Of a stretch of DNA of 64,000 bases, positions 1 to 64,000 are shown piece after piece. Origin of the DNA: Bacteroidia bacterium (lineage in GTDB: Bacteria > Bacteroidota > Bacteroidia > B-17B0 > Aurantibacillaceae); the NCBI GenBank assembly GCA_018000995.1, contig JAGNIU010000002.1, positions 130,483 to 194,482 of the forward strand, read 5' to 3'. The stretch's first letter is position 1. The number at the start of each line of letters is the position of its first letter. Position numbers and translations under genes: made by a program. The notes beneath the pieces are model-generated. The model worked only from the letters and a program-made list of their open reading frames with translations, searched no databases and was not told where the DNA came from.

Positions 1-942
1 AAATCCACCACTTCAGAATTCCAACTTTTAAAAAATATGTGCTCTATTCATGCCCCATCCGGAAATGAATTACCCATGAAAGATTTTGTTTTAAACTACA
101 TTCAAAAGCATAAAAAAAATTGGAAACATAAACCAAAAATTATTCATGGTAAAGGTTTTCAGGATTGTATTATTTTGATTTTTGGAAAGCCACGAACTGC
201 AGTTTTTGCACATTTAGATAGTATTGGTTTTACCGTTCGCTATGGAAAACAATTAGTAAAAATTGGCGGGCCTGTTACAGATAATGGAATTTCTTTAGTT
301 GGTATAGATAGTAAAGGAAAAGCTGAAGTAAAATTAAAATCAACTAAAGACAAGCAGGGTTATTTGAAATTAGAATACACTTACAAACGCGATCTTGAAA
401 CAGGAACAGAACTCACCTTCAAACCTAATTGGCGTGAGGATAAAGATTACGTTCAATGTTGCTATATGGATAACCGTTTGGGAGTTTACAATGCTTTAAA
501 ATTAGCAGAGACTTTAAAAGACGGCGCCATTGTTTTTAGTTGTTGGGAAGAACACGGCGGGGGAAGTGTTTCTTATTTACAAAAATATTTAGCTGAGAAG
601 CATAAAATTTCTCAAGCTTTAATTTCTGATATTTCTTGGATTTCCGATGGTGTTCACCCGGGAAAAGGGGCTGTAATTTCGATGCGTGATAGTTTAGTGC
701 CAAGAAGAAGTTTCGTGAACAAAATCATAAAAATTGCTTCTAAAAATAAATTACTGTATCAATTAGAAGTTGAAGGAAGTGGCGGAAGCGATGCTAAAGA
801 ATTACAAATGGCAGAATATCCCTGGGACTGGTGTTTTATTGGCGCCGGCGAACAACACGTTCATTCTCCCAATGAAAAAGTTCACAAAAAAGATATTGAA
901 AGCATGATGACGCTTTACAAAACATTAATGAAAGAATTGTAA
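1..942 (+). CDS. M42/M28-like metallo-aminopeptidase, 5' end outside window
   Basis: This is a zinc-dependent aminopeptidase-like protein that would remove N-terminal residues from peptides in the cytoplasm. The reading frame is open from base 1. The codons before the first ATG (base 37) read LLKN directly in front of MCSIHAPSGNE, and a leucine-rich helix followed by PSGNE is the usual start of M42 enzymes, so the true start lies upstream of the window. Candidate metal ligands are in order: AHLDSIGF (His near 211), the Asp of YMDNRLG (about 466), the Glu pair of CWEEHG (547-552), the Asp residues of ISDISWISD, and the His of HVHSPNE near the C-terminus. The stop codon directly abuts the convergent TPR lipoprotein gene with no spacer. 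The fold family is well supported; the exact subfamily and substrate are not. Confidence 0.8.
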   Translation, partial: KSTTSEFQLLKNMCSIHAPSGNELPMKDFVLNYIQKHKKNWKHKPKIIHGKGFQDCIILIFGKPRTAVFAHLDSIGFTVRYGKQLVKIGGPVTDNGISLVGIDSKGKAEVKLKSTKDKQGYLKLEYTYKRDLETGTELTFKPNWREDKDYVQCCYMDNRLGVYNALKLAETLKDGAIVFSCWEEHGGGSVSYLQKYLAEKHKISQALISDISWISDGVHPGKGAVISMRDSLVPRRSFVNKIIKIASKNKLLYQLEVEGSGGSDAKELQMAEYPWDWCFIGAGEQHVHSPNEKVHKKDIESMMTLYKTLMKEL

Positions 943-1974
943 TTATTTTTTGGGTAAACTATTTAACGCAGCAATTGCCGGTTCATAATTTTTGATGATT
1001 TGCAAACACATGTTATAATCAGCCTTTGCATTATTAAAATCTTTCAGCTCTTCAAAACAAACACCTCTTGCAAAATAAGCTTCAACATATTCAGGATTAA
1101 CAGCAATGGCTTTAGAAAAATAATCAATGGCTTCGCTTGTCTTTTTTAGCTTACCAAAACTTATAGCTCCTAAATTATACAAGGCGCCATCATTACTTTT
1201 ATTAAGGGTAAGAATTTCTTTGTAAGCCGCGATTGCTTCATTTGTTTTATTTAAATCCTGTAATAATCTTGCCCTTGCAAACAATACGTTTTCGTTATTT
1301 GGCCTCAAACGTAAAGCGTTATCGTAATACTCAAATGCCAAAGGATTTCTTCTTGACGCATACAAAATTCCCGCATCTAAAAAAGCATCGAAAAATTTCG
1401 GATCCTGTTCAATTGCTGTTTGCAGACTTGAAATAGCTTTTGCAGTATCACCCATCTCTTTAAATACAGAACCTTTTAAATAATAAGCATTCGCCATATT
1501 TTCATCAACCTTTAATGCTTTATTGATGTGGGTAATCGCATTTTCGTACTGACGAACCAAATAAAATAACTCAGCTAATTTTAAAAGTGCTTCCGTGCTC
1601 TCCGGAAATTTTTTCACGGCCGCTTCTAAAGTTTCCTTCGAAAATCTGGTTTTGTTAGTTGCAAAATAAACATCGGCCAATCTAACATAGTTTCTTGCCT
1701 TTGTACTATCTAACTTAATTGCGCGTGCTGCATCACCCAAAGCTTCATCAAATTGTTTTAAGCTAATGTAAATACGAGCTCTCTCGTTATACAATGAATC
1801 ATTATTAGAATCCTTTAATAAAGCTTCATTAATCGCTTTTAATTCAGGAGAATTAAGCTTGTCAAGAATAGAATCATTTTTCGTTACAACAACTTCTTCA
1901 GTAGTTTCTTTTGGAGAACACGAAACCAGAATAGAAATTACGCTAATAAAAAATATGAATTTGAATTTCATCAT
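943..1974 (-). CDS. TPR-repeat lipoprotein
   Basis: This is a probable periplasmic or outer-membrane lipoprotein built of tetratricopeptide repeats, a protein-protein interaction scaffold. The first residues (MMKFKFIFFISVISILVSCSP) form a short lipoprotein signal peptide ending in a lipobox Cys. The rest is about seven to eight TPR units of 34 residues, with recurring patterns such as ALGDAARAIKLDS, AISSLQTAIEQDPKF and AIDYFSKAIAVNPEY. The open frame begins with TTG at 1977, but two ATG codons follow at once, so ATG 1974 is preferred. The gene starts four bases after the stop of the Fe-S protein upstream and is probably the last gene of the MCE/Fe-S operon. The partner is unknown. Confidence 0.85.
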   Translation of the reverse strand: MMKFKFIFFISVISILVSCSPKETTEEVVVTKNDSILDKLNSPELKAINEALLKDSNNDSLYNERARIYISLKQFDEALGDAARAIKLDSTKARNYVRLADVYFATNKTRFSKETLEAAVKKFPESTEALLKLAELFYLVRQYENAITHINKALKVDENMANAYYLKGSVFKEMGDTAKAISSLQTAIEQDPKFFDAFLDAGILYASRRNPLAFEYYDNALRLRPNNENVLFARARLLQDLNKTNEAIAAYKEILTLNKSNDGALYNLGAISFGKLKKTSEAIDYFSKAIAVNPEYVEAYFARGVCFEELKDFNNAKADYNMCLQIIKNYEPAIAALNSLPKK

Positions 1975-1978
1975 CAAT

Positions 1979-2773
1979 TTATAAATCGTTTGCCGAAGCT
2001 ATCAACTCAGCAATATCCAACACTTTTGTTTTGTCTTCTTTATTAAAATGCTTTACGCCGTCTGTCATCATCGTATTACAAAACGGACAACCAACTGCAA
2101 TTACATCAGGATTTAAAGCTAATGCCTCCTCTGCCCTCTCATTATTTACTTCCTTAGTTCCTTTTTCAGCTTCTTTAAACATCTGTGCGCCACCGGCACC
2201 GCAACATAAGCCGTTAGCGCGACTACGTTTCATTTCCGTTAATTCTACATCCAATTTCTGAATCACTTCACGAGGTGCTTCGTAAACATCGTTAGCGCGA
2301 CCTAAATAACACGGGTCGTGATAAACAATTTTCTTCCCTTTAAATTCTCCACCTTGTACTTTTAGTTTTCCTGAATTAATTAATTCCTGAACTAACTGTG
2401 TATGATGAACAACTTCGTATTTCCCTCCTAATTCAGGATATTCATTTTTTATTGTATTAAAGCAGTGCGGACAACCCGTCACGATCTTCTTCACACCATA
2501 ACCATTCATAACAGTTATGTTTTGCATCGCTTGCATTTGGAATAGGAATTCGTTTCCTGCGCGTTTTGCAGGATCGCCTGTACAACCTTCTTCTGTTCCT
2601 AAAATCGCAAATTTAATATTCACGTGATTTAGAATTCTCACAATAGCTTTTGTGATTTTTTTAGCGCGATCATCAAAACTACCAGAGCAACCTACCCAAA
2701 ATAAAATCTCAGGAGTCTCGCCTTTAGCAAGCATCTCTGCCATTGTTGGAACTATTATTTTCTTATCGTTCAT
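1979..2773 (-). CDS. Cysteine-rich (CCG-domain) Fe-S oxidoreductase subunit
   Basis: This is a cytoplasmic redox subunit related to heterodisulfide reductase subunit B, GlcF and LutA. It shows two CCG-type cysteine modules. One includes WVGCSG near residue 28 and GCPHCFNT near 100. The second runs from HDPCYLGRAND to NGLCCGAGGAQMF and GCPFCNTMM. Such paired modules bind an unusual Fe-S cluster and pass electrons to or from a thiol/disulfide or quinone partner. It lies immediately downstream of a membrane-anchored ferredoxin-like subunit (36-base gap), so the two very likely form one complex, the same split arrangement as HdrD-like proteins divided into C/E and B parts. The electron donor and acceptor cannot be read from sequence. 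Confidence 0.88.
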   Translation of the reverse strand: MNDKKIIVPTMAEMLAKGETPEILFWVGCSGSFDDRAKKITKAIVRILNHVNIKFAILGTEEGCTGDPAKRAGNEFLFQMQAMQNITVMNGYGVKKIVTGCPHCFNTIKNEYPELGGKYEVVHHTQLVQELINSGKLKVQGGEFKGKKIVYHDPCYLGRANDVYEAPREVIQKLDVELTEMKRSRANGLCCGAGGAQMFKEAEKGTKEVNNERAEEALALNPDVIAVGCPFCNTMMTDGVKHFNKEDKTKVLDIAELIASANDL

Positions 2774-2808
2774 TTTTGTTTATCGCAAAGGCGCAAAGAC
2801 GCCAATTT

Positions 2809-4134
2809 TTAATTTTCATTTACCCAATTGGCTCTATCCGCCGGAGAGAATTGCCATGGTGCACCATTATTCTCCATATTCCCAAACATACCGTTCAATT
2901 CAGTTGGTGCTGCGCTTTGTTCTAACACTAATTGCTGACGTAAACTCATAATGATTGCCAGTGGATCGATATTCACTGGACATTCCTGTACACAAGCATT
3001 ACAAGTGTTACATGCCCAAATTTCTTCAGTACTAATATAATCGCCCAATAAAGATTTACCATCGTCAACAAATGTTCCTTTATTCTTGTCAGTGTTTTGC
3101 CCAACTTCTTCTAAGCGATCGCGCGTATCCATCATGATTTTACGTGGTGACAATTTTTTTCCTGTAATGTTTTGCGGACAAGATGAAGTACAACGACCAC
3201 ACTCCGTACAAGTGTAGGCGTCTAATAATTGCTTCCAAGTTAAATCAGTTACATCTTTAGCACCAAACTTTACAGGAGCATTCGGATCTAAAACCGGTTG
3301 ATATGATGGGTCGAAATTTGGTTTTACAACATCAGTTACTTCAAATAAATTTTTGAAAGAACCTTTTGGTAAAAGATTTGAGAAATAAGTATTCGGGAAT
3401 GCTAATAAAATATGAATGTGTTTCGAGAATGGTAAATAATTTAAGAAACCTAATACCATTGCTAAGTGCCCCCACCAACCGATGCGCTCAATAACATGCA
3501 GCGCGCCGTCTGACATACCACCGAATAACATTGGACCAATATGAGAACTGATTGCTAAACCTAAAGAACCATCACCTAAATTTTCGGCGTGAGAAATTCC
3601 TCTTGAATATAAAACTTCATCGGCACCGTTCATCATGAAGATGAAACAAATCAACGTTAATTCTCCCAATAAAATAAAATTCGCATCTAATTTTGGCCAA
3701 CCATTTAATTCGCTTTTTACTAAGCGTGGTACTTTCAATAAATTTCTTCTTGATAGAAATGCTATTGTTCCGATAAACGCTAATACAGATAAAATCTCAA
3801 TGAAACTCACCATGAAAGTATAAAAACCTCCAAGGGCAGGACGAAATGCACGGTGATGACTTAAAGCTCCATCCCAAACAATTTCCAATAATTCAATTTG
3901 TGTAATGACGAAGGCCGCATATAAAAACAAATGTAAAATTGCAGGAATAGGACGAGAAAACATTTTCTTTTGACCCAAGGCAATTAAAGTCATGATTTTA
4001 ATGCGCTCGCCTTTATTATCCTTTATGGAAACATCTTTTCCCAGTAAAATATTACGGCGTACTTTTTTGGCATTGATGTAAAAGAAGGCTGAAGCACCTA
4101 AGAACAGAACAATAAAAATAATAGAACTTACCAT
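2809..4134 (-). CDS. Membrane-bound 4Fe-4S dicluster Fe-S oxidoreductase subunit
   Basis: This is a membrane electron-transfer subunit of 441 residues. The N-terminal 270 residues hold several hydrophobic segments (the first at 1-22, then near 75-95, 110-135, 150-175 and 215-240), resembling a HdrE/NarI-like anchor. A cytoplasmic ferredoxin domain follows, with CTECGRCTSSCP and CNTCNACVQECP, the two Cys sets of a pair of 4Fe-4S clusters. It is followed by the CCG-domain subunit and preceded by an MCE-domain gene 8 bases away, so all are probably one transcript. This pair is a conserved Bacteroidota module. Exchange with menaquinone is plausible from the family but not shown here. Confidence 0.87.
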   Translation of the reverse strand: MVSSIIFIVLFLGASAFFYINAKKVRRNILLGKDVSIKDNKGERIKIMTLIALGQKKMFSRPIPAILHLFLYAAFVITQIELLEIVWDGALSHHRAFRPALGGFYTFMVSFIEILSVLAFIGTIAFLSRRNLLKVPRLVKSELNGWPKLDANFILLGELTLICFIFMMNGADEVLYSRGISHAENLGDGSLGLAISSHIGPMLFGGMSDGALHVIERIGWWGHLAMVLGFLNYLPFSKHIHILLAFPNTYFSNLLPKGSFKNLFEVTDVVKPNFDPSYQPVLDPNAPVKFGAKDVTDLTWKQLLDAYTCTECGRCTSSCPQNITGKKLSPRKIMMDTRDRLEEVGQNTDKNKGTFVDDGKSLLGDYISTEEIWACNTCNACVQECPVNIDPLAIIMSLRQQLVLEQSAAPTELNGMFGNMENNGAPWQFSPADRANWVNEN

Positions 4135-4142
4135 AATACTCT

Positions 4143-5135
4143 TTAAAGTTTAGGTTTGTTTTTGGCTTTCTCCCTCCTGCCGAAAACAGAAAAATGTATG
4201 TAACGCTCCGGATTAATACGAAGGTCTTTCATTAATTTATCTAAATCTTCGCTGGTTTTGTTTAAGTTGTTATATAACGAATCGTTCTTAGCCAACTTAC
4301 CAAGTGTTCCTTGTCCAGCGTTAATTTGCGCCAATATTTGTTTGAACTCAACTAACGTTTTATCAGCATCATCAATCGCTTTTTTAATATCTGCTTTCGC
4401 TAAACTATCGCTAAGTGTACTTAGGTTACTAATTACATTTTCAATTTTATCTGTATTTTTTTCAAGCATTGTTCCTACCGAATTTAATTTAGTAAGTAAA
4501 GAAGAGATTTTAGATTTTTCAGAGGCGATTAAATCATCTAGTTTATAAGCTGTTTGTTCTAAGCTCTGAATTGCTTTTTTAATACTCTCGAACGATTTAC
4601 TAAGATTATCACGGGTTTTATCATTCAAGACAAATTGTACAATCGTCATTACCGAATCAATCGAAGAAATTAAACCTTCTGCTTTTTTCTGCAATGGCGT
4701 TAATTGTTTATTTACCGATTCTTTTAATCCTGCTTCTGTTTCTGATAACAATGTATCTCCCGAAGAAACAAATTCAGTTTCGGTGCTATAAATAATTTCA
4801 ACGGCTTTCGATCCTAATAAATCTGAACTAACTGCGCGTGCTGTTGAGTGTTTTGGAATTTGAACATCTTCCGTCAATAAAAATTTAACCAATACCTGAT
4901 TAAAATATTTACCCGGCGTTTTTACTAATGCGATTTTATTTACCTGACCAACTTTAAAACCGTTAATCATTAAAGGATTCGCTTCAATTAAACCGTCAAT
5001 TTTTGGATAAACTGCGTAAAGCACATACTTGTGAGATAAAAGGTCGTGACCTTTTAAGAAGAAAAGTCCCCAAATAAAGGCGCCAATTGCAGATATAACT
5101 ACTACGCCGATTTTAAACTCTTTGCTGATCTTCAC
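4143..5135 (-). CDS. MCE-family (MlaD-type) lipid transport protein
   Basis: This is a periplasmic substrate-binding component of an Mla-like lipid transporter that moves phospholipids between the two membranes. It has an N-terminal membrane anchor (about residues 8-28), then the MCE domain (about 35-115, with YAVYPKIDGLIEANPLMINGFKVGQVNKI), then a long coiled-coil/amphipathic region (about 130-300) ending in a basic tail. At 330 residues it is a typical length for a single-MCE Bacteroidota protein. The start codon is GTG (5133-5135); no in-frame ATG fits. The cognate permease and ATPase are not adjacent, as is common in this phylum. It leads the Fe-S operon, and its promoter region is shared with the divergent SpoU methyltransferase. 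Confidence 0.87.
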   Translation of the reverse strand: MKISKEFKIGVVVISAIGAFIWGLFFLKGHDLLSHKYVLYAVYPKIDGLIEANPLMINGFKVGQVNKIALVKTPGKYFNQVLVKFLLTEDVQIPKHSTARAVSSDLLGSKAVEIIYSTETEFVSSGDTLLSETEAGLKESVNKQLTPLQKKAEGLISSIDSVMTIVQFVLNDKTRDNLSKSFESIKKAIQSLEQTAYKLDDLIASEKSKISSLLTKLNSVGTMLEKNTDKIENVISNLSTLSDSLAKADIKKAIDDADKTLVEFKQILAQINAGQGTLGKLAKNDSLYNNLNKTSEDLDKLMKDLRINPERYIHFSVFGRREKAKNKPKL

Positions 5136-5164
5136 AAATAAAGAATATTGTTAAATTTAAAGCT

Positions 5165-5182
5165 TAAAGATAGCTATTTTTG
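5165..5182. promoter_or_regulatory. Overlapping divergent -7 elements (MCE gene / SpoU gene)
   Basis: Within the 51-base gap between two divergent starts, TATTTTTG (5175-5182, plus strand) fits the Bacteroidota -7 consensus TAnnTTTG just 4 bases before the methyltransferase ATG. TATCTTTA on the minus strand (plus 5165-5172) nearly fits it for the MCE gene. No convincing -33 TTTG is found at 19 bases for either. If real, the methyltransferase mRNA would be leaderless or nearly so. Confidence 0.4.
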
Positions 5183-5186
5183 CTCT

Positions 5187-5723
5187 ATGCGAAAAATAAA
5201 AAACGAGAATTTAGGACGTAAAAGCGTTGAAGAATTTAAACAATCAAAGAAATTACCGGTTGTTTTGGTGTTGGATAACGTTCGCAGTCTCAATAACGTA
5301 GGTTCTGCCTTTAGAACATCTGATTCTTTTTTGTTAGAAAGTGTGTATTTATGCGGCGTAACGGGCACTCCTCCCAATGCAGAAATTGAAAAAACCGCAC
5401 TCGGTGCAACTGAAAGTATGGGTTGGAAGCATTTTAAAACTACTATTGAAGCTGTTCAAGAATTAAAACAAAACGGTTATAAAGTTTATGCGATTGAACA
5501 AGTAGAAAACAGTACTTATTTGCAAAATTTCAAGTATCAGAAAAATGAAAAGATTGCTATCATTTTTGGTAATGAAGTTTATGGCGTTGAACAAGAAGTA
5601 ATAGATAGTTGTGATGGTAGCATTGAAATTCCGCAATTAGGAACAAAACATTCGTTAAATATTTCTGTAAGTATTGGAATTGTTGTTTGGGAAGTTGCGA
5701 AAAGTTATTTGACTGAGAAATAA
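5187..5723 (+). CDS. SpoU/TrmH-family RNA 2'-O-methyltransferase
   Basis: This SAM-dependent enzyme of the SPOUT superfamily would methylate a ribose 2'-OH in tRNA or rRNA. All three SpoU motifs are visible: NNVGSAFRTSDSF (about residues 38-50, motif 1 with the catalytic Arg), IIFGNEVYGVE (motif 2) and IPQLGTKHSLNISVS (motif 3, the knot). At 178 residues it is the minimal catalytic domain without an RNA-binding extension. The frame can be extended to a TTG at 5148, but that would place the promoter-like TATTTTTG inside the gene, so ATG 5187 (MRKIKNENLGRKS) is chosen. It stands alone. The exact RNA target cannot be assigned. Confidence 0.9.
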   Translation: MRKIKNENLGRKSVEEFKQSKKLPVVLVLDNVRSLNNVGSAFRTSDSFLLESVYLCGVTGTPPNAEIEKTALGATESMGWKHFKTTIEAVQELKQNGYKVYAIEQVENSTYLQNFKYQKNEKIAIIFGNEVYGVEQEVIDSCDGSIEIPQLGTKHSLNISVSIGIVVWEVAKSYLTEK

Positions 5724-5740
5724 TTTAATTAATATATACT

Positions 5741-5838
5741 GGGCGTTACCTTCGGCCCGGGCTGCTACAGGCTACGCTTCGCTGCGGTTTTTTGCCGAAA
5801 AGGCAAAAGAACTAAACCTTTCGCATCCCTAACGCAAG
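5741..5838. repeat. Dispersed intergenic repeat with GCGTTA/TAACGC ends and internal hairpin
   Basis: A GC-rich block in an AT-rich spacer. Its ends are inverted (GCGTTA at 5743-5748, TAACGC at 5830-5835). Inside is a perfect hairpin, TTTTGCC (5790-5796), GAAAA, GGCAAAA (5802-5808). No open frame covers it. Its composition differs from its surroundings and it resembles repeat elements I recall between genes in other Bacteroidota, but no second copy is present in this window. Confidence 0.6.
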
Positions 5839-5866
5839 ATTCTTTTGACTTTTTACTTCTAACTTT

Positions 5867-7207
5867 TTACTTATAAAAAAGCCACTTACTTAATTCTCTC
5901 CAGGTAACTTTTTTACCATACATTAAAATTCCGGTGCGGTAAATTTTTCCGGCTAACCAAGTTGTGCCAACGAAGGAAGCAAACAACAATGCAATCGAAA
6001 TTATAATTTGATAAACAGGAACTCCAAAAGGTAGACGTGCCATCATTACTATTGGTGAAGTAAACGGAATGATGGAACCCCAAAACGCCATGCTCCCCTC
6101 GGGATTCGTCATCATTTTTGCTGAAATAAAATAACCTGCTATTAGTGGTAACATTACCGGCATCATAAATTGTTGCGCGTCGGCTTCAGCATCTACTGCA
6201 CTTCCGATGGCGGCTAAAATGGAAGAGTAAAATAAATATCCGCCTAAGAAATAAAGTAAAAAGCAAATTGCAATCTCAACATAATTAATTTTACCGGCTT
6301 GCTGAATAATTTCAAAAACCTCCAGTTTGTCTTGCATTTTATCAAACTTTTCTAAATCTACATTGGTTCCGTTTTTATAAACTAAATCCTGTTGTTTCTG
6401 AAATTTATCCAAGTCTTTATTAATATCTCCCAATAAACTAGTAGAAAGTACAGTTGAGAGAATAGCTGTAATGATTCCCATGGTAATAAACTGGCCAATC
6501 CCTAAAATAGCGATACCAATAATTTTACCGAGCATCAATTGAAATGGTTTAACAGAGGAAACAATGATTTCAACAATACGATTTGTTTTTTCTTCCATCA
6601 CACTTCTGAAAACCATCATACCATACAATAGAATAAACATAAACATAATGGCACCACTTATAAATCCGAAAATACTCATGAAGCCTGTAGTCTGCTCAGC
6701 ATGTTCTCCCTTTTCATTTACTTTTTCTGTAATAAGTTTAACTGATTGGTTCGCGTTGTGAATTACCTGCGGATCTATATTATTAGCTCTTAATTTATGT
6801 TCATACAATATCTTCTCAACCTGTCTCCTGATATCTGATTGAATCGCAAAACCAGGTGCTTTTTTATAGAAAATTTTAACTGCGCCTCCTGCGCCTTCCA
6901 CTAAATTATTAGGGATATACAACAGACAGGTTTTATCCGATTCATAAAAACCATCTAATGATTTATCCAGACTTGCAGATGTAAATGAGAAAGTGATATA
7001 ATCGTTACCTGATAATTTGCCTTTAAAAAATTCGGTTTCGTCAATCACCAAAATATTTTGCTCGGCCTTATCATTCATGCTCATCCAAATAATCACACCA
7101 AAAAATCCGGCGATTAAAACAGGCGCCAAAAATGTCATAATAATAAAGGTCTTGCTTCTCAGCTTGGCCATTATTTCGCGGTGAATTATTAATCCTATTT
7201 TGCCCAT
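5867..7207 (-). CDS. ABC-2 transporter permease (NatB-like)
   Basis: This is the membrane subunit of an ABC exporter, 446 residues. It has an N-terminal transmembrane helix (about 22-45) preceded by the cytoplasmic GLIIHREIMAKLRSKTF segment typical of the NatB/YhaP family. A periplasmic loop of about 130 residues follows, then five hydrophobic segments between about 175 and 425. It ends in a short basic tail. The gene starts 2 bases after the stop of its ATPase partner, so the pair is translationally coupled. NatAB-type pumps export sodium or organic cations, but many homologues are uncharacterised and the substrate is unknown. Confidence 0.88.
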   Translation of the reverse strand: MGKIGLIIHREIMAKLRSKTFIIMTFLAPVLIAGFFGVIIWMSMNDKAEQNILVIDETEFFKGKLSGNDYITFSFTSASLDKSLDGFYESDKTCLLYIPNNLVEGAGGAVKIFYKKAPGFAIQSDIRRQVEKILYEHKLRANNIDPQVIHNANQSVKLITEKVNEKGEHAEQTTGFMSIFGFISGAIMFMFILLYGMMVFRSVMEEKTNRIVEIIVSSVKPFQLMLGKIIGIAILGIGQFITMGIITAILSTVLSTSLLGDINKDLDKFQKQQDLVYKNGTNVDLEKFDKMQDKLEVFEIIQQAGKINYVEIAICFLLYFLGGYLFYSSILAAIGSAVDAEADAQQFMMPVMLPLIAGYFISAKMMTNPEGSMAFWGSIIPFTSPIVMMARLPFGVPVYQIIISIALLFASFVGTTWLAGKIYRTGILMYGKKVTWRELSKWLFYK

Positions 7208-7209
7208 TT

Positions 7210-8172
7210 CTATTCGGTAAAATTACTTTGAGTTCCTATTACATTATTTTCTTCACTAACCTTCGAAATAAAAATATCATTCATGCTTGGAATGACTTCG
7301 TTAAATGAAATTATTTCTATCACCGGCAATAACTCCTGCAATAATCTACTCGTCTTAACTCCGTCAACCATTTTTATCACTGCCCAATGCATATCCTTCT
7401 CGTCTTCTATCTTACCACTTTCTAACAATTTCGCTCCGTCCCAAATTGCATTTGTGAACCCCATCATGTTTCCTTTAAAGGTAATTCTGAAAATATTTTT
7501 CTTGTTTGCCTTGCGGATATCTCTTACCAACCCATCTAATATTTTTTGTGATTTATTCATTAAAGCAATATTATCACATAACTCTTCAACACTTCCCATA
7601 TTATGGGTCGAGAAAATAATAGTGGAGCCTTTTTTTCTTAAATCTAAAATTTCGTTGCGGATTAATTGCGCATTAATTGGATCGAAACCACTAAAGGGTT
7701 CATCTAAAATTAATAATTGTGGTTCATGTAAAACGGTGACGATAAACTGAACCTTTTGTTGCATTCCTTTACTGAGTTCATCAATTTTTTTGTTCCACCA
7801 GGTTTGCATTTCAAATTTCTCGAACCAATATTTTAAACGCTTCTTTGCTTCTGCTTTTGATAAACCCTTTAAGCGCGCTAAATACATAGCTTGCTCACCA
7901 ACGGGCATTTTTTTATAGAGACCGCGTTCCTCAGGTAAATAACCTATACTATCCACATGCTTTGGATTTAGTCTTTCGCCGTTAAATAATATTTCGCCAC
8001 TATCAGGAGCTGTAATTTGATTGATGATTCGTATTAAGGAAGTTTTACCGGCGCCGTTCGGACCTAATAAACCATAAATAGATTGTTTTGGAACAGTAAT
8101 ACTAACATCATCCACCGCAGTATGATTTGAATACTTTTTGGTAACGTGACGTATTTCTAAAATAGGTTCCAT
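7210..8172 (-). CDS. ABC transporter ATP-binding protein (NatA-like)
   Basis: This is the ATPase subunit for the adjacent ABC-2 permease. It shows Walker A GPNGAGKTS (about residues 38-46), signature LSKGMQQKVQF, Walker B LLILDEPFSGFDP and the switch His in FSTHNMGS. A C-terminal extension of about 90 residues matches the DUF4162-type regulatory tail of this exporter class. The frame extends to 8217, but ATG 8172 (MEPILEIRHVTKKYSN) gives the normal N-terminus and follows a minus-strand TACCTTTA that could be a weak -7 element. The protein is then 320 residues. It is the first gene of a two-gene operon. Confidence 0.92.
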   Translation of the reverse strand: MEPILEIRHVTKKYSNHTAVDDVSITVPKQSIYGLLGPNGAGKTSLIRIINQITAPDSGEILFNGERLNPKHVDSIGYLPEERGLYKKMPVGEQAMYLARLKGLSKAEAKKRLKYWFEKFEMQTWWNKKIDELSKGMQQKVQFIVTVLHEPQLLILDEPFSGFDPINAQLIRNEILDLRKKGSTIIFSTHNMGSVEELCDNIALMNKSQKILDGLVRDIRKANKKNIFRITFKGNMMGFTNAIWDGAKLLESGKIEDEKDMHWAVIKMVDGVKTSRLLQELLPVIEIISFNEVIPSMNDIFISKVSEENNVIGTQSNFTE

Positions 8173-8248
8173 AATTCTGAGGCTAAAGGTACGGCGTAAT
8201 TTAATCCCTTTGCGCAATTTTTATGAACGGTTAATTTTTGATATTAAA

Positions 8249-8276
8249 CAAAAAAGCCCCCGTTTTAGGCGGAGGC
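8249..8276 (-). terminator. Rho-independent terminator of DUF349 gene
   Basis: On the minus strand GCCTCCG (plus 8270-8276) pairs with CGGGGGC (plus 8256-8262), with one G-T pair and a 7-base loop, and is followed by a run of seven T residues interrupted once. It lies 20 bases after the DUF349 stop codon and before the ABC operon start. Confidence 0.85.
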
Positions 8277-8296
8277 TCTCTTAAAATTATATAAAA

Positions 8297-10036
8297 CTAA
8301 GCTGTTTCTACTTTTTTCTCAGAGGCAGCTTTTAGCTTATTCATTTCTTCAACTACCAATTTACGTTTAGCAGTAAAATCAGATATTTTTTGCTTTTCAG
8401 CATCAATCTTTTCGTTTACTTCCTTCAGCAAAGGATTGTCTTTTTTAGCATTTTTAAAGAAACCTAAATTATTCTCATACGTTTTCATTGCATTTTGAAC
8501 ATCATCAATTTGCTTCTTTAAAAAATCTGCTTCACGTTGTAATAATTCTTTTGCGTTTTCAGCAAGTAACAATCGTTCGAGTTTGTTTTTATATTGAAGA
8601 ATAACTTTTTCATTCTTGGTCAAATTCAACTTCTCGTATAACTCATCCAATTTATTGTAGAACAATTCATTTAAACGTTTACGGTCTTTAAATGGGATTT
8701 GTCCACCACTATTCCAATCCACTGAAAATTGTTTTAATGCTTTGACATTTTCAGATGCGTCATCAGTTAATACAAATGCGTTTATACGCTCAACAATTTC
8801 TTCTTTACCTTTAACATTACCTTCTTGTGAAGCACCCTGCGCATCCAAATGTGCTTTTTTAGCGTCGAAGAATGCATTACAAGCTTTACGGAATCGGAAA
8901 AACAATTTTCCTTCTTCACGCTCGTTTATTAAATGTTGTTTCTTCCAATTATCTTGTAAGCGGATTAAATCCTGGGTGGTTTTTTGCCAATCTGTACTTG
9001 CTTGAAGAGCTTCTGCTTTTTCAATCAATTCCATTTTCACTTTCTTTACTTCACCTTGCTTTTCGTGAACTACATTAAAGTATTCTTTCTTTTTGGTGAA
9101 GAAATCATCACAAATAGTTCTGAATTCATTCCAAACAACATCATTGTCTTTTTGAGTAGTTCTACCAATGGTTTTCCACTCATTTTGAACTTCGATTAGT
9201 TTGTTAGTGGTTTCATTCCATTTCCCAACATTACCACCAACCGATTCAGCTAATAAAGCTTTTGCTTTCTCAACCAAATTCTTTTTCGATTGTAAATTAG
9301 TTTCCTTTATCTCTTCCGCAGCGTTGTAGAAAGCTTTTATTTTACCGTACACTTCATCTAAGGCTTTTCTGAATTCTCCCTTTAAAATATCCCATTTTTC
9401 ATTGGGCACCGGACCAATTTCCTCCCAGTCGTTACGGTAAATTTTAATTAGTCGTTCGGCTTCCTTTATATTTTCTAAAGAAACAATTCCTTTAATTTTA
9501 CCTAATAACTCTTCTTTTAATTCGAAATTCTTTTTTAAATCGTGCTCTTGTAATTCGCGGAATATTTTCAAATTGTAATAGAAATTCTCTACTACCTTAC
9601 TGTATTCACTTTGTAATTCTTTGTATTTATGAGAGGAGACAGCTCCGGTTTCTTTCCATTGCGTTTGTAGCTCCTGCAACATTTTAATGGCAGCACCTAC
9701 ATTGGAACTCATTTGACTTAGGTCGTTTATTTTCGCAATAATTTCCTGACGAACAATAAAGTTTTTATGTTGTTCGCGGTTTATTTTATCGTCTTCTTCT
9801 TTTTTTAGTTTAAGATGTTTCTCGAACAATTCAGCGATTTTTTGATCATCCAAATTCTTCTCGTAAACAAATTCCTTTGCTTTCCCACCTTCGTCAACAA
9901 AAGCTTGTTTAGCTTGTTCGAATTCGGTTGTCCATTGCTTTTGATACTCCTTTTGCAGAGTGCGCACATCGTTAGCAACTTCACTTGCTGTTTTATTTAA
10001 CAGCTCTTCCAATTTTGTAATAATTTCGGCTTTCAT
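8297..10036 (-). CDS. DUF349 repeat protein
   Basis: This is a cytoplasmic, highly charged helical protein of 579 residues. It carries about five copies of the DUF349 module, each about 70 residues and marked by a W-K-x-x-G core (for example LQTQWKETGAVSSHKYKEL, YRNDWEEIGPVPNEKWDIL, VQNEWKTIGRTTQKDNDVVW). The C-terminus (about 480-570) is a coiled coil. DUF349 proteins are abundant in Bacteroidota and some bacterial members have been linked to ribosome or stress functions, but the role here is unknown. It is a single-gene unit with a good upstream promoter match and its own terminator. Family assignment is secure; function is not. Confidence 0.88.
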   Translation of the reverse strand: MKAEIITKLEELLNKTASEVANDVRTLQKEYQKQWTTEFEQAKQAFVDEGGKAKEFVYEKNLDDQKIAELFEKHLKLKKEEDDKINREQHKNFIVRQEIIAKINDLSQMSSNVGAAIKMLQELQTQWKETGAVSSHKYKELQSEYSKVVENFYYNLKIFRELQEHDLKKNFELKEELLGKIKGIVSLENIKEAERLIKIYRNDWEEIGPVPNEKWDILKGEFRKALDEVYGKIKAFYNAAEEIKETNLQSKKNLVEKAKALLAESVGGNVGKWNETTNKLIEVQNEWKTIGRTTQKDNDVVWNEFRTICDDFFTKKKEYFNVVHEKQGEVKKVKMELIEKAEALQASTDWQKTTQDLIRLQDNWKKQHLINEREEGKLFFRFRKACNAFFDAKKAHLDAQGASQEGNVKGKEEIVERINAFVLTDDASENVKALKQFSVDWNSGGQIPFKDRKRLNELFYNKLDELYEKLNLTKNEKVILQYKNKLERLLLAENAKELLQREADFLKKQIDDVQNAMKTYENNLGFFKNAKKDNPLLKEVNEKIDAEKQKISDFTAKRKLVVEEMNKLKAASEKKVETA

Positions 10037-10052
10037 AATTTTAGTTTAGTAC

Positions 10053-10082
10053 AATAGCCTTCTTTTATTTTTAGCGGCTATT
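10053..10082. other. Leader inverted repeat upstream of DUF349 gene
   Basis: AATAGCC (10053-10059) and GGCTATT (10076-10082) form perfect 7-base arms around a 16-base loop within the 5' untranslated region of the DUF349 gene, between the promoter match and the ATG at 10036. It could be an mRNA stem or an operator; nothing else identifies it. Confidence 0.4.
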
Positions 10083-10091
10083 TATATAAAC

Positions 10092-10122
10092 CAAATTTAA
10101 ATTAATAAAAGTACACAAACAA
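10092..10122 (-). promoter_or_regulatory. Promoter of DUF349 gene
   Basis: On the minus strand TAAATTTG (plus 10092-10099) matches TAnnTTTG exactly. Upstream TTGTTTG (plus 10116-10122) supplies a -33 element at 16-20 bases spacing. The predicted leader is about 50 bases. Confidence 0.6.
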
Positions 10123-10152
10123 GTATTTTTAAAGAAAATTGAGTGGAAGAAT

Positions 10153-10186
10153 GACAAACCCGCTTGCGCTGAGCTTGTCGAAGCGT
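10153..10186. repeat. Short dispersed palindromic repeat
   Basis: A GC-rich block with arms CGCTT (about 10161) and AAGCG (about 10181) surrounding GCGCTGAGCTTGTCG, preceded by ATGACA. It lies between the acyltransferase stop and the DUF349 promoter. The word GAGCTTGTCGAAG is of the kind scattered between genes in many Bacteroidota; one copy is seen here. Confidence 0.45.
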
Positions 10187-10189
10187 TAA

Positions 10190-11341
10190 TTAAATGTTAC
10201 TCCCGCTTTTAATAATGGTGAACTTATGTTTTAAGTTTAAAAACCGTTTCTCAAAATAAGAATAAGAAAGTATAGAAACGAAAATGGTAATGAGAATGGT
10301 AAGAGAATACACCATTAATTGTGAAACAAAACTATCGTTTATTTCCATCCCAAAATAGTTTAACCCGGCAAGCACAAAAGCAATAACAATTAAATGATAC
10401 ATGTAAATTCCATAAGATATATTACCAAGCATCTTAAACATTCTATTTTCCAGTTTAAAAATACTTTTTGGATTTGATGACACATTAAGAATAATTACCA
10501 AAAATAACACTGAATACACCAAATAAATTCCATCCTGAATAATCGGTGGTGTAAAGTAAACCAGTCCAACAATTAGTATAACAGATGAAATCATTAAACC
10601 ATTATTCATTAACCATTTTATTTTTTCATTGCCATTAAATAAATAATAAGCACCTATTCCACCAATGGCCATACTTTCCATTTTTGTCATTGCCAGAAAT
10701 GGCTTTATTACTTTTAAAACTGAACTATCGGGTAATTGTTTGCAAAGTATAAGCACAATAATCTTTAATGTAATTAAGATTCCTATTACCATTAACAATG
10801 CTTTAAGAACATTTTTAGAATACTTTACTATTAAAGGCCACAATAAGTAAAATTGTTCTTCTACGCCTATCGACCAGGTTTGACCGATGTGAGGAACTGC
10901 GGCAAATGTTGCGAAAGCCAGGTTGGGCAAAAATAAAAGATATAGAATAAAGTTTGGCGTGAAATTGGCTTCCAGCAATTTATTTAAATAAGGAATATCA
11001 ATAAAATGAATGTTTGGCAAAACCAAAAAACCCAACAATACTACCAAATAATAGAGTGGCCAAATGCGCAAAATCCGTCTTACATAAAACTTTTTTACTG
11101 CTATGGTTTGTTTTACAGCTTTCTCTTGCATTAATAAATACGTTATTAAAAAACCACTCAATACAAAAAAGAAAATTACACCTAAAGAACCTAATTCGAA
11201 CACAAGCATATTGTCGTTCCAAATAGTAGAAAACCCGGATTGAGATTTAATTAATTCGATATGCGTAATAACAACTGCAATAGCTGCAAAAAAACGCAAA
11301 CCGTTTAAACCTCTAAAATAAATATGTTCTTCTTTTTTCAC
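10190..11341 (-). CDS. Acyltransferase family 3 (OafA/YrhL-like) membrane O-acyltransferase
   Basis: This is an integral inner-membrane enzyme that transfers acyl (usually acetyl) groups to sugars of surface polymers. At 383 residues it is the usual size of the transmembrane domain alone. It has about ten hydrophobic segments. Characteristic motifs are FRGLNGLRFFAAIAVVITH near the start (Arg and catalytic His about residue 22), FFVLSGFLITYLL, VRRILRIWPLYYL and the WSIGVEEQFYLLWP segment. The start is GTG (11339-11341). It is the last gene of a minus-strand run with an MBOAT enzyme (13-base gap) and two SGNH hydrolases, which together form an O-acylation cluster. The target polymer is not identifiable. 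Confidence 0.9.
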   Translation of the reverse strand: MKKEEHIYFRGLNGLRFFAAIAVVITHIELIKSQSGFSTIWNDNMLVFELGSLGVIFFFVLSGFLITYLLMQEKAVKQTIAVKKFYVRRILRIWPLYYLVVLLGFLVLPNIHFIDIPYLNKLLEANFTPNFILYLLFLPNLAFATFAAVPHIGQTWSIGVEEQFYLLWPLIVKYSKNVLKALLMVIGILITLKIIVLILCKQLPDSSVLKVIKPFLAMTKMESMAIGGIGAYYLFNGNEKIKWLMNNGLMISSVILIVGLVYFTPPIIQDGIYLVYSVLFLVIILNVSSNPKSIFKLENRMFKMLGNISYGIYMYHLIVIAFVLAGLNYFGMEINDSFVSQLMVYSLTILITIFVSILSYSYFEKRFLNLKHKFTIIKSGSNI

Positions 11342-11354
11342 TTATCAAATGTAG

Positions 11355-13019
11355 TTAAAACTGGAAATAAATAAATGGTTGCATTTCGTCGCTCATCATC
11401 TGATACATCACAAAAATCACTCCTACAACAGCAATTGCCATGGCATAAATTGGTAAGCCTGCAAAAAACTCTCTATATTTTTCTTTATAGTTCGACGGAA
11501 TCCAATGAATCAAATAACCAATTAATACCAATGATAAAACTCCTGAATACCCCTTTAAAATATCGAAAAACAATTCTAAACCAAAATGATTGGAGATGCG
11601 ATCGAAAATCAAACTGACTGTATCCAGACTATCACTTCTAAAAAATATTCTTGTAAAACTGATAAACGTTAAAGTGATAAGAACCATTACCGCTTTCACT
11701 ACAAATGAATTTGAATTTTTGAAAGGGGAAATCTTTAACCACAATTTATGAACTACCAATCCCAATCCATTTAATCCGCCCCAAATAATAAACAACCAAC
11801 TGCTACCATGCCATAAACCTCCTAGTAACATCGTCACCATTAAATTGATATTGGTATTGATGGAATGTCTGAATTTAGCACTGAAATAAGAAATTAAAGC
11901 GATGACAATCGCTAACCCAAACAATGCCAACAGCAACCACAATTTTCCTGTTAACATCACTAATACAATTGATAAAATACTAATCGCGATGTACGAACCA
12001 ACAGTTCCTTGTCTGTTTCCTCCTAATGGAATGTATAAATATTCCTGTAACCAACTCGATAAAGAAATATGCCAACGCTTCCAAAAATCACTTACACTTT
12101 GCGCTTTGTATGGTGAATTAAAATTCGTTTTTAATCTGAATCCTAAAAGCAAAGCAACTCCAATTGCAATATCCGTATAACCCGAAAAATCCATGTAAAT
12201 CTGTAATGAGTAACCGAAAATTCCCAATACAGATTCAACACCAGAATAATAAGTAGGACTATCAAAAATACGGTCGATATAATTTACAGCGATGTAATCG
12301 GCCCAAATCTTTTTCATCAATCCGTTTAAAATCCAAAACAAAGCTAATCCGAATTCTTTCCGTTTTAAATCGTAAGGCAAATAAACCTGATATAAGAAAT
12401 CATGTGCTTTTACAATTGGTCCGGCCACTAAATGCGGGAAGAAACAAACGAAGAAACCGTAATCGAAAATACTTTTAACCGGTTGCACATTGCCTCTGTA
12501 AACATCAACGGTATATGAAATAGATTGGAACGTAAAGAATGAAACGCCCACAGGAAGAATCAATTTATCAACGCTAAAATGCGTTCCCATAAATGTATTG
12601 GTGAAGTGTGAGAAGTGATTAAAGAAAGTTACATCAGAACCGAACAACTCATTACAACTGGTCGTAAAAAAATAAGCGTACTTGAAATATCCCAACAATA
12701 ACATATTCAAGACAATACTTATTGTGAGAAATATTTTCTTATTCCGTTTTGATTTTGCTTCGTGAATTAACCGTCCCCAATTGTAATCACTACAAATTGT
12801 AAAGATGAGTAAGATTAAGAAAACACCACTGGTTTTGTAATAGAAGAAAAAACTAACTAGTAATAAATAGATATTTCGTAACGCGATTTTTTTATACACC
12901 AAAGCATAAAACAAAAGAACAACTGCAAAAAATCCCCAAAAGAATAATTGGGTGAACAATAAAGGTTTCCCCTCTGTAAAAGTGAAAATATCTTTAAAGT
13001 ATGTAAGGATTTCGTTCAA
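11355..13019 (-). CDS. MBOAT-family O-acyltransferase (AlgI-like)
   Basis: This multi-pass membrane acyltransferase is related to AlgI and DltB and moves acetyl groups across the membrane onto exported polysaccharide, together with periplasmic SGNH partners. Hallmarks are VGVSFFTFQSISYTVDVYRG, the DFSGYTDIAIG segment, DFWKRWHISLSSWLQEY and the conserved catalytic-His region LLGGLWHGSSWLFIIWGG (about residue 400). At 554 residues it is slightly longer than AlgI. The first codon is TTG (13017-13019), directly after the in-frame TAG of the upstream SGNH gene, with no ATG nearby. Translation therefore depends on TTG re-initiation, and a read-through fusion is conceivable. Confidence 0.92.
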   Translation of the reverse strand: MNEILTYFKDIFTFTEGKPLLFTQLFFWGFFAVVLLFYALVYKKIALRNIYLLLVSFFFYYKTSGVFLILLIFTICSDYNWGRLIHEAKSKRNKKIFLTISIVLNMLLLGYFKYAYFFTTSCNELFGSDVTFFNHFSHFTNTFMGTHFSVDKLILPVGVSFFTFQSISYTVDVYRGNVQPVKSIFDYGFFVCFFPHLVAGPIVKAHDFLYQVYLPYDLKRKEFGLALFWILNGLMKKIWADYIAVNYIDRIFDSPTYYSGVESVLGIFGYSLQIYMDFSGYTDIAIGVALLLGFRLKTNFNSPYKAQSVSDFWKRWHISLSSWLQEYLYIPLGGNRQGTVGSYIAISILSIVLVMLTGKLWLLLALFGLAIVIALISYFSAKFRHSINTNINLMVTMLLGGLWHGSSWLFIIWGGLNGLGLVVHKLWLKISPFKNSNSFVVKAVMVLITLTFISFTRIFFRSDSLDTVSLIFDRISNHFGLELFFDILKGYSGVLSLVLIGYLIHWIPSNYKEKYREFFAGLPIYAMAIAVVGVIFVMYQMMSDEMQPFIYFQF

Positions 13020-14267
13020 CTATTTTACTTTCGAATTAGCTTTGTAACTTTTATCAATGGCGTCAAACATCATTTGTCCAACTATAGCATAACCTCTTGG
13101 ACTAAAATGAACTTTGTCTTTAGCTGCTAAGCCTGCTTTATACCATTTGTAAATTGATTTGTAGCCTCCCATCACGGCATAAATATCCCAAACAGCAGTT
13201 TTATGTTTTTCCATTAATTCAAACATGGCATCCTGAGCTTTAATTGGACGCTTATTCGCCGTCTTCCGTTTTATATAATTATCAGTTGTTGTTGTTAGAA
13301 GGATAGCGCAATCAGGAGAAACTTTCCGTACTTCCATAATTAAGCTGTCGTAATTCTCAATATAATCTTCTTTTGTAAAATCCTTTCCTTGTGTGTCATT
13401 CACTCCTAATGAAAAAATAACTAAGTCGGGTTTTACAGTTTCAAGTTGTTGTCCGAATAAATTACATTTTAAATACGAATTACTGGAGGCGCCATTCACA
13501 CCGAAGCCGGCGTAATAAAATCCGGGCTTGTCGTTTTCTAGACTAAAACCATACAACATAAAATCTTTTCGCATTGTATCTAAACGCAATAATTCAAAAT
13601 TGACAGAATCGATATACGTTTCAAATTCGAAAAGTGTATATCCGTTTTTCACATCATCGGTGCGTTTGTATTTTGCTTCCATTGGCGCTAAACTATATTG
13701 GAAACTTGGATTAAAGTTGGAATAAATTTTTAGGGTATTGAATTTCTCGTGATGCTTGTTCGGCTGCAATTTCACACCAAATGTATTCGCACTATCATTC
13801 GTTACAGCAGCAATTCCTGCCATTCCTAAATTCATGCACATTTCTTTCCAAGTGGCACAACGGTAACGTTTCCATGTTCCTGTAGTATACGATTTATAAT
13901 AATGTGGTCCGTTTGTTTTTGCAACCTTATAAGGAAAACACCATAATCCACCACCCTCAAAATTTCCATAAGCTTGGAAATTATAAATTACTTTATCACT
14001 CCAACTACCTGCTTGTATATGCGACCCCCCATAATGCACAATAGTTACTTTATCACGTTTGCCTTCCCGTAATTCATCTATCTTCTTATAAAAATTTAAC
14101 GTGATGGAACTATCCTTGCTGTGATGCAAATAATTTTCGTTGTAATTAATAAACGAATACGTTTTAGCTGCTACTGGTATAGCAGTTTGTGCAAAGACAT
14201 TAATCCCAAGCAAAACAAAAGCAAGTACTGCCTTCCCAATCTTATTTTTTCGAACGCACATAGGCAT
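13020..14267 (-). CDS. SGNH/GDSL-family hydrolase with GGSH block I (AlgX/AlgJ-like partner)
   Basis: This is a secreted or periplasmic SGNH-fold protein of 415 residues. A signal sequence occupies about residues 8-27 (ends VFAQ). Block I reads HYGGSHIQ with Ser 82; the usual Asp of GDS is Gly here. Block III is FSLGVNDTQGK and block V is DKVHFSPRGYAIVG, which supplies Asp and His. With the neighbouring MBOAT it likely acts as the periplasmic acetyltransferase or esterase that hands acetyl groups to the polymer, as AlgJ/AlgX do. Its ATG (14267) lies inside the end of the paralogous SGNH gene (26-base overlap). An alternative start is ATG 14261. Confidence 0.85.
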   Translation of the reverse strand: MPMCVRKNKIGKAVLAFVLLGINVFAQTAIPVAAKTYSFINYNENYLHHSKDSSITLNFYKKIDELREGKRDKVTIVHYGGSHIQAGSWSDKVIYNFQAYGNFEGGGLWCFPYKVAKTNGPHYYKSYTTGTWKRYRCATWKEMCMNLGMAGIAAVTNDSANTFGVKLQPNKHHEKFNTLKIYSNFNPSFQYSLAPMEAKYKRTDDVKNGYTLFEFETYIDSVNFELLRLDTMRKDFMLYGFSLENDKPGFYYAGFGVNGASSNSYLKCNLFGQQLETVKPDLVIFSLGVNDTQGKDFTKEDYIENYDSLIMEVRKVSPDCAILLTTTTDNYIKRKTANKRPIKAQDAMFELMEKHKTAVWDIYAVMGGYKSIYKWYKAGLAAKDKVHFSPRGYAIVGQMMFDAIDKSYKANSKVK

Positions 14268-15726
14268 TATAATCGCTTATTAATGATGAATATAAAAGTG
14301 TTGCAATCTTTCTGGCGCCGGCAGGACTAAAATGAATATAATCTTTTGCAGCAATTCCTTTCTCAACCCAGGTTACCATACTATTCTTTCCTCCCATGCA
14401 ATCGTACATATCAAAAAATGCACAATCCGTATCGAAGGCCGCTTGCTTAATGGCATCGCGCAAATCTTCTAATAACGGATGTGTAACGTATTCAGTTCCT
14501 TCCTTAACACTCATATCAGAAGGGCCGATTAATAATATGGAAGCGCCCGGTGCCATTTTTTGAAGTGTGTAGATTTGAGATTTTAAATAGCCCGCAAATT
14601 TATAAGCCATCTCTTTATCTTTTAAATACGGAAGTGTATTTCCGCCAAATTGAAGAATAATCAATTTCACATTTAAATAATCGTAAAACTGCTTTAGTTG
14701 TCCGTAATTAATTTGATTGAAAAAAGTTCCTGAGCTTCCTCGTAATCCCATATTATCAACCATAACGCCTTTTCCGCCTTCGAGTGACACAGCATAAAAA
14801 TCAGGGCTATCATACCCTGAGAATTTAAATTCGTGACTCAAAGTTGTTACCGGATACTCTTTAATATGGAAATTTCCACCTTGTTGTAAACTATCACTCT
14901 CTTTAAAAATTCCTGAATCATAAAACTCGCAAAGCACTTTTGATTTAGCTCCTCCGTAAAATAATTTCACTTTGTTGTAAGCTGCTGCAGTTGCTCCGCC
15001 ATTTCTTGTTGTCACTATTTTTGCGGTTGCATTTTTACTTGGAGAAGATGTATCTGTAACTGAATTATAATTTGCGTAACGGCAAATCTGTGCCATCACT
15101 CCAAAATTATTATGCGGTACGCGTTTATCTTTAAATGTAAACACACCATAACGATCCCAATTTCCTCCACTAGTACTAATTCTATTAATAACACTTCCTG
15201 CAACAGGAACGAATGTAATTAAGCCCGGACCTTGTCCGCCAAACTGAGTTTGCAATTTACTTCGAAGGTAATCACTAATTCTATCACCTTCAATTTGCGA
15301 ATCGCCATAATGTAAAACTCTAACACTTTTTGGCTCGTTGGAAACATTTGTTAAAGAATAGAAAAAATTATTCATCGCTGTTTTTGCAGACGATTTGTAT
15401 TGAATCGTAGTGAGAAGTTTAATGGTGGTATCCATTGCCACTTCACCGAGATTTCTTCCTTTCACAGAATCCAATTTAAGTGAGGCCTTTTTTATAACCG
15501 TATCTAATTTTACAATGGTGTCATTCTCACCCGCATCAGCAATCGCTAATATTTTTGAGATGTCTGTTTTTTCGGTTTTTGTGCTGAATAAACTCGCCAA
15601 AGTCGGAAAAGACAAATTAGCAGAACCAATAGTTATTCCTCCATTCGGAAATGTAAACGACAACAATGCTAAAAGCGCTAAAGTTGCCAGTAAAAACAAT
15701 AAAGTATGGATAGGCCTGTGCAGCAT
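14242..15726 (-). CDS. SGNH/GDSL-family hydrolase, membrane-anchored
   Basis: This is the second SGNH protein of the O-acylation cluster, 494 residues. An N-terminal membrane anchor (about 7-26) is followed by a low-complexity linker of about 100 residues. The SGNH domain has block I LHYGDSQIEGD (Ser 143), block III-like ILQFGGNTLPYL and block V KDYIHFSPAGARKIA. Within the domain lies an inserted carbohydrate-binding-like beta region (about 200-320). It is paralogous to the next gene but keeps the canonical GDS. Coupling by overlap and shared strand put it first in the four-gene operon. It probably receives acyl groups from the MBOAT protein. Confidence 0.87.
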   Translation of the reverse strand: MLHRPIHTLLFLLATLALLALLSFTFPNGGITIGSANLSFPTLASLFSTKTEKTDISKILAIADAGENDTIVKLDTVIKKASLKLDSVKGRNLGEVAMDTTIKLLTTIQYKSSAKTAMNNFFYSLTNVSNEPKSVRVLHYGDSQIEGDRISDYLRSKLQTQFGGQGPGLITFVPVAGSVINRISTSGGNWDRYGVFTFKDKRVPHNNFGVMAQICRYANYNSVTDTSSPSKNATAKIVTTRNGGATAAAYNKVKLFYGGAKSKVLCEFYDSGIFKESDSLQQGGNFHIKEYPVTTLSHEFKFSGYDSPDFYAVSLEGGKGVMVDNMGLRGSSGTFFNQINYGQLKQFYDYLNVKLIILQFGGNTLPYLKDKEMAYKFAGYLKSQIYTLQKMAPGASILLIGPSDMSVKEGTEYVTHPLLEDLRDAIKQAAFDTDCAFFDMYDCMGGKNSMVTWVEKGIAAKDYIHFSPAGARKIATLLYSSLISDYNAYVRSKK

Positions 15727-15901
15727 ACTACGATGGCTCGTTAATTAAGTTGATTACGGATTCATTAATGACTATATGTCTTTTTTGTCTCATTTTGCTT
15801 AAGCCAATGTAGTACAGGTATAAAGCTTAATATTAGAGAAAATTGAAGTGAGATTTTGCCTCTGCAAAAAGGACTTTTTCACATTGGAGTTTTGATAAAA
15901 C

Positions 15902-15929
15902 AAAAAGGGTAGCAAATGCTACCCTTTTT
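15902..15929. terminator. Bidirectional hairpin terminator
   Basis: Perfect 12-base arms AAAAAGGGTAGC (15902-15913) and GCTACCCTTTTT (15918-15929) flank loop AAAT. The A and T tracts make it functional on both strands; the natural client is the MerR-type gene, whose stop lies 19 bases away. The remaining bases 15727-15901 hold the leader of the SGNH operon and no gene that I can support. Confidence 0.9.
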
Positions 15930-15947
15930 AAAAATATTTGTTCTGGT

Positions 15948-16286
15948 TTACAGTTTCGATTTCATTTGGAGTAATTGTTCTTTGATGTTTTTTAACTTAT
16001 CAATTACTTCCAGTTTTACATTCTCCATTTCAGGAGAACCGCTTTTTAATTTGTCTTTTGCCCCACTTAAGGTATAACCCTTTTCTTTTACGTAATGAAC
16101 AATTAACCTAAGGTTTTCGATGTCCTTGATAGTGAACAGACGATTACCTTTTTTGTTTTTTGTGGGTTTAAGAATATCAAATTCCTTTTCCCAGAAACGG
16201 ATAGTTGAAGCATTTACTTCAAACATATCGGACACTTCGCTAATTGAATAGTAAAGTTTTTCGGTTTGCTCTTGTTGTAAAGACAT
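15948..16286 (-). CDS. MerR-family transcriptional regulator
   Basis: This is a small DNA-binding protein of 112 residues. The MerR winged helix-turn-helix is clear: KLYYSISEVSDMFEVNASTIRFWEKEFDILKPTKNKKGNRLFT, then ENLRLIVHYVKEKGYTLSGAKDKL. A short C-terminal helix for dimerisation follows, without an effector domain. The type (FWEKEF rather than YYEREG) is the one common in Bacteroidota and in phage Xis-like regulators. The frame extends to a TTG at 16292, but ATG 16286 is preferred. It stands alone with its own terminator. The target promoter is unknown, and no typical MerR operator is obvious upstream. Confidence 0.9.
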   Translation of the reverse strand: MSLQQEQTEKLYYSISEVSDMFEVNASTIRFWEKEFDILKPTKNKKGNRLFTIKDIENLRLIVHYVKEKGYTLSGAKDKLKSGSPEMENVKLEVIDKLKNIKEQLLQMKSKL

Positions 16287-16383
16287 ACTCAAATATAAAA
16301 TCTTTAATTAAAGAGTAGTTAACGACTTATTAACACTTAGGGCTCATTACGAACACTTTAGAAGGGGTTAATGGAAGTGGATT

Positions 16384-16456
16384 TGTCAGGTCGAGCGTAG
16401 TCGAGACCGTGGTATATTGGACATTATGTCGTTTCTCGACTCCGCTCGAAATGACA
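16384..16456. repeat. Long imperfect inverted repeat
   Basis: A 23-base left arm (16384-16406) and right arm (16434-16456) match as inverted copies at 20 of 23 positions around a 27-base loop. The core words are GTCGAGCGTAGTCGAGA and TCTCGACTCCGCTCGA. It lies between the MerR gene and the lipoprotein gene stop. Elements with this core are familiar in intergenic DNA of other bacteria, so it is probably a miniature mobile or REP-like repeat. Confidence 0.7.
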
Positions 16457-16465
16457 CTCATTAAA

Positions 16466-17701
16466 TTACTTCTTAGTAGCATACATAATCACATCCTTTT
16501 TACTACCCCAATGGTAGCCTAAATGGAAAGGAAGTTTAGGGATATTGGCGCTATCTTTTTTGAAGGCATTTTCTAAAGCTTCTTCTTTATTCAGCCATTT
16601 GAAATCAGAAACAGGACGGGCATATTGACCATATAATTTCACATCAAAACCTTGAGTTAAGAATTTATAAGGCATGCCCGTGTCATCCTGGATTATATAA
16701 TTCGATTTTTTTAGAATCATATCTTTCATGTTAGCCATAAAATTATTGTGCAGCAAATAAGACGCGCTTTTAATGTACGTCACCCAATTTGGATTATTAG
16801 CGATATAACTATAAAAAATACAAGTATCGTTAAAGAATTTATTGCTTACATCGTATTTAAAATAGTAAACCGATTTCTGTTTCTCGCCTTTTACAAAATC
16901 AATTCTTACACCAAAAGGTTTCTTAACTTCTTTCGGATTTTCGCGGTCCATTACTTTTGCATCGTAAGAACGTTCAACAATTGAATCTTGTTTAAAGCGG
17001 TACAAATATTTTACATCAGCAATATCATGTCCCGTTTTACGGATGAAAAAAGTAAGAACAGGTAATAATCCATTTACTTTTTGTTTTCCGAAATCGTGAA
17101 GCATTTTACGGGTGATGAAATAACTCTTATCAAAAATATCACCTAAAGATTCTTTAAAATCCTGAGCGTAATCGCTGTGCTCACCCGGTTTGAATTTTTT
17201 TAAATCAGGTAATTTACCAACGGGTTCTAATCCTAACATGATGTATTTATCAGCATTGGGAAAAAAAGCATCGGCGGTTAAATAATCCGGTCCGGAGAAA
17301 GGATAGAATACAACTTTTGATTCAGTGTTTGGTTTTGAAAATTCTTTCTCTGCCCAAGTGCGCATTGATTTTAAACGGGTTCTCTCTAATTTTTTCCAAC
17401 TCTTCTCAATAAATTCCTCGTGTGTCGACCAAGCTACAGAATCAAACAAATAATTTAATTTGTGAGCTTTTCCTTTTAATCCGCTAATAACAGCAGTAAT
17501 ATTATTGAATTGATTATCCGGATTAAACGGGGCGTAAACTAAAGGTGCGTATGTAACTTCATCCTTCTTAACCGAATCAACAACTACAAGAGGTTTAACA
17601 GAATCTTTTTTTGGTTCTTCTTTTATTTCCTGTTTTGGTTCAACACCATTACAACAAACAAAAGCAGTAAAAATTGTGAGTATCGGGATGATTGGTTTCA
17701 T
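16466..17701 (-). CDS. Conserved-looking lipoprotein of unknown function
   Basis: This 411-residue protein has a lipoprotein signal peptide (MKPIIPILTIFTAFVCC, lipobox Cys at 16 or 17). A Lys/Glu/Val-rich linker of about 35 residues follows, then a single soluble domain (about 55-411). I recognise no catalytic motif. Notable segments are VVFYPFSGPDYLTADAFFPN, which reads like a substrate-site loop, and a C-terminal HLGYHWGSKKDVIMYATKK. It sits alone between a MerR gene and a beta-lactamase-like gene on the same strand, about 30 bases from the latter. Envelope location is well supported; function is unknown. Confidence 0.75.
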   Translation of the reverse strand: MKPIIPILTIFTAFVCCNGVEPKQEIKEEPKKDSVKPLVVVDSVKKDEVTYAPLVYAPFNPDNQFNNITAVISGLKGKAHKLNYLFDSVAWSTHEEFIEKSWKKLERTRLKSMRTWAEKEFSKPNTESKVVFYPFSGPDYLTADAFFPNADKYIMLGLEPVGKLPDLKKFKPGEHSDYAQDFKESLGDIFDKSYFITRKMLHDFGKQKVNGLLPVLTFFIRKTGHDIADVKYLYRFKQDSIVERSYDAKVMDRENPKEVKKPFGVRIDFVKGEKQKSVYYFKYDVSNKFFNDTCIFYSYIANNPNWVTYIKSASYLLHNNFMANMKDMILKKSNYIIQDDTGMPYKFLTQGFDVKLYGQYARPVSDFKWLNKEEALENAFKKDSANIPKLPFHLGYHWGSKKDVIMYATKK

Positions 17702-17730
17702 AATGAAATTTGGTTGACAAATGTACTTTT

Positions 17731-18975
17731 TTAACGGTAGCCAAACAAATTGAATTCATCGAGATTTGGAAGGTGTTTTTTAGTCCTATTTCGCTCGTAA
17801 TTATAGATGGTTTTGGATAAATCCCTTAAAAAAGGCAAGCCCAAAAGCTCGTATTCGTATTTCCCACCTCCTACTATATCGCGTTCGTTAACATAGATAG
17901 AAGAGCTTAGTAAAAACTCAACTTTATTTTTAAAATCCACAATATATGCGCAGTCAATTAAAAAACCATACGCTCTTCCAACAATATTAAAAATACGAAC
18001 GCTATCACCTTTAATTGTTGCCACTGAACTTCCGTACATGAAATACTTTTTATAGGAATCGTAGTACACTTTTTTAGGATACTTTGGATACTCGCTTTCC
18101 TTTGGCAGCATGCCTAATTGCCTAACCATAAACTTCCAATTCTCTTCAGATAAAGGCAATTTATCATCGCCTTTCAAATGATTATTGAAAATAATCCGCC
18201 GCATCATATCGTGCAAATCCGATAATAGTAAATAATTATGTTTAGAGAAATCTTTTGGTCCGGGTTGGCGTATTCCTTCAACGTCGACATATTGCTTTCC
18301 CACTTTTGAGTTTTCAATTGGATGAGTTTTTTTGTATTCCGAAAACGTAAGTGGTTGCTTGTAAATAGTATCATTCTTCTCTCCCAAAAAATAAATCGGA
18401 GGGGTGATTTTAGCAGTATCACCGGGACAAGAACCATCTAAACGATTCGTAATACGGACATTTCCGTAACCAATATCTTCCAACTTTTTATGCAAATAAT
18501 CACAACCCACAAATTCATAAGTGCGAGCACATGCGTAATTATCACTAACCAATAACATTTTTTTAATGTAATTTCCTACAGTAGGGAAATCAGATGCAGT
18601 TGATGTGTCGGAATTAATTTTTCGCTGACAAAAGAATGCACTATCGGTAATCATTGAAGTTTCTAAACCAACTCCCCTCTCTTTTAAATCTTGTAATTTT
18701 AAGATTGCGGCTAAAGAAACAGGTAACTTCACTACACTCGCCGGATAAAAATAGTCTTTGTAAGGATGAAATTTGAATTCTTTAAATGTTGGATTATTAT
18801 TTTCGTCTCGATTAATTTGCGTGTACACAACTTGCAACTTGTACTTGGTTGGTTGCGATAAAACATTACTGTAAGTGGTGAGTGTTGATTTTAAAAGGCT
18901 GTCGAGAAATGGAGAGGTTTGTGCCTGTGAGAAAAAAGTAAAAGCTATCGCCAGAAGAAATAATCCTCTACGCAT
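17731..18975 (-). CDS. Class A beta-lactamase-like serine hydrolase
   Basis: This is a secreted serine hydrolase of the beta-lactamase/transpeptidase fold, 414 residues from ATG 18975 (the frame extends to GTG 19002). A signal peptide ends near FFSQAQT (about residue 19). The active-site SxxK is Ser80-Val-Val-Lys83 in YPASVVKLPVSL, and the SDN loop is Ser144-Asp-Asn146 in LLVSDNYACARTYEFVG. No canonical KTG is evident; SVATIKGDSVRIFN may occupy that strand. It is about 120 residues longer than true class A lactamases, with insertions after SDN. A cell-wall or peptide hydrolase is as likely as a resistance enzyme. It overlaps the permease stop by 8 bases, so it is co-translated. Confidence 0.82.
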   Translation of the reverse strand: MRRGLFLLAIAFTFFSQAQTSPFLDSLLKSTLTTYSNVLSQPTKYKLQVVYTQINRDENNNPTFKEFKFHPYKDYFYPASVVKLPVSLAAILKLQDLKERGVGLETSMITDSAFFCQRKINSDTSTASDFPTVGNYIKKMLLVSDNYACARTYEFVGCDYLHKKLEDIGYGNVRITNRLDGSCPGDTAKITPPIYFLGEKNDTIYKQPLTFSEYKKTHPIENSKVGKQYVDVEGIRQPGPKDFSKHNYLLLSDLHDMMRRIIFNNHLKGDDKLPLSEENWKFMVRQLGMLPKESEYPKYPKKVYYDSYKKYFMYGSSVATIKGDSVRIFNIVGRAYGFLIDCAYIVDFKNKVEFLLSSSIYVNERDIVGGGKYEYELLGLPFLRDLSKTIYNYERNRTKKHLPNLDEFNLFGYR

Positions 18976-20284
18976 TAGTTTTTTTGTTGTTGAATTTCTC
19001 ACTTACCCAGTAGAATAAAAAACCTAAACCAACTGTTCCTAATCCATATAAGGATTCTTCGGTTTTATTCTTAAAGATAAAAAATAAAATCCAACCGCTG
19101 ATGAGTAAAAATAAAATTGGAGTAATTGGATAGAACGGTGTTTTATATTCAGGCTGAATGTGTTTATGTTTCATTCTCAAAATAAACACACCAAATACGG
19201 TTAAAAATGTAAATAGATTCAAAGTAAATCCAACATAAGTAATTAAAGATTCAAAAGAGGAAGTCAATACTAAAACAATTGAAATCACCGATTGAAAAAT
19301 TACCGCCACATAAGGAACACTGTTTTTATTCGCAGTTGAAAAAATACTTAACTGATGCATTCCTTTTCCCATCGCTTGCATTACGCGTGGTCCTGCTAAA
19401 ATCATGGCGCTAACAGTAGAAACTAATAATAAGGCTATGACCAAACTCATGAACTGTCCTAAATCGTGACCGAAAATTTTGTTGGCACTTAAATAACCAA
19501 CTTCAACTTGTCCTTTTAATTCAGGAACAGGAACTGAATACATAAACACAAAATTTAAAGCAGTGTAAATTATCATTACGATTAATGTTCCCCAAACTAA
19601 AGCTTTCGGTAAATTTTTTTGAGGATTTTTTATTTCCCCAGCAATATAAGAAGCTGCATTCCATCCGCTATAAGCATAAGTCACAAACACTAGTGAAACT
19701 GCAAATGCTGCAGAAGTAATTTGATTCCAACTATCAGATGTTGGTGCAAAAGAAGTTGCATGTTCAGGATGATGAAATAATCCGAAACCAACAAACATAA
19801 CTATGATAACGATTTTGATTAAGGTAAATGCGCGTTGAATGGCACTTCCTAATTTTAAATTTATAGAATGAACTACTGTAAGGATTACAATGATTGTGAT
19901 TGCTAATATGGTTCCGTTTACATCTGAATAAATCTTATTCACATACAAACCTAATGCAGTTGCAGCCGCGGCAACAGGAGCCGCAAAACCAACAGTAACA
20001 GAAACCCATCCTGATAAAAATCCAACGGAAGGGTGATATAATTTTGAAAGATAATTATACTCGCCCCCACTCTCCGGAAATGCAGAACCAATTTCTCCAT
20101 AAGTTAAAGCACCGCACAAAGAAAGAATTCCTCCTACAATCCATAACATCATAATCGCAAAACCGGATTCAATACTCATTACCTGAAATCCTAAACTGGT
20201 AAACACACCCGTGCCAATCATATTGGCAATTACCAATGAAATAGCTGTTGCAAAACCAATTTTTTGAATTGTCGACTTGTTCAC
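18968..20284 (-). CDS. APC-superfamily amino acid permease
   Basis: This is an inner-membrane amino acid transporter of 438 residues with about 12 hydrophobic segments. The N-terminal IGFATAISLVIANMIGTGVFTSLGF carries the unwound-helix GxGxF-type substrate site of APC/LAT proteins. SGWNAASYIAGEIKNPQKNLPKAL is the typical TM6 with its cytoplasmic loop, and GPRVMQAMGKGMHQL the TM8-side loop. The start is GTG (20282-20284), because the only upstream in-frame codons run into a stop. It is followed with overlap by a secreted serine hydrolase, which suggests a peptide or cell-wall salvage pair, but that link is inference. Substrate unknown. Confidence 0.9.
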   Translation of the reverse strand: MNKSTIQKIGFATAISLVIANMIGTGVFTSLGFQVMSIESGFAIMMLWIVGGILSLCGALTYGEIGSAFPESGGEYNYLSKLYHPSVGFLSGWVSVTVGFAAPVAAAATALGLYVNKIYSDVNGTILAITIIVILTVVHSINLKLGSAIQRAFTLIKIVIIVMFVGFGLFHHPEHATSFAPTSDSWNQITSAAFAVSLVFVTYAYSGWNAASYIAGEIKNPQKNLPKALVWGTLIVMIIYTALNFVFMYSVPVPELKGQVEVGYLSANKIFGHDLGQFMSLVIALLLVSTVSAMILAGPRVMQAMGKGMHQLSIFSTANKNSVPYVAVIFQSVISIVLVLTSSFESLITYVGFTLNLFTFLTVFGVFILRMKHKHIQPEYKTPFYPITPILFLLISGWILFFIFKNKTEESLYGLGTVGLGFLFYWVSEKFNNKKTNA

Positions 20285-20344
20285 GGTATGAAGTTAAATT
20301 TGTTCAATACAATCAATATAATTCCAAATTTATACTTCATACCA

Positions 20345-21316
20345 TTAATCGAACGATTGAGAAGATTTTGATGACATTTCTAACATCACCTGATATTGTT
20401 GCGGCGTAAGATCGTTAAAGTAAAAGTTAATTGGATTTACTTTTTCGCCATTCTTAATTACTTCATAATGGATGTGTGGCGCTGTACTTAAACCTGTACT
20501 TCCCACATATCCTACTAATTCTCCACGCTTAATTTTTTTACCAACTTTCACAGCCATTTTACTCATGTGACCATATAAAGTTTGATAGCCGAAACCATGA
20601 TTAATGACAACGTGATTTCCATAACCTTGCGCATTTGCATCAGCAGTTTCTACAACACCATCGCCCGTTGCGTAAATGGGCGTTCCTTGTTCTGCCGCGA
20701 AATCCATTCCAGGATGAAACTCAGGTGTTTTGTAAATTGGATGCGTTCTCCAACCAAAACCTCCCGGTTGTCTTCTTAAATCTTTATTATTAATTGGCAT
20801 GATAGCAGGAATGGAAGAAAGTAATTGTTCTTTATTCTTCGCTAAATTCACCACTTCATCAAATGATTTGGATTGTATATAAAGTTCTTTTGTGATTTTA
20901 TCTAAACGCTCTGTTGTAGTTTTTAAAAGTTCAGCATTCTCATAATTATCAAATACCGAATACCGATCACTCCCACCAAAACCAGCCTGACGAATAGAAT
21001 TTGGAATCGGCTCTGATTCAAAAATTACACGGTAAATATTATCATCCCTATCCTGCAAATCATTTAACACCAATTGGGTTTGGTCCATTTTTTTATGGAG
21101 TAAATTATATTGCAATTGAAGAGCCTCTATCTCACGTTTCAACATTTTTTCTTTTGGGGAATCGATGAACTTGTAAGCCAATAAAACCGTACCCGTTGCA
21201 AATACCAATCCAATAGCCAAATACGACAGAAAACGCCAAAACCTGTCCCTAAAGGTGACTTTAACCTTCTCGTAGGTAAGTGATTTGGTATTAAACCTAT
21301 ATTTAACTTTCGACAT
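20345..21316 (-). CDS. M23-family (LytM) peptidoglycan endopeptidase
   Basis: This membrane-anchored periplasmic zinc peptidase cleaves peptidoglycan crosslinks or activates amidases. In order it has a basic cytoplasmic start, a transmembrane helix (about 34-53), a coiled coil (about 57-90), a linker and the LytM domain (about 185-310). Zinc and catalytic residues are visible: HPGMDFAA (His, Asp), LYGHMSKM and HIHYEV (HxH). At 323 residues it is the standard size for this Bacteroidota group. It is divergent from alaS with a strong promoter of its own. All zinc ligands are present, so it is likely active rather than an EnvC-like activator. Confidence 0.92.
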   Translation of the reverse strand: MSKVKYRFNTKSLTYEKVKVTFRDRFWRFLSYLAIGLVFATGTVLLAYKFIDSPKEKMLKREIEALQLQYNLLHKKMDQTQLVLNDLQDRDDNIYRVIFESEPIPNSIRQAGFGGSDRYSVFDNYENAELLKTTTERLDKITKELYIQSKSFDEVVNLAKNKEQLLSSIPAIMPINNKDLRRQPGGFGWRTHPIYKTPEFHPGMDFAAEQGTPIYATGDGVVETADANAQGYGNHVVINHGFGYQTLYGHMSKMAVKVGKKIKRGELVGYVGSTGLSTAPHIHYEVIKNGEKVNPINFYFNDLTPQQYQVMLEMSSKSSQSFD

Positions 21317-21346
21317 CTTGTTGAAAAACAGCCATTTTGGCTATGG

Positions 21347-21376
21347 CAAAGATAAAAAAATAAGCTAAATTTACAA
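21347..21376 (-). promoter_or_regulatory. Consensus promoter of M23 peptidase gene
   Basis: On the minus strand TATCTTTG (plus 21347-21354) exactly fits TAnnTTTG, and TTG (plus 21374-21376) lies exactly 19 bases upstream. This is the best match to the Bacteroidota primary promoter in the window. The leader would be about 25 bases. Confidence 0.75.
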
Positions 21377-21396
21377 GCTCATTATTTAGTTAAAAA

Positions 21397-21413
21397 GTGA
21401 TAACAATTATCAC
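21397..21413. promoter_or_regulatory. Perfect inverted repeat just upstream of alaS
   Basis: GTGATAA (21397-21403), CAA, TTATCAC (21407-21413) is a perfect 7-base dyad ending 8 bases before the alaS ATG, overlapping the ribosome-binding position. It could be a translational hairpin or a repressor site. E. coli AlaRS is known to repress its own gene through a palindrome at its promoter; whether this is analogous is inference. Confidence 0.5.
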
Positions 21414-21421
21414 AAAAATTT

Positions 21422-24097
21422 ATGGAAGCGAATAAAGTACGACAAACATTTTTAGATTTTTTCAAGAGTAAAGGTCATGAGATTGTTCCCTCTGCACCAA
21501 TGGTGGTAAAAGGTGATCCTACACTTATGTTTAACAATAGCGGTATGGCGCCGTTCAAAGATATTTTTTTAGGAAACGTTCCTATTAAACACCCGCGTAT
21601 AGCAGATACACAAAAATGTTTACGTGTTAGTGGTAAGCATAACGACTTAGAAGAAGTTGGCGTGGATACTTATCATCACACGATGTTTGAGATGTTGGGG
21701 AATTGGAGTTTTGGAGATTATTTTAAGAAAGATGCCATTGAATGGGCTTGGGAATTACTAACTAAAGTTTATAAAATTGATCCGTACCGTTTATACGTTA
21801 CCGTTTTTGAAGGTGATGAAAAAGAAGGTTTAGCATTTGATCAGGAAGCATACGATACTTGGGCAAAATTAATTCCGAAAGACAGAATTCTTCGCGGAAA
21901 TAAAAAAGATAATTTCTGGGAAATGGGTGATATGGGTCCTTGCGGTCCTTGCAGTGAAATTCATTGCGACATTCGTAAACCTGAAGATAGATTGGGAAGT
22001 CCGGGAGATGTTTTAGTGAACACAGGACATCCTCAAGTAATTGAAATTTGGAATAACGTGTTCATGGAATTCGAGCGCAAAGCCGATGGTTCATTGGTAA
22101 AATTACCAAAACAACATGTGGATACAGGAATGGGCTTTGAACGTTTGTGCGTTGTGTTACAAGGAAAACAAAGTAACTACGACACTGATGTTTTCATGCC
22201 TATCATTAATAAAATTGAAGAATTAAGTGGCTTACGTTACAAACCGGAAGACGAACAAAATCACAAAAAGCAATTGATGATTAATATTGCTATGCGTGTT
22301 ATTGCGGATCATATCCGTGCTATTTCATTTTCTATTTCTGATGGTCAGTTACCAAGTAATACCGGTGCGGGTTATGTTATCCGTCGGATTTTACGTCGTG
22401 CTATTCGTTATGGATATCAATCTTTGAATTTAAAAGAACCGTTCATGCATCGCTTGGTTCCTACTTTGGCAAATCAAATGGGACAAGCGTTTCCTGAATT
22501 AGTAAATCAAAAAGTATTGATTGAGAAAGTAATTAAAGAAGAAGAAACCGCATTTTACAAAACATTAGAGTTTGGATTGAAACGCATTGATCAAGTGTGT
22601 ATTGATTTAACTAATTCGAAAAAAGGAACTGTAATTGACGGAAAAGTTGTTTTTGAATTGTACGATACATTTGGTTTTCCTTTAGATCTAACGCAATTAA
22701 TTGCGAAGAGTTATGATTTAAGTGTTGACGAAACAGGTTTCGCAAAATATTTAGAAGAACAAAAAAATCGTTCTCGTGCTGCAACAAGTGTGGATACGGA
22801 AGATTGGATTTATACTGACTTTGGAAAAACTGTTCAGGGTGAAAAAGAAACTGAGTTCATTGGTTATGATGAATTAGAATCGGAATGTAAGATTGTTCGT
22901 TACCGTAAAGTAAAAGCAAAAAATAAAGAGCAATACAATTTAGTAATCAGTAAAACTCCTTTTTATGCTGAGAGTGGTGGACAAGTAGGAGACATTGGGA
23001 TTTTAGAAAGCATCAACGAAAAAGTATTTATTACTGATACCAGAAAAGAAAACGGTGTTACTATTCACTTTTGCGATAAGCTTCCTGAAAATATTAATAT
23101 TGATTACGTTGCAAAAGTTGATAAAGCAAGACGTTTATATACAACGAACAATCATAGCGCAACACATTTATTACATGCGGCATTACGTAGCACATTAGGA
23201 ACTCACGTTGAGCAAAAAGGAAGTTTAGTGAATGATGAACATTTACGTTTCGACTTTTCGCATTTCTCGAAAGTAACTGATGAAGAATTAAAAGAGATTG
23301 AACATATCGTGAACAATAAAATCCGCGAAAACATTCCTGTAACTATAGAATTGATGAACATTGAAGCTGCTAAAAAAACAGGCGCGATGGCATTATTCGG
23401 TGAGAAATACGGAGATGTAGTTCGTGTGGTGACGATTGACAAAAATTATTCGATAGAATTATGTGGTGGTACGCATGTAACATCAACCGGACAAATCGGA
23501 TTCTTTAAATTAATTAGTGAAGGTGCTGTTGCTGCGGGTATCCGTCGTATTGAAGCGATTTCATCTGTTAAAGTGGAAGAGTATTTCGAAAATCAAGCTA
23601 CTACATTGAACGAGATTAAAAATTTATTCAAGGGAAGTAAAAATATTGTAAAGAGTGTTTCTGATTTTATTGAAGAACACAATACCTTACAAAAACAATA
23701 TCTCGAATTAATTCGCGAGCGCGCTAAATTGGTGAAAGCAAAATTGATTACAGATATCGAGAAGACGCCTGTTAACAACGGCATTCGTTTCTTGTCAACT
23801 AAAATAGATTTCAATCACCTTGATGAAATAAAAAACATTCACTTCCAATTGACTAAAGATTATACAGATTTAGTTTTAGTAACAGGTTATGAATTAGATG
23901 GTGCTGCCGGATTAACAGGTTCTACCTCTGCCGAATTAGTGAAAGATAAGAACATCGACATGGGCAAGATCATCCGCGAATCAGCTGCGGTGATGAAAGG
24001 AAATGGTGGTGGTCAGAAATTCTTTGCACAAGGAAAAGGGCCGGAGTTATCTTCACTAGATAGCGCTATTAATAAAGCTAAAACCTTATTACAATGA
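21422..24097 (+). CDS. alaS: Alanyl-tRNA synthetase
   Basis: This class II aminoacyl-tRNA synthetase charges tRNA-Ala in the cytoplasm. At 891 residues it is full length. The order is catalytic core (about 1-240, with LMFNNSGMAPFKD and the class II motif 2 region MFEMLGNWSFGDYF), tRNA-recognition helices (about 250-460), an editing domain with the zinc motifs HSATHLLH and CGGTH that hydrolyses Ser- and Gly-tRNA-Ala, and a C-terminal coiled coil plus DHHA1 domain ending MKGNGGGQKFFAQGKG. ATG 21422 gives the standard MEANKVRQTFLDFF start. It overlaps proC by 4 bases (ATGA), so the two are co-translated. Confidence 0.98.
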   Translation: MEANKVRQTFLDFFKSKGHEIVPSAPMVVKGDPTLMFNNSGMAPFKDIFLGNVPIKHPRIADTQKCLRVSGKHNDLEEVGVDTYHHTMFEMLGNWSFGDYFKKDAIEWAWELLTKVYKIDPYRLYVTVFEGDEKEGLAFDQEAYDTWAKLIPKDRILRGNKKDNFWEMGDMGPCGPCSEIHCDIRKPEDRLGSPGDVLVNTGHPQVIEIWNNVFMEFERKADGSLVKLPKQHVDTGMGFERLCVVLQGKQSNYDTDVFMPIINKIEELSGLRYKPEDEQNHKKQLMINIAMRVIADHIRAISFSISDGQLPSNTGAGYVIRRILRRAIRYGYQSLNLKEPFMHRLVPTLANQMGQAFPELVNQKVLIEKVIKEEETAFYKTLEFGLKRIDQVCIDLTNSKKGTVIDGKVVFELYDTFGFPLDLTQLIAKSYDLSVDETGFAKYLEEQKNRSRAATSVDTEDWIYTDFGKTVQGEKETEFIGYDELESECKIVRYRKVKAKNKEQYNLVISKTPFYAESGGQVGDIGILESINEKVFITDTRKENGVTIHFCDKLPENINIDYVAKVDKARRLYTTNNHSATHLLHAALRSTLGTHVEQKGSLVNDEHLRFDFSHFSKVTDEELKEIEHIVNNKIRENIPVTIELMNIEAAKKTGAMALFGEKYGDVVRVVTIDKNYSIELCGGTHVTSTGQIGFFKLISEGAVAAGIRRIEAISSVKVEEYFENQATTLNEIKNLFKGSKNIVKSVSDFIEEHNTLQKQYLELIRERAKLVKAKLITDIEKTPVNNGIRFLSTKIDFNHLDEIKNIHFQLTKDYTDLVLVTGYELDGAAGLTGSTSAELVKDKNIDMGKIIRESAAVMKGNGGGQKFFAQGKGPELSSLDSAINKAKTLLQ

Positions 24098-24888
24098 GTC
24101 GCAACATTACCATAATAGGCGGCGGTAATTTAGGAATTGCCATCGCCGAAGGATTAATTGATTCAAAATATTCTAAAGCTTCAAACATTACGGTTACTCG
24201 CAGAAATGTTTCTTTATTAAATGATTTAAAGAAAAAAGGTTGCGTGGTGGAAAGTGAAAATGCTAAGGCTGTAAAGAACGCAGATATAATTTTGTTATGC
24301 GTAAAACCGTTTCAAATAAAAGATGTTTTGAAAGGCATTTCTAAAAGTGTTAACGCTAAGCAAATTTTAATATCAGTTGTAAGTAGTGTTTCTATTGAAG
24401 AAATAGTTGATGCACTTGGAAAAAATTTACCTGTATTCAGAGCTATGCCTAATACCGCGATCGCCATAAGTGAAAGTATGACATGTATCGCTCACAATAA
24501 TGCAGGAAAAAGAGAAATTGGTGAAGTAGTTGGATTGTTTGATAATTTAGGTCAGACTGTTATCATTGAAGAAAAACTAATGGAAGCTGCCACTATTATC
24601 GGTGCTTGCGGAACTGCATTTGCGATGCGTTATATCCGCGCTAACATACAAGGTGGAATTGAAATTGGATTTGATGCTGCCACAGCCCGTAAAATCGTGG
24701 CTCAAACTGTAAAAGGTGCTGCTGATTTGTTGATTAAAAAAGGAACTCACCCTGAACAAGAAATTGACAAGGTAACCACTCCAAAAGGCTGTACCATTGC
24801 GGGATTAAATGAAATGGAACATAATGGATTGAGTTCTTCTTTAATAAAGGGAATAACTGTATCATATAAAAAGATTGCTAAGGATTAA
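24094..24888 (+). CDS. proC: Pyrroline-5-carboxylate reductase
   Basis: This enzyme catalyses the last step of proline synthesis, NAD(P)H-dependent reduction of pyrroline-5-carboxylate to proline, in the cytoplasm. It has an N-terminal Rossmann fold with IIGGGNLGIAIAEGL (about residues 4-18), the LLCVKPFQIKDVL strand and the FRAMPNTAIAI motif. The C-terminal helical dimer domain carries VTTPKGCTIAGLNEME, equivalent to the family TSPGGTTIAGL. At 264 residues it is typical. The start overlaps the alaS stop as ATGA. No terminator is seen in the 150 bases that follow. Confidence 0.95.
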   Translation: MSRNITIIGGGNLGIAIAEGLIDSKYSKASNITVTRRNVSLLNDLKKKGCVVESENAKAVKNADIILLCVKPFQIKDVLKGISKSVNAKQILISVVSSVSIEEIVDALGKNLPVFRAMPNTAIAISESMTCIAHNNAGKREIGEVVGLFDNLGQTVIIEEKLMEAATIIGACGTAFAMRYIRANIQGGIEIGFDAATARKIVAQTVKGAADLLIKKGTHPEQEIDKVTTPKGCTIAGLNEMEHNGLSSSLIKGITVSYKKIAKD

Positions 24889-25013
24889 ACGATTCTATTA
24901 ACTCTTAAATTGAAAACCATTAGATTATTGTTAAAAAACAGTTTACCTGAGTGTAAGCATGGGTTTATTGAGCAGACAAATACAGATTCGTGTGAAAAAA
25001 CCTAAACTATTGA

Positions 25014-25022
25014 GTATCTTTA
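25014..25022 (+). promoter_or_regulatory. Possible -7 element of the PKD-protein gene
   Basis: TATCTTTAC is one base from TAnnTTTG and lies 17 bases before the TTG start codon of the secreted PKD protein. No clear -33 element. It is reported because it supports the unusual TTG start: the ATG-less leader would be only about a dozen bases. Confidence 0.35.
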
Positions 25023-25038
25023 CGTACTATATTTTAGC

Positions 25039-27654
25039 TTGCGCTCAATACACATATTAGCTCCTCTTCTTTTTCTATGTACAGTTGTTAATTCACAAAT
25101 TAACCTGGTACCTAATCCTGGTTTTGAAATAGCAAGTCCGTGCCCAAATTACCCGGGACAGATTAATTACGCTACAGGATGGAATAATGTAAATTTAGTG
25201 TATAATAATTTTACGGTGGGAACTCCCGATTTTTTTCACGCTTGCGGAACCACAAGTGTTGGATATAATGCCCAACCCCCTGCTACATTTGCCGGAACTT
25301 GCAACCCTCATACCGGAAACGGATTTGCTGCAAGTGTAATGTATAATACACCCTTTCCCAATGCCCGCGAATATATTGCAACAAAATTAACCTGTCCGAT
25401 GATAACCGGACAAACCTATACAGTGTCCTTTTGGATAACAAATGGTACCGGCCCAAAATCTCCATTCATTATCAGGAATGTTGGCGCTAATTTTTCTACC
25501 GCTCCATTAACACAAGCAGGACTTAACGTTATTAACCTTACACCACAATGTGAAATAACCGGTTATTCAGGAACTAATGCATGGGTACAATATACTTTTG
25601 CAATTACAGCTACGGCTAATTGGGAATATATTACTCTTGGTAATTTTAGGCCAGATGCCTCCAATTTTCCTATGAGTGTTTATCCGGGTACATCCGGTCC
25701 TAGTTCAGTTTACGCCAATTATTTTTGGGATGATATTTCTGTAATAGGAAATGGCTCCACTATCCCAGCTACAATTTCCGGACAAAATATTTCCTGTAAC
25801 TCAACAAATAATGGAAGTGCTACCATTACCCCAACATCACCGGGCACATACACTTACAATTGGCAGCCCGGTAACCAATCAACACAAAGTATTAATAATC
25901 TCTCAGCAGGTATTTATTCCGTCAACGTTACAGATGGTTGCAATTCTACCACACAAACTATTTCAATAACACAAATGCCTTCGCCTACTGTTTCAATAAA
26001 TAGTGTTACAACCTGCGCCAATTCATTTGTAAACATTACAGCAAACGTTAGCGGTGGTTCTCCAAACTATACTTATACTTGGTCACAAGGCGTTTCTACA
26101 ACTTCAATAGCAACTATAAATGCTTCGAGCAGTGTAATAACTTGTACTGTTACCGATTCTCAGGGATGTAAAGCAACCGGTTCGGCGCCAATAACTATTA
26201 CTCCTGTAAATGCTGATTTTCTATTCTCACTTAATCCTTGTAATGGTGTTATTACAACAACCAATACTACTACAGGCGCCAACTTATATAATTGGAATTT
26301 CGGAGATGGCTTTACCAGTAATGCGGTTTCTCCGTCTAATACTTATAGCACTTCCGGAACTTACAGTATAGTTTTAATAGCTAACACTGCGGCAGGATGT
26401 AGTGATACAATTTATAAAGTTGTAACAATCTCCAGCATTTCGCAAAGTATATTTACCTCTACAAATTCCATTTGTGATTCAACTGTTTATTTAAATAATA
26501 ATTCAATTGGCGCTAATACTTATTTATGGAATTTCGGAGATGGAAGCACTTCTTCCCTATCTAATCCCGGTCAGCATGTTTATTCGAATTCCGGCACCTA
26601 TACTATTTCCTTAATTACAAATCCGGGAACGTCGTGTGCAGATACTGCTTATCAAACTATTTCAATATCAAAAAATGTGATTTCGCAGTTTAATATCTCG
26701 AGCTCTCCTTGTACCATGTCTGTTTCTACAATTAATACTTCATCATTTGCTACAACTTATTTATGGGATTTCGGAGATGGTTTTACAAGTACTTCAAATA
26801 ACTCATCACATAATTATAGCTCAACAGGAAATTATACTATAGCTTTAATTGCTAATCCGGGCACTACTTGTGCTGATACTACTTATCAACCAGTAACTAT
26901 TTCAGGGGCGCCGGTTGCCTTGTTTAGTTATATTCAAGATCCATGTTCGGGCACCGTTACCTTTACTAATAACAGTATTAATTCAACTTCATACCAATGG
27001 AATTTTGGAGGTGCTAACACTTCCAATTTAACCAACCCAACATTTAATTTTAATAAACCCGGCACCTATACTGTTAGTTTAACAGCGCAACCATCTTTTC
27101 CTTGTGCCAGTACAGTAACACAAACTATCGTGGTTAGCTTTATGCAGGTTACTGCGAATTTTAGCTACCATAATCCCCAGTACACAAATGATGTTTATTT
27201 CACTAATCTTTCTCAAAATGCCATCAAATACGAATGGAGTTTTGGTGATGGTTTTAGTGCAACAGGTTTTGAACCAAGCCATACCTACTCCCAAATGGGT
27301 GAATTTACTACTTGTCTGCTCGCTACAAATAGTATCGGATGTTCGGATATAATATGTAAAAGAATAAAAGTTGATTCGGATTGGACCTTGTACATACCTG
27401 ATGCTTTCACACCAAATACTGATGGCCTGAATGATCTTTTCTTTGCAAAGGGTACTAACATTAGTAAATTCACTATCGTGATATATGATCGTTGGGGAGA
27501 AAAAATATTTTCGTCAGACGATATTATGATTGGATGGGACGGAAAGTACAAAGGAAAACTTGTTCAGGAAGATGTATATATCTGGAAAATTAATTTTACA
27601 GACATTTATTCTAAATCCCACGAAAAGACCGGGCATGTTACTGTGATAAGATAA
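25039..27654 (+). CDS. Secreted PKD/SprB-repeat protein with T9SS type B sorting domain
   Basis: This is a cell-surface or secreted adhesin-like protein of 871 residues. A signal peptide (about 1-20, ends VVNSQ) is followed by a galactose-binding-like beta domain (about 25-235, NLVPNPGFEIASPCP). Next come SprB-type repeats (about 240-390, CNSTNNGSATITP and SAGIYSVNVTDGC), then about five PKD domains marked by NFGDG or a variant (YNWNFGDGF, YLWNFGDGST, YLWDFGDGF, YQWNFGGAN, YEWSFGDGF). The end (about 785-871: YIPDAFTPNTDGLND to WDGKYKGKLVQEDVYIW) is the gliding-motility/CHU_C C-terminal domain used by the type IX secretion system. No ATG fits; the start must be TTG 25039. Its stop overlaps the convergent glycosyltransferase by 17 bases. 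Confidence 0.9.
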   Translation: MRSIHILAPLLFLCTVVNSQINLVPNPGFEIASPCPNYPGQINYATGWNNVNLVYNNFTVGTPDFFHACGTTSVGYNAQPPATFAGTCNPHTGNGFAASVMYNTPFPNAREYIATKLTCPMITGQTYTVSFWITNGTGPKSPFIIRNVGANFSTAPLTQAGLNVINLTPQCEITGYSGTNAWVQYTFAITATANWEYITLGNFRPDASNFPMSVYPGTSGPSSVYANYFWDDISVIGNGSTIPATISGQNISCNSTNNGSATITPTSPGTYTYNWQPGNQSTQSINNLSAGIYSVNVTDGCNSTTQTISITQMPSPTVSINSVTTCANSFVNITANVSGGSPNYTYTWSQGVSTTSIATINASSSVITCTVTDSQGCKATGSAPITITPVNADFLFSLNPCNGVITTTNTTTGANLYNWNFGDGFTSNAVSPSNTYSTSGTYSIVLIANTAAGCSDTIYKVVTISSISQSIFTSTNSICDSTVYLNNNSIGANTYLWNFGDGSTSSLSNPGQHVYSNSGTYTISLITNPGTSCADTAYQTISISKNVISQFNISSSPCTMSVSTINTSSFATTYLWDFGDGFTSTSNNSSHNYSSTGNYTIALIANPGTTCADTTYQPVTISGAPVALFSYIQDPCSGTVTFTNNSINSTSYQWNFGGANTSNLTNPTFNFNKPGTYTVSLTAQPSFPCASTVTQTIVVSFMQVTANFSYHNPQYTNDVYFTNLSQNAIKYEWSFGDGFSATGFEPSHTYSQMGEFTTCLLATNSIGCSDIICKRIKVDSDWTLYIPDAFTPNTDGLNDLFFAKGTNISKFTIVIYDRWGEKIFSSDDIMIGWDGKYKGKLVQEDVYIWKINFTDIYSKSHEKTGHVTVIR

Positions 27655-28759
27655 GCCTGTAGGCATCATTGAATTTGACGCCAATATTTTCTGCCCTGAA
27701 TCTTTCCATTCCCTTTTTAATTTCTTCAGACTTGAACTCAGGTGTATTTATCAATTTCAAAATACCTGCTACCCATTCATCAACAGTGTTATTGCAAAGT
27801 ACGCCATTAGTACTATTAACTAATTCGGGTACTGCACCAACATTAGACGCAAGAACCGGTAAACCAATCGAGAGTGCTTCTGCAATTACAACCGAAAACG
27901 TTTCATCATTTGAGGCATGAAGAAAATACTTTCCTTCCGACATTACTTTGGCAATAGTTGCTGAATCCATAAAACCCAAATAATTCACAGAATAATTCCA
28001 GTTCTTCATTTTATAATTATCCAATAAAGCACCGGTTCCAATAACATTCAAAATAATTTTTTTATTTATACCGGATGACAATTTTTCAAGCGATTCAAAT
28101 ATCAAATCCGGACGTTTATGAGAAGTCCAATTGGCACAACAAATAAATACTAATTCATCTTTCTCTTGTTTTGTTAAACTGAAAAAATAAGGTTCAATCA
28201 CGTTTGGGATTAAATGAATATTTTCTTTAGGTATGTTATGGTTTACCAGAGTTTCTTTTAAAAAGGTTGACACTACAGTTACCAGTGAACCCTTGAAGGC
28301 CCTTTTTCCAAAATAAGCATACGCACTTTTACCAAAAAATTTATCCAACCTCGTCCAATGTTCTGTAATAACCGATTTTGCTTTTTCTTTCTTTGAAATC
28401 CAAAACCCGATAATGCCTGCAGGATATATAACATTTGAATGAATAATGTTAGGAGAAAAAACAGGCTTGATTATTTGTCTGTAATATTTTAAAAACAAAA
28501 AATACTGGAAGAAAATATTAATATGAAGAAATTTATTGAATCTTGAATTAATTTCGATAATATGAGTAGGGATATTATTTTCATCAACGAAATTAAAAAT
28601 TCTTTTTTCGTATACTTTTGATGACGGATTTATAGTGAGCGCTAAAATTACTATATCAGCTCCGGTAAGTTTAATAGAGGCTGCATGCTTTTTTACAAAA
28701 ACACCTTTATTCAAATTGCTTTCGCTTGGATACCAAGAAGATATAAAAAGTATTTTCAT
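27638..28759 (-). CDS. GT4-family glycosyltransferase
   Basis: This is a retaining GT-B glycosyltransferase of 373 residues acting at the cytoplasmic face of the membrane on lipid-linked or surface glycans. The N-terminal SSWYPSESNLNKGVFVKKHAA is typical of GT4 acceptor domains. The C-terminal donor domain has the E-x7-E pair in NDETFSVVIAEALSIGLPVLAS and the following GAVPELV loop. A divergent methyltransferase, a flippase and an FkbM methyltransferase follow on the other strand, so it belongs to a glycan assembly locus. The sugar and acceptor are not predictable. Promoter TATCTTTG lies upstream on the minus strand. Confidence 0.9.
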   Translation of the reverse strand: MKILFISSWYPSESNLNKGVFVKKHAASIKLTGADIVILALTINPSSKVYEKRIFNFVDENNIPTHIIEINSRFNKFLHINIFFQYFLFLKYYRQIIKPVFSPNIIHSNVIYPAGIIGFWISKKEKAKSVITEHWTRLDKFFGKSAYAYFGKRAFKGSLVTVVSTFLKETLVNHNIPKENIHLIPNVIEPYFFSLTKQEKDELVFICCANWTSHKRPDLIFESLEKLSSGINKKIILNVIGTGALLDNYKMKNWNYSVNYLGFMDSATIAKVMSEGKYFLHASNDETFSVVIAEALSIGLPVLASNVGAVPELVNSTNGVLCNNTVDEWVAGILKLINTPEFKSEEIKKGMERFRAENIGVKFNDAYRLILSQ

Positions 28760-28797
28760 TAAATAAACCTAAATATTTACTACTTTTATGTTTTAAA

Positions 28798-28805
28798 CAA
28801 AGATA
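28798..28805 (-). promoter_or_regulatory. -7 element of GT4 gene
   Basis: Minus-strand TATCTTTG exactly fits TAnnTTTG, 39 bases before the GT4 ATG. A TTG lies 16 bases further upstream (plus 28822-28824), shorter than the ideal 19. Confidence 0.5.
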
Positions 28806-28813
28806 GCATAAAT

Positions 28814-29503
28814 ATGACTTTCAAGGAAAAGCTTCTTCAGATCGGGGTAATAAAAGAGTGGAAGAGAAAACAACAGCAGAAAAAATTTAAAGGCTCAGAG
28901 CAATACTGGGAAGATAGATATAGAGAAAAAGGTAACTCAGGAAGCGGTTCATACGAGCACTTGGCTACTTTTAAAGCTGAATTATTAAATAGTTTTGTAA
29001 AAGAAAACGCCATCAAAACTGTAATTGAATTTGGTTCCGGAGACGGCAATCAGTTAACTATAGCTCAGTATCCTAATTATATTGGGTTAGACGTTTCGCC
29101 AACCGCGATTAATCTTTGTTATAATTTGTTTAAAGAAGACAAAACCAAAAGTTTTTACATTTATAACAGCATGGCTTTTTATGATAATGCAAAATTATTT
29201 AAGGCGGATTTAAGTTTATCATTAGATGTATTATACCACTTGGTTGAAAAGGAAATCTTTGAAGCCTATTTACTGCATTTGTTTGCTGCCGCTAATAAAT
29301 ACGTTATCATCTATGCTTCCGACTACAACCAAGAAGTGGCGCCTGTTTTTCAGCACGAAAACAGAAGAAGCTTTAGTGATTTTGTAAATAAAAATATAAA
29401 AGGCTGGAAATTAAAAGAAGTAATAAAAAATAAATATCCTGTTAACGAATACGGCTTGCAAGGATCTTTGTCTGACTTTTTTATTTACGAAAAAACCTCA
29501 TAA
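28814..29503 (+). CDS. Class I SAM-dependent methyltransferase
   Basis: This is a cytoplasmic methyltransferase of 229 residues. The Rossmann SAM site is VIEFGSGDGNQLTIAQ (about residues 66-80), followed by the acidic strand YIGLDVSPTAI and a motif IV-like region DLSLSLDVLYHLVEKE. The N-terminal 40 residues are basic, with the SEQYWEDRYREKGNSGSGSY entry segment found in polysaccharide-locus methyltransferases. It is followed after 9 bases by the flippase gene, so it is probably part of the same glycan operon and modifies a sugar or lipid-linked intermediate. Substrate unknown. Confidence 0.88.
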   Translation: MTFKEKLLQIGVIKEWKRKQQQKKFKGSEQYWEDRYREKGNSGSGSYEHLATFKAELLNSFVKENAIKTVIEFGSGDGNQLTIAQYPNYIGLDVSPTAINLCYNLFKEDKTKSFYIYNSMAFYDNAKLFKADLSLSLDVLYHLVEKEIFEAYLLHLFAAANKYVIIYASDYNQEVAPVFQHENRRSFSDFVNKNIKGWKLKEVIKNKYPVNEYGLQGSLSDFFIYEKTS

Positions 29504-29512
29504 GGGGTACGA

Positions 29513-30958
29513 ATGATAAGTAAATCGTTTTTAAAATCCTCAATCATCTATACCATTGGCGGTGCATTGCCGATGGCGGCGGGATTAATTTTACTTCCTT
29601 TTTACACCAATTACTTAAGCGATTTACAATTTACTCAAGTAGCGTTTTACATCAGCGTATCGATGTTACTCCAAATTTTGTTTTCGTATTCCATCGAAAG
29701 CTATTTTGGAATTAAATACACACAACTACATAAAGAACCCGGCCAACAAAAAAAGTTTTTAGGCACTATTTCTATTTTATTGCTACTTATAGGGGTTATT
29801 CTCATTTTAGTTTCTGCTCTATCAGGTAATTTAATTTTTGAAAAAACATTTAATCCTGATTACCAAATGCAGTTTTGGCCCTTTGGTTTTTGGTCGGTAC
29901 TAACTGCCTTTTTCAATTCCTATTTCAAAGCTTCAACAAATGCTTTAATTTATTTTAAGAAGCCTGCATTATTTCTCACTGTTAACTTTATCAACTTTAT
30001 TGCAACCGTTGGTATTTCGGTTGGTGGATTGTTTTTATTTCCCGATACCATTTATGGTCCAATTTATGGGCGCCTACTGTCCGGAGCAATTATCTTCTTT
30101 CTGGCTCAATACATCTTCATGTCGAATGGAGAACTTAAGTTCGAGAAAAGTTTTCTTAAAGACCTTACAGCATTTTGTACACCTTTTGTGTTTTATGTTT
30201 TATGTGGCTGGACTTTAACGTATGTTGATAGGTATATGCTCCAATCCTACATCAGTAATGCCGATTTCAACACCTATGATTTAATATTGAAATGCTTTTT
30301 CGGTATTGAGTTTCTTCAAAATAGTTTATCTGCTGTTATATTTCCGAAACTCTATGAGATTTGGTCGAAACAAGATAAGCCTGAAACCACTAAAGAAAGC
30401 AACCGGTACTTTAATGTATTTACCGCTGTAAACATTACTCAACTTATTTTATTTTGTATCGGCATTCCATTTCTGTACAAACTACTTATACACAAAGAAA
30501 GTTTTTACGAAAGCGAGAAATATATTGGTATTATTGCTGCAGGATTTGCATTACGAAGTATTCTTAATTTCTATCTATCCACAATCTTTTTTACCAAGAA
30601 TACTAAAATTCTATTAAAAATTTTCGGCATAAGTGCTTTATTCCAAATAGTGGTGACTTATTTCGCCATAAAAGAATTTGGCCTGATGGGCGCTATTTAT
30701 GGTGGCCTAGCTACTAAAGTAGTTCAGGTTATTCTGTCATCTTTACTTACAAAAGGTATTTTTAAATACGAGTTTAATTACGCTAAAATCATTCTTATAC
30801 CATTTATTTATATTGTCATCAATATCCTTCAATTTACTTTCTTTAAAGAGTACAACATCCTGCTTTATGGTGGTCAATTAATATTATTTACATTTGTGTT
30901 TTACTTCATTTTCAAAAACGAAATAAAAATTGTGATAAAGCAGTACACTACAAAATGA
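29513..30958 (+). CDS. Polysaccharide flippase (Wzx/MATE-like, oligosaccharide exporter)
   Basis: This multi-pass inner-membrane protein of 481 residues moves lipid-linked oligosaccharide from the cytoplasmic to the periplasmic leaflet. About 12-14 hydrophobic segments are spaced through the length. The N-terminus (FLKSSIIYTIGGALPMAAGLILLPFYTNYL) is the hallmark of polysaccharide biosynthesis proteins, and LKCFFGIEFLQNSLSAVIFPKLYEIW is characteristic of the central loop. It shares an ATGA overlap with the following FkbM gene. No polymerase or ligase lies next to it in the window, so the locus is only a fragment of a full pathway or is dispersed. Confidence 0.92.
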   Translation: MISKSFLKSSIIYTIGGALPMAAGLILLPFYTNYLSDLQFTQVAFYISVSMLLQILFSYSIESYFGIKYTQLHKEPGQQKKFLGTISILLLLIGVILILVSALSGNLIFEKTFNPDYQMQFWPFGFWSVLTAFFNSYFKASTNALIYFKKPALFLTVNFINFIATVGISVGGLFLFPDTIYGPIYGRLLSGAIIFFLAQYIFMSNGELKFEKSFLKDLTAFCTPFVFYVLCGWTLTYVDRYMLQSYISNADFNTYDLILKCFFGIEFLQNSLSAVIFPKLYEIWSKQDKPETTKESNRYFNVFTAVNITQLILFCIGIPFLYKLLIHKESFYESEKYIGIIAAGFALRSILNFYLSTIFFTKNTKILLKIFGISALFQIVVTYFAIKEFGLMGAIYGGLATKVVQVILSSLLTKGIFKYEFNYAKIILIPFIYIVINILQFTFFKEYNILLYGGQLILFTFVFYFIFKNEIKIVIKQYTTK

Positions 30959-31854
30959 AACAGCTATTCTATAAAATAATTTACTCGGGCTTCATCAATA
31001 GCATTCTTACTAATTTCATTAAGTATGTAATGCCTTTTTTACCAAAAGGAATGAAATTACCGCCATCGGGACAAATATCTATTCAATTAGAAAACGGTTC
31101 TTTAAAAATGAAGACCAATCAAACCAATTATTTAACTTCTTGTGTTTTTTGGGACGGTTACAAAAATTTTGAATACACTCCTATTTTTGAAAAGCTTGCA
31201 AAAAAAACAAATACTTTTTATGACGTTGGTGCAAACATTGGTTATTACTCTTTACTAGCTGCAAAAATAAACCCTAACATGAAAGTAAAAAGTTTTGAGC
31301 CCTCCGCCGGACCATTACATTACTTAAGAGAAAATGTAGCTTTAAATAATTTAAAGAACATAAAAGTTGAAGCTTTAGCTCTTGCGGATACAAATGGTGA
31401 AATTGTTTTTTATGAAGAGAAATCACCAAAGTACACCTATATAAAATACAATTTAGCAGGAGAAGGAAATGCCGGCTCTAAAACATTGCCCGAGCGTTTC
31501 AACAAGAACACTGTAAAGGCCGTTACGTTTGATGATTACCTTCAACAAAATCCAAATGATGTTGTAGAATTAATGAAAATGGATACTGAAGGGACTGAGC
31601 ATTATATTTTAAAGAAAGCGCATCATCTTTTATCCAATCACAAACCCTTAATTATTTGCGAAACGCTTTTTAACACTATTGAAAAAGACCTGGAAGAAAT
31701 TTTAATACCTTATGGATATGAATTTTACAACCACGTTGGAACAGGCTTGCAAAAAGTAGATTCAATTAAGAGAACAACAGATAATGGTGTGAGGAATTGT
31801 TTTTTCGTACACCCCTCAAAAAAACAGTTGATAGAAGAATTTATTGTAGCTTAA
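30955..31854 (+). CDS. FkbM-family methyltransferase
   Basis: This SAM-dependent O-methyltransferase has 299 residues. SAM binding is seen in FYDVGANIGYYSLLAAK (about residues 88-104) and KSFEPSAGPLHYLRENVALNN. The FkbM C-terminal signature is VVELMKMDTEGTEHYILKKA, with ICETLF after it. Such enzymes usually methylate sugar hydroxyls in surface glycans. It overlaps the flippase by 4 bases at its start and the convergent bshC by 4 bases at its stop. Family assignment is strong; substrate unknown. Confidence 0.92.
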   Translation: MKQLFYKIIYSGFINSILTNFIKYVMPFLPKGMKLPPSGQISIQLENGSLKMKTNQTNYLTSCVFWDGYKNFEYTPIFEKLAKKTNTFYDVGANIGYYSLLAAKINPNMKVKSFEPSAGPLHYLRENVALNNLKNIKVEALALADTNGEIVFYEEKSPKYTYIKYNLAGEGNAGSKTLPERFNKNTVKAVTFDDYLQQNPNDVVELMKMDTEGTEHYILKKAHHLLSNHKPLIICETLFNTIEKDLEEILIPYGYEFYNHVGTGLQKVDSIKRTTDNGVRNCFFVHPSKKQLIEEFIVA

Positions 31855-33449
31855 TTTTCTGTAATTACTATTGATGAGTTTTTTTCTAAATCGTAAGTGA
31901 TATTCTCTTTTAAAGAACTTAAAAACTCACTACCCCATTTATTATAATAAGTACTAAAATTCTCAACACGCTCTTGCGGAATGCCATTTGGAAATAATTT
32001 CGCTTTCACCGCTTTAATTTGATTTACTTCAGTATCCAATTTAGCTTTAATAGCACGAACTGTTTTTTGCTCCAACGCTGCAATCGAATTTAAATTCTTT
32101 TGCTTTTCTGCCTCAACAGCTGCGTTAAGTGTTTTGTCGATTTTACCGGTTTCTTCTGAGATTTTCTTAAACAAATTCTCGATTGATTTTTTGTGCTCTT
32201 CTAAGTTAAACGAGTTGTCGCTTTTCTCAATGTAAAGTTTAACTAAACTTTCTTCATTTTCAAATACATTTTCCATGTCGAATCCTAGTTTTTTAATTTT
32301 ACTTAATGTGTTATTATCTATTATTATGATTGATTTCCGAGGTGTTAATACAGGGAAAAATAAATTCAATTCATCAAATAGTTCTTTATACTCCAGCCAA
32401 TAAGCTAATTCACCCGGTCCGCCAACATAAGCTAGATTCGGTAAAATAAATTGCTGATAGCAAGGGCGTAAAACAACATTCGGACTAATTTTTTCGGGAT
32501 TTGATTTTATGAGTTGCTGTAATTCTGATTTTGAGAATTTTTTATCTGTACCAACAACTTGATACTCCTCTCCTACTTTTTCAATACGCGATCTTAATCC
32601 CGCTTCCATAAAGAAGCAATTGATGTCGCGTGGGTTTACTTGCGCGCTGTGGTTTAATTGCTTTAATTTTTCAATAGTTGAATTTACCTTTTTAGCAGGC
32701 GTATTCTCAAAAATATCTTGTTCAAAAAACGGAATAAATATTTCCTTTAGTTTTTTTGAATTGCTATCCAAAACAATTAATCCGTACTGACCAAATAATT
32801 CATTTACTAAATACTGAGTTGCAGAAGCTAAATCAGAATGTTTCAGATATGCACTCTCAAAAAGATTTACTAAAAATTCAGCATTTGCCCCTGTTCCGAT
32901 AATTTCCTGAAACTTTACTTTTATCTCTGCTAAACTTTCAGTTTTAAAATTCCCGACAGCGCCTTTTTCTTGCGAGTTCCATTCTATTTTCTTGCCAAAA
33001 ACATTAAAATGATTCACCTCAGCAAAATCATGATCCTCACTCGCCATCCAATAAACAGGAACAAAATTATTCTCAGGGAATTCACTTTTTAATTTCTCGC
33101 AAAGATTAATAACCGAGAAAATTTTATAAATAAAATATAATGGTCCCGTAAACAAACACAACTGATGTCCGGTTGTTATGGTAAAAGTGTTTTCTTTTAA
33201 AAGTAATTGAATGTTTTTTTGCGAAGAGGTGCTGGTGTTTTTAACACGCTTGCTTTGCTCCGTCAAAACCTCAACCAACAAAGCACGATCATACTTCTCT
33301 AATTGAATAGCATCAATAGCATTTCTGAATCCTTCCTTATCAGGAAAAAAATCATAAAACGAATTGAGTTCCTTTCGTTCCGACAAATAATCGAAAACCA
33401 AAGGATTAAGTAACTCCTTCTTTAACTCAAGATCTTTCTTTGAAAGCAT
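31851..33449 (-). CDS. bshC: Bacillithiol biosynthesis cysteine-adding enzyme
   Basis: BshC is proposed to join cysteine to glucosaminyl-malate, the last step in making the thiol bacillithiol, in the cytoplasm. Recognisable segments are TITTGHQLCLFTGPLYFIYK, the nucleotide-binding-like PVYWMASEDHDFAEVNHF, CFFMEAGLRSRIEKVGEEY, YVGGPGELAYWLEYK and a C-terminal coiled coil (about 400-470) with VENFSTYYNKWG after it. ATG 33449 gives 532 residues, close to the family length; a TTG at 33473 would add eight residues and overlap upp by 17 bases. bshA and bshB are not in the window. It is third in an operon behind the PD40 gene and upp. Confidence 0.93.
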   Translation of the reverse strand: MLSKKDLELKKELLNPLVFDYLSERKELNSFYDFFPDKEGFRNAIDAIQLEKYDRALLVEVLTEQSKRVKNTSTSSQKNIQLLLKENTFTITTGHQLCLFTGPLYFIYKIFSVINLCEKLKSEFPENNFVPVYWMASEDHDFAEVNHFNVFGKKIEWNSQEKGAVGNFKTESLAEIKVKFQEIIGTGANAEFLVNLFESAYLKHSDLASATQYLVNELFGQYGLIVLDSNSKKLKEIFIPFFEQDIFENTPAKKVNSTIEKLKQLNHSAQVNPRDINCFFMEAGLRSRIEKVGEEYQVVGTDKKFSKSELQQLIKSNPEKISPNVVLRPCYQQFILPNLAYVGGPGELAYWLEYKELFDELNLFFPVLTPRKSIIIIDNNTLSKIKKLGFDMENVFENEESLVKLYIEKSDNSFNLEEHKKSIENLFKKISEETGKIDKTLNAAVEAEKQKNLNSIAALEQKTVRAIKAKLDTEVNQIKAVKAKLFPNGIPQERVENFSTYYNKWGSEFLSSLKENITYDLEKNSSIVITEN

Positions 33450-33456
33450 TGCTATT

Positions 33457-34107
33457 TTATAATTTACTTCCAAACGCTAAATCACCTGCGTCACCTAAAC
33501 CCGGAACAATATAAGCCTGTGCTGTTAATTCTTCATCAATTGCACCACACCACAACGTATAATTCGCATCCGGCATGTGAGTTTTTACATAATCAACTCC
33601 TTGCTGACTACAAATAGCAGAAACTAAATGCGTATGCTTAGGTTTTCCCTTTGCTAATAAAGCTTTATACGTTAAAACCATTGACGAGCCTGTTGCTAAC
33701 ATTGGGTCGCAAAGAATAAGAACTTTATCCGTTAAATCAGGACAAGCCACATACTCTAATGCAATTTCAAAAGTGTTATCCTTATGATGTCTTCTGTAAG
33801 CACTTACAAAAGCATTTTGGCCTTTGTCAAAATAATTTAAAATTCCGAAATGCATTGGTAAACCTGCGCGCAAAATTGTAGCTACAACCGGCTGCTCAGT
33901 TAAGGTAACGGTTTCTGCAGTTCCTAACGGCGTTATAGTTTCAGATGGACTGTAGTTTAATGTCTTGCTTAGTTCATACGCCATAATCTCACCAATACGT
34001 TCCATGTTACGACGGAAACGCATACTGTCTTTTTGAATATTTTCATCACGTATTTCGTTTAGAAATTGTGTAAAGATTGAATTGTGTTGGGATAAATTGT
34101 GTACCAT
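33457..34107 (-). CDS. upp: Uracil phosphoribosyltransferase
   Basis: This pyrimidine salvage enzyme turns uracil and PRPP into UMP. At 216 residues it is the usual size. The PRPP loop is VLILCDPMLATGSSMV (about residues 126-141). The dimer/flexible region is TILRAGLPMHFGIL, and the C-terminal uracil-binding segment includes YIVPGLGDAGDLAFG, which is diagnostic. The start is 4 bases after the stop of the TPR-PD40 gene, so it is translationally coupled. It is followed by bshC. The link between salvage and the neighbours is positional only. Confidence 0.97.
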   Translation of the reverse strand: MVHNLSQHNSIFTQFLNEIRDENIQKDSMRFRRNMERIGEIMAYELSKTLNYSPSETITPLGTAETVTLTEQPVVATILRAGLPMHFGILNYFDKGQNAFVSAYRRHHKDNTFEIALEYVACPDLTDKVLILCDPMLATGSSMVLTYKALLAKGKPKHTHLVSAICSQQGVDYVKTHMPDANYTLWCGAIDEELTAQAYIVPGLGDAGDLAFGSKL

Positions 34108-34111
34108 AATT

Positions 34112-35674
34112 TTATTTGCTTAGTTCTATGAATAAATGTTTTTCAGACTGATAAGATGATTTATCAAGAATTTCAATTGGCATTGAAGTGTTTTTAAATC
34201 CGGGAGCATCTACATTCAAAATATATTTTCCAGGTGGTAAAATAACAATACTTCTTCCGTTAGCAGGGTTAGGATAGTAGTTACCAATTAACTCTTTTGT
34301 GATAATATCACTCACACTAATAACTACATCGCGGAATTCAATAGCAGAATGATCGCGTGCTACTAATTGTCCAATCAAAACAGTATAATCCAAATCTGCC
34401 TCGTTAAAAGACACGCGGTAAATATCATAATCACCATTTCCACCACCTCTAACAGAAGCTACATAACCATATTTACCCGATTTTGAAATTCTGAAATTCA
34501 AATCATCATAAGAAGTATTTACAGGATAACCTATATTGCGTGGGTTTATAAAACGATGTTGCTCTTCGTCGTAAGTGGCTTTAAAAATATCATAACCACC
34601 CATACTGGCATGACCTTTAGAACTAAAGAAAAGCGTTTTACCATCGGGAGATAAATTTGGGAAATCTTCGTTCATTGGTGTATTCACGCCTACTCCGCAA
34701 TTTCTTGGTTCGCCCCATTTACCTGTAGGTAACTTTGTACACGAATAAATATCTGTTCCACCAAAACCGCCTTTGCGGTCACTTGCAAAATAAACAGTAG
34801 TTCCTTCATTATTCACACAAGCTGCAATTTCATCACCTGAACTATTTATTGGTGCAGGTAGTAATTCTGGTTTTGAGAAATTACCATTAGCAAACATTTT
34901 AGTCATGTAAATTTTTCCTGCGCCTTTAAAATCCGATTTGTAAATTAATAATACATCGCCTTTGGCATTCATTCCAATAACTTCTTCGCCACTGTTACCT
35001 CCACAAACAGGTTCACCAATTACATTCGCCTCAGCGTATACACCATTAACAACCTTCGAAATAAATATCGAATTTTTATATTGGCCATTCTCCATTTTCT
35101 GTGCGTCTTTTTTTACAGGACGTTTAGAATTAAACACCATATAATTTTCGGTTTCAGTAACGAATGGGTAATAATCGGCAAAAGGCGAGTTAATTGTTTT
35201 TCCTAAAGACTGAAAAATCACATCAACCGGAAATTTAATTAGTTCCTTTGCATTGATACTATATTGAATTTCCTGCTCAACATTAGCAAGGTTATCAAAA
35301 CTACCTTTTGCCAATTCTTTAAATTTATTAAAACTGACAATCGCCTCATCGAAACGATTGGCGTATTGATACGCACGGCCTAATAAAAAATCAGCATTAG
35401 GGTTGTGTTTTTCTTTGCGGACAACAATTTCAAGATAAGAAACAGCTTTAGCTTTATTAATATTGGAATTGAGATAACAAACCCCGGCATTGTAATTATA
35501 AATTTCGTTTTTGGGTTCTATTGTTAAAAGTTGAAGATAGTCTTCAAGGGCATCCTCATAATTTTCGGCTTTAAGCTTAATATCAGCTTCCATCTCCAGT
35601 TTTTTAACATCGCTGTTCTGGCTTATTAATAAACCTGTTACAAAAACAAAAAATATGACTAAAAACCGCTTCAT
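34112..35674 (-). CDS. TPR-PD40 envelope protein (PorE-like, no OmpA domain)
   Basis: This is a secreted or periplasmic protein of 520 residues. A signal peptide (about 1-19, ends LLISQ) is followed by TPR repeats (about 28-130), then a PD40/WD40-like beta propeller (about 150-430). The propeller repeats read FNSKRPVKKD, VYFASDRKGGFGGTDIYSC, LFFSSKGHASMGGYDIF and YVASVRGGGNGDYDIY. A carboxypeptidase-regulatory-like beta domain (about 435-510, LPPGKYILNVDAPGF) ends it. This matches T9SS component PorE in domain order but lacks the C-terminal OmpA-like peptidoglycan-binding domain, so it may instead be an associated scaffold. First gene of an operon with upp and bshC. Confidence 0.85.
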   Translation of the reverse strand: MKRFLVIFFVFVTGLLISQNSDVKKLEMEADIKLKAENYEDALEDYLQLLTIEPKNEIYNYNAGVCYLNSNINKAKAVSYLEIVVRKEKHNPNADFLLGRAYQYANRFDEAIVSFNKFKELAKGSFDNLANVEQEIQYSINAKELIKFPVDVIFQSLGKTINSPFADYYPFVTETENYMVFNSKRPVKKDAQKMENGQYKNSIFISKVVNGVYAEANVIGEPVCGGNSGEEVIGMNAKGDVLLIYKSDFKGAGKIYMTKMFANGNFSKPELLPAPINSSGDEIAACVNNEGTTVYFASDRKGGFGGTDIYSCTKLPTGKWGEPRNCGVGVNTPMNEDFPNLSPDGKTLFFSSKGHASMGGYDIFKATYDEEQHRFINPRNIGYPVNTSYDDLNFRISKSGKYGYVASVRGGGNGDYDIYRVSFNEADLDYTVLIGQLVARDHSAIEFRDVVISVSDIITKELIGNYYPNPANGRSIVILPPGKYILNVDAPGFKNTSMPIEILDKSSYQSEKHLFIELSK

Positions 35675-35765
35675 TTACCTTCCGAAACTCTATCTAAAAT
35701 AGAGTAGTTAAATATACAATTTTTGAGACTATTTAATGCTTTTTATTAATTAACTTTATCCCATA

Positions 35766-36140
35766 ATGTCAGCATTCTTTAAATCCTTTTCATACGCCTT
35801 TAAAGGCTTGGTTTTTAGCCTTAAACAGCGAAACATGAAAGTGATTTTTATCAGCGCCATTCTTACAATTTTAGCAGCGCTATTTTTAAAAGTAAATTCC
35901 GGCGATTGGTGTATACTTTTAATTTGTATTGGATTAGTAATGTCTCTTGAAATGATGAACTCTGCCATTGAAGGGATTGTTGATTTAGTGAGTCCACAAC
36001 AAAACGAAAAAGCCGGCCGGATAAAAGATATGGCGGCAGGTGCTGTATTGGTTGCTTCAATTGTTTCTTTCATTATAGGAGTAATAGTTTTAGGGAAATA
36101 TTTTTTATCATTTTTATACAACATCACCAATAACCAATAA
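35766..36140 (+). CDS. Diacylglycerol kinase family protein
   Basis: This is a small integral-membrane lipid or undecaprenol kinase of the prokaryotic DAGK family, 124 residues. It has an N-terminal amphipathic region (FKSFSYAFKGLVFSLKQRNMKV, typical of the group), three transmembrane helices (about 27-43, 47-66 and 98-120) and the signature EMMNSAIEGIVDLVSP (about 61-76), which provides the catalytic Glu and Asn. In Gram-positives this family phosphorylates undecaprenol, and in E. coli diacylglycerol; which applies here is open. It is followed by a single base and then the nucleoside phosphorylase. An equally long antisense frame over the same bases is a shadow. Confidence 0.92.
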   Translation: MSAFFKSFSYAFKGLVFSLKQRNMKVIFISAILTILAALFLKVNSGDWCILLICIGLVMSLEMMNSAIEGIVDLVSPQQNEKAGRIKDMAAGAVLVASIVSFIIGVIVLGKYFLSFLYNITNNQ

Positions 36141-36141
36141 T

Positions 36142-37011
36142 ATGAGATTTGCAGAAACAGAATTGATTTTAACCGAAGACAAACGTGTTTATCATATTAA
36201 TTTAAAAGCAGAAGATGTTGCTGATACTGTAATTGTAGTTGGCGATCAAGGACGAGTTTCACAAATAAGTTCATTCTTCAGTAAAATAGATTTTAAAACT
36301 GAGCATCGTGAATTTGTAACCCATACCGGTTGGTTTAACGGAAAACGTATTACGGTTTTATCTACAGGTATTGGTACTGATAATATTGATATTGTGATGA
36401 ACGAATTGGATGCGGCTGTAAACATCAATCTTGAAACACGTGAATTAAATCCAACATTAAAAAGTTTAAACATCATACGGTTTGGTACCAGCGGCGCATT
36501 ACAACAAGAAATTCCCGTTAACGGAATTGTAGTAAGTTCTCACGGCATTGGATTAGATGGTCTTTTAAATTTTTACGAAGGATGGAAAGATGTGAACGAA
36601 ACGCCAATTTCTGAAGCTTTCATTAAACATGTGAATTGGCAAAGTAATTTACCTTACCCTTATTGCGTTAAAGGTTCAGAAACTCTCCTCGAAAAATTTA
36701 AAGCCGGTAATCATGTGGGCATAACGGCCACCGCCCCTGGGTTTTACGGTCCGCAAGGAAGGGAGATTCGTTTAAAGGCCTCTTCTAAAAACCTTAACGA
36801 CTTATTAACCTCTTTTAATCATAACGGTTTAAAGATTACCAACTTCGAGATGGAAACCTCGGCTTTATACGGCTTAGGTTCAATGTTAGGTCACAATTGT
36901 TTAACGGCTTGTGTGATTATTGCTAACAGGGTTAGGAAGGAATTTACAAAGGATTATAAAAAGAGTGTAGAGTTATTAATAGAAAATAGTTTAGAACGAT
37001 TAACAACCTGA
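36142..37011 (+). CDS. Uridine phosphorylase-like nucleoside phosphorylase
   Basis: This enzyme cleaves nucleosides with phosphate to free base plus (deoxy)ribose 1-phosphate; 289 residues of the PNP/UDP family. The phosphate/ribose sites are VVGDQGRVSQIS (about 33-44) and VLSTGIGTDNIDIV. The base site includes RFGTSGALQQEIPVNGIVVS, and NFEMETSALYGLG is the ExE ribose-binding motif. It lies one base after the DAGK gene. Since upp is also in the window, the two could feed uridine to uracil to UMP, but they are on opposite strands and not one operon. Uridine is the most likely substrate by resemblance, but purine activity is not excluded. Confidence 0.88.
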   Translation: MRFAETELILTEDKRVYHINLKAEDVADTVIVVGDQGRVSQISSFFSKIDFKTEHREFVTHTGWFNGKRITVLSTGIGTDNIDIVMNELDAAVNINLETRELNPTLKSLNIIRFGTSGALQQEIPVNGIVVSSHGIGLDGLLNFYEGWKDVNETPISEAFIKHVNWQSNLPYPYCVKGSETLLEKFKAGNHVGITATAPGFYGPQGREIRLKASSKNLNDLLTSFNHNGLKITNFEMETSALYGLGSMLGHNCLTACVIIANRVRKEFTKDYKKSVELLIENSLERLTT

Positions 37012-37040
37012 TTGTTAAAAAATACTATGCCCCCTTCCAA

Positions 37041-37070
37041 ATGGCCCGATTGCTTGGGCTATTTTTGTTT
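37041..37070 (+). terminator. Terminator after nucleoside phosphorylase gene
   Basis: ATGGCCC (37041-37047) pairs with GGGCTAT (37056-37062) with one G-T pair and an 8-base loop, followed by TTTTGTTT. It lies 30 bases after the stop codon. Its presence argues that the open frame continuing upstream of 37075 in the next gene is not translated. Confidence 0.6.
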
Positions 37071-37095
37071 AACTATGAAGGCTGGGAAAAATCAA

Positions 37096-37965
37096 ATGAA
37101 CTTAAAAGAGGTAATTGCCTTAATTACCCTTCTTGATGACCCGGACGAAACTATTTATTGTCAGGTAAAAGACCGCTTTATTACATTGGGTCCGCCAGCC
37201 ATTCCTCATTTAGAAACAGCTTGGGAAAATAGTTTTGATGCTATGATGCAAAAGCGCATTGAGACTATCATTCGTAATATCAATTTCGAAGCCCTTCATA
37301 AAGCCCTTAAACATTGGGCAGAACACGAACAGGAAGATTTGTTTAAAGGTATTTGCATGATTGCCCGTTATCAGTATCCTGATTTGGATGAGATAAAGCT
37401 CAAAAAACAAATACAGCAATTAAAGCAGGATGTTTGGTTAGAGATTCACGATGATTTAACAGCTCTTGAGAAAATTAAAATCATCAACCATATTTTATTT
37501 GAAGTGCATCAATTTGGCGGAAATATTACCAATTACCATGCGCCTCAAAATTCATTCCTTAATGTAGTACTCGAAACCAAAAAAGGAAATCCTGTGATGT
37601 TAAGTGTGATTTATGCTTTAGTTTGTAAAGAATTGGATATTCCTGTTTTTGGCGTGAATTTACCGCAGCATTTTGTTTTGGCTTATGTGAATGATTACGC
37701 TAACCTTTACGATACCAATCACAAAACACTTTCAGATAATATTTTGTTTTATGTGAACCCTTTCAGCAAAGGCTTAATCTTCCAGCAAAAAGATATCGAT
37801 TCTTTCCTTAAGCAATTAAATGTTGAGCCTGAGAATAAATACTATCTCCCCTGCAGCAACCTTGATATATTAAAGCGTGTGTTAAATAACTTGGTTTACT
37901 CTTTTGAAAAGCTTGGTTATGCTGAAAAGGTGGAAGAGTTAAAATCCCTAGAGAAGAACTTGTAA
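37096..37965 (+). CDS. SirB1/transglutaminase-like family protein
   Basis: This is a cytoplasmic protein of 289 residues of the transglutaminase-like SirB1 N-terminal family. The core (about 110-240) has the pattern GNPVMLSVIYALVCKELDIPVFGVNLPQHF, in which Cys of the Cys-His-Asp triad is replaced (the family usually lacks it), suggesting a binding rather than catalytic role. An N-terminal helical HEAT-like part (VKDRFITLGPPAIPHLETAW) precedes it. The frame opens at TTG 37012, but a terminator lies at 37041-37070, so ATG 37096 (MNLKEVIALITLLDDPDET) is chosen; ATG 37075 is the alternative. Function unknown. Confidence 0.8.
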   Translation: MNLKEVIALITLLDDPDETIYCQVKDRFITLGPPAIPHLETAWENSFDAMMQKRIETIIRNINFEALHKALKHWAEHEQEDLFKGICMIARYQYPDLDEIKLKKQIQQLKQDVWLEIHDDLTALEKIKIINHILFEVHQFGGNITNYHAPQNSFLNVVLETKKGNPVMLSVIYALVCKELDIPVFGVNLPQHFVLAYVNDYANLYDTNHKTLSDNILFYVNPFSKGLIFQQKDIDSFLKQLNVEPENKYYLPCSNLDILKRVLNNLVYSFEKLGYAEKVEELKSLEKNL

Positions 37966-38556
37966 TTAGTTCCCGAAAATTTTCCCAATTGTTTTAAAAA
38001 TCAGTTTCAAATCGGTAGCCAATCCTGCCTCTTGAATATATTTAAGATTGAGCTGTAATTTTGCAGGCATTACTTCTTTAATATAGGTCTCTTCCGGATT
38101 TTGAGATTTAGCCAATAAATCATTCTCATTTATATAATCTAAGGAAGCGTAGTCTGTAATTCCAGGCTGAACCGATAATACTTTTTTCTGCTCATCATTG
38201 TACATATCTACGTACTTACGGACTTCAGGTCTCGGTCCCACTAAACTCATACTTCCAAACAATACATTAAAGAGCTGCGGCAATTCATCCAATTTATACT
38301 TCCGTAAAAAATATCCAACGGGGGTTATTCTCGGGTCGCGACCACCAACTGTAAGCAAACCTTTTTTATCGGAATCAGTAAACATAGTCCGGAACTTAAA
38401 GAGTTTGAAATCTATATTCCCCTTTCCAACTCTGGTTTGCAGATAAAAAACCGGGAAGCCTGAATTAAGAGCGACCGCTAAAAAAATTAAAAAGAAAATG
38501 GGAGACAATATAATAATGCCAATTAAGGAAGCTATTATATCGAATAAACGTTTCAA
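37966..38556 (-). CDS. Undecaprenyl-phosphate sugar phosphotransferase
   Basis: This initiating bacterial sugar transferase moves a sugar-1-phosphate from a nucleotide sugar to undecaprenyl phosphate at the inner membrane. At 196 residues it is the minimal catalytic type (PglC-like). It has an N-terminal reentrant membrane helix (MKRLFDIIASLIGIIILSP), FKLFKFRTMF and the C-terminal KLDELPQLFNVLFGSMSLVGPRPE. The start must be TTG (38554-38556); it overlaps the aminotransferase stop as TTGA, and no ATG exists upstream. With the adjacent DegT aminotransferase it fits a pathway using an amino sugar such as a bacillosamine-like residue, but the acetyltransferase is absent here. Confidence 0.93.
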   Translation of the reverse strand: MKRLFDIIASLIGIIILSPIFFLIFLAVALNSGFPVFYLQTRVGKGNIDFKLFKFRTMFTDSDKKGLLTVGGRDPRITPVGYFLRKYKLDELPQLFNVLFGSMSLVGPRPEVRKYVDMYNDEQKKVLSVQPGITDYASLDYINENDLLAKSQNPEETYIKEVMPAKLQLNLKYIQEAGLATDLKLIFKTIGKIFGN

Positions 38557-39761
38557 GCTAATACCTTATTAACTGAATCAATCACAGCCTTTATCACGGT
38601 TTCGGTTAATTCGTTGTTTAAGTCGTAAAACACAGGCAAGCTTATTTCAGTGCTATAGTTTTTATACGTTACCGGATAATTTTTTATATCGTAACCTAGG
38701 TTTTTATAAAAGCTCATACAAGGCACCGGAATAAAATGAACGTTCACTGAAACATCATGTTCAAATATCTCCTTAATAATAGCATCGCGTTGTTCTTCTG
38801 TTATACCTTTAATACGTAATGGGTATAAATGGAAACAGCTTTGTTTATTGGCCTTACTATATATAGGTGTGATAAAGCGATCGTCTTTAATAAAGGTAGC
38901 CGTATACTTATCAAAAATTTCCTGGCGACGCTTTAAAGTATCGTTATCGTAACGTTCAATTTCAATTAAACCCATCGCGGCAGCAATATCTGTCATATTA
39001 TATTTATAACCCGCTTCAATAATATCGTAACGCCAATTTCCCTTTTGTGTTTTGGCTAATGCGTCTTTGTTTTGACCATGAAGTGTTTTTATACATAGAT
39101 ACTTATAGACCGCTTCGTTATCAAAAGGTTCAGGTAGGTTTAAACAAACAGCACCTCCTTCGGCAGTCACTAAATTTTTTACAGCGTGAAATGAAAATAC
39201 AGAAACATCACAAAGACTTCCTGTTTTCTTTCCATTATAAGAAGCTCCGAACGAATGAGCCGCATCAGCCAGAACAAGAACTCGCCCTAATTGTTTTTGA
39301 ATATCATTATTAGGCTGAAACTTATCTTTAAGTCTTACCACAATATCATTAATCTCATCAAAATCACAAGGCCAGCCGGCGAAGTCAACCGGCATAATAG
39401 CTTTGGTTTTTGAAGTTATTGCTTTTTCTATTGCGGAAGTATTAATATTGAAGTCGTGTTCATTCACATCCACAAAAACCGGAGTAGCCCCTACATGTAT
39501 AATAACATTAGCTGTAGCTGAATATGTATATGCAGGCAAAATAACCTCATCCCCTTCTTTCACACCAAACCAACGTAACATGATTTCTAAACCTGCGGTT
39601 GCTGAGTTTAAACATAAGGTGTTTTTATTACCACAATAAGCTGTAATTTTTTTCTCGAACTCCTTGGTACGAGGGCCGGTAGTTATCCAGCCCGACTTTA
39701 AAGCTTTAACTACTTCATCACAAATTTTGTCGTCGATACGTGGAGGTGAAAATGGAATCAT
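38553..39761 (-). CDS. DegT/DnrJ/EryC1/StrS sugar aminotransferase
   Basis: This PLP-dependent enzyme aminates a keto-sugar nucleotide; 402 residues. It opens with MIPFSPPRIDDKICDEV, followed by GWITTGPRTKEFEKKI, then LCLNSATAGLEIMLRW. The PLP-lysine loop is VSVFSFHAVKNLVTAEGGAV (Lys about residue 197), and LADAAHSFGASYNGK holds the cofactor-contacting Asp and His. The C-terminal FHLYPLRI is typical. It precedes the sugar transferase with a 4-base overlap, so both act in one amino-sugar glycan pathway. An upstream dehydratase is not in the window. Confidence 0.93.
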   Translation of the reverse strand: MIPFSPPRIDDKICDEVVKALKSGWITTGPRTKEFEKKITAYCGNKNTLCLNSATAGLEIMLRWFGVKEGDEVILPAYTYSATANVIIHVGATPVFVDVNEHDFNINTSAIEKAITSKTKAIMPVDFAGWPCDFDEINDIVVRLKDKFQPNNDIQKQLGRVLVLADAAHSFGASYNGKKTGSLCDVSVFSFHAVKNLVTAEGGAVCLNLPEPFDNEAVYKYLCIKTLHGQNKDALAKTQKGNWRYDIIEAGYKYNMTDIAAAMGLIEIERYDNDTLKRRQEIFDKYTATFIKDDRFITPIYSKANKQSCFHLYPLRIKGITEEQRDAIIKEIFEHDVSVNVHFIPVPCMSFYKNLGYDIKNYPVTYKNYSTEISLPVFYDLNNELTETVIKAVIDSVNKVLA

Positions 39762-39996
39762 GGTTCAAATTATTTAATGCAAATTAACGAAATATTAAGA
39801 ACAGATTTGAGGCTTTAAAAAGCATTTTCAGGTGGATGACGCTCAACGTTATTAACAATCCTATCTTAATTACCGCCTTAGTTTATACACATTAACGTGT
39901 TGAATCATAATTGATAGCGCAAAGCTTGTGCCTGATTTGATTATCTATTTTTAGCAAAAGTTATATTAACTATTTCGCAAACATAATTTAACAAGA

Positions 39997-42324
39997 ATGA
40001 ACACACAAAATTTAAAAACAGAATTACAGTCGGTATTAGACGGAGATCTTGCAATGCGCAAGGAGTTTAATACGTTAAAGCGCTCGTTGAGTGACTATCG
40101 TAATCAATTAATTGAACGCGATGAAGATTGTAAACGCCTTCAGGTAACTATCGACGTGTTAAACACGAAAATGGTGGTAATGGAACGTGATAACGTGAAT
40201 TACAAAGCCGAATTAGCGTCTTTTAAAGAATTGCGTTCAACGATTAAGGAACAATTAAGCGCAAAACAAGAAGAGATTGAAAACTATTTACGCGAAATAG
40301 AAAGTTTGAAAGCTCAGTTAGATACTATCGCAGCTCATTATGATACCCGTTTAGAGAATGGTTTAAAAACTTCGGCTGAAGAATTAGACGCTGTAAAAAA
40401 AGAATTAAACCTTCAAATTGAAGAATTACGTTCAAGCGCACACTACCGCGAAATTGGTGTACGTGACGAGTGTGAACAAAAAATAAATGCCTTAACCCAG
40501 GCAATGGCTGAAAAAGAACTTGAACTGACTTCTAAACACGAATCAGAAATCAATTCAATTAATGCACAATACACAACTCAAATTGAAGAAATTAGAAATG
40601 CTTACGAAACTAAATTAAGCGAGTCGTCTTCTTTATCTAATACTACTATTGAATCGCTAACTAATGAGTATGAAGGAAAATTAAAACGTCTGGAAGATTC
40701 ATTAACACATACAATTAACGAAAACAAGAGTTCTTACGAATACGCCGTTTCTTCTTTACAAACTGAATCAACTTCTAAAGAACAAGCATTAATTGCTAGC
40801 TACGAAAAGCAATTGAATGACTTAACAGCTTCAGCAGGTGAGAAAGAGCAAACATTAGTTGCTAATTACGAAAAGCAATTAAATGAGTTAATGGCTTTAG
40901 CGAATGGTGATGTTGAGAAGATGAAAGCTGAATACGAAGAGCGTTTATCTAATACATTAATACATAGTAACGATCAAAACAGTAAATTAACTGAAGACTT
41001 AAACAAGTTTGTTTTAGAAAACGAGCATTTCAAAGAGAAAATCCGCGAAATGATTACGCATATAGATGATCAAAATGGTAAGATTGAAAATTTATGCCGC
41101 GAGATTGAAATTAAGAATGATGAAGTAAATAGTTGGATAGAGAAATACAACACTTTAACTTCTGAGTTCGAAAGCTATAAAAACTTACAACAACAATCAC
41201 AAAGCGAGCAAGTACAAGGTTTAAATTCTGAATTAAGTAATCATATTGAAACTATTAGTCAGTTAAAAGCTGAGTTAGAATCGAAAAACAATGTAATTGC
41301 TGAATTAAATTCATCTGTTTCTTCAAAAAGTGCTGAGTTAGGTTATACTAAATCAGAAATTGAAAGATTAAATGGAGAAATTGCTAAGAGTCTTGAAGAG
41401 TGGAATGAAAAAGAATTATCATTCGAAAGCTTTAAGTCTGAATTAGAAACTATTTCACAACAACAAATCACCGCTAAAGATATTGAGTTCGAAAAATTAT
41501 TAGCTGAAAATTCAAGCTTAATTAACGAAATCGACTTAGCGCAAGATAAAGTTGAAGCTCAGGAAGAAGAAATCGCTTTATTAAAAGCTGAACTTACTGA
41601 ATCAACAACCGGAATTGAAGGTCGCGTAACTGAATTAAAAGAAACTATTAACGCTAAGAATTTCGAATTAACTACATTAACTGCAGATAATGCAGCTTTA
41701 AGTACACAAGTTACTTCGTTAAAATCTGAAGTTTCTGAATTAACTTTCCAATTAGAAAACACAACTTCTGCATTTAATACTGAAGTTACTAATTTAAAAT
41801 CGGAAGTTTCAGAATTAACCTCTCAATTATCAAACACAACCTCAACAAATGAGGCGATTACTGAATGGGAAAATAAATACAATTCGCTTTCATCTGAATT
41901 AGCAGAATTTAAATCGGCAGCTGAAGGCTTTACTTCAACTATCGAAAATCTAAATTCTAAAATCACTTCTTACGAAACTGAACTTGAAACTTTAAAAGCT
42001 TCAACTTCTGCAACAACTGAACAAGAAGAATATATTGATCGCTTATTTAAACAAATTGATGCTTTAAATGACGAGAAAATGAGTTTGTTGAGCGAGAAGG
42101 AACAAATGGCAGAACAGCTGTTAAAGATGAATGAAGTGGTTGGCGGTATCTCCCAACATATTGATAGTCAAAATATTGACGTAACCGATTTGAATAGTCA
42201 GCGAAAAAATATTATATTAGCTAAGTCTTCTTCTGGAACGACTAACGAAAGTGGTGCCATGAAGAAACAAATTAACGAATTGGTGCGTGAAATAGACAAG
42301 TGTATTGCTTTACTAAGTGCTTAA
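39997..42324 (+). CDS. Long coiled-coil protein upstream of zapA
   Basis: This 775-residue protein is almost entirely heptad-repeat coiled coil, rich in Glu, Lys, Ser, Leu and Asn, with no signal peptide or membrane segment, so a cytoplasmic rod is likely. Internal duplications are visible: SYEKQLNDLTAS/NYEKQLNELMAL (22-residue period, residues 264-307) and VTSLKSEVSELT/VTNLKSEVSELT (25-residue period, residues 572-620). The C-terminal 100 residues (YIDRLFKQIDALNDEKMSL and later MKKQINELVREIDKCIALLSA) are less repetitive and may be the conserved functional end. It is followed after 24 bases by zapA and then rny, so a role in cell division or cytoskeleton is suggested by context only. No family recognised. 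Confidence 0.85.
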   Translation: MNTQNLKTELQSVLDGDLAMRKEFNTLKRSLSDYRNQLIERDEDCKRLQVTIDVLNTKMVVMERDNVNYKAELASFKELRSTIKEQLSAKQEEIENYLREIESLKAQLDTIAAHYDTRLENGLKTSAEELDAVKKELNLQIEELRSSAHYREIGVRDECEQKINALTQAMAEKELELTSKHESEINSINAQYTTQIEEIRNAYETKLSESSSLSNTTIESLTNEYEGKLKRLEDSLTHTINENKSSYEYAVSSLQTESTSKEQALIASYEKQLNDLTASAGEKEQTLVANYEKQLNELMALANGDVEKMKAEYEERLSNTLIHSNDQNSKLTEDLNKFVLENEHFKEKIREMITHIDDQNGKIENLCREIEIKNDEVNSWIEKYNTLTSEFESYKNLQQQSQSEQVQGLNSELSNHIETISQLKAELESKNNVIAELNSSVSSKSAELGYTKSEIERLNGEIAKSLEEWNEKELSFESFKSELETISQQQITAKDIEFEKLLAENSSLINEIDLAQDKVEAQEEEIALLKAELTESTTGIEGRVTELKETINAKNFELTTLTADNAALSTQVTSLKSEVSELTFQLENTTSAFNTEVTNLKSEVSELTSQLSNTTSTNEAITEWENKYNSLSSELAEFKSAAEGFTSTIENLNSKITSYETELETLKASTSATTEQEEYIDRLFKQIDALNDEKMSLLSEKEQMAEQLLKMNEVVGGISQHIDSQNIDVTDLNSQRKNIILAKSSSGTTNESGAMKKQINELVREIDKCIALLSA
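40786..40917 (+). repeat. Tandem 66-base coding repeat, two units
   Basis: Units 40786-40851 and 40852-40917 encode ALIASYEKQLNDL... and TLVANYEKQLNEL..., a 22-residue period in the coiled-coil gene. The period is close to three heptads plus one residue, consistent with internal duplication. Confidence 0.65.
41710..41850 (+). repeat. Tandem 75-base coding repeat, two units
   Basis: Units starting at 41710 and 41785 encode VTSLKSEVSELTFQLENTTS and VTNLKSEVSELTSQLSNTTS, a 25-residue period in the coiled-coil gene. Codons differ at several third positions, so the duplication is not recent. Confidence 0.7.
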
Positions 42325-42348
42325 TTTTTAACGCCCTTTTTAGTTTTC

Positions 42349-42657
42349 ATGAACGAGGTAAGTATAAAAGTAGAAATTGCAGGCGGATTGTATCCGCTGA
42401 AGATTAAAACCGAAGACGAGGAAAACGTAAGAAAGGTTGTTGATTTAATAAATACTAAGATCGCCGAGTTTGAAAAAACTTACGCGATTAAAGATAAAAA
42501 GGATTGTTTAGCTATGGTAATGTTGCAGTTAGTATCGCAATTTTACATGAAGGCTGAAGAATCTGAAAAAGAATTAAGCCATTTTAAAATACTATTGATT
42601 GATGTGGAGATGATGTTGCAAGAACATCTTTCAAATGTCAAAAATATAGAAGAATAA
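42349..42657 (+). CDS. zapA: Cell division protein ZapA
   Basis: ZapA binds FtsZ and bundles its protofilaments at the division ring. This 102-residue protein has the N-terminal beta domain VSIKVEIAGGLYPLKIKTEDEENVRKVVDLINTKIAEFE and the C-terminal coiled coil with AMVMLQLVSQFYMKAEESEKEL. The length fits the family exactly. It lies 24 bases after the coiled-coil gene and about 100 bases before rny on the same strand. ZapA next to rny is a recurring arrangement in Bacteroidota. ATG 42349 is unambiguous. Confidence 0.93.
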   Translation: MNEVSIKVEIAGGLYPLKIKTEDEENVRKVVDLINTKIAEFEKTYAIKDKKDCLAMVMLQLVSQFYMKAEESEKELSHFKILLIDVEMMLQEHLSNVKNIEE

Positions 42658-42659
42658 AG

Positions 42660-42674
42660 TCCACCTTAGGTGGA
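42660..42674. repeat. Perfect short palindrome after zapA
   Basis: TCCACC (42660-42665), TTA, GGTGGA (42669-42674) begins 3 bases after the zapA stop codon. It is similar in build to CCGCCTCAGGTGG at 44834-44846 and may be a dispersed repeat word or a small mRNA stem. Confidence 0.5.
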
Positions 42675-42686
42675 TACACAGTTTTC

Positions 42687-42738
42687 ACGCACAAATTTTA
42701 TGACGCAATATTGCTGATTAAGGTTTGTGCGTTTTTTA
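42687..42738 (+). ncRNA. Long hairpin with T tract: terminator or small RNA candidate
   Basis: ACGCACAAA (42687-42695) pairs perfectly with TTTGTGCGT (42724-42732) across 28 bases, followed by TTTTTT. Inside the loop GCAATATTGC is self-complementary. The result is a rod with a large internal bubble and a terminal T tract. This may simply be a terminator. A short 6S-type RNA is possible, since ssrS neighbours zapA in some bacteria, but the size (about 100 bases at most) and lack of a clear promoter keep this speculative. Confidence 0.35.
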
Positions 42739-42761
42739 TTTAATTAATTTATAACAGAGTC

Positions 42762-44324
42762 ATGAATTTAGATTTAAATCTCATCGAAATAGGCATCATT
42801 GCCGGAGGGCTCATTTTAGGACTAATTGTTGGTTTCATTTTAGCCGGCTCCCGTCTTAACAAAACTGCCAAAAAAGAAAAAGCAAACCTTATTAAGGAAG
42901 CTGAAATAAAAGCTGAAGCACTTAAACAAGAAAAAATCCTTCAAGCCAAGGAAAAATTCCTTCAGCTTAAATCAGAACACGATAAATCGGTTCAAGAGAA
43001 AAACAATCATATTGCTCAAACCGAAAACCGTTTGAAACAAAAAGATAACGATTTATCTAAGAAAATTGAAGAAGCTAATCGTAAAGACAAAGAATTAGAG
43101 GCTCAAAAGAATCAAGCCCTACAACAAATAGATCTTTACAAACAACGTAACGAGGAAGTAGAAAAACTACATCGTCGCCAAGTTGAGATGTTAGAAAAAG
43201 TATCAGGCTTAAAAGCCGATGATGCAAAAGCTCAATTAGTAGAAAGCGTAAAAGGCGAAGCAAAAACTCAAGCGATGGCTTACATTAAAGACATCATGGA
43301 TGAAGCTAAGCTTACTGCTAATAAAGAAGCTAAGAAAATTATTATTCAATCGATACAGCGTGTTGCAACTGAAACTGCAATCGAAAACTCAGTTACAGTA
43401 TTCCATATTGAAGGTGATGAAATGAAAGGCCGTATCATTGGTCGTGAAGGTCGTAACATCCGTGCTTTAGAAGCTGCAACAGGAGTTGAGATTATTGTGG
43501 ATGATACACCTGATGCAATTACTTTATCTTGTTTCGATTCTATCCGTCGTGAAATTGCACGTTTAGCATTACACCAATTAGTTGGTGACGGACGTATTCA
43601 CCCTGCGCGTATTGAAGAAGTTGTTGAGAAAACCAAAAAGATGATTGAAGAAGAAATCGTTGAGATTGGTAAACGTACTTGTATTGATTTAGGCGTACAC
43701 GGTTTGCATCCTGAATTAATTCGTATGGTTGGAAGAATGAAATACCGTTCTTCGTACGGACAAAACTTATTACAACACAGTCGCGAAGTAGCTAACCTTT
43801 GTGCTATTATGGCGAGTGAAATGGGATTAAATCCACAAATTGCCAAACGTGCCGGCTTATTACATGATATTGGAAAAGTACCTGATGATTCTCCTGAATT
43901 GCCTCACGCTATTTTAGGAATGAAATTAGCAGAGAAATACAAAGAGAAACCGGAAGTATGTAACGCTATTGGAGCTCACCATGACGAAATTGAAATGACT
44001 TCGTTGTATTCTCCAATCATTCAAGTGTGTGATGCTATAAGCGGTGCGCGCCCAGGTGCTCGTCGCGAAATTGCTGAACAATACATGAAACGTTTAAAAG
44101 ATTTAGAAGCGTTAGCTTTATCTTATGATGGTGTAGAAAAAACTTACGCTATTCAAGCCGGACGAGAAGTACGTGTAATTGTATCAAGTGAAAAAGTAAC
44201 TGATGCTAAAGCAGAAGAATTAGCTTTTAATATCTCTCAAAAAATTCAAACGGAAATGACTTATCCCGGACAAGTTAAAGTAACCGTGATCCGTGAAACA
44301 AGAGCAACAGCCTACGCAAAGTAA
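42762..44324 (+). CDS. rny: Ribonuclease Y
   Basis: RNase Y is a membrane-bound endoribonuclease that starts mRNA decay. This 520-residue protein is full length. It has an N-terminal transmembrane helix (about 10-28), a long coiled coil (about 35-150), a KH domain (about 210-280, [20 protein letters not shown]) and an HD domain (about 335-430) with the metal site [19 protein letters not shown] and AHHDE. It begins about 100 bases after zapA and ends before a strong nested hairpin. RNase Y replaces RNase E in many bacteria, including Bacteroidota. Confidence 0.97.
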
Positions 44325-44337
44325 CATTCATAATAAT

Positions 44338-44408
44338 GCCACTAAAACACAAAAACTCTAAATCCCACTAAACTTTGGTGGGATTTTGTGCTTTAGAGCT
44401 TTTGTGGC
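44338..44408 (+). terminator. Nested long hairpin after rny
   Basis: GCCAC (44338) pairs with GTGGC (ending 44408). Inside, CTCTAAA pairs with TTTAGAG, and inside that ATCCCAC pairs with GTGGGAT. The whole 71-base block folds as three stacked stems separated by small bulges. It begins 14 bases after the rny stop. The inner stem followed by TTTTGTG could terminate transcription; the outer stems are longer than a terminator needs. Confidence 0.6.
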
Positions 44409-44428
44409 AAAACTAATCTCATCATCGT

Positions 44429-44794
44429 ATGAAGTATTCATTTATATTCTCAATCTCTTTTATTACGCTTTTAAACTCCGCCTGCACACCAAATGTTTTA
44501 GAAAAAGAAGCGCCTGGTATAAATGAAATAAAAGCAGGAGAAAAATTCACCATTATATTACCCGAAAACCATGATGAGAAATTATTATGGAAGCTAAGCG
44601 ACAATCATAACAAAACTATTATTGATAACATGGGCGCCGTTTGGCACGGCAATGATAAAGGTATTTACTTCAGATTTACAGCCATGAATAGTGGAACAGA
44701 TACTTTACTCTTCACACAATTTAAAACGCAGGAGATAACAATGGAAAGGGATTCTATTAAATCTGTAAAGTATATTATTAAAGTTGCCGAATAA
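44429..44794 (+). CDS. Small lipoprotein, possible chagasin-like (I42) fold
   Basis: This 121-residue protein has a lipoprotein signal peptide (MKYSFIFSISFITLLNSAC, Cys about 19). The rest is beta-rich: AGEKFTIILPENHDEKLLWKLSDN, then GIYFRFTAMNSGTDTLLFTQF. The order (a first strand pair, then G-x-x-F-x-F-x-A-x-x-x-G-x-x-x-L-x-F) resembles inhibitor family I42 (chagasin), which blocks cysteine proteases, but the diagnostic loop residues are not clear. It stands alone after the rny terminator and is convergent with a GT9 gene. Assignment to I42 is a suggestion only. Confidence 0.6.
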   Translation: MKYSFIFSISFITLLNSACTPNVLEKEAPGINEIKAGEKFTIILPENHDEKLLWKLSDNHNKTIIDNMGAVWHGNDKGIYFRFTAMNSGTDTLLFTQFKTQEITMERDSIKSVKYIIKVAE

Positions 44795-44799
44795 CTTTT

Positions 44800-44862
44800 C
44801 TCCCCTTTTTTAAGGGGAGACAGCCTTCATCATCCGCCTCAGGTGGATGATAGGCAGAGGGG
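44800..44862. repeat. Intergenic palindromic repeat, copy 1
   Basis: CTCCCCTT (44800-44807) and AAGGGGAG (44812-44819) form a perfect hairpin. Next ATCATCCGCC (44829-44838) and GGTGGATGAT (44842-44851) form a second, with one G-T pair. AGAGGGG closes the block near 44860. It lies between convergent genes and can act as a bidirectional terminator. A second copy with the same first hairpin word and a different centre is at 57746-57793. Confidence 0.7.
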
Positions 44863-44863
44863 T

Positions 44864-45874
44864 TTATAAAGACCTCACATCAATCTCAAAACCACATTTA
44901 AAATGGCCTTTCGGACATACTTTAAAGCCGTGTAAACCACAAGGACGGCATTCCAAATTCTTCACTTCTACAATTTTTGAATTATCTGATAGTGGTGTGA
45001 AACCAAACGCTGGAATAGTTGAACAGAAAAATGCGGTAACAGGCGCGTTCATAGCTGAAGCTAAATGTAAAGGCGCGCTATCATTTACATAATTCATTTG
45101 AGCATCTTTCATTAAAGCGGCTGATTGTAACAAGTTTAATTCTCCAGCTAAAACCCTCACCTCTTTTGACTTCTCACTTTTAACTTTCGACTTTAAAGTA
45201 TTACTCTTCCCCATATCATTTTTAGAACCCAATATATAAACAGTAGTTCCTTCGGGAGTTTGATTGCAGATGTCAACCCACTTTTGTTCCGGTAATTGTT
45301 TAGTGAACCAAACTGAGGCGGGAGAAATAGTAACGTACTTTTCTGTTTTGAATCCTTCTACTCTCTCATAATATTCTTTAGACGGATACAACTTTGGCTT
45401 GAAAACAGTTTTATCGGTGATATCCTCAATTAATTTATTGTAGCGCTCAGTTTCGTGTGTACCATCACCAATAATATGCTTTACTCGTTTAGTAAAGAAC
45501 ATCGATAAAATTCCCTCACTAAATCCTGCTTTGTATTTTGCTCCCGAAAATGCTGTTAAAAATCCTGAACTCGCATAACGGTGCAAATTAATAACTGCGT
45601 CGAATTTATTTTGTTTTATTTGCTTTCTGATTTTAAATAACTCGGCATACTTTGCTTCGTTCTTATTCCAAACCAAAACTTCTTTTAAAAAGGGATGCGT
45701 TTCATACAAACTTTCATTTCCCTTTCTTACCAATATACTAATGGAAGCTTCCGGAAAATAAGAATGCAATTTTTCTAAAACCGAACTCGCTAAAATGGCA
45801 TCGCCAATAAAAGCGGTTTGAATAACAAGGATATTTTTAAATCTGCTTTCCAAATTTTTAGCCTGCGATTGCAA
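44864..45874 (-). CDS. GT9-family glycosyltransferase (heptosyltransferase-like)
   Basis: This inner-membrane-associated GT-B enzyme resembles LPS heptosyltransferases and probably builds lipopolysaccharide core; 336 residues. It has the N-terminal ILVIQTAFIGDAILASSVLEKL, the central SPASVWFTKQLPEQKWVDIC and the donor site YVNDSAPLHLASAMNAPVTAFF. The C-terminal Cys-rich LECRPCGLHGFKVCPKGHFKC is typical of Bacteroidota members. Translation must start at a TTG (45874, or 45853), since an in-frame stop lies directly upstream. It overlaps DUF3307 by 17 bases. The acceptor is unknown. Confidence 0.9.
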   Translation of the reverse strand: MQSQAKNLESRFKNILVIQTAFIGDAILASSVLEKLHSYFPEASISILVRKGNESLYETHPFLKEVLVWNKNEAKYAELFKIRKQIKQNKFDAVINLHRYASSGFLTAFSGAKYKAGFSEGILSMFFTKRVKHIIGDGTHETERYNKLIEDITDKTVFKPKLYPSKEYYERVEGFKTEKYVTISPASVWFTKQLPEQKWVDICNQTPEGTTVYILGSKNDMGKSNTLKSKVKSEKSKEVRVLAGELNLLQSAALMKDAQMNYVNDSAPLHLASAMNAPVTAFFCSTIPAFGFTPLSDNSKIVEVKNLECRPCGLHGFKVCPKGHFKCGFEIDVRSL

Positions 45875-46235
45875 AAGTCATCATTATGTAACAGGAAACA
45901 ATTAAACATAAATTATGTAATAACTGATCGAAACCAATCATCACAAAAAACAAACGCATATTCTTTTGTTCCCAAAACTTAGATGTGATTTTTGACGTGA
46001 AGTAATCAACAAAAAAATGTAAAACAACATTCAATCCCCACCAAACAAACGACCAATACAAATCCTTTGTAACATAAGCGAGTACACCCATGCTTATCAA
46101 ACTCACTAATCCATAAACTCCAACGTGAATACTTAGCCATTTTAAACTTTTACTCTTGCCGGTTGCCATTTTCGACGACTGAAAAACAAAATCAGCTAAA
46201 AAATGCACAGTAAATATGACGAGTAAAACTTTCAT
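45858..46235 (-). CDS. DUF3307 membrane protein
   Basis: This small integral membrane protein of 125 residues has about four hydrophobic segments (about 2-18, 37-57, 64-82 and 98-122). Its start LLVIFTVHFLADFVFQSSKMATGKS is the DUF3307 hallmark (HFLADFxxQ), with FVDYFTSKITSKFWEQKNMRLFFVMIGFDQLLH as the second conserved block, rich in Asp and His. The conserved Asp and His suggest a metal or lipid headgroup site, but no function is known. It overlaps the dapD stop by one base and the GT9 start by 17. Confidence 0.85.
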   Translation of the reverse strand: MKVLLVIFTVHFLADFVFQSSKMATGKSKSLKWLSIHVGVYGLVSLISMGVLAYVTKDLYWSFVWWGLNVVLHFFVDYFTSKITSKFWEQKNMRLFFVMIGFDQLLHNLCLIVSCYIMMTFAIAG

Positions 46236-47044
46236 TAAACCGCAACATTATGCTCTCTTAAAGCATCATTTAAAGAAGTTTTTAAATCGGTACTCGCTTT
46301 TCGTTTTCCAATAATTAAAGCGCAAGGTACTTGAAACTCACCTGCAGGGAATTTTTTTGTGTATGAACCGGGAATCACAACACTTCTTTCAGGTACATAA
46401 CCTTTTGTTTCAATTGGTTTTTCTCCTGTAACATCAATTATTTTTGTGGATAATGTCAATACAACATTCGCTCCTAAAACAGCTTGCTTTCCTACTCTAA
46501 CCCCTTCCACAACAATACAACGTGAACCAATAAAACAATCGTCTTCGATTATTACCGGTGCAGCTTGAACAGGTTCTAGAACTCCACCAATTCCAACACC
46601 ACCACTTAAGTGAACATTTTTTCCTATTTGTGCGCAGCTTCCAACTGTAGCCCAAGTATCTACCATACTTCCGCTATCAACATAACCCCCAATATTTACA
46701 TAACTAGGCATCATAATAACACCGGGCGCTAAATAAGATCCGTAGCGCGCTACTGCATGAGGAACAACACGCACGCCTAACTTAGCGTAATCTTTTTTCA
46801 AAGCCATTTTATCGTGGAATTCAAACGGACCCACTTCTATAGTTTCCATTTTACGAATAGGGAAATACATGATGACGGCTTTCTTCACCCAATCATTTAC
46901 TTTCCAACTACCATCTTCTAAAGGTTCTGCAACACGCAGCTTTCCTTTATCCAATAATTCAATTACTTCATTAATTGTTTTTTGAGTACTTTCTTCTTTA
47001 AGTAACTCTCTGTTTTGCCATGCGGCTTCAATAATAGTTTGCAT
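46235..47044 (-). CDS. dapD: 2,3,4,5-tetrahydropyridine-2,6-dicarboxylate N-succinyltransferase
   Basis: DapD uses succinyl-CoA to acylate tetrahydrodipicolinate in the lysine/diaminopimelate pathway, which also supplies peptidoglycan. At 269 residues it is standard. It has an N-terminal helical domain (about 1-95, with KVNDWVKKAVIMYFPIRKM). The left-handed beta helix of hexapeptide repeats follows (about 105-215, PGVIMMPSYVNIGGYVDSGS, MVDTWATVGSCAQIG, GVGIGGVLEPVQA). The C-terminal strand ends in the CoA-binding PCALIIGKRKASTDLKTSLN. First gene of an operon with DUF3307 and GT9; the divergent GDPD gene shares its upstream region. Confidence 0.96.
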   Translation of the reverse strand: MQTIIEAAWQNRELLKEESTQKTINEVIELLDKGKLRVAEPLEDGSWKVNDWVKKAVIMYFPIRKMETIEVGPFEFHDKMALKKDYAKLGVRVVPHAVARYGSYLAPGVIMMPSYVNIGGYVDSGSMVDTWATVGSCAQIGKNVHLSGGVGIGGVLEPVQAAPVIIEDDCFIGSRCIVVEGVRVGKQAVLGANVVLTLSTKIIDVTGEKPIETKGYVPERSVVIPGSYTKKFPAGEFQVPCALIIGKRKASTDLKTSLNDALREHNVAV

Positions 47045-47073
47045 AGACCCGCAAGTTACTAAATATTCATTTC

Positions 47074-47101
47074 TTTGATGTATTCATTTCTTACTAAATT
47101 G
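47074..47101 (+). promoter_or_regulatory. Possible promoter of GDPD gene
   Basis: TTTG (47074-47077) and TAAATTG (47095-47101) are separated by 17 bases, close to the TTTG-N19-TAnnTTTG pattern but with one missing T. The GDPD ATG follows 8 bases later, so the leader would be very short. Confidence 0.4.
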
Positions 47102-47108
47102 CAGACAA

Positions 47109-47906
47109 ATGAAATCGGTATTTATACTAAGTTTTATGGTTTTTATTGGGAGAATTTACTCTCAACCATTGGTAATTGCCCATCGAGGAGCCAGTGCCTG
47201 TAAGCCCGAGAATAGCATTTCTGCATTTGAAGAAGCCATTAAAATGAAAGCCGATTACATCGAGACCGATGTTCATCAAACAAAAGACGGCATAGTTGTT
47301 ATTATGCATGATTTTTCGGTATCACGCACCTGCACAACTCCCAAAAACTCAATAAGCGATATTAAAGACTTAAGTTTTTCTGAATTCTCAGCTCTGAAAA
47401 TAAAAGGTACAAACGAACATCCTCCCAGTCTGGATTCTGCCATAAAATGTATTAACGGTCGCTGTAAATTATTAATAGAAATAAAAAAAGGTGGTGATTA
47501 TTATCCCGGCATTGAAAATAATATTTTAGCAATCATAAAAGCCAACAAGGCCGAGGCTTGGGTCGATATAATCCACTCGTTTGATAAGCAGGCCCTCCTG
47601 AATTTACAGCAACAAAAAACAGGGGCAAAACTTCAAAAACTAATTGTATTTAAGTTCCCTTTGGCCAGCTTTACTTTCTCGAAAAAGGGGGAAAAAGACG
47701 ATTTTTCGGCCTGGCAAGGGGTTAATATAAATAGCCATTTTGCCTCTAAAAGAATCATCAAAAAACTTCATTCTCAGGGCAAAACGGTATTTGTTTGGAC
47801 CGTCAATAAAAAGCGGAAAATGAAGAAATTAATCCGCTTTAAGGCCGATGGCATTATTACAAATAAGCCCGATTTAGCGAGGGAAGTTGTTTTAGGGAAT
47901 AAATAA
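47109..47906 (+). CDS. Glycerophosphodiester phosphodiesterase family protein
   Basis: This hydrolyses glycerophosphodiesters to glycerol 3-phosphate and an alcohol; 265 residues. A signal peptide (about 1-18, ends IYSQP) indicates a periplasmic or surface location. The TIM-barrel active site is clear: PLVIAHRGASACKPENS (His, Arg), then ADYIETDVHQTKDGIVVIMHD (Glu, Asp, His). Later HSFDKQALLNL and VFVWTVNKKRKM follow the family, and it ends ADGIITNKPDLA. It is monocistronic and divergent from dapD. Its stop is followed within 10 bases by the promoter of the tRNA locus. Confidence 0.93.
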   Translation: MKSVFILSFMVFIGRIYSQPLVIAHRGASACKPENSISAFEEAIKMKADYIETDVHQTKDGIVVIMHDFSVSRTCTTPKNSISDIKDLSFSEFSALKIKGTNEHPPSLDSAIKCINGRCKLLIEIKKGGDYYPGIENNILAIIKANKAEAWVDIIHSFDKQALLNLQQQKTGAKLQKLIVFKFPLASFTFSKKGEKDDFSAWQGVNINSHFASKRIIKKLHSQGKTVFVWTVNKKRKMKKLIRFKADGIITNKPDLAREVVLGNK

Positions 47907-47912
47907 ATTTAC

Positions 47913-47920
47913 TATATTTG
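47913..47920 (+). promoter_or_regulatory. -7 element of tRNA-Arg locus
   Basis: TATATTTG fits TAnnTTTG exactly, 16 bases before the first base of a displaced tRNA-Arg 5' fragment at 47937. That distance suits a tRNA promoter with a short 5' leader. A TTTA lies about 18 bases upstream as a weak -33. It now also reads through the first GIY-YIG gene. Confidence 0.65.
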
Positions 47921-47936
47921 CCCCCTCGAATTTAAC

Positions 47937-47973
47937 GGTTACGTACCCGCCTGCGGCAGGCAGGGCTCAACTG
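47937..47973 (+). pseudogene. tRNA-Arg 5' fragment interrupted by a palindrome
   Basis: GGTTACGTA (47937-47945) and GCTCAACTG (47965-47973) are identical to nucleotides 1-18 of the intact tRNA-Arg at 48227. Between them sits CCCGCCTGCGGCAGGCAGG (47946-47964), a near-palindrome with arms GCCTGC/GCAGGC. After base 47973 the similarity fades (aATAaAc against gATAgAg). The fragment lies directly behind the tRNA-type promoter and 14 bases before the GIY-YIG ATG. It looks like the displaced 5' end of the ancestral tRNA gene. Confidence 0.85.
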
Positions 47974-47987
47974 AATAAACTTGAAAA

Positions 47988-48236
47988 ATGAGTAAGTTCT
48001 TTGTCTATGTTTTGAAAAGTGAAAAAGACGGTCGCTTGTATAAAGGTTTTACCAATAACATCGACCGACGAATAGATGAACACAATAAAGGGCAAAATAA
48101 ATCAACAAAAGGATTTAGACCTTGGAAGTTAGTTCATATTGAAAAGTTTGCTACTTTAACGGAAGCAAGAAATAGAGAGAAGTTTCTAAAAACAGGACAA
48201 GGAAGAGATTACTTAAAAAAAATATTGGTTACGTAG
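47988..48236 (+). CDS. GIY-YIG nuclease domain protein 1, 3' end inside tRNA-Arg
   Basis: This is a stand-alone GIY-YIG endonuclease domain of 82 residues (UPF0213/UvrC N-terminal type). The motif is FFVYVLKS ... RLYKGFT (YKG in place of YIG). Catalytic candidates are Tyr in YVL, Tyr in LYKG, Arg in NIDRRIDEH and Glu in ARNREKFLKTGQGRDYL. The last three codons (Leu-Val-Thr) and TAG run into the tRNA gene: GTT ACG TAG are tRNA bases 2-10, a 10-base overlap. Its upstream leader contains the tRNA 5' fragment. Related proteins cut DNA with loose specificity. Here the arrangement suggests a nuclease that targets or inserts at the tRNA gene. Confidence 0.9.
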   Translation: MSKFFVYVLKSEKDGRLYKGFTNNIDRRIDEHNKGQNKSTKGFRPWKLVHIEKFATLTEARNREKFLKTGQGRDYLKKILVT

Positions 48237-48300
48237 CTCAACTGGATAGAGCATCGCACTACGGATGCGAAGGTTTGGGGTTCGACTCCCTACGTGACCA
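48227..48300 (+). tRNA. tRNA-Arg (anticodon ACG)
   Basis: The 74-base cloverleaf is intact. Acceptor stem GGTTACG pairs with CGTGACC (one T-G pair). The D arm is GCTC...GAGC. The anticodon stem TCGCA/TGCGA encloses loop CTACGGA with anticodon ACG, which reads CGN arginine codons after A-to-I editing. The T arm is TGGGG TTCGACT CCCTA. The discriminator is A and the CCA end is not encoded. It has no promoter immediately upstream: the upstream bases are the end of GIY-YIG gene 1, so it must be cut from a longer transcript. A strong terminator follows. Confidence 0.96.
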
Positions 48301-48309
48301 CAGATAAAC

Positions 48310-48338
48310 AAAAAGCCTCAACATTGTTGGGGCTTTTT
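48310..48338 (+). terminator. Terminator after intact tRNA-Arg
   Basis: Perfect 13-base arms (one T-G pair) AAAAAGCCTCAAC (48310-48322) and GTTGGGGCTTTTT (48326-48338) with loop ATT. It lies between the tRNA and the second GIY-YIG gene. Confidence 0.92.
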
Positions 48339-48359
48339 GTTGTAATTTCAAATTAGAAA

Positions 48360-48647
48360 ATGTATTTCGTTTATATCATAAAAAGCGAATCAATAGATAA
48401 GTTTTACGTTGGAGAAACTAATGACCTTGAAATAAGATTAAAGCAACATAATAACGGAGAATTTGATTTTTCTTTTACCAAACAAGCAAATGATTGGATG
48501 ATTTATTTTAAAATGGAGTGTCCTGATAGGTCAATTGCTAGAAAAATCGAATTACATATTAAAAATATGAAAAGCAGAAAGTACTTTGAAAGCTTGTCGA
48601 AATATCCCGAAATGACCCAAAAATTATTAGATAAATATATAAAATAG
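48360..48647 (+). CDS. GIY-YIG nuclease domain protein 2, ending at tRNA 3' fragment
   Basis: This is a second GIY-YIG domain protein, 95 residues, clearly of another subgroup than the first: YFVYIIKSESIDKFYVGET (motif YII/YVG), Arg in LEIRLKQHNNGEFDFSF, Glu in IARKIELHIKNMKSRKYFESL and the C-terminal SKYPEMTQKLLDKYIK. It starts 21 bases after the tRNA terminator. Its TAG stop is immediately followed by a copy of the tRNA 3' end, and the shared GAAGGTTTGGG begins with the G of the stop codon. It may be expressed by read-through of the terminator or from a promoter I cannot see. Same candidate role as protein 1. Confidence 0.9.
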   Translation: MYFVYIIKSESIDKFYVGETNDLEIRLKQHNNGEFDFSFTKQANDWMIYFKMECPDRSIARKIELHIKNMKSRKYFESLSKYPEMTQKLLDKYIK

Positions 48648-48695
48648 AAGGTTTGGGTCCCGATAGCTATCGGGACGACTCCCTACGTGACCACA
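48647..48695 (+). pseudogene. tRNA-Arg 3' fragment interrupted by a palindrome
   Basis: GAAGGTTTGGG (48647-48657) and CGACTCCCTACGTGACCACA (48676-48695) match the 3' part of the intact tRNA-Arg (48269-48302). In between TCCCGATAGCTATCGGGA (48658-48675), a perfect 18-base palindrome, replaces the GTT of the T-loop side. It is followed directly by a terminator, as a tRNA would be. It looks like the displaced 3' end of the ancestral tRNA gene. Confidence 0.87.
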
Positions 48696-48720
48696 AAAAG
48701 CCCCTCTTTAGGGGCTTTTT
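48695..48720 (+). terminator. Terminator after displaced tRNA 3' end
   Basis: Perfect 11-base arms AAAAAGCCCCT (48695-48705) and AGGGGCTTTTT (48710-48720), loop CTTT, starting on the last base of the tRNA 3' fragment. It shares the AAAAAGCC...GGCTTTTT build with the terminator at 48310. Bases 48721-48862 hold the leader of the next gene and nothing else I can support. Confidence 0.9.
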
Positions 48721-48862
48721 TGTTTGTAAACCCTTTGTTAATTTTTATTACGTTTTCCAACCATTTACGTACAACCTTATAAAAGACTTAGTTTTTTGCG
48801 TAATTTCAGCTGTTGTTTTTACTCAATTACTGATTAGGCCCGACCTTAAAAAATTTAAAGAA

Positions 48863-50887
48863 ATGAAAACTTGCTGCAGGATATTGCTGTGTCTTATATT
48901 TATTAACCTTCAGGGGTTTTCTCAAATTAACGCCTTTATAGTTGATGGTGCAGAAAAAACTATCGCTAAAACACATGAACCTTTATTTAATAAAGCTAAA
49001 CTATCGTTCGAAAATGAATTGTATTTAGAGGCCTTGCCTAATCTTGATTCACTTTTAAAATTGTATCCTGATAACGTAGCCGTTATTTACCTTGCAGGGA
49101 TTTGTCATGCCTACAATGAAGAAACTAAATCGAAAAGTGTAATTCTGTTATCAAAAATTGAAAGCCAAAAAACACAACTGGAATATTACAACTATAATCT
49201 GGCTTATGCCTACGAACAAATTGACAGTTCAAGATTAGCGGATAAATATTTTGCTGCTTTTATTTCCGAAGAATCTAAAAAACCACAACCCAACAAAGCA
49301 TTAATTGAACAAGCCACTCGCCGCATTGCTAATTTAAAAATGTTGGAGGCGATGAAAACAAAAATTAATATTGTTCAAATTAAAAATATTGGTCCGCCCG
49401 TTAATACCGATGCTTCCGAATACGTTGCTCTTATCCCATCAGATGAATCTTTTATGATATACACCTACCGAGGTAAATTATCAAAAGGTGGAAAACAGAA
49501 TTTAAAGAAAACAAAAATGGAAGGCCCTTCTAAAAAAGAAGAAGGTATTTATTTTGAAGATGTGTTTACCTCTAATCGCATAAATGATACATCATGGTCG
49601 GCACCAAAACCAATTATCAATATTAATACGATGTTACATGACGCCGCCGTAACCTTATCAGCTGATGGTACTCTACTTATTATTTACAAAAATATGGGTA
49701 CCGGAAATGGTGATTTATATTTAAGTAAACTCGAAGGTAAAACATGGACTGTTCCAAAATACCAAAAAGGATTAAACTCTGAGCAATGGGATGGTAGCGC
49801 TTGTTTTCTTCCGGATAAAAAACATATGATTATTTCGAGCGAACGAAAAGGTGGTTTTGGCGGAAGAGATTTGTACATGGCTGAAAAATTAGGTGACGAC
49901 CTTTGGGGCAATATCACTAATTTGGGTAAAGACATTAATACAGAATATAATGAAGATGCGCCCTTTGTTACAGCTGATGGTAAGATTTTATTCTTTTCTA
50001 CCGACGGTAAATTAAGTTCAGGCGGATATGATATTGTAAGAAGTGATTTAAAAAACGGAACATGGGGAACGCCATACAATTTAGGCAAACCGATTAATAC
50101 CGATAACGATGATAAATTTTTTATTGTAACAGGCGATGGTAAACGCGGCTACTACTCCACTTTCCAAAAAGGTGGTAAAGGCGAACAAGATATTTATTCG
50201 ATTGAACCGGGAATTCCGGGTAAGCCAATTGCATTAGTTCAGGTAACCGGAAACGTAACCGTTAACAACAAACCAGCAGAAGCTTCCATAGAAATAAAAT
50301 CTATTATTAATTCTAAATTCAAATCACAAAAAATTAATTCTAATTCTTCAAGTGGTAAATTTTTAATTAACCTTCCCTCCGGCGACGAATATGAGTTAGT
50401 TTTCACAAGTCCAAGTTTTGCAACTCAAACAAAAACGGTTCATACAGTTGGTATTGATTCGTTTATTCAAATAAATGTAATTGCCGATTTTTATGATGAT
50501 GCTTATGCAAAAGGTTTACAGGCAAAAAGCGATAGTCTGGCAAAAGCAAATACTACTTTAAACGAAGGGTTTAGCTTAAATGATTTTACTGCTAAGTTTG
50601 GAAATACTTTGGTTGACGGTTTAGTTTACCAAATACAAGTTGGGGCCTTTAAGTTTCAGGAAAATTTTAATTACACATACGTTTTAGGCTATGGTAAAAT
50701 TCAACGCAATAAATACGAAGACGGAATAACAAGATTCACTATTGGCTCTTACTCTAAGTGTAATGATTTATTAAATCACTTAAAGGAAATTCAAAAAGAA
50801 GCCGTGAAAGACGCCTTTATTATTGCTATTTACCAAGGCAAAAAATATTACTTGTCTGAACTCGTTAAAAGTGGAATTCTGAAGTAA
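48863..50887 (+). CDS. TPR-PD40 envelope protein with C-terminal SPOR-like domain
   Basis: This is a secreted or periplasmic protein of 674 residues. The frame extends to 48653, but those 70 residues translate the tRNA fragment and its palindrome; ATG 48863 opens a normal signal peptide (MKTCCRILLCLIFINLQGFSQ). Then come TPR-like helices (about 40-150), PD40 propeller repeats (about 200-450: IISSERKGGFGGRDLYMAEK, ILFFSTDGKLSSGGYDIVR, YYSTFQKGGKGEQDIYS), a carboxypeptidase-regulatory-like beta domain (about 465-545) and an end with YQIQVGAFKFQENFNYTYV, resembling a SPOR peptidoglycan-binding domain. The plan is like PorE-type proteins with SPOR in place of OmpA. Same architecture as the protein at 34112-35674. 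Confidence 0.83.
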   Translation: MKTCCRILLCLIFINLQGFSQINAFIVDGAEKTIAKTHEPLFNKAKLSFENELYLEALPNLDSLLKLYPDNVAVIYLAGICHAYNEETKSKSVILLSKIESQKTQLEYYNYNLAYAYEQIDSSRLADKYFAAFISEESKKPQPNKALIEQATRRIANLKMLEAMKTKINIVQIKNIGPPVNTDASEYVALIPSDESFMIYTYRGKLSKGGKQNLKKTKMEGPSKKEEGIYFEDVFTSNRINDTSWSAPKPIININTMLHDAAVTLSADGTLLIIYKNMGTGNGDLYLSKLEGKTWTVPKYQKGLNSEQWDGSACFLPDKKHMIISSERKGGFGGRDLYMAEKLGDDLWGNITNLGKDINTEYNEDAPFVTADGKILFFSTDGKLSSGGYDIVRSDLKNGTWGTPYNLGKPINTDNDDKFFIVTGDGKRGYYSTFQKGGKGEQDIYSIEPGIPGKPIALVQVTGNVTVNNKPAEASIEIKSIINSKFKSQKINSNSSSGKFLINLPSGDEYELVFTSPSFATQTKTVHTVGIDSFIQINVIADFYDDAYAKGLQAKSDSLAKANTTLNEGFSLNDFTAKFGNTLVDGLVYQIQVGAFKFQENFNYTYVLGYGKIQRNKYEDGITRFTIGSYSKCNDLLNHLKEIQKEAVKDAFIIAIYQGKKYYLSELVKSGILK

Positions 50888-50938
50888 AAAAACCATTTTA
50901 TAGCCTGATTTAAATTCACTATTTTTATGTACCAGTAA

Positions 50939-53590
50939 TTGTTACATAAAAAACACATATTCTTTTTTCTAACCTTCAGCTTAAGTCTACTTAATCTTAA
51001 TGCCCAATTTGCAAGGTTTCGTCACATCACCGTTGAAGAAGGTTTAACACAAAATTATGTTTCTTGCTTTGCGCAGGATAAGAAAGGGTTTATCTGGATT
51101 GGTACTAACGACGGTTTAAATAAATACGACGGAAAAAAAATTACCACCTTTAAAGCCAATATTGAAGACAGCTCTTCTATCACTCATAATTCTATCCGTT
51201 GTTTATATATTGATAGTGATGATAATCTTTGGGCCGGTACAGGCGGAGGCGGTATGTTTAAATTGGATTTAAAGACTTTAAAGGTCACCAATTACTTTCC
51301 TGATTCAACAAAAGCAAATACAATAAGCAACGGGTATGTAAATGCAATTATTGAAACCGAACCCGGAAAACTTTACATTGCTACATTCAGAGGTTTAAAT
51401 GTTCTGGATAAAAAAACCGCGAAATTTACTGTACATAAAAACGAAGGAGCAAACAGTGTTCCGTTTTTATCAAACAACATCCGTTACATGACGGCCGATA
51501 AGGAAGGACATCTATGGTGCTCTCATCCCAACAAAGGAATTACCGAGTACAATCCTAAAACAGGAACATGCGAATTCTACACCGAGAGCAGCACTTTAAA
51601 ACTTCCTTCCAACACACCTAAAACCATTTTTTGTGATAGTAAAGGAAATGTTTGGGTAAGCTGTTGGGCATCGGGTACTATCGTCATCGACAAAAAAAAT
51701 AAAAAAGTGTATTCACCCTACGATACCACTAATCACCCTTACAAAGAATTAAATGAAGCTGCATTGGTTTCGCAATTTTATGAAGACAGCAAAGGAAATA
51801 TTTGGTTTGCAACGGCCGAACATGGTGTTGGAAAATTTGATGCGCATGATTTTAAGTGTACACTTTTTGAAAGCAATAAAGACGATCCGGAAAGCATAAA
51901 CGATAATACCGTCTTCAGTATTTACGAAGACCGCAGCGGTTTAATTTGGTGTGGTACATGGAAAGGCGGTGCTAATATTTTAGACCCTCGCGTTTTAAAT
52001 TTCGGTTATTACAAACACGAAAGCCATAAAAATAATAGTCTTAATAATAATTCTATCTTTTCGGTTAAACCCAAATCAGCTACCGAAGTTTATATTGGTA
52101 CGAATGCAGGTGTGAGTATTTTTAACACCAAGACGAAAATATTCTCTACACTTCCATTCGATGAGCAAAAAGAAAGTTTTTTAAGACACAATACAATTGT
52201 CACAGGTATTTTTCCTGATGATGACGGTAGTGTTTGGATTGGAAGTTTTGGGGCTGGACTTTACAGATATTATCCGGATAGAAATACTTACGCAAGATAC
52301 ATGCCAAGTGAAGATACAAACTCTTACCTGCATCATTCGGCAGCTTTCTTTTTAAAAGACAAACAAAACAGATTATGGATTGGCTCAGAACTTGGACTTG
52401 CTATTTATAATTCAGAAAAAAATAATTTTACCAGAGTACAAACTGCGGGTAAACCCGGAGGATTAAGCAGTAATTATATCACGTCAATGATTAACGGAGC
52501 GGACGGAAAATTTTGGATTGGTACTTTAGCCAACGGACTAAACTTATTTGACCCCGAAACACGAATAGCAAAAAGAGTGTTTGGCGACAAAACAAAAAAT
52601 TTACCGCCTGATTTGGGAATTACCTCTTTGTTAATCGACAGTAAAAATATTTTATGGGTTGGAACAGCAATAGGTTTGTTTACAGTTGATCCGAATACAT
52701 TAAAAGTAACTTCATTCACAAAAGCACATCCTTCGCTTGCCTCTCAAATAGCATCCGTAGAAGAAGATAATACCGGTTTTATTTGGGCTACAACTGATAA
52801 AGGTATTTGTAAATTAAATCCTTCAACTAAAGAAGTCACCTTATTTGGAACTTCACATGGCATACAAGGAAAACAATTTGCCCTCGATGCTTCTTGCGCT
52901 TTACCAAATGGCTATTTAATTTTTGGCGGGCTAAACGGCTTCAATGCTTTTAATGCTTCCGATATTAGTTTAAACATTACGCCACCTAACTTAGTGTTAA
53001 CTGCCTTTACTGCTTTAAACAAACCATATAAATTACCGCAAGATGTTTCCTTCACCGATGAAATAACTTTATCGTACAAAAATTATTTTTTTGAATTTGA
53101 TTTTGCGGCGCTTGATTTTACCGACCCTTCTAAAAATCAATACGCCTATAAACTCGAAGGCTTTAATGATAATTGGGTGAATATTGGAAACGAACAATCC
53201 GTTGCCTTTACCAATCTCGACCCGGGAACTTATACATTACTAATAAAAGCCTCTAACAACGATGGTTTTTGGGGAGAGCCAACAAAAATTAAACTAACCA
53301 TCACCCCACCCTTCTGGCGCACTACTTGGTTTTATATTTTATGCATTGTAACTGCAGGACTTTTAATTTACGCTTACATAAAACGTCGCGAGAAAAAATT
53401 ACTAAAAGAAAAAGCTCTACTTGAACAAAAGGTAGAAGAACGCACCGCCGAATTACAAATAGAAAAACAAAAAGTGGAAGAAGCCCACAAAGACATTAAA
53501 GACAGTATCAACTACGCCAAAAGAATTCAGGAAGCGCAAATGCCAACTGAAAAATATATTGAGAAGAAATTAAAAGATTTAAAAAAATAA
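50939..53590 (+). CDS. Two-component-regulator propeller sensor, output domain missing
   Basis: This is a membrane sensor-like protein of 883 residues. It has a signal peptide (about 1-22), about 14 propeller repeats (RHITVEEGLTQNYVSCFAQDKKGFIWIGTNDGLNKYDG and many xIWxGTxxGL units), a Y_Y_Y beta domain (about 685-780), a transmembrane helix (about 798-817), then a coiled coil with LEQKVEERTAELQIEKQKVEEAHKDI. In relatives DSINYAKRIQEA leads into a SpoIIE phosphatase or kinase; here it stops after MPTEKYIEKKLKDLKK. It may be a sensor whose output was lost, or one acting through a partner. The start is TTG 50939; no ATG fits. Confidence 0.85.
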   Translation: MLHKKHIFFFLTFSLSLLNLNAQFARFRHITVEEGLTQNYVSCFAQDKKGFIWIGTNDGLNKYDGKKITTFKANIEDSSSITHNSIRCLYIDSDDNLWAGTGGGGMFKLDLKTLKVTNYFPDSTKANTISNGYVNAIIETEPGKLYIATFRGLNVLDKKTAKFTVHKNEGANSVPFLSNNIRYMTADKEGHLWCSHPNKGITEYNPKTGTCEFYTESSTLKLPSNTPKTIFCDSKGNVWVSCWASGTIVIDKKNKKVYSPYDTTNHPYKELNEAALVSQFYEDSKGNIWFATAEHGVGKFDAHDFKCTLFESNKDDPESINDNTVFSIYEDRSGLIWCGTWKGGANILDPRVLNFGYYKHESHKNNSLNNNSIFSVKPKSATEVYIGTNAGVSIFNTKTKIFSTLPFDEQKESFLRHNTIVTGIFPDDDGSVWIGSFGAGLYRYYPDRNTYARYMPSEDTNSYLHHSAAFFLKDKQNRLWIGSELGLAIYNSEKNNFTRVQTAGKPGGLSSNYITSMINGADGKFWIGTLANGLNLFDPETRIAKRVFGDKTKNLPPDLGITSLLIDSKNILWVGTAIGLFTVDPNTLKVTSFTKAHPSLASQIASVEEDNTGFIWATTDKGICKLNPSTKEVTLFGTSHGIQGKQFALDASCALPNGYLIFGGLNGFNAFNASDISLNITPPNLVLTAFTALNKPYKLPQDVSFTDEITLSYKNYFFEFDFAALDFTDPSKNQYAYKLEGFNDNWVNIGNEQSVAFTNLDPGTYTLLIKASNNDGFWGEPTKIKLTITPPFWRTTWFYILCIVTAGLLIYAYIKRREKKLLKEKALLEQKVEERTAELQIEKQKVEEAHKDIKDSINYAKRIQEAQMPTEKYIEKKLKDLKK

Positions 53591-53593
53591 ATT

Positions 53594-53971
53594 ATGAAAA
53601 CAAAGTCAATTATTATTTCAGCCGCACTCTTAATAGTGTTATCTATTATCCTCACATCTTTCATCACAAAAGCAAATTTGAATTCTGCAAAAACAGAAGA
53701 GTATGCTATTGTTGATGTAATATCAAGCGGGAAAAGAAAATACATTCGTATTACAAAAGGTACTGAACCCACTACAGAAACCGAGTGGAAAAAAGAAAAA
53801 ACCGACGACCGCGACGATTATACGCCGGTAATTACAGTATTAAATCAATTAAACGAACAAGGTTTTGAATTGCTAAACACTTCACTAGCTTACTCCACAA
53901 TTGGCGGTGGACAAATAGTAAGTTACGGAGAACCCCGTCATACTTTTATGATGGTAAAAAAAGTAAAGTAA
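53594..53971 (+). CDS. Small membrane-anchored or secreted protein, unknown
   Basis: This 125-residue protein has an N-terminal hydrophobic stretch (SIIISAALLIVLSIILTSF, about 5-23), followed by a soluble part with AIVDVISSGKRKYIRITKGTE, then TPVITVLNQLNEQGFELLNTSLAYS and a Gly-rich turn, ending YGEPRHTFMMVKKVK. The pattern is like the DUF4177-type fold (a strand, then a helix with LNxxGxxGWEL, then a strand and a final FxxKK strand), which fits ELLNTS and FMMVKK. It starts three bases after the propeller gene stop, so it is probably co-transcribed. Function unknown. Confidence 0.72.
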   Translation: MKTKSIIISAALLIVLSIILTSFITKANLNSAKTEEYAIVDVISSGKRKYIRITKGTEPTTETEWKKEKTDDRDDYTPVITVLNQLNEQGFELLNTSLAYSTIGGGQIVSYGEPRHTFMMVKKVK

Positions 53972-53989
53972 TTCTTGAGGCAGTTTGTT

Positions 53990-54035
53990 CGGATTTTTAA
54001 TCCGAGGGTTATACATAAGTCGCGGATTAAAAATC
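53990..54035. repeat. GGATTTnTTATCC-type palindromic repeat, copy 1
   Basis: CGGATT TTT AATCCG (53990-54004) is followed after 17 bases by CGGATTAAAAATC (54023-54035), a near-inverted copy of the first unit. It lies between two small genes. Related copies are at 54976, 58757 and 59253. Confidence 0.7.
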
Positions 54036-54049
54036 AACGACAATTAGGG

Positions 54050-54088
54050 AAATATATTGAGAAGAAATTAGAGTATTTGAAGAAGTAG
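54050..54088 (+). pseudogene. Duplicated 3' tail of propeller-sensor gene
   Basis: These 39 bases read KYIEKKLEYLKK then stop; the end of the propeller gene (53550-53589) reads KYIEKKLKDLKK then stop. The first 21 bases are identical in both. The copies are direct repeats 500 bases apart and flank the small secreted-protein gene and a palindromic repeat. There is no start for the second copy, so it is a remnant. Confidence 0.75.
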
Positions 54089-54102
54089 AACAATTACTAA
54101 CC

Positions 54103-54615
54103 ATGAACGCAAACCATTTATCGTATCGCGAAGGAACTACAACTGATGTTGATCAATTACAAAATCTTGGAGCTATTGCATACGGAGAATTTAAAAATGT
54201 ACTGACTCCCGATAACTGGGCGATTTTTAATGGCAACTTACAAGACAAACAAAAATTTATTGATATACTTAAAATAGCTAAGAGTTTTGTTTGTTGGGAT
54301 AATGATAAAATAGTTGGAGCTGCTTATATAATTCCAAGTGGTAATCCAACAGAGCTTTTTAAAGCAGAATGGTCTTATATAAGAATGGTAGCTGTTAATC
54401 CAAACTACCAAGGCCATGGAATTGCAAAAACGCTCACAAAAATGTGCATCGACTTTGCAAAACAAAATAAAGAACAAACTATAGCATTACACACTTCAGA
54501 ATTTATGAATGCCGCGAGACATATTTACGAAAACATGGGTTTTAAAGTTCTGAAAGAAATCCCTCTTTTATACGGGAAGAAATATTGGTTATATACTCTT
54601 GACTTAAATAAATAA
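54103..54615 (+). CDS. GNAT-family N-acetyltransferase
   Basis: This acetyl-CoA-dependent acetyltransferase has 170 residues. The acetyl-CoA pyrophosphate loop is seen in MVAVNPNYQGHGIAKTLTKMCI (Q/RxxGxG/A motif A) and the C-terminal motif B strand in LHTSEFMNAARHIYENMGFKVLKE. The acceptor could be a protein, a sugar or a small molecule. It starts 12 bases after the duplicated sensor tail. Followed by a 5-base gap and a small protein gene on the same strand. Confidence 0.9.
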   Translation: MNANHLSYREGTTTDVDQLQNLGAIAYGEFKNVLTPDNWAIFNGNLQDKQKFIDILKIAKSFVCWDNDKIVGAAYIIPSGNPTELFKAEWSYIRMVAVNPNYQGHGIAKTLTKMCIDFAKQNKEQTIALHTSEFMNAARHIYENMGFKVLKEIPLLYGKKYWLYTLDLNK

Positions 54616-54620
54616 TACTT

Positions 54621-54953
54621 ATGAAAGCAACTATCACCTACATTGAATTAAAAGGCCCTTTAAAGTTTTTCGCACTTTCGGCAGATGCCTTAAAAATAGT
54701 TAGGCAATTAAAAACAGCGAACAGTTTAGATTTTAAGAAAAGAGGAATCTGGACTAAACACTACACCATGAGTCTTTGGAAAAACGAAGAAGACATGCGT
54801 GCCTTCGCAACAAGCGGCGCTCACTTAGACGCTATGAAAAGAAGTAAAAACATTGCCAAAGAAATAAGAACCATCACCATCGACGCTGATAAATTACCCG
54901 ATTGGAAAACAGCAATGGTACTGCTGGAAAAAGGTAAAGTGTTTAAATTTTAA
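54621..54953 (+). CDS. DUF3291-like dimeric alpha-beta-barrel protein
   Basis: This small cytoplasmic protein has 110 residues. The pattern ITYIELKGPLKFFALSADALKIVRQLKTA, then RGIWTKHYTMSLWKNEEDMRAFATSGAHLDAMKR resembles the ferredoxin-like barrel of DUF3291/spheroidene-monooxygenase-like proteins, in which a trp-rich strand (YTMSLWKNEEDMRAF) and a helix contain the putative site. The substrate is unknown. It lies 5 bases after the GNAT gene and is probably co-expressed. Confidence 0.7.
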   Translation: MKATITYIELKGPLKFFALSADALKIVRQLKTANSLDFKKRGIWTKHYTMSLWKNEEDMRAFATSGAHLDAMKRSKNIAKEIRTITIDADKLPDWKTAMVLLEKGKVFKF

Positions 54954-54975
54954 AACGAAAAATACCTCGCTAGCT

Positions 54976-55027
54976 CGGATTTGTTATCCGCGTGTGGTAT
55001 GCATCAGTTGCAGGTTACAAATTCGCG
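54976..55027. repeat. GGATTTnTTATCC-type palindromic repeat, copy 2
   Basis: CGGAT TTGTT ATCCG (54976-54990) is followed by GGTTACAAATTCGCG (55013-55027), an imperfect inverted copy of the first unit. It lies between two convergent genes. The build (unit, about 20 bases, inverted unit) is as in copy 1. Confidence 0.65.
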
Positions 55028-55058
55028 ACTAAACAGTGAATTAACTTAAGATACTCGT

Positions 55059-56720
55059 TTAGAAAAAAGCGGGAATTAATTTGGTTCTACCTGTATTAGC
55101 GTCGCGATACACCATATAAACTGAGTTATTTAAGTTAACTACAAATTTTCTTCCCGCAAGCAAAACTGCAGGTAAGCAAGATTCTGAATTAGCTTCCTTT
55201 AATTTTATATTTCCATTCTCATCAAAAATAAAAAATACAGGGTATCCCATATCTACCAAACAAATTATTTTTTTATCGTCATTATAGACGAAACTATATG
55301 AAGATGTTTTATTAGAAAAATATGGGACCATAATTCTATTTATCGATCTAACAGAATTATTGCTTAGCACATATACCTTGGTTAAAGCGTATCCTTTTTC
55401 ATCGGCTCCGGGTTGTCCTATAGGCACTAAGCCCAAATCCATTTTGCTTAAAACTGATTGCTCTCCTAAAATAATAAGATTTTTAAATTTAAAGTTCATG
55501 AAGATTTGATCCTTGCTTCCGAAAAAATTATTAGATCCGCCTGGAGAATTTCCACAATAAACAGATCTATACTTGAGTGTATCCTTATCTGATAAAGGAT
55601 ATCGCAATTTTACTGTATCATTAGCGAAAATTGATGATTGATACACGTTTTTGTTTTTTGTTAAGTGAATGATCGTATCTCCTAACTTAAAAGTACGTTC
55701 AGCTACGAACGAATTCAATTTTCCGTTTTCCGTCTGAAAACGATATCTCCTTACATTTTTATCAGTATCAAAATAGGTATAACGGAAATAACTTAGCTTA
55801 ATATCCTTATTCAACGGCTCACAACTAAGTCTTGAAAGAACTCCGTTGTACTGGTTTTTATCAATATTAAATACTTCGTCCGGTCTCTCGGTGTCTGACC
55901 TGTCTCCAAAAAATACCGAATCAACTTTAACAACTTTTGTTTTATTATATACAAAGTAGGATTTATAAGCTACTCCAACATCCTTCTTTATTCTTCTGTC
56001 GCGGGTCAACAAATATTCTACCCCATCATCAAGCCTATTAAATTTAATTCTATTTTCATCCTGCGGAATACTGAAATTTTCAAATTTAACCTTATCCTCG
56101 TTTAACAAATCATAAAGATCTTTCTTATTACTATAAATCTTCTGAGCAACCATTTGAAAAGGGATCGATCCAGCGTCTCTCCCCTTTGTACCTCCTTCGT
56201 AAACTTTAATAACCCCTTCTAGAGCTACTATTTCATCGCCGGTTATACCTATAATCTTTGAAAGATTTAATTTGCTATACGGAACAACCGCACCTTCCTG
56301 CAACAATTTTTTTTCATTGCTAACACCTTCGAGACTTATTGTGTACGTTAAACTTTCATTAAGACCCCTTAAAGCGATTAGATTTTTATTGGTGATATTT
56401 ATGGCTTTAGTTGCAATATTTACCTCCTGTTCAACTAAAATCATAACTACATCAGAAAGGCCAATTGATCTGAGGCCACCATTTGCATTAATCACGGCCA
56501 AACCATTCAGCGTTGTTTCCTCTTTTGACTTTACAATACATGGCAAAACACAAACATACTTCACCAAGAGCTTATTACTATCGATTGGTTTTACATTTAA
56601 AATATAAGGGGTTGCGCCTATTGAAGCATTATCGCCGATTAAATTAATTTCAGATTGCGAATAACTATTACTCAAACCAATGAATAATAATAGCAGAAGA
56701 ATAAAATATTGCTTTTTCAT
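55059..56720 (-). CDS. Secreted protein of unknown function
   Basis: This is a 553-residue protein with a signal peptide from ATG 56720 (MKKQYFILLLLLFIGLSNSYSQ). The frame extends to 56768, but that would put 16 extra hydrophobic residues before the signal. The mature part is beta-rich with no recognised catalytic motif. It contains recurring KV/DG turns, YRFQTENGKLNSFVAERTF, an RGLNESL-type N-terminal region and a C-terminal MVYRDANTGRTKLIPAFF. No T9SS C-terminal sorting domain is evident, so the envelope is the likely location. It stands alone. I do not recognise the family. Confidence 0.72.
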   Translation of the reverse strand: MKKQYFILLLLLFIGLSNSYSQSEINLIGDNASIGATPYILNVKPIDSNKLLVKYVCVLPCIVKSKEETTLNGLAVINANGGLRSIGLSDVVMILVEQEVNIATKAINITNKNLIALRGLNESLTYTISLEGVSNEKKLLQEGAVVPYSKLNLSKIIGITGDEIVALEGVIKVYEGGTKGRDAGSIPFQMVAQKIYSNKKDLYDLLNEDKVKFENFSIPQDENRIKFNRLDDGVEYLLTRDRRIKKDVGVAYKSYFVYNKTKVVKVDSVFFGDRSDTERPDEVFNIDKNQYNGVLSRLSCEPLNKDIKLSYFRYTYFDTDKNVRRYRFQTENGKLNSFVAERTFKLGDTIIHLTKNKNVYQSSIFANDTVKLRYPLSDKDTLKYRSVYCGNSPGGSNNFFGSKDQIFMNFKFKNLIILGEQSVLSKMDLGLVPIGQPGADEKGYALTKVYVLSNNSVRSINRIMVPYFSNKTSSYSFVYNDDKKIICLVDMGYPVFFIFDENGNIKLKEANSESCLPAVLLAGRKFVVNLNNSVYMVYRDANTGRTKLIPAFF

Positions 56721-56848
56721 AATGTATTTTAAAGATAGTAAAATTAAAAAGAAAAATAAATCGCGCAAATTTTTGATAAAATTATTTCGATTTCTGCTGC
56801 CGTTAATCTCGTATACTAGATGTAGGATTTTGGGTGATTTTAATCTCC

Positions 56849-57670
56849 CTAAAACAAAGCAATCTGCGCCCCTGGCAAACTAACTTCGCTCGTATTTTTA
56901 CCATCCGCAGTAATACAAAACAAAGGCGACTCCTTATAACGCGAAGCCACTATTATTTTCGTATCGCCTGAATGTTTTTGAAAAGCAGCCGCAGCAGTTT
57001 GCGGATCATTATTCTCTTTAGAAAGATGCGATAAAAAAACATGACTCAAAAAAGAAGCTCGGTGTTTAGTAAATAAGTCCACCGCCTGATCATTTGATAA
57101 ATGTCCTTTATCACTACTGATTCTTCTTTTTAAATAAATAGGATAATTCCCCGTCTCCAACATCGTCTCACAATAATTCGCTTCGAGGTAAACAGCGTGA
57201 CACTCTTTAAAATAATTAACCACATGCTCACACGCACTGCCTATATCCGTCATAACCCCAATGCAAACTTCACTGTTCTTCACCACAAAACTAAAAGGAT
57301 CGGAAGCATCATGCCGTTTTGGAAATGGAATAATATTTAAATTACCAATACTAATTGTTTCGTGCGACTTAAACGTATTTATCAATTCATCCTGAATACT
57401 TAAACCACCCGAGCGCATGGTGAGTTCAGTAATATAAACAGGCACTTTATATTTTTTTGAGAGCACCTCTACCCCACGGATATGATCACTATGCTCATGC
57501 GAAATAAAAATAGCTTTCACCGGATTCATGCTTAAACCTAAACGAGCCAACCGTTTCTCCGTCTCACGACAAGAAATGCCGGCATCAATTAATACCGCCT
57601 CTTGTGCATTACCAACGTAATAACAATTTCCATTGCTCCCTGAATTTAATGAGGCTGTAAAAAGTGACAT
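56849..57670 (-). CDS. MBL-fold metallo-hydrolase (YycJ/WalJ-like)
   Basis: This cytoplasmic metallo-beta-lactamase-fold hydrolase of 273 residues resembles WalJ, which in Gram-positives acts with the WalKR system and DNA metabolism. Zinc ligands are seen in FISHEHSDHIRG (His58, His60, Asp62, His63), later in MTDIGSACEHVV (Asp) and FLSHLSKENND (His). The N-terminal LNSGSNGNCYYVGNAQEAVLIDAG is characteristic of the group (SxxNGNxxYV). Start ATG 57670. It stands alone, convergent with nothing close. Specific substrate unknown. Confidence 0.92.
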   Translation of the reverse strand: MSLFTASLNSGSNGNCYYVGNAQEAVLIDAGISCRETEKRLARLGLSMNPVKAIFISHEHSDHIRGVEVLSKKYKVPVYITELTMRSGGLSIQDELINTFKSHETISIGNLNIIPFPKRHDASDPFSFVVKNSEVCIGVMTDIGSACEHVVNYFKECHAVYLEANYCETMLETGNYPIYLKRRISSDKGHLSNDQAVDLFTKHRASFLSHVFLSHLSKENNDPQTAAAAFQKHSGDTKIIVASRYKESPLFCITADGKNTSEVSLPGAQIALF

Positions 57671-57745
57671 CTGTAATGCAAAGAAACGGATTTACAAGCG
57701 AAGAAATTGAAGTGTTGGTAAATTTTGTTGGGATTACAAAACAGC

Positions 57746-57793
57746 TCTCCCCCTTTTTTAAGGGGTAGTACGGCGAAGCCGGGAGGGGGTCAA
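57746..57793. repeat. Intergenic palindromic repeat, copy 2
   Basis: CTCCCCCTTTTTTAAGGGG begins at about 57747. A small hairpin CGGC GAA GCCG (near 57771-57781) and GGGAGGGGG (57781-57789) follow. The first word matches copy 1 at 44800, apart from one extra C, while the centres differ. Located between WalJ and the next gene. Confidence 0.65.
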
Positions 57794-57855
57794 GTAAGAA
57801 TAATTAAATTAATTTTTGTACTTTTAATTGATTAGAAGTTAGATAAAATTTTAAT

Positions 57856-57863
57856 TACATTTG
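57856..57863 (+). promoter_or_regulatory. -7 element of small secreted protein gene
   Basis: TACATTTG fits TAnnTTTG exactly, 3 bases before ATG 57867. The mRNA would then be leaderless or start inside the first codons. No clear -33 at 19 bases, so modest support. Confidence 0.45.
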
Positions 57864-57866
57864 GTT

Positions 57867-58070
57867 ATGAAAAACATTCTTTTCCTTTTAATATTTCTTT
57901 CTGGTTTGACAATTTATGGACAAACTCATACACGTAAGACACGTAGCGACAAAGGTGGTACCCATAAACATTCTTTAGGTTATAATGTTAAAAAGGCAAC
58001 GAAAAGTTCCTCATCGACTAAAAGCTCGTCGAAAAAATCATCCACAACAACAAAACGCAGAAAAAAATAA
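57867..58070 (+). CDS. Small secreted Ser/Lys-rich basic protein
   Basis: This 67-residue protein has a signal peptide (MKNILFLLIFLSGLTIYGQ, about 1-19), then a short THTRKTRSDKGGTHKHSLGYN part and a C-terminal tail almost only of Ser, Lys, Thr and Arg (SSSSTKSSSKKSSTTTKRRKK). After cleavage the mature protein is about 48 residues and strongly basic. No family is recognised; a cell-surface polyanion-binding peptide is a guess. The stop overlaps the channel start (TAATG), so the two are translationally coupled. The frame also opens at TTG 57861, but ATG 57867 fits the signal peptide. Confidence 0.75.
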   Translation: MKNILFLLIFLSGLTIYGQTHTRKTRSDKGGTHKHSLGYNVKKATKSSSSTKSSSKKSSTTTKRRKK

Positions 58071-58741
58071 TGGACATTAATCAAAGTGATGAAAAAAAAG
58101 AAAATTTAGGATTCCTAAATCTTTTGATTCTATTACTATCCTTTTATGTTCTGATTGCTTTATTGGTTGACACGATATTCAAACTACCGCCCGAAGTTTC
58201 AAAACTATTAAACTACATTGATAATATAATTTGTGCCGTTTTCCTATTTGATTTTATGGTGCGCTTTAAAAAAGCAGAAAGCAAATTAGCTTTTATGAAA
58301 TGGGGCTGGATTGATTTAGTCGCAAGCATTCCTACATTTGACTTTATGCGAGCGGGCAGACTTCTTCGAGTAATTAGATTAATAAGACTAATTCGAGCTT
58401 TTCGCTCAACAAAACATATTGTTCAACATGTTTTTAAAAATAAAATTCAAGGCACTTTAACTTCAGTCGCAATAATTGCTGTTCTTATGCTTTTGTTTTC
58501 TTCTGTAGCAATTCTACAATTTGAAACAGCTCCAGACAGTAACATCAAGACAGCCGAGGATGCAATTTGGTGGTCTTACGTTACAATAACAACTGTTGGT
58601 TATGGAGACAAATACCCTGTTACAACAGAAGGTAGAATTATTGCAGTAATACTAATGACAGTAGGTGTTGGATTGTTTGGAACGTTTACCGCCTTTGTCT
58701 CTTCTTGGTTTGTAAAAAGTAATCAGGAGGGAGAAAAATAA
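58070..58741 (+). CDS. Voltage-gated-type potassium channel
   Basis: This inner-membrane ion channel subunit of 223 residues would assemble as a tetramer. It has six transmembrane segments. S4 is a clear voltage sensor: Arg at 94, 97, 100, 103, 106, 109 and 112, every third residue. The pore loop has the potassium selectivity filter TVGYGD (175-180) with the preceding IWWSYVTIT helix. There is no C-terminal RCK or cyclic-nucleotide domain. It is coupled to the small basic secreted protein by a TAATG overlap. Potassium selectivity follows from the filter; physiological role not inferable. Confidence 0.94.
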   Translation: MDINQSDEKKENLGFLNLLILLLSFYVLIALLVDTIFKLPPEVSKLLNYIDNIICAVFLFDFMVRFKKAESKLAFMKWGWIDLVASIPTFDFMRAGRLLRVIRLIRLIRAFRSTKHIVQHVFKNKIQGTLTSVAIIAVLMLLFSSVAILQFETAPDSNIKTAEDAIWWSYVTITTVGYGDKYPVTTEGRIIAVILMTVGVGLFGTFTAFVSSWFVKSNQEGEK

Positions 58742-58744
58742 CAC

Positions 58745-58770
58745 AACTGTTCGCTTGGATTTTTAATCTG
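58745..58770. repeat. GGATTTnTTATCC-type palindromic repeat, copy 3 (degenerate)
   Basis: AACTGTTCGCTT precedes GGATTTTTAATCTG (58757-58770), in which the second half has decayed. The leading CTGTTCnnTTGGATTT is shared with copy 4 and partly with copy 1. Confidence 0.5.
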
Positions 58771-58795
58771 AGTATATTATTAAGAATAAAGGATT

Positions 58796-59212
58796 CTATA
58801 TATCAATACTCCATATTCCCGAAACGCAACATTCGTTTTTTCCAGGTTGCGATTCTCCAATACCAAACACGATAATATATTTCACATTACAATTTGGACA
58901 TTTAAAACCTAAATAGTTTGCAGGTAAGTTAGAAACCACAAAATCACCGAGGTGTGCCTGAAATTTTTTAGAAGATAATGCTAGTCCATTTTTTATTAGA
59001 TTTTCTTTTGCTATGAAGTTCTGTCCCTTAAACAAGCTATCTAAAATATCATACTTACTTATGAAATCTACTCTAACAATACTTTTTTTAGAGCATTCTA
59101 TACAAGTATATTCGACGTCCACCCCATTATAAATTTCTGAACCAATGAAAGAATTCGTGGGTAATAATGCTTCTTTTAAAATAGAGAACGGTCTGTTTAT
59201 TTCAATATTCAT
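58796..59212 (-). CDS. Hypothetical protein with zinc-ribbon-like CxxC pairs
   Basis: This 138-residue protein has two CxxC pairs (YTCIECSKKSIV near residue 37 and FKCPNCNVKYII near 105), probably one zinc ribbon split by about 65 residues, followed by a Cys-Cys at 127-128 (NECCVSG). No signal peptide or membrane segment. It lies 89 bases after the gene following the large toxin-like gene, on the same strand, so it may be a second immunity or accessory gene of that locus. Start ATG 59212. Family not recognised. Confidence 0.7.
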   Translation of the reverse strand: MNIEINRPFSILKEALLPTNSFIGSEIYNGVDVEYTCIECSKKSIVRVDFISKYDILDSLFKGQNFIAKENLIKNGLALSSKKFQAHLGDFVVSNLPANYLGFKCPNCNVKYIIVFGIGESQPGKNECCVSGIWSIDI

Positions 59213-59252
59213 GATTAATTAGCTTTAAAAACTGTTCCCCCATCTTTCACTT

Positions 59253-59276
59253 GGATTTGTTATAGATAACAAATCC
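59253..59276. repeat. GGATTTnTTATCC-type palindromic repeat, copy 4
   Basis: GGATTTGTTAT (59253-59263), AG, ATAACAAATCC (59266-59276) is a perfect 11-base dyad, the cleanest copy. It is preceded by ACTGTTC like copies 1 and 3. It lies between the two candidate immunity genes. Confidence 0.75.
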
Positions 59277-59301
59277 CGAAAACTGAATACAGCTTTTTAA
59301 A

Positions 59302-59811
59302 TTATCTATTCCAATGTGGCATTTGCGTTAGCGAGATTTTAAAATAGTTAATCCCGTATTTGCAATTTAAAATCTCATTTATTGACATTCCATTTTCAAT
59401 ATCCTTGGTATATGGATTTGACCAATTTTTCATATTAAACCATTCATTGAGACTTAGATTATATCTTTTAAAAAAACCAGAACCAGCCATAAATCCTATA
59501 AATTGTCTAATTTCCTCTGTTAATCTTGCATCACTCTTTAAGTCATTGAATACTTCACTTTGAGCAGTAAAATCATGAATACTATCCGAAATGTAGCCGA
59601 AATTTTTGATCATTTCAGAATGTCTGTTTGGATCAAAAGCGGGTTCAATGTACTTATTATACCACCTCTCCCATTGTTTGTATTCTGGATCCCGATAATA
59701 TTTTTCCAAATATTGTTCGAATTCCATAAAATATAAATCATAGATTGATTTACCCCCAGAACCCTCGGGATAATCTTTATATTTTAGAGCTTCTTTTTGT
59801 TTCTCCGTCAT
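59302..59811 (-). CDS. Candidate immunity protein
   Basis: This 169-residue acidic cytoplasmic-looking protein has no signal peptide. It is rich in aromatic residues (LYFMEFEQYLEKYYRDPEYKQWERWYNKYIEP; FFKRYNLSLNEWFNMKNWSNPY). Its ATG overlaps the stop of the large RES-domain protein as ATGA, so the two are translationally coupled. That position and the small size are classical for the immunity gene of a polymorphic toxin. No family is recognised, so the role is inferred from context only. Confidence 0.75.
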   Translation of the reverse strand: MTEKQKEALKYKDYPEGSGGKSIYDLYFMEFEQYLEKYYRDPEYKQWERWYNKYIEPAFDPNRHSEMIKNFGYISDSIHDFTAQSEVFNDLKSDARLTEEIRQFIGFMAGSGFFKRYNLSLNEWFNMKNWSNPYTKDIENGMSINEILNCKYGINYFKISLTQMPHWNR

Positions 59812-62800
59812 TTTGGTAATTTTTGAGGTGTTATACCTTGAAGTAACTGATCAGTATACGACTGATTGAATAAAACTATATTATCATAATTTTTAGCACC
59901 TCTTGCTCCAGGAGCAATTATACCGTTATATCCCTTTTTCCTTGCCCATGATGCTAATTCATTTGGTATATCATACATGTCTTTTTTCTCCCCTAACGTC
60001 TTAACTAGATCATCAAATTGAGTGCCTAATTTCATTCTTACAGCATCATCTGATAAATCAAGCAGATTATTAGCAGTCACGTTCGTAAATTTATAAGTGT
60101 TAAAATCTGTCCAAGCCCCATAAACTGAAAGCTCAGTTTGATTTCCTTGTAAAGTTTTACTAAGATACATAGCATTTTCCTCTCCATCAAGGTCATACCT
60201 TCCCCAAGTACTAAATTCATCATGCGGTGTTATTTTTTTCGGTGTTGCACCAAAATTAAGTTCTGAGTTTTTACTCAATGAACGATAGAAATCACCAGTA
60301 TAAGATTTTCCGATGGGCTTATCTATTAATTTATCAAGATATGCCTTTAATTCGGGTCCAGATTTCGCAATAAATCTTCCACCAATTGATACTTCATCCA
60401 AAAACTCATCAAACTTGCTAAATTCTGATTGGTTAACTAAATTTTCGTTTTTTATTTGTTGTTTGTTGGTCTTCCAGAAATTTTTAGCGCCTGCATAACT
60501 CGTTGTTAGTTTAACCAGTTGTCCTGTACCAGAGGCAAGGTTGTACATGTTCAAACAAAATCTTATGTTATCTACAAATGTTTGTCCGCTTGCTCCATAC
60601 TTAGTTACAATCTTATTTTCAATAGTTGTATTATCTAAAACAAGACTACTTATACCGCTGGTTATTTCGAGGATTCCGAAAACTTTTGTAAGGACATTGG
60701 CACTATTTAAAGCAATACCAATTCCTCCTTGAAGCGTTAATACACTTGCTGCATTAAATGTAAATTTTATGGCAGATTCAGTACCCGCTTTATCGTACAT
60801 CCACTGTAAGTATATTCCCGGTACGATAGCTGCATAATATTTACCGTTGTAAGACGTTTTAATACCTGGTAACGAAACTTTACTTAATATACCAACATAA
60901 TCAAATGGTTTAAATGTCACTTCCTTATAACCCATTGAAGCATTTGTATGAATTACCGCTGCAAGAAGACCTTGCTGATTAAATTGGAGTGTGAAATTTA
61001 TTCCTGAATTGCTACCATTCCATTTAAATATTTTACTATCTAAATCTATCGGCTGATTCGCATCAAAAGATTTTGATTTAACAACTGCATTTGTAATTAA
61101 AGAAATTAAATCTGTGTAATTAGAGCCATCGATTCCAGTTCTTAGTTTTTGAAGCAAACTAAAATTATTCGACTCAAGACTTTGAACTAAATAATCACAA
61201 TTAACTTTAGTTGAAGGCATTGTTCTAATCAACCTTAATATAGGTTCTTCTTGAGTCCAATGAAGATTTGAATACCCATATCCACCTGCAATACAAGTTA
61301 TAGCGTCCCATCTTTCTTCGTTGCTTAGATTAGCTAAAGCTTGAGCGCAAACATTATTTACATATGTAGCAAAATGATCTCTTTTCAAACAAAAAGAACC
61401 ACTAGTACAAACAGTTTTGCATTCGTTTAGTTTTGTTACGAGTACGCCACGAGCTAATTCTGCAACTTCTGGATTACAGACCTGATAACTTCCATCCTCT
61501 TCCCCATCATCCCAACTCAATAAAGGATTCAGTATTGGGCTCTGCATCTCCTCCCACTGCACCTTACCCAATTCAGTTCCTGTTCCATAATCCAATAAAT
61601 TTTGGCTGGTGTTTTTACCTATTGCAGGAAATGTATGTTCTAAACCAAATGCACCGTGGGCTAATTCGTGAGCTATTTCTTTTGTGGAGGCGCTACTCGT
61701 CACAAATCCTAAAGCTCGTCCTCGTACCATGTAACCTTTTAGTGATGGCTCATCAAAATTGCTAACTACAAAAACATAATACGCTTCTTTATCATAATCA
61801 GGAGTGGCTTGTTTGTAAGCATCACGTAAAGCACGCATCTCTTCACTGTACTTACTCATTAAAGTTGCATCCGCCGATTTTAAACCATCGTTTCCTAAAT
61901 TAAAAGTGAAAGCAGGTTTTGCAGTTACATTCCAAGTGACATTAGCTTGCTGAAATATTTTATTCAAGTCGGCTTGTAAATTGGTTGTGCTAATGTTCGC
62001 ATTTCCTACCGGGACAATCACTAGTTTTTTAGAAATGGTTTTTAAATTTACTACGTTTAATTTCCCAACTTTCTTTCCATCATACCAAGCATAAACACTT
62101 CTGTATTGGTAAGGAACACTTATTTTATAAATAGTAGAATTTACTTCCGTTTTGGTTAACTCAAAACTATTGTCGGTTTTAAAACTTAATTTACTCGCAA
62201 CAAAACCTTTAATATCTATTTTCGCATATACTTCATCGTTGCTAAACTCTTTTACACTTTTGTATGGTACAAAATAATTTTTACCATTCCTGAGTTTTAT
62301 TAATTCGTAATTATTTGTCCACGCTGTGTATTTCTTCTCATCAAAACCATATACTTGCGCAGGACTTTTTTCAAAAACAACAAGTGTACTATCACTCGCA
62401 TCTAATTCATCATTGCTATATTGATTATAGTTTGTTGGTCCGGTAATAGTAGGCGGCGGCGGATTTACAGTTACCGTCCACTGATTGCCATTATCATCTC
62501 TCACCACTACAACATTCTGATTAGGTGGAAAAGCAAAACAAGAATCCGAAATTTTTCCTTGAATCTTTACACAAATCTGATTGCCTACGATTTTAATACT
62601 ATCAATGTTACCATTAACATAAGTGGCATGCTCTTCTGCATCTTTTACATCCCATTCGTGCAACCAATTTGTAATTCCTTTTGTGAGCGCTTGTATTACT
62701 CCTTGCTGATGTCGGTTATTATCATCAATAAAAATTTTATTAAACTGAACCGCCAAAGGTAAAGCACCAAATACTTTTGCATACCCTTTACCACTATACC

Positions 62801-64000
62801 AACCGGGCGGACCACTAGGATTAATTTGTGTAGTAATAACTTCAAATTGTCCGGTTTGAATTATCAATCCGGAAATTGCTTTATGAGCAGGTAAAGGTTG
62901 TGCCGCTAATGCATCAGCGTATTGCGTTTGATCGTTACAACTATAATTGGGTTCGCTATTGGTATTAAAAGTGGCGGTGTTACTCCAGTCGCCTGTAATA
63001 CTTCCTTCGCCTCTAACTCTTGCTTCGTAAGTGGTGTTGGGTTCTAAATTATTTATTTTTTCGAAACCGGTTGTGCAATTATAATCGAACCAATTTTGTG
63101 TTCCGGTTTTACGAACTTGTAATAAATATTTAGTGTAAATGTTTTGCGTGTTCCATGTACATTTTCCTAAGCGGTGTGTAATTCCTTCTGCACTCAGCGT
63201 TAAGTTAAGTGCGTTTCCTAAAACAGATTGCAAATCGCCATAAACAAAAGTGCAAATTTGAGAGTAGCCACTATTCTTAAACCAATCTCTACCTGTAATA
63301 TCTTTAGCACGCACCCGCCAAACATATTTCATATAAATATTTAAAGGTGGTTCCGCAATTCCATAATTCAACAAGGTTAAATTAGTAGTAGTGCTAAAAA
63401 TTGGTGCCGTACTTAAAACAACTTGATTAGGATTTGCTGATGAATCAGGGCGAACTTCCCATAAGGCGAATTCGTATTCGGTATTTGCAGCACTGTTGGG
63501 AGAACTCATGTGCATGGGCGTCCACTGAAACAAAATATTTTGAGGCGTTTGCGGTGTTACATTTTTTCCACACTGCGGTAAATTTAAAAAAGGCGGATCA
63601 CTTAAAGTAAACCAAGCTTGCGAACAGGATTCGTTACTTACTTGTATGTTTCCGGGATTGTAATAATCGTAAGCCTTCACGCAAACACTGTAATACCCTT
63701 CAGGCAAAGCCATACGTTGTTCGTACTGACTTTGATTAATACCAATGAAATCGAGATTATTACTATTGAGATAAGGAGCTAAGTCGGCCCCACTTAATAA
63801 AAGCGGCACACCCGATTGCAAATTTATGGGTGGCGGATTAAATAATTGTTTGGTAACTAGTGTAAATCCATTTCCTTTAATTTCTATTCTTAAACGAACA
63901 TTATATTGTGGAGTAAGAAAATCATTAAACTGTAAAATGATTTTTAATTTTTCGGAAGAAGGATCGGCGTAATCCGGTAAATAGCCGCTATAGGGTGGAA
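59808..64000 (-). CDS. Large secreted polymorphic-toxin-like protein with C-terminal RES-like domain, 5' end outside window
   Basis: About 1396 residues are visible; the frame stays open to base 64000, so the true start is outside the window (the TTG at 63821 is internal). Order: N-terminal beta regions with fibronectin type III-like units (residues numbered from 63821: about 1-285), a middle zincin with HELAHGAFGLEH (about residue 715; HExxHxxxGxxH), a Cys-rich stretch, a hydrophobic segment (about 1040-1110), then a RES-like domain (about 1190-1320). RES landmarks are FYRSL (Arg), TELSVYG (Glu) and GYNGIIAPGARGAKNYDNIVLF; the expected Ser region reads PGAR. RES proteins degrade NAD+. The overlap with a small downstream gene fits toxin-immunity. 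Confidence 0.82.
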   Translation of the reverse strand, partial: PPYSGYLPDYADPSSEKLKIILQFNDFLTPQYNVRLRIEIKGNGFTLVTKQLFNPPPINLQSGVPLLLSGADLAPYLNSNNLDFIGINQSQYEQRMALPEGYYSVCVKAYDYYNPGNIQVSNESCSQAWFTLSDPPFLNLPQCGKNVTPQTPQNILFQWTPMHMSSPNSAANTEYEFALWEVRPDSSANPNQVVLSTAPIFSTTTNLTLLNYGIAEPPLNIYMKYVWRVRAKDITGRDWFKNSGYSQICTFVYGDLQSVLGNALNLTLSAEGITHRLGKCTWNTQNIYTKYLLQVRKTGTQNWFDYNCTTGFEKINNLEPNTTYEARVRGEGSITGDWSNTATFNTNSEPNYSCNDQTQYADALAAQPLPAHKAISGLIIQTGQFEVITTQINPSGPPGWYSGKGYAKVFGALPLAVQFNKIFIDDNNRHQQGVIQALTKGITNWLHEWDVKDAEEHATYVNGNIDSIKIVGNQICVKIQGKISDSCFAFPPNQNVVVVRDDNGNQWTVTVNPPPPTITGPTNYNQYSNDELDASDSTLVVFEKSPAQVYGFDEKKYTAWTNNYELIKLRNGKNYFVPYKSVKEFSNDEVYAKIDIKGFVASKLSFKTDNSFELTKTEVNSTIYKISVPYQYRSVYAWYDGKKVGKLNVVNLKTISKKLVIVPVGNANISTTNLQADLNKIFQQANVTWNVTAKPAFTFNLGNDGLKSADATLMSKYSEEMRALRDAYKQATPDYDKEAYYVFVVSNFDEPSLKGYMVRGRALGFVTSSASTKEIAHELAHGAFGLEHTFPAIGKNTSQNLLDYGTGTELGKVQWEEMQSPILNPLLSWDDGEEDGSYQVCNPEVAELARGVLVTKLNECKTVCTSGSFCLKRDHFATYVNNVCAQALANLSNEERWDAITCIAGGYGYSNLHWTQEEPILRLIRTMPSTKVNCDYLVQSLESNNFSLLQKLRTGIDGSNYTDLISLITNAVVKSKSFDANQPIDLDSKIFKWNGSNSGINFTLQFNQQGLLAAVIHTNASMGYKEVTFKPFDYVGILSKVSLPGIKTSYNGKYYAAIVPGIYLQWMYDKAGTESAIKFTFNAASVLTLQGGIGIALNSANVLTKVFGILEITSGISSLVLDNTTIENKIVTKYGASGQTFVDNIRFCLNMYNLASGTGQLVKLTTSYAGAKNFWKTNKQQIKNENLVNQSEFSKFDEFLDEVSIGGRFIAKSGPELKAYLDKLIDKPIGKSYTGDFYRSLSKNSELNFGATPKKITPHDEFSTWGRYDLDGEENAMYLSKTLQGNQTELSVYGAWTDFNTYKFTNVTANNLLDLSDDAVRMKLGTQFDDLVKTLGEKKDMYDIPNELASWARKKGYNGIIAPGARGAKNYDNIVLFNQSYTDQLLQGITPQKLPK

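Follow-up and report, generated by a model that had tools for sequence, protein, structure and literature searches.

We found that the tRNA-Arg(ACG) gene of a Bacteroidia genome is flanked on both sides by a small GIY-YIG nuclease gene, and that beyond each nuclease gene lies a partial copy of the same tRNA that is broken by a palindrome. This arrangement is probably (at roughly 60%) the product of a free-standing homing-type element, made up of a nuclease and its cognate hairpin, that invades the arms of tRNA genes, keeps a whole tRNA and has non-autonomous hairpin-only copies.

Results

Two nuclease genes and two hairpin-broken tRNA copies flank an intact tRNA-Arg

In the window (the whole 64-kb stretch of DNA that was analysed), the locus lies on the forward strand and reads from left to right as a promoter-like box, a split tRNA 5' copy, gene 1, the intact tRNA, a terminator-like hairpin (T1), gene 2, a split 3' copy and a second terminator (T0). 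The box, TATATTTG (47913-47920), resembles a promoter –7 box of the Bacteroidota kind, and a similar box is also found upstream of the empty tRNA in relatives G005 and G012. From its sequence, TATATTTG would be the tRNA's native promoter, from which the 5' remnant and GIY-YIG gene 1 would now be expressed. The broken 5' copy (47937-47973) holds tRNA-Arg nucleotides 1–18 as two 9-base blocks that match the tRNA letter for letter, GGTTACGTA (nucleotides 1–9, 47937-47945) and GCTCAACTG (nucleotides 10–18, 47965-47973), and the 19-nt palindrome CCCGCCTGCGGCAGGCAGG (47946-47964) lies between them. Gene 1 (47988-48236) encodes 82 aa with a match to Pfam PF01541 (E = 7.8e-16), and its ORF shares 10 nt with the start of the intact tRNA-Arg(ACG) (48227-48301), so that its last codons and stop lie within the tRNA. 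This tRNA is uninterrupted, and no other ACG tRNA was found in the window's genome; an insertion must therefore leave it functional.

T1 (48310-48339) follows the intact tRNA and is not present in relative G006. Gene 2 (48360-48647) encodes 95 aa, again with a match to PF01541 (E = 4.9e-14), and ends at the first base of the broken 3' copy (48647-48694). This copy consists of tRNA-Arg nucleotides 43–53 (48647-48657), the 18-nt palindrome TCCCGATAGCTATCGGGA (48658-48675), which replaces three tRNA bases (GTT), and nucleotides 57–75 (48676-48694). T0 (48695-48721) resembles the terminator directly after the G006 tRNA and is the native terminator, pushed downstream by the insertion. TCCCGATAGCTATCGGGA is the only GC-rich palindrome with arms of at least 7 in the 64-kb window. 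Both broken copies fold as hairpins when folded as single-strand DNA, with a stability that is not unusual as compared to shuffled sequences (z = –1.1 and –1.6).

An initial annotation of this DNA had described the duplicated nucleotides 1–18, the first copy behind a tRNA-type promoter and followed by a GIY-YIG gene, and the end of that gene within the intact tRNA, all of which we found to be correct. It had placed the insertion in the D-loop; the break is actually between nucleotides 9 and 10 (9^10), at the junction of the acceptor stem and the D arm. It had also overlooked gene 2, the 3' tRNA copy and the palindromes, and the hairpin is the most informative part of the locus.

Two familiar explanations were rejected. 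For a group I intron, only the tRNA passes the Rfam gathering score among RNA families at 47800-48900, and the tRNA is uninterrupted. For an integrative element that uses the tRNA as an att site, there is no integrase ORF of at least 60 aa between 47907 and 48652, where the two nuclease genes are the only ORFs of that size.

Relatives carry empty and differently filled sites at the same tRNA

We defined the orthologous neighborhood in relatives by the GDPD gene followed by tRNA-Arg(ACG). In G005 and G012, a single clean tRNA-Arg(ACG) is present at the syntenic locus, which is thus an empty site of the kind that the initial annotation had proposed looking for. In G006, we found gene 1 and the same broken 5' copy, split at 9^10, upstream of the orthologous tRNA, without gene 2. 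The G006 tRNA is followed by a T0-like terminator that resembles the window's second terminator, indicating that gene 2 together with T1 is the inserted part in the window. The promoter-proximal 5' remnant is the native tRNA start. Another nuclease is found at a tRNA-Arg(ACG) in G001 and G004, with a break at nucleotides 22^23. Presence of the unit at the same locus is patchy among close relatives. Elsewhere in the Bacteroidota, Psychroserpens luteolus, the one locus found in a scan of genome contigs with a single protein, has a nuclease that is 65% identical to gene 1 together with a partial tRNA 5' copy at tRNA-Arg(TCG). The earlier proposal that the insertion keeps the tRNA whole through a carried or duplicated 5' part is supported by the empty sites in G005 and G012, by the native promoter-proximal remnant and by P. 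luteolus; the D-loop position has to be given up.

In G007, the 5' copy at tRNA-Arg(ACG) is broken by a double hairpin unlike that of the window and G006, and no nuclease gene is present. The flanks of G005 and G007 are mostly 92–98% identical (97.8% at tRNA-Arg(ACG)), and at tRNA-Arg(ACG) an extra block of ~69 bases is found in G007 only and is absent from G005. At tRNA-Phe, G007 has a block with its own terminator, a hairpin and the tRNA 3' end that is likewise absent from G005. Neither the promoter nor the trailer was copied in this before/after pair at tRNA-Arg. The initial annotation had reasoned that a 5' fragment in a relative lacking the gene would make the duplication accidental, and G007 is literally such a relative; however, an accident is not what its fragment looks like. 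It carries a hairpin of its own, of a family that is found at several other tRNAs of the G007 genome, and it is absent from G005; it is therefore a hairpin-only unit.

Hairpin-broken tRNA copies recur next to small GIY-YIG genes across Bacteroidia

To survey small GIY-YIG genes, we collected PF01541 matches in the window's genome and 40 relatives (41 genomes). Such genes are common in the surveyed Bacteroidia genomes. Of the 115 found, 39 are no more than 150 nt away from a tRNA, in every case on the tRNA's strand and never on the opposite strand. When gene 1 homologues from 395 Bacteroidia genomes were added, which enriches the set for the gene 1 family, 91 of 201 were near a tRNA on the same strand and again 0 on the opposite strand. 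By our own estimate (~31 tRNAs in 3.6 Mb), the chance expectation for tRNA adjacency is well under 1%. About two thirds of the surveyed small GIY-YIG genes are not at tRNAs, and many of these adjoin other dispersed palindromes; eight (L001, L003, L052, L114, L115, L118, L126 and L133) have copies of such palindromes on both sides, of types such as TTCGACAAGCTCA and CCCGAAACAAGTTCGGG.

With a strict filter, we scanned for tRNA copies that are interrupted by a foldback insert. Of 89 nuclease-tRNA loci, 54 carried such hairpin-broken copies, 62 in all, whereas the scan found none when the tRNAs were reversed or shuffled. A looser filter gave 93 real and 25 control matches, and we therefore used only the strict filter for claims. 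The difference of 62 to 0, together with the split copy shared by G006, led us to reject a chance origin of the duplication. In the window's genome, the scan finds broken copies solely at nuclease-bearing tRNAs. Across the set, many tRNA species carry insertions, similar splits occur in separate genera and most breaks bear a hairpin.

The insertions have two mirror layouts, on the 5' side (left) or the 3' side (right) of the tRNA. When the two copies enclose a nuclease gene, the break is in the D arm for every left copy (20 of 20) and in the anticodon arm or further 3' for every right copy (29 of 29). The initial annotation had proposed regeneration of the 5' end; this describes gene 1 and the left layout of P. 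luteolus, but it is only one of the two layouts, and the 3'-side layout is at least as common (29 vs 20). Related nucleases can be found in opposite layouts, as for L218 and L227 at tRNA-Glu.

Tandem arrays were also found. L203 consists of repeated units, the last of which ends in a whole tRNA. In L202 (G130:C9:905300-911200), a tRNA-Met is followed by ten tandem units of 457 bp that are nearly identical and contain a GIY-YIG gene, and each of these units also holds a second, different broken tRNA-like piece. At tRNA-Arg(TCT) in G000 and G001 (L007 and L108), the duplicated, palindrome-broken piece is a terminator or trailer and not the tRNA, which suggests that the possible targets include foldback DNA in general.

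Searches for phage and plasmid carriers gave only distant homologues, in Listeria, Staphylococcus, Radiobacillus and Azospirillum records and one faecal phage, and an IMG/VR scan with gene 1 gave no match. We found no description of the nuclease-hairpin-tRNA unit in the open-access literature searched.

Hairpin sequence follows the nuclease family

We compared the hairpins with a tree of 57 nuclease sequences, in which many forks are weak because the proteins are short. On this tree, hairpin family changes 7 times as compared to 21.9 ± 1.4 times (minimum 16) after shuffling, although we assigned the families by eye once the tree was known; the amino acid of the tRNA changes 24 times vs 38 after shuffling. 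A Mantel test, which uses the sequences and is independent of the families assigned by eye, gave r = 0.52 between nuclease and hairpin sequences (null maximum 0.21, 2000 permutations), and r = 0.47 when restricted to pairs at different tRNAs (null maximum 0.25, 2000 permutations). The hairpin TCCGCCGCGGCGGA is common to one nuclease clade at both tRNA-Val and tRNA-Phe. Hairpin sequence thus tracks the nuclease family more than the tRNA.

Hairpins without a nuclease gene have multiplied in G007. An exact search for the core of the double hairpin found 12 copies in G007 and 1 in G005; 10 of the 12 adjoin intact tRNAs and 2 are away from tRNAs. The sites are Arg-CCG (three in tandem), Phe, Arg-TCT on both sides, Asp, His and two Met, and most of the tRNA-adjacent copies have no nuclease gene in between. 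To the right of Arg-TCT, the copy lies within the tRNA trailer, as does the corresponding copy in G005. The nuclease gene at tRNA-His (L116) bears the G007 hairpin type and is likely the autonomous partner of these copies.

Other hairpins are dispersed. TCCCGATAGNTATCGGGA occurs at 10 sites in 3.6 Mb, 9 of them away from tRNAs, and other copies of the window's TCCCGATAGCTATCGGGA also lie away from tRNAs. We nevertheless rejected a description of the hairpins as ordinary genome-wide repeats: although TCCCGATAGNTATCGGGA is not confined to tRNAs, 10 of the 12 copies of the G007 hairpin are at tRNA loci. At L144:1048-1065, TCCCGATAGCTATCGGGA sits within a CCCTTCGACAAGCTCAGGG-type palindrome, apparently replacing AGC of its loop, as a hairpin in a hairpin. 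CCTGCC..GGCAGG palindromes are also found inside ORFs of the window's genome (L249, L252, L254, L255 and L256), where they translate to inserts like PAGQAG, PAGRAG or PARQAG; L252 reads EKDLPAGQAGNIS in a protein that, named by eye, is transketolase-like. These in-frame palindromes appear to resemble the protein-coding palindromes of Rickettsia.

The palindromes away from tRNAs, and the G007 copies that mostly lack a nuclease gene, would also be expected if the hairpins were dispersed REP-like palindromes moved by another enzyme, which often strike tRNA genes and are seen where the tRNA was duplicated because only those cells survive; the nuclease gene would then be a bystander or a second parasite. 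We consider this unlikely, as the type of hairpin varies together with the nuclease even when the tRNAs differ, and the broken copies that the scan finds in the window's genome are only at nuclease-bearing tRNAs. Moreover, ordinary tandem duplication should copy the promoter or the trailer, which is not what happened at the tRNA-Arg pair of G005 and G007.

The nucleases are single-domain proteins under purifying selection

The GIY-YIG domain spans residues 4–69 of 82 in the gene 1 product and 1–75 of 95 in the gene 2 product (Pfam PF01541), and no separate DNA-binding domain was found beside it in either. Such a domain is typical, perhaps not obligatory, for Seg-type free-standing homing endonucleases. 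Residues Y7, Y18, G20, R28, H32, E64 and K68 are invariant across 57 elements, and Arg and Glu have catalytic roles in GIY-YIG enzymes (PMC2988022). The nucleases thus retain the residues expected of an active GIY-YIG enzyme and would be able to cut DNA. The closest solved structures by sequence are UPF0213 stand-alone GIY-YIG proteins and SLX1 (PDB 1ywl, 1zg2 and 7wme), the SLX1 match being weak (E = 0.046). SLX1 is a structure-specific endonuclease, and a likeness to it would fit a hairpin or cruciform substrate. We know of no description of UPF0213 stand-alone proteins or SLX1 as mobile or tRNA-linked.

Between gene 1 and its G006 orthologue, dN/dS is 0.17, and values of 0.12–0.23 across comparisons indicate purifying selection on the nucleases. 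Selection of this kind, and a gene that runs in the same direction as the tRNA, apparently from the tRNA promoter, could point to a regulatory device. Within the tRNA transcript, the nuclease gene and the broken tRNA would then form a tRNA or stress sensor, with the hairpin as an RNA element and mobility secondary. Such a device is very unlikely given the patchy presence at the same locus among close relatives, the many tRNA species affected, the hairpin-only copies without a gene and the finding that no known RNA family except tRNA passes the cut-off. Tandem tRNA duplication followed by decay through unequal recombination, with nuclease genes captured by chance and palindromes acquired in later decay, can appeal to the existing tandem arrays and to broken copies that are non-functional tRNAs, but was already disfavored and is hardly credible with 0 of 91 neighbors on the opposite strand, a hairpin at most breaks, a clean partition of side to arm, similar splits in separate genera and exact insertions relative to close relatives.

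Discussion

Taken together, these data are best explained if each tRNA flank is a minimal mobile element, a single-domain GIY-YIG gene plus the hairpin of that nuclease family, which would enter a tRNA gene at the D arm, the anticodon arm or the T loop. After insertion, a complete tRNA would adjoin the nuclease gene and the outer partial copy would be broken by the hairpin at the entry point. We propose that the nuclease cuts or nicks tRNA genes at this point and that repair takes the tRNA-like halves of the element as homology arms, copying in the nuclease gene and the hairpin, by analogy with the homing of T4 Seg enzymes or of mobile ORFs in fungal mitochondria. The hairpin would interrupt the target in the outer copy and serve as a mark paired with the nuclease family, which may recognize it. 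Hairpin-only copies would be non-autonomous relatives moved in trans.

Repair could follow either of two routes. The break may be repaired from a donor that has one whole and one hairpin-broken tRNA copy; alternatively, a circle carrying a hairpin-broken tRNA may recombine on either side of the hairpin, which would explain why related nucleases are found in both layouts. The intact tRNA beside the nuclease keeps the presumed target, and the homing model does not account for protection of the donor. The hairpin-only copies combine a piece of the local tRNA with a shared hairpin, and homing from allele to allele would be insufficient by itself to produce them; nor does the model account for the transfer of a hairpin to a new tRNA that has only a few bases in common with it. 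A bolder possibility, which we put forward tentatively and hold to be doubtful, is a new class of bacterial transposable element, in which a single-domain GIY-YIG nuclease recognizes its own hairpin and inserts it, with or without the gene, into tRNA arms and other foldback DNA, sparing the host by a partial duplicate; the same machinery could then spread the dispersed palindromes of Bacteroidota, including the in-frame ones.

To our knowledge, the small GIY-YIG genes of Bacteroidia have no assigned job. The link to tRNAs assigns a location, and a role that can be tested, to one third of the surveyed genes. At roughly 0.3–0.4 kb, the element would be a very small autonomous mobile unit living on essential genes that are present in one copy. 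Through the pairing of nuclease and hairpin, the spread of small palindromes in bacteria could be tested directly.

As in T4/T6 SegB and other Seg enzymes (PMC2988022, PMC13096335), the units described here have a free-standing GIY-YIG gene among tRNA genes; the gene is intron-free with an intact catalytic domain, and it is present or absent at one site in close relatives. SegB is reported to cut tRNA genes at RAWTSGAAC (PMC13096335), and the reverse complement of this motif, GTTCSAWTY, is the T-loop consensus, where the T-loop class of hairpins is found here. Microhomology-based amplification of the tRNA-segB segment in tandem is also reported to be driven by SegB (PMC2988022, PMC13096335). 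In contrast to SegB, the units are chromosomal, occur in Bacteroidota, encode a single domain of 80–95 aa and have no close phage carrier that we found; most have a tRNA copy broken by a nuclease-specific hairpin, and hairpin-only copies exist.

In the mobile ORFs of fungal mitochondria (Allomyces atp6; Glomus atp6, atp9, cox2 and nad3), an endonuclease ORF is inserted into an essential gene together with a replacement gene end, and the native end is displaced beyond the ORF (PMC3630166). The 3'-side layout matches this, as a terminator of the native type is now found past the broken 3' copy. Unlike those ORFs, which are in mitochondrial protein genes and of the LAGLIDADG type in Glomus atp6, the units here are in tRNA genes of a bacterial chromosome; the description that we consulted mentions neither a junction hairpin nor a mirror 5'-side layout (PMC3630166).

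REP sequences with their TnpA-REP (RAYT) enzymes (PMC2817692, PMC8266576) likewise pair the enzyme of a single gene with cognate hairpins, which are found next to that gene and as dispersed, non-autonomous solo copies. However, REP/RAYT systems use an HUH/Y1 transposase, whereas the linked genes here are GIY-YIG and no Y1 enzyme is present at the locus, and the copies here are in tRNA genes with part of the tRNA duplicated. By analogy, the unit would work as free-standing homing elements do, with repair of the gene end, and its cognate hairpins and solo copies recall REP/RAYT.
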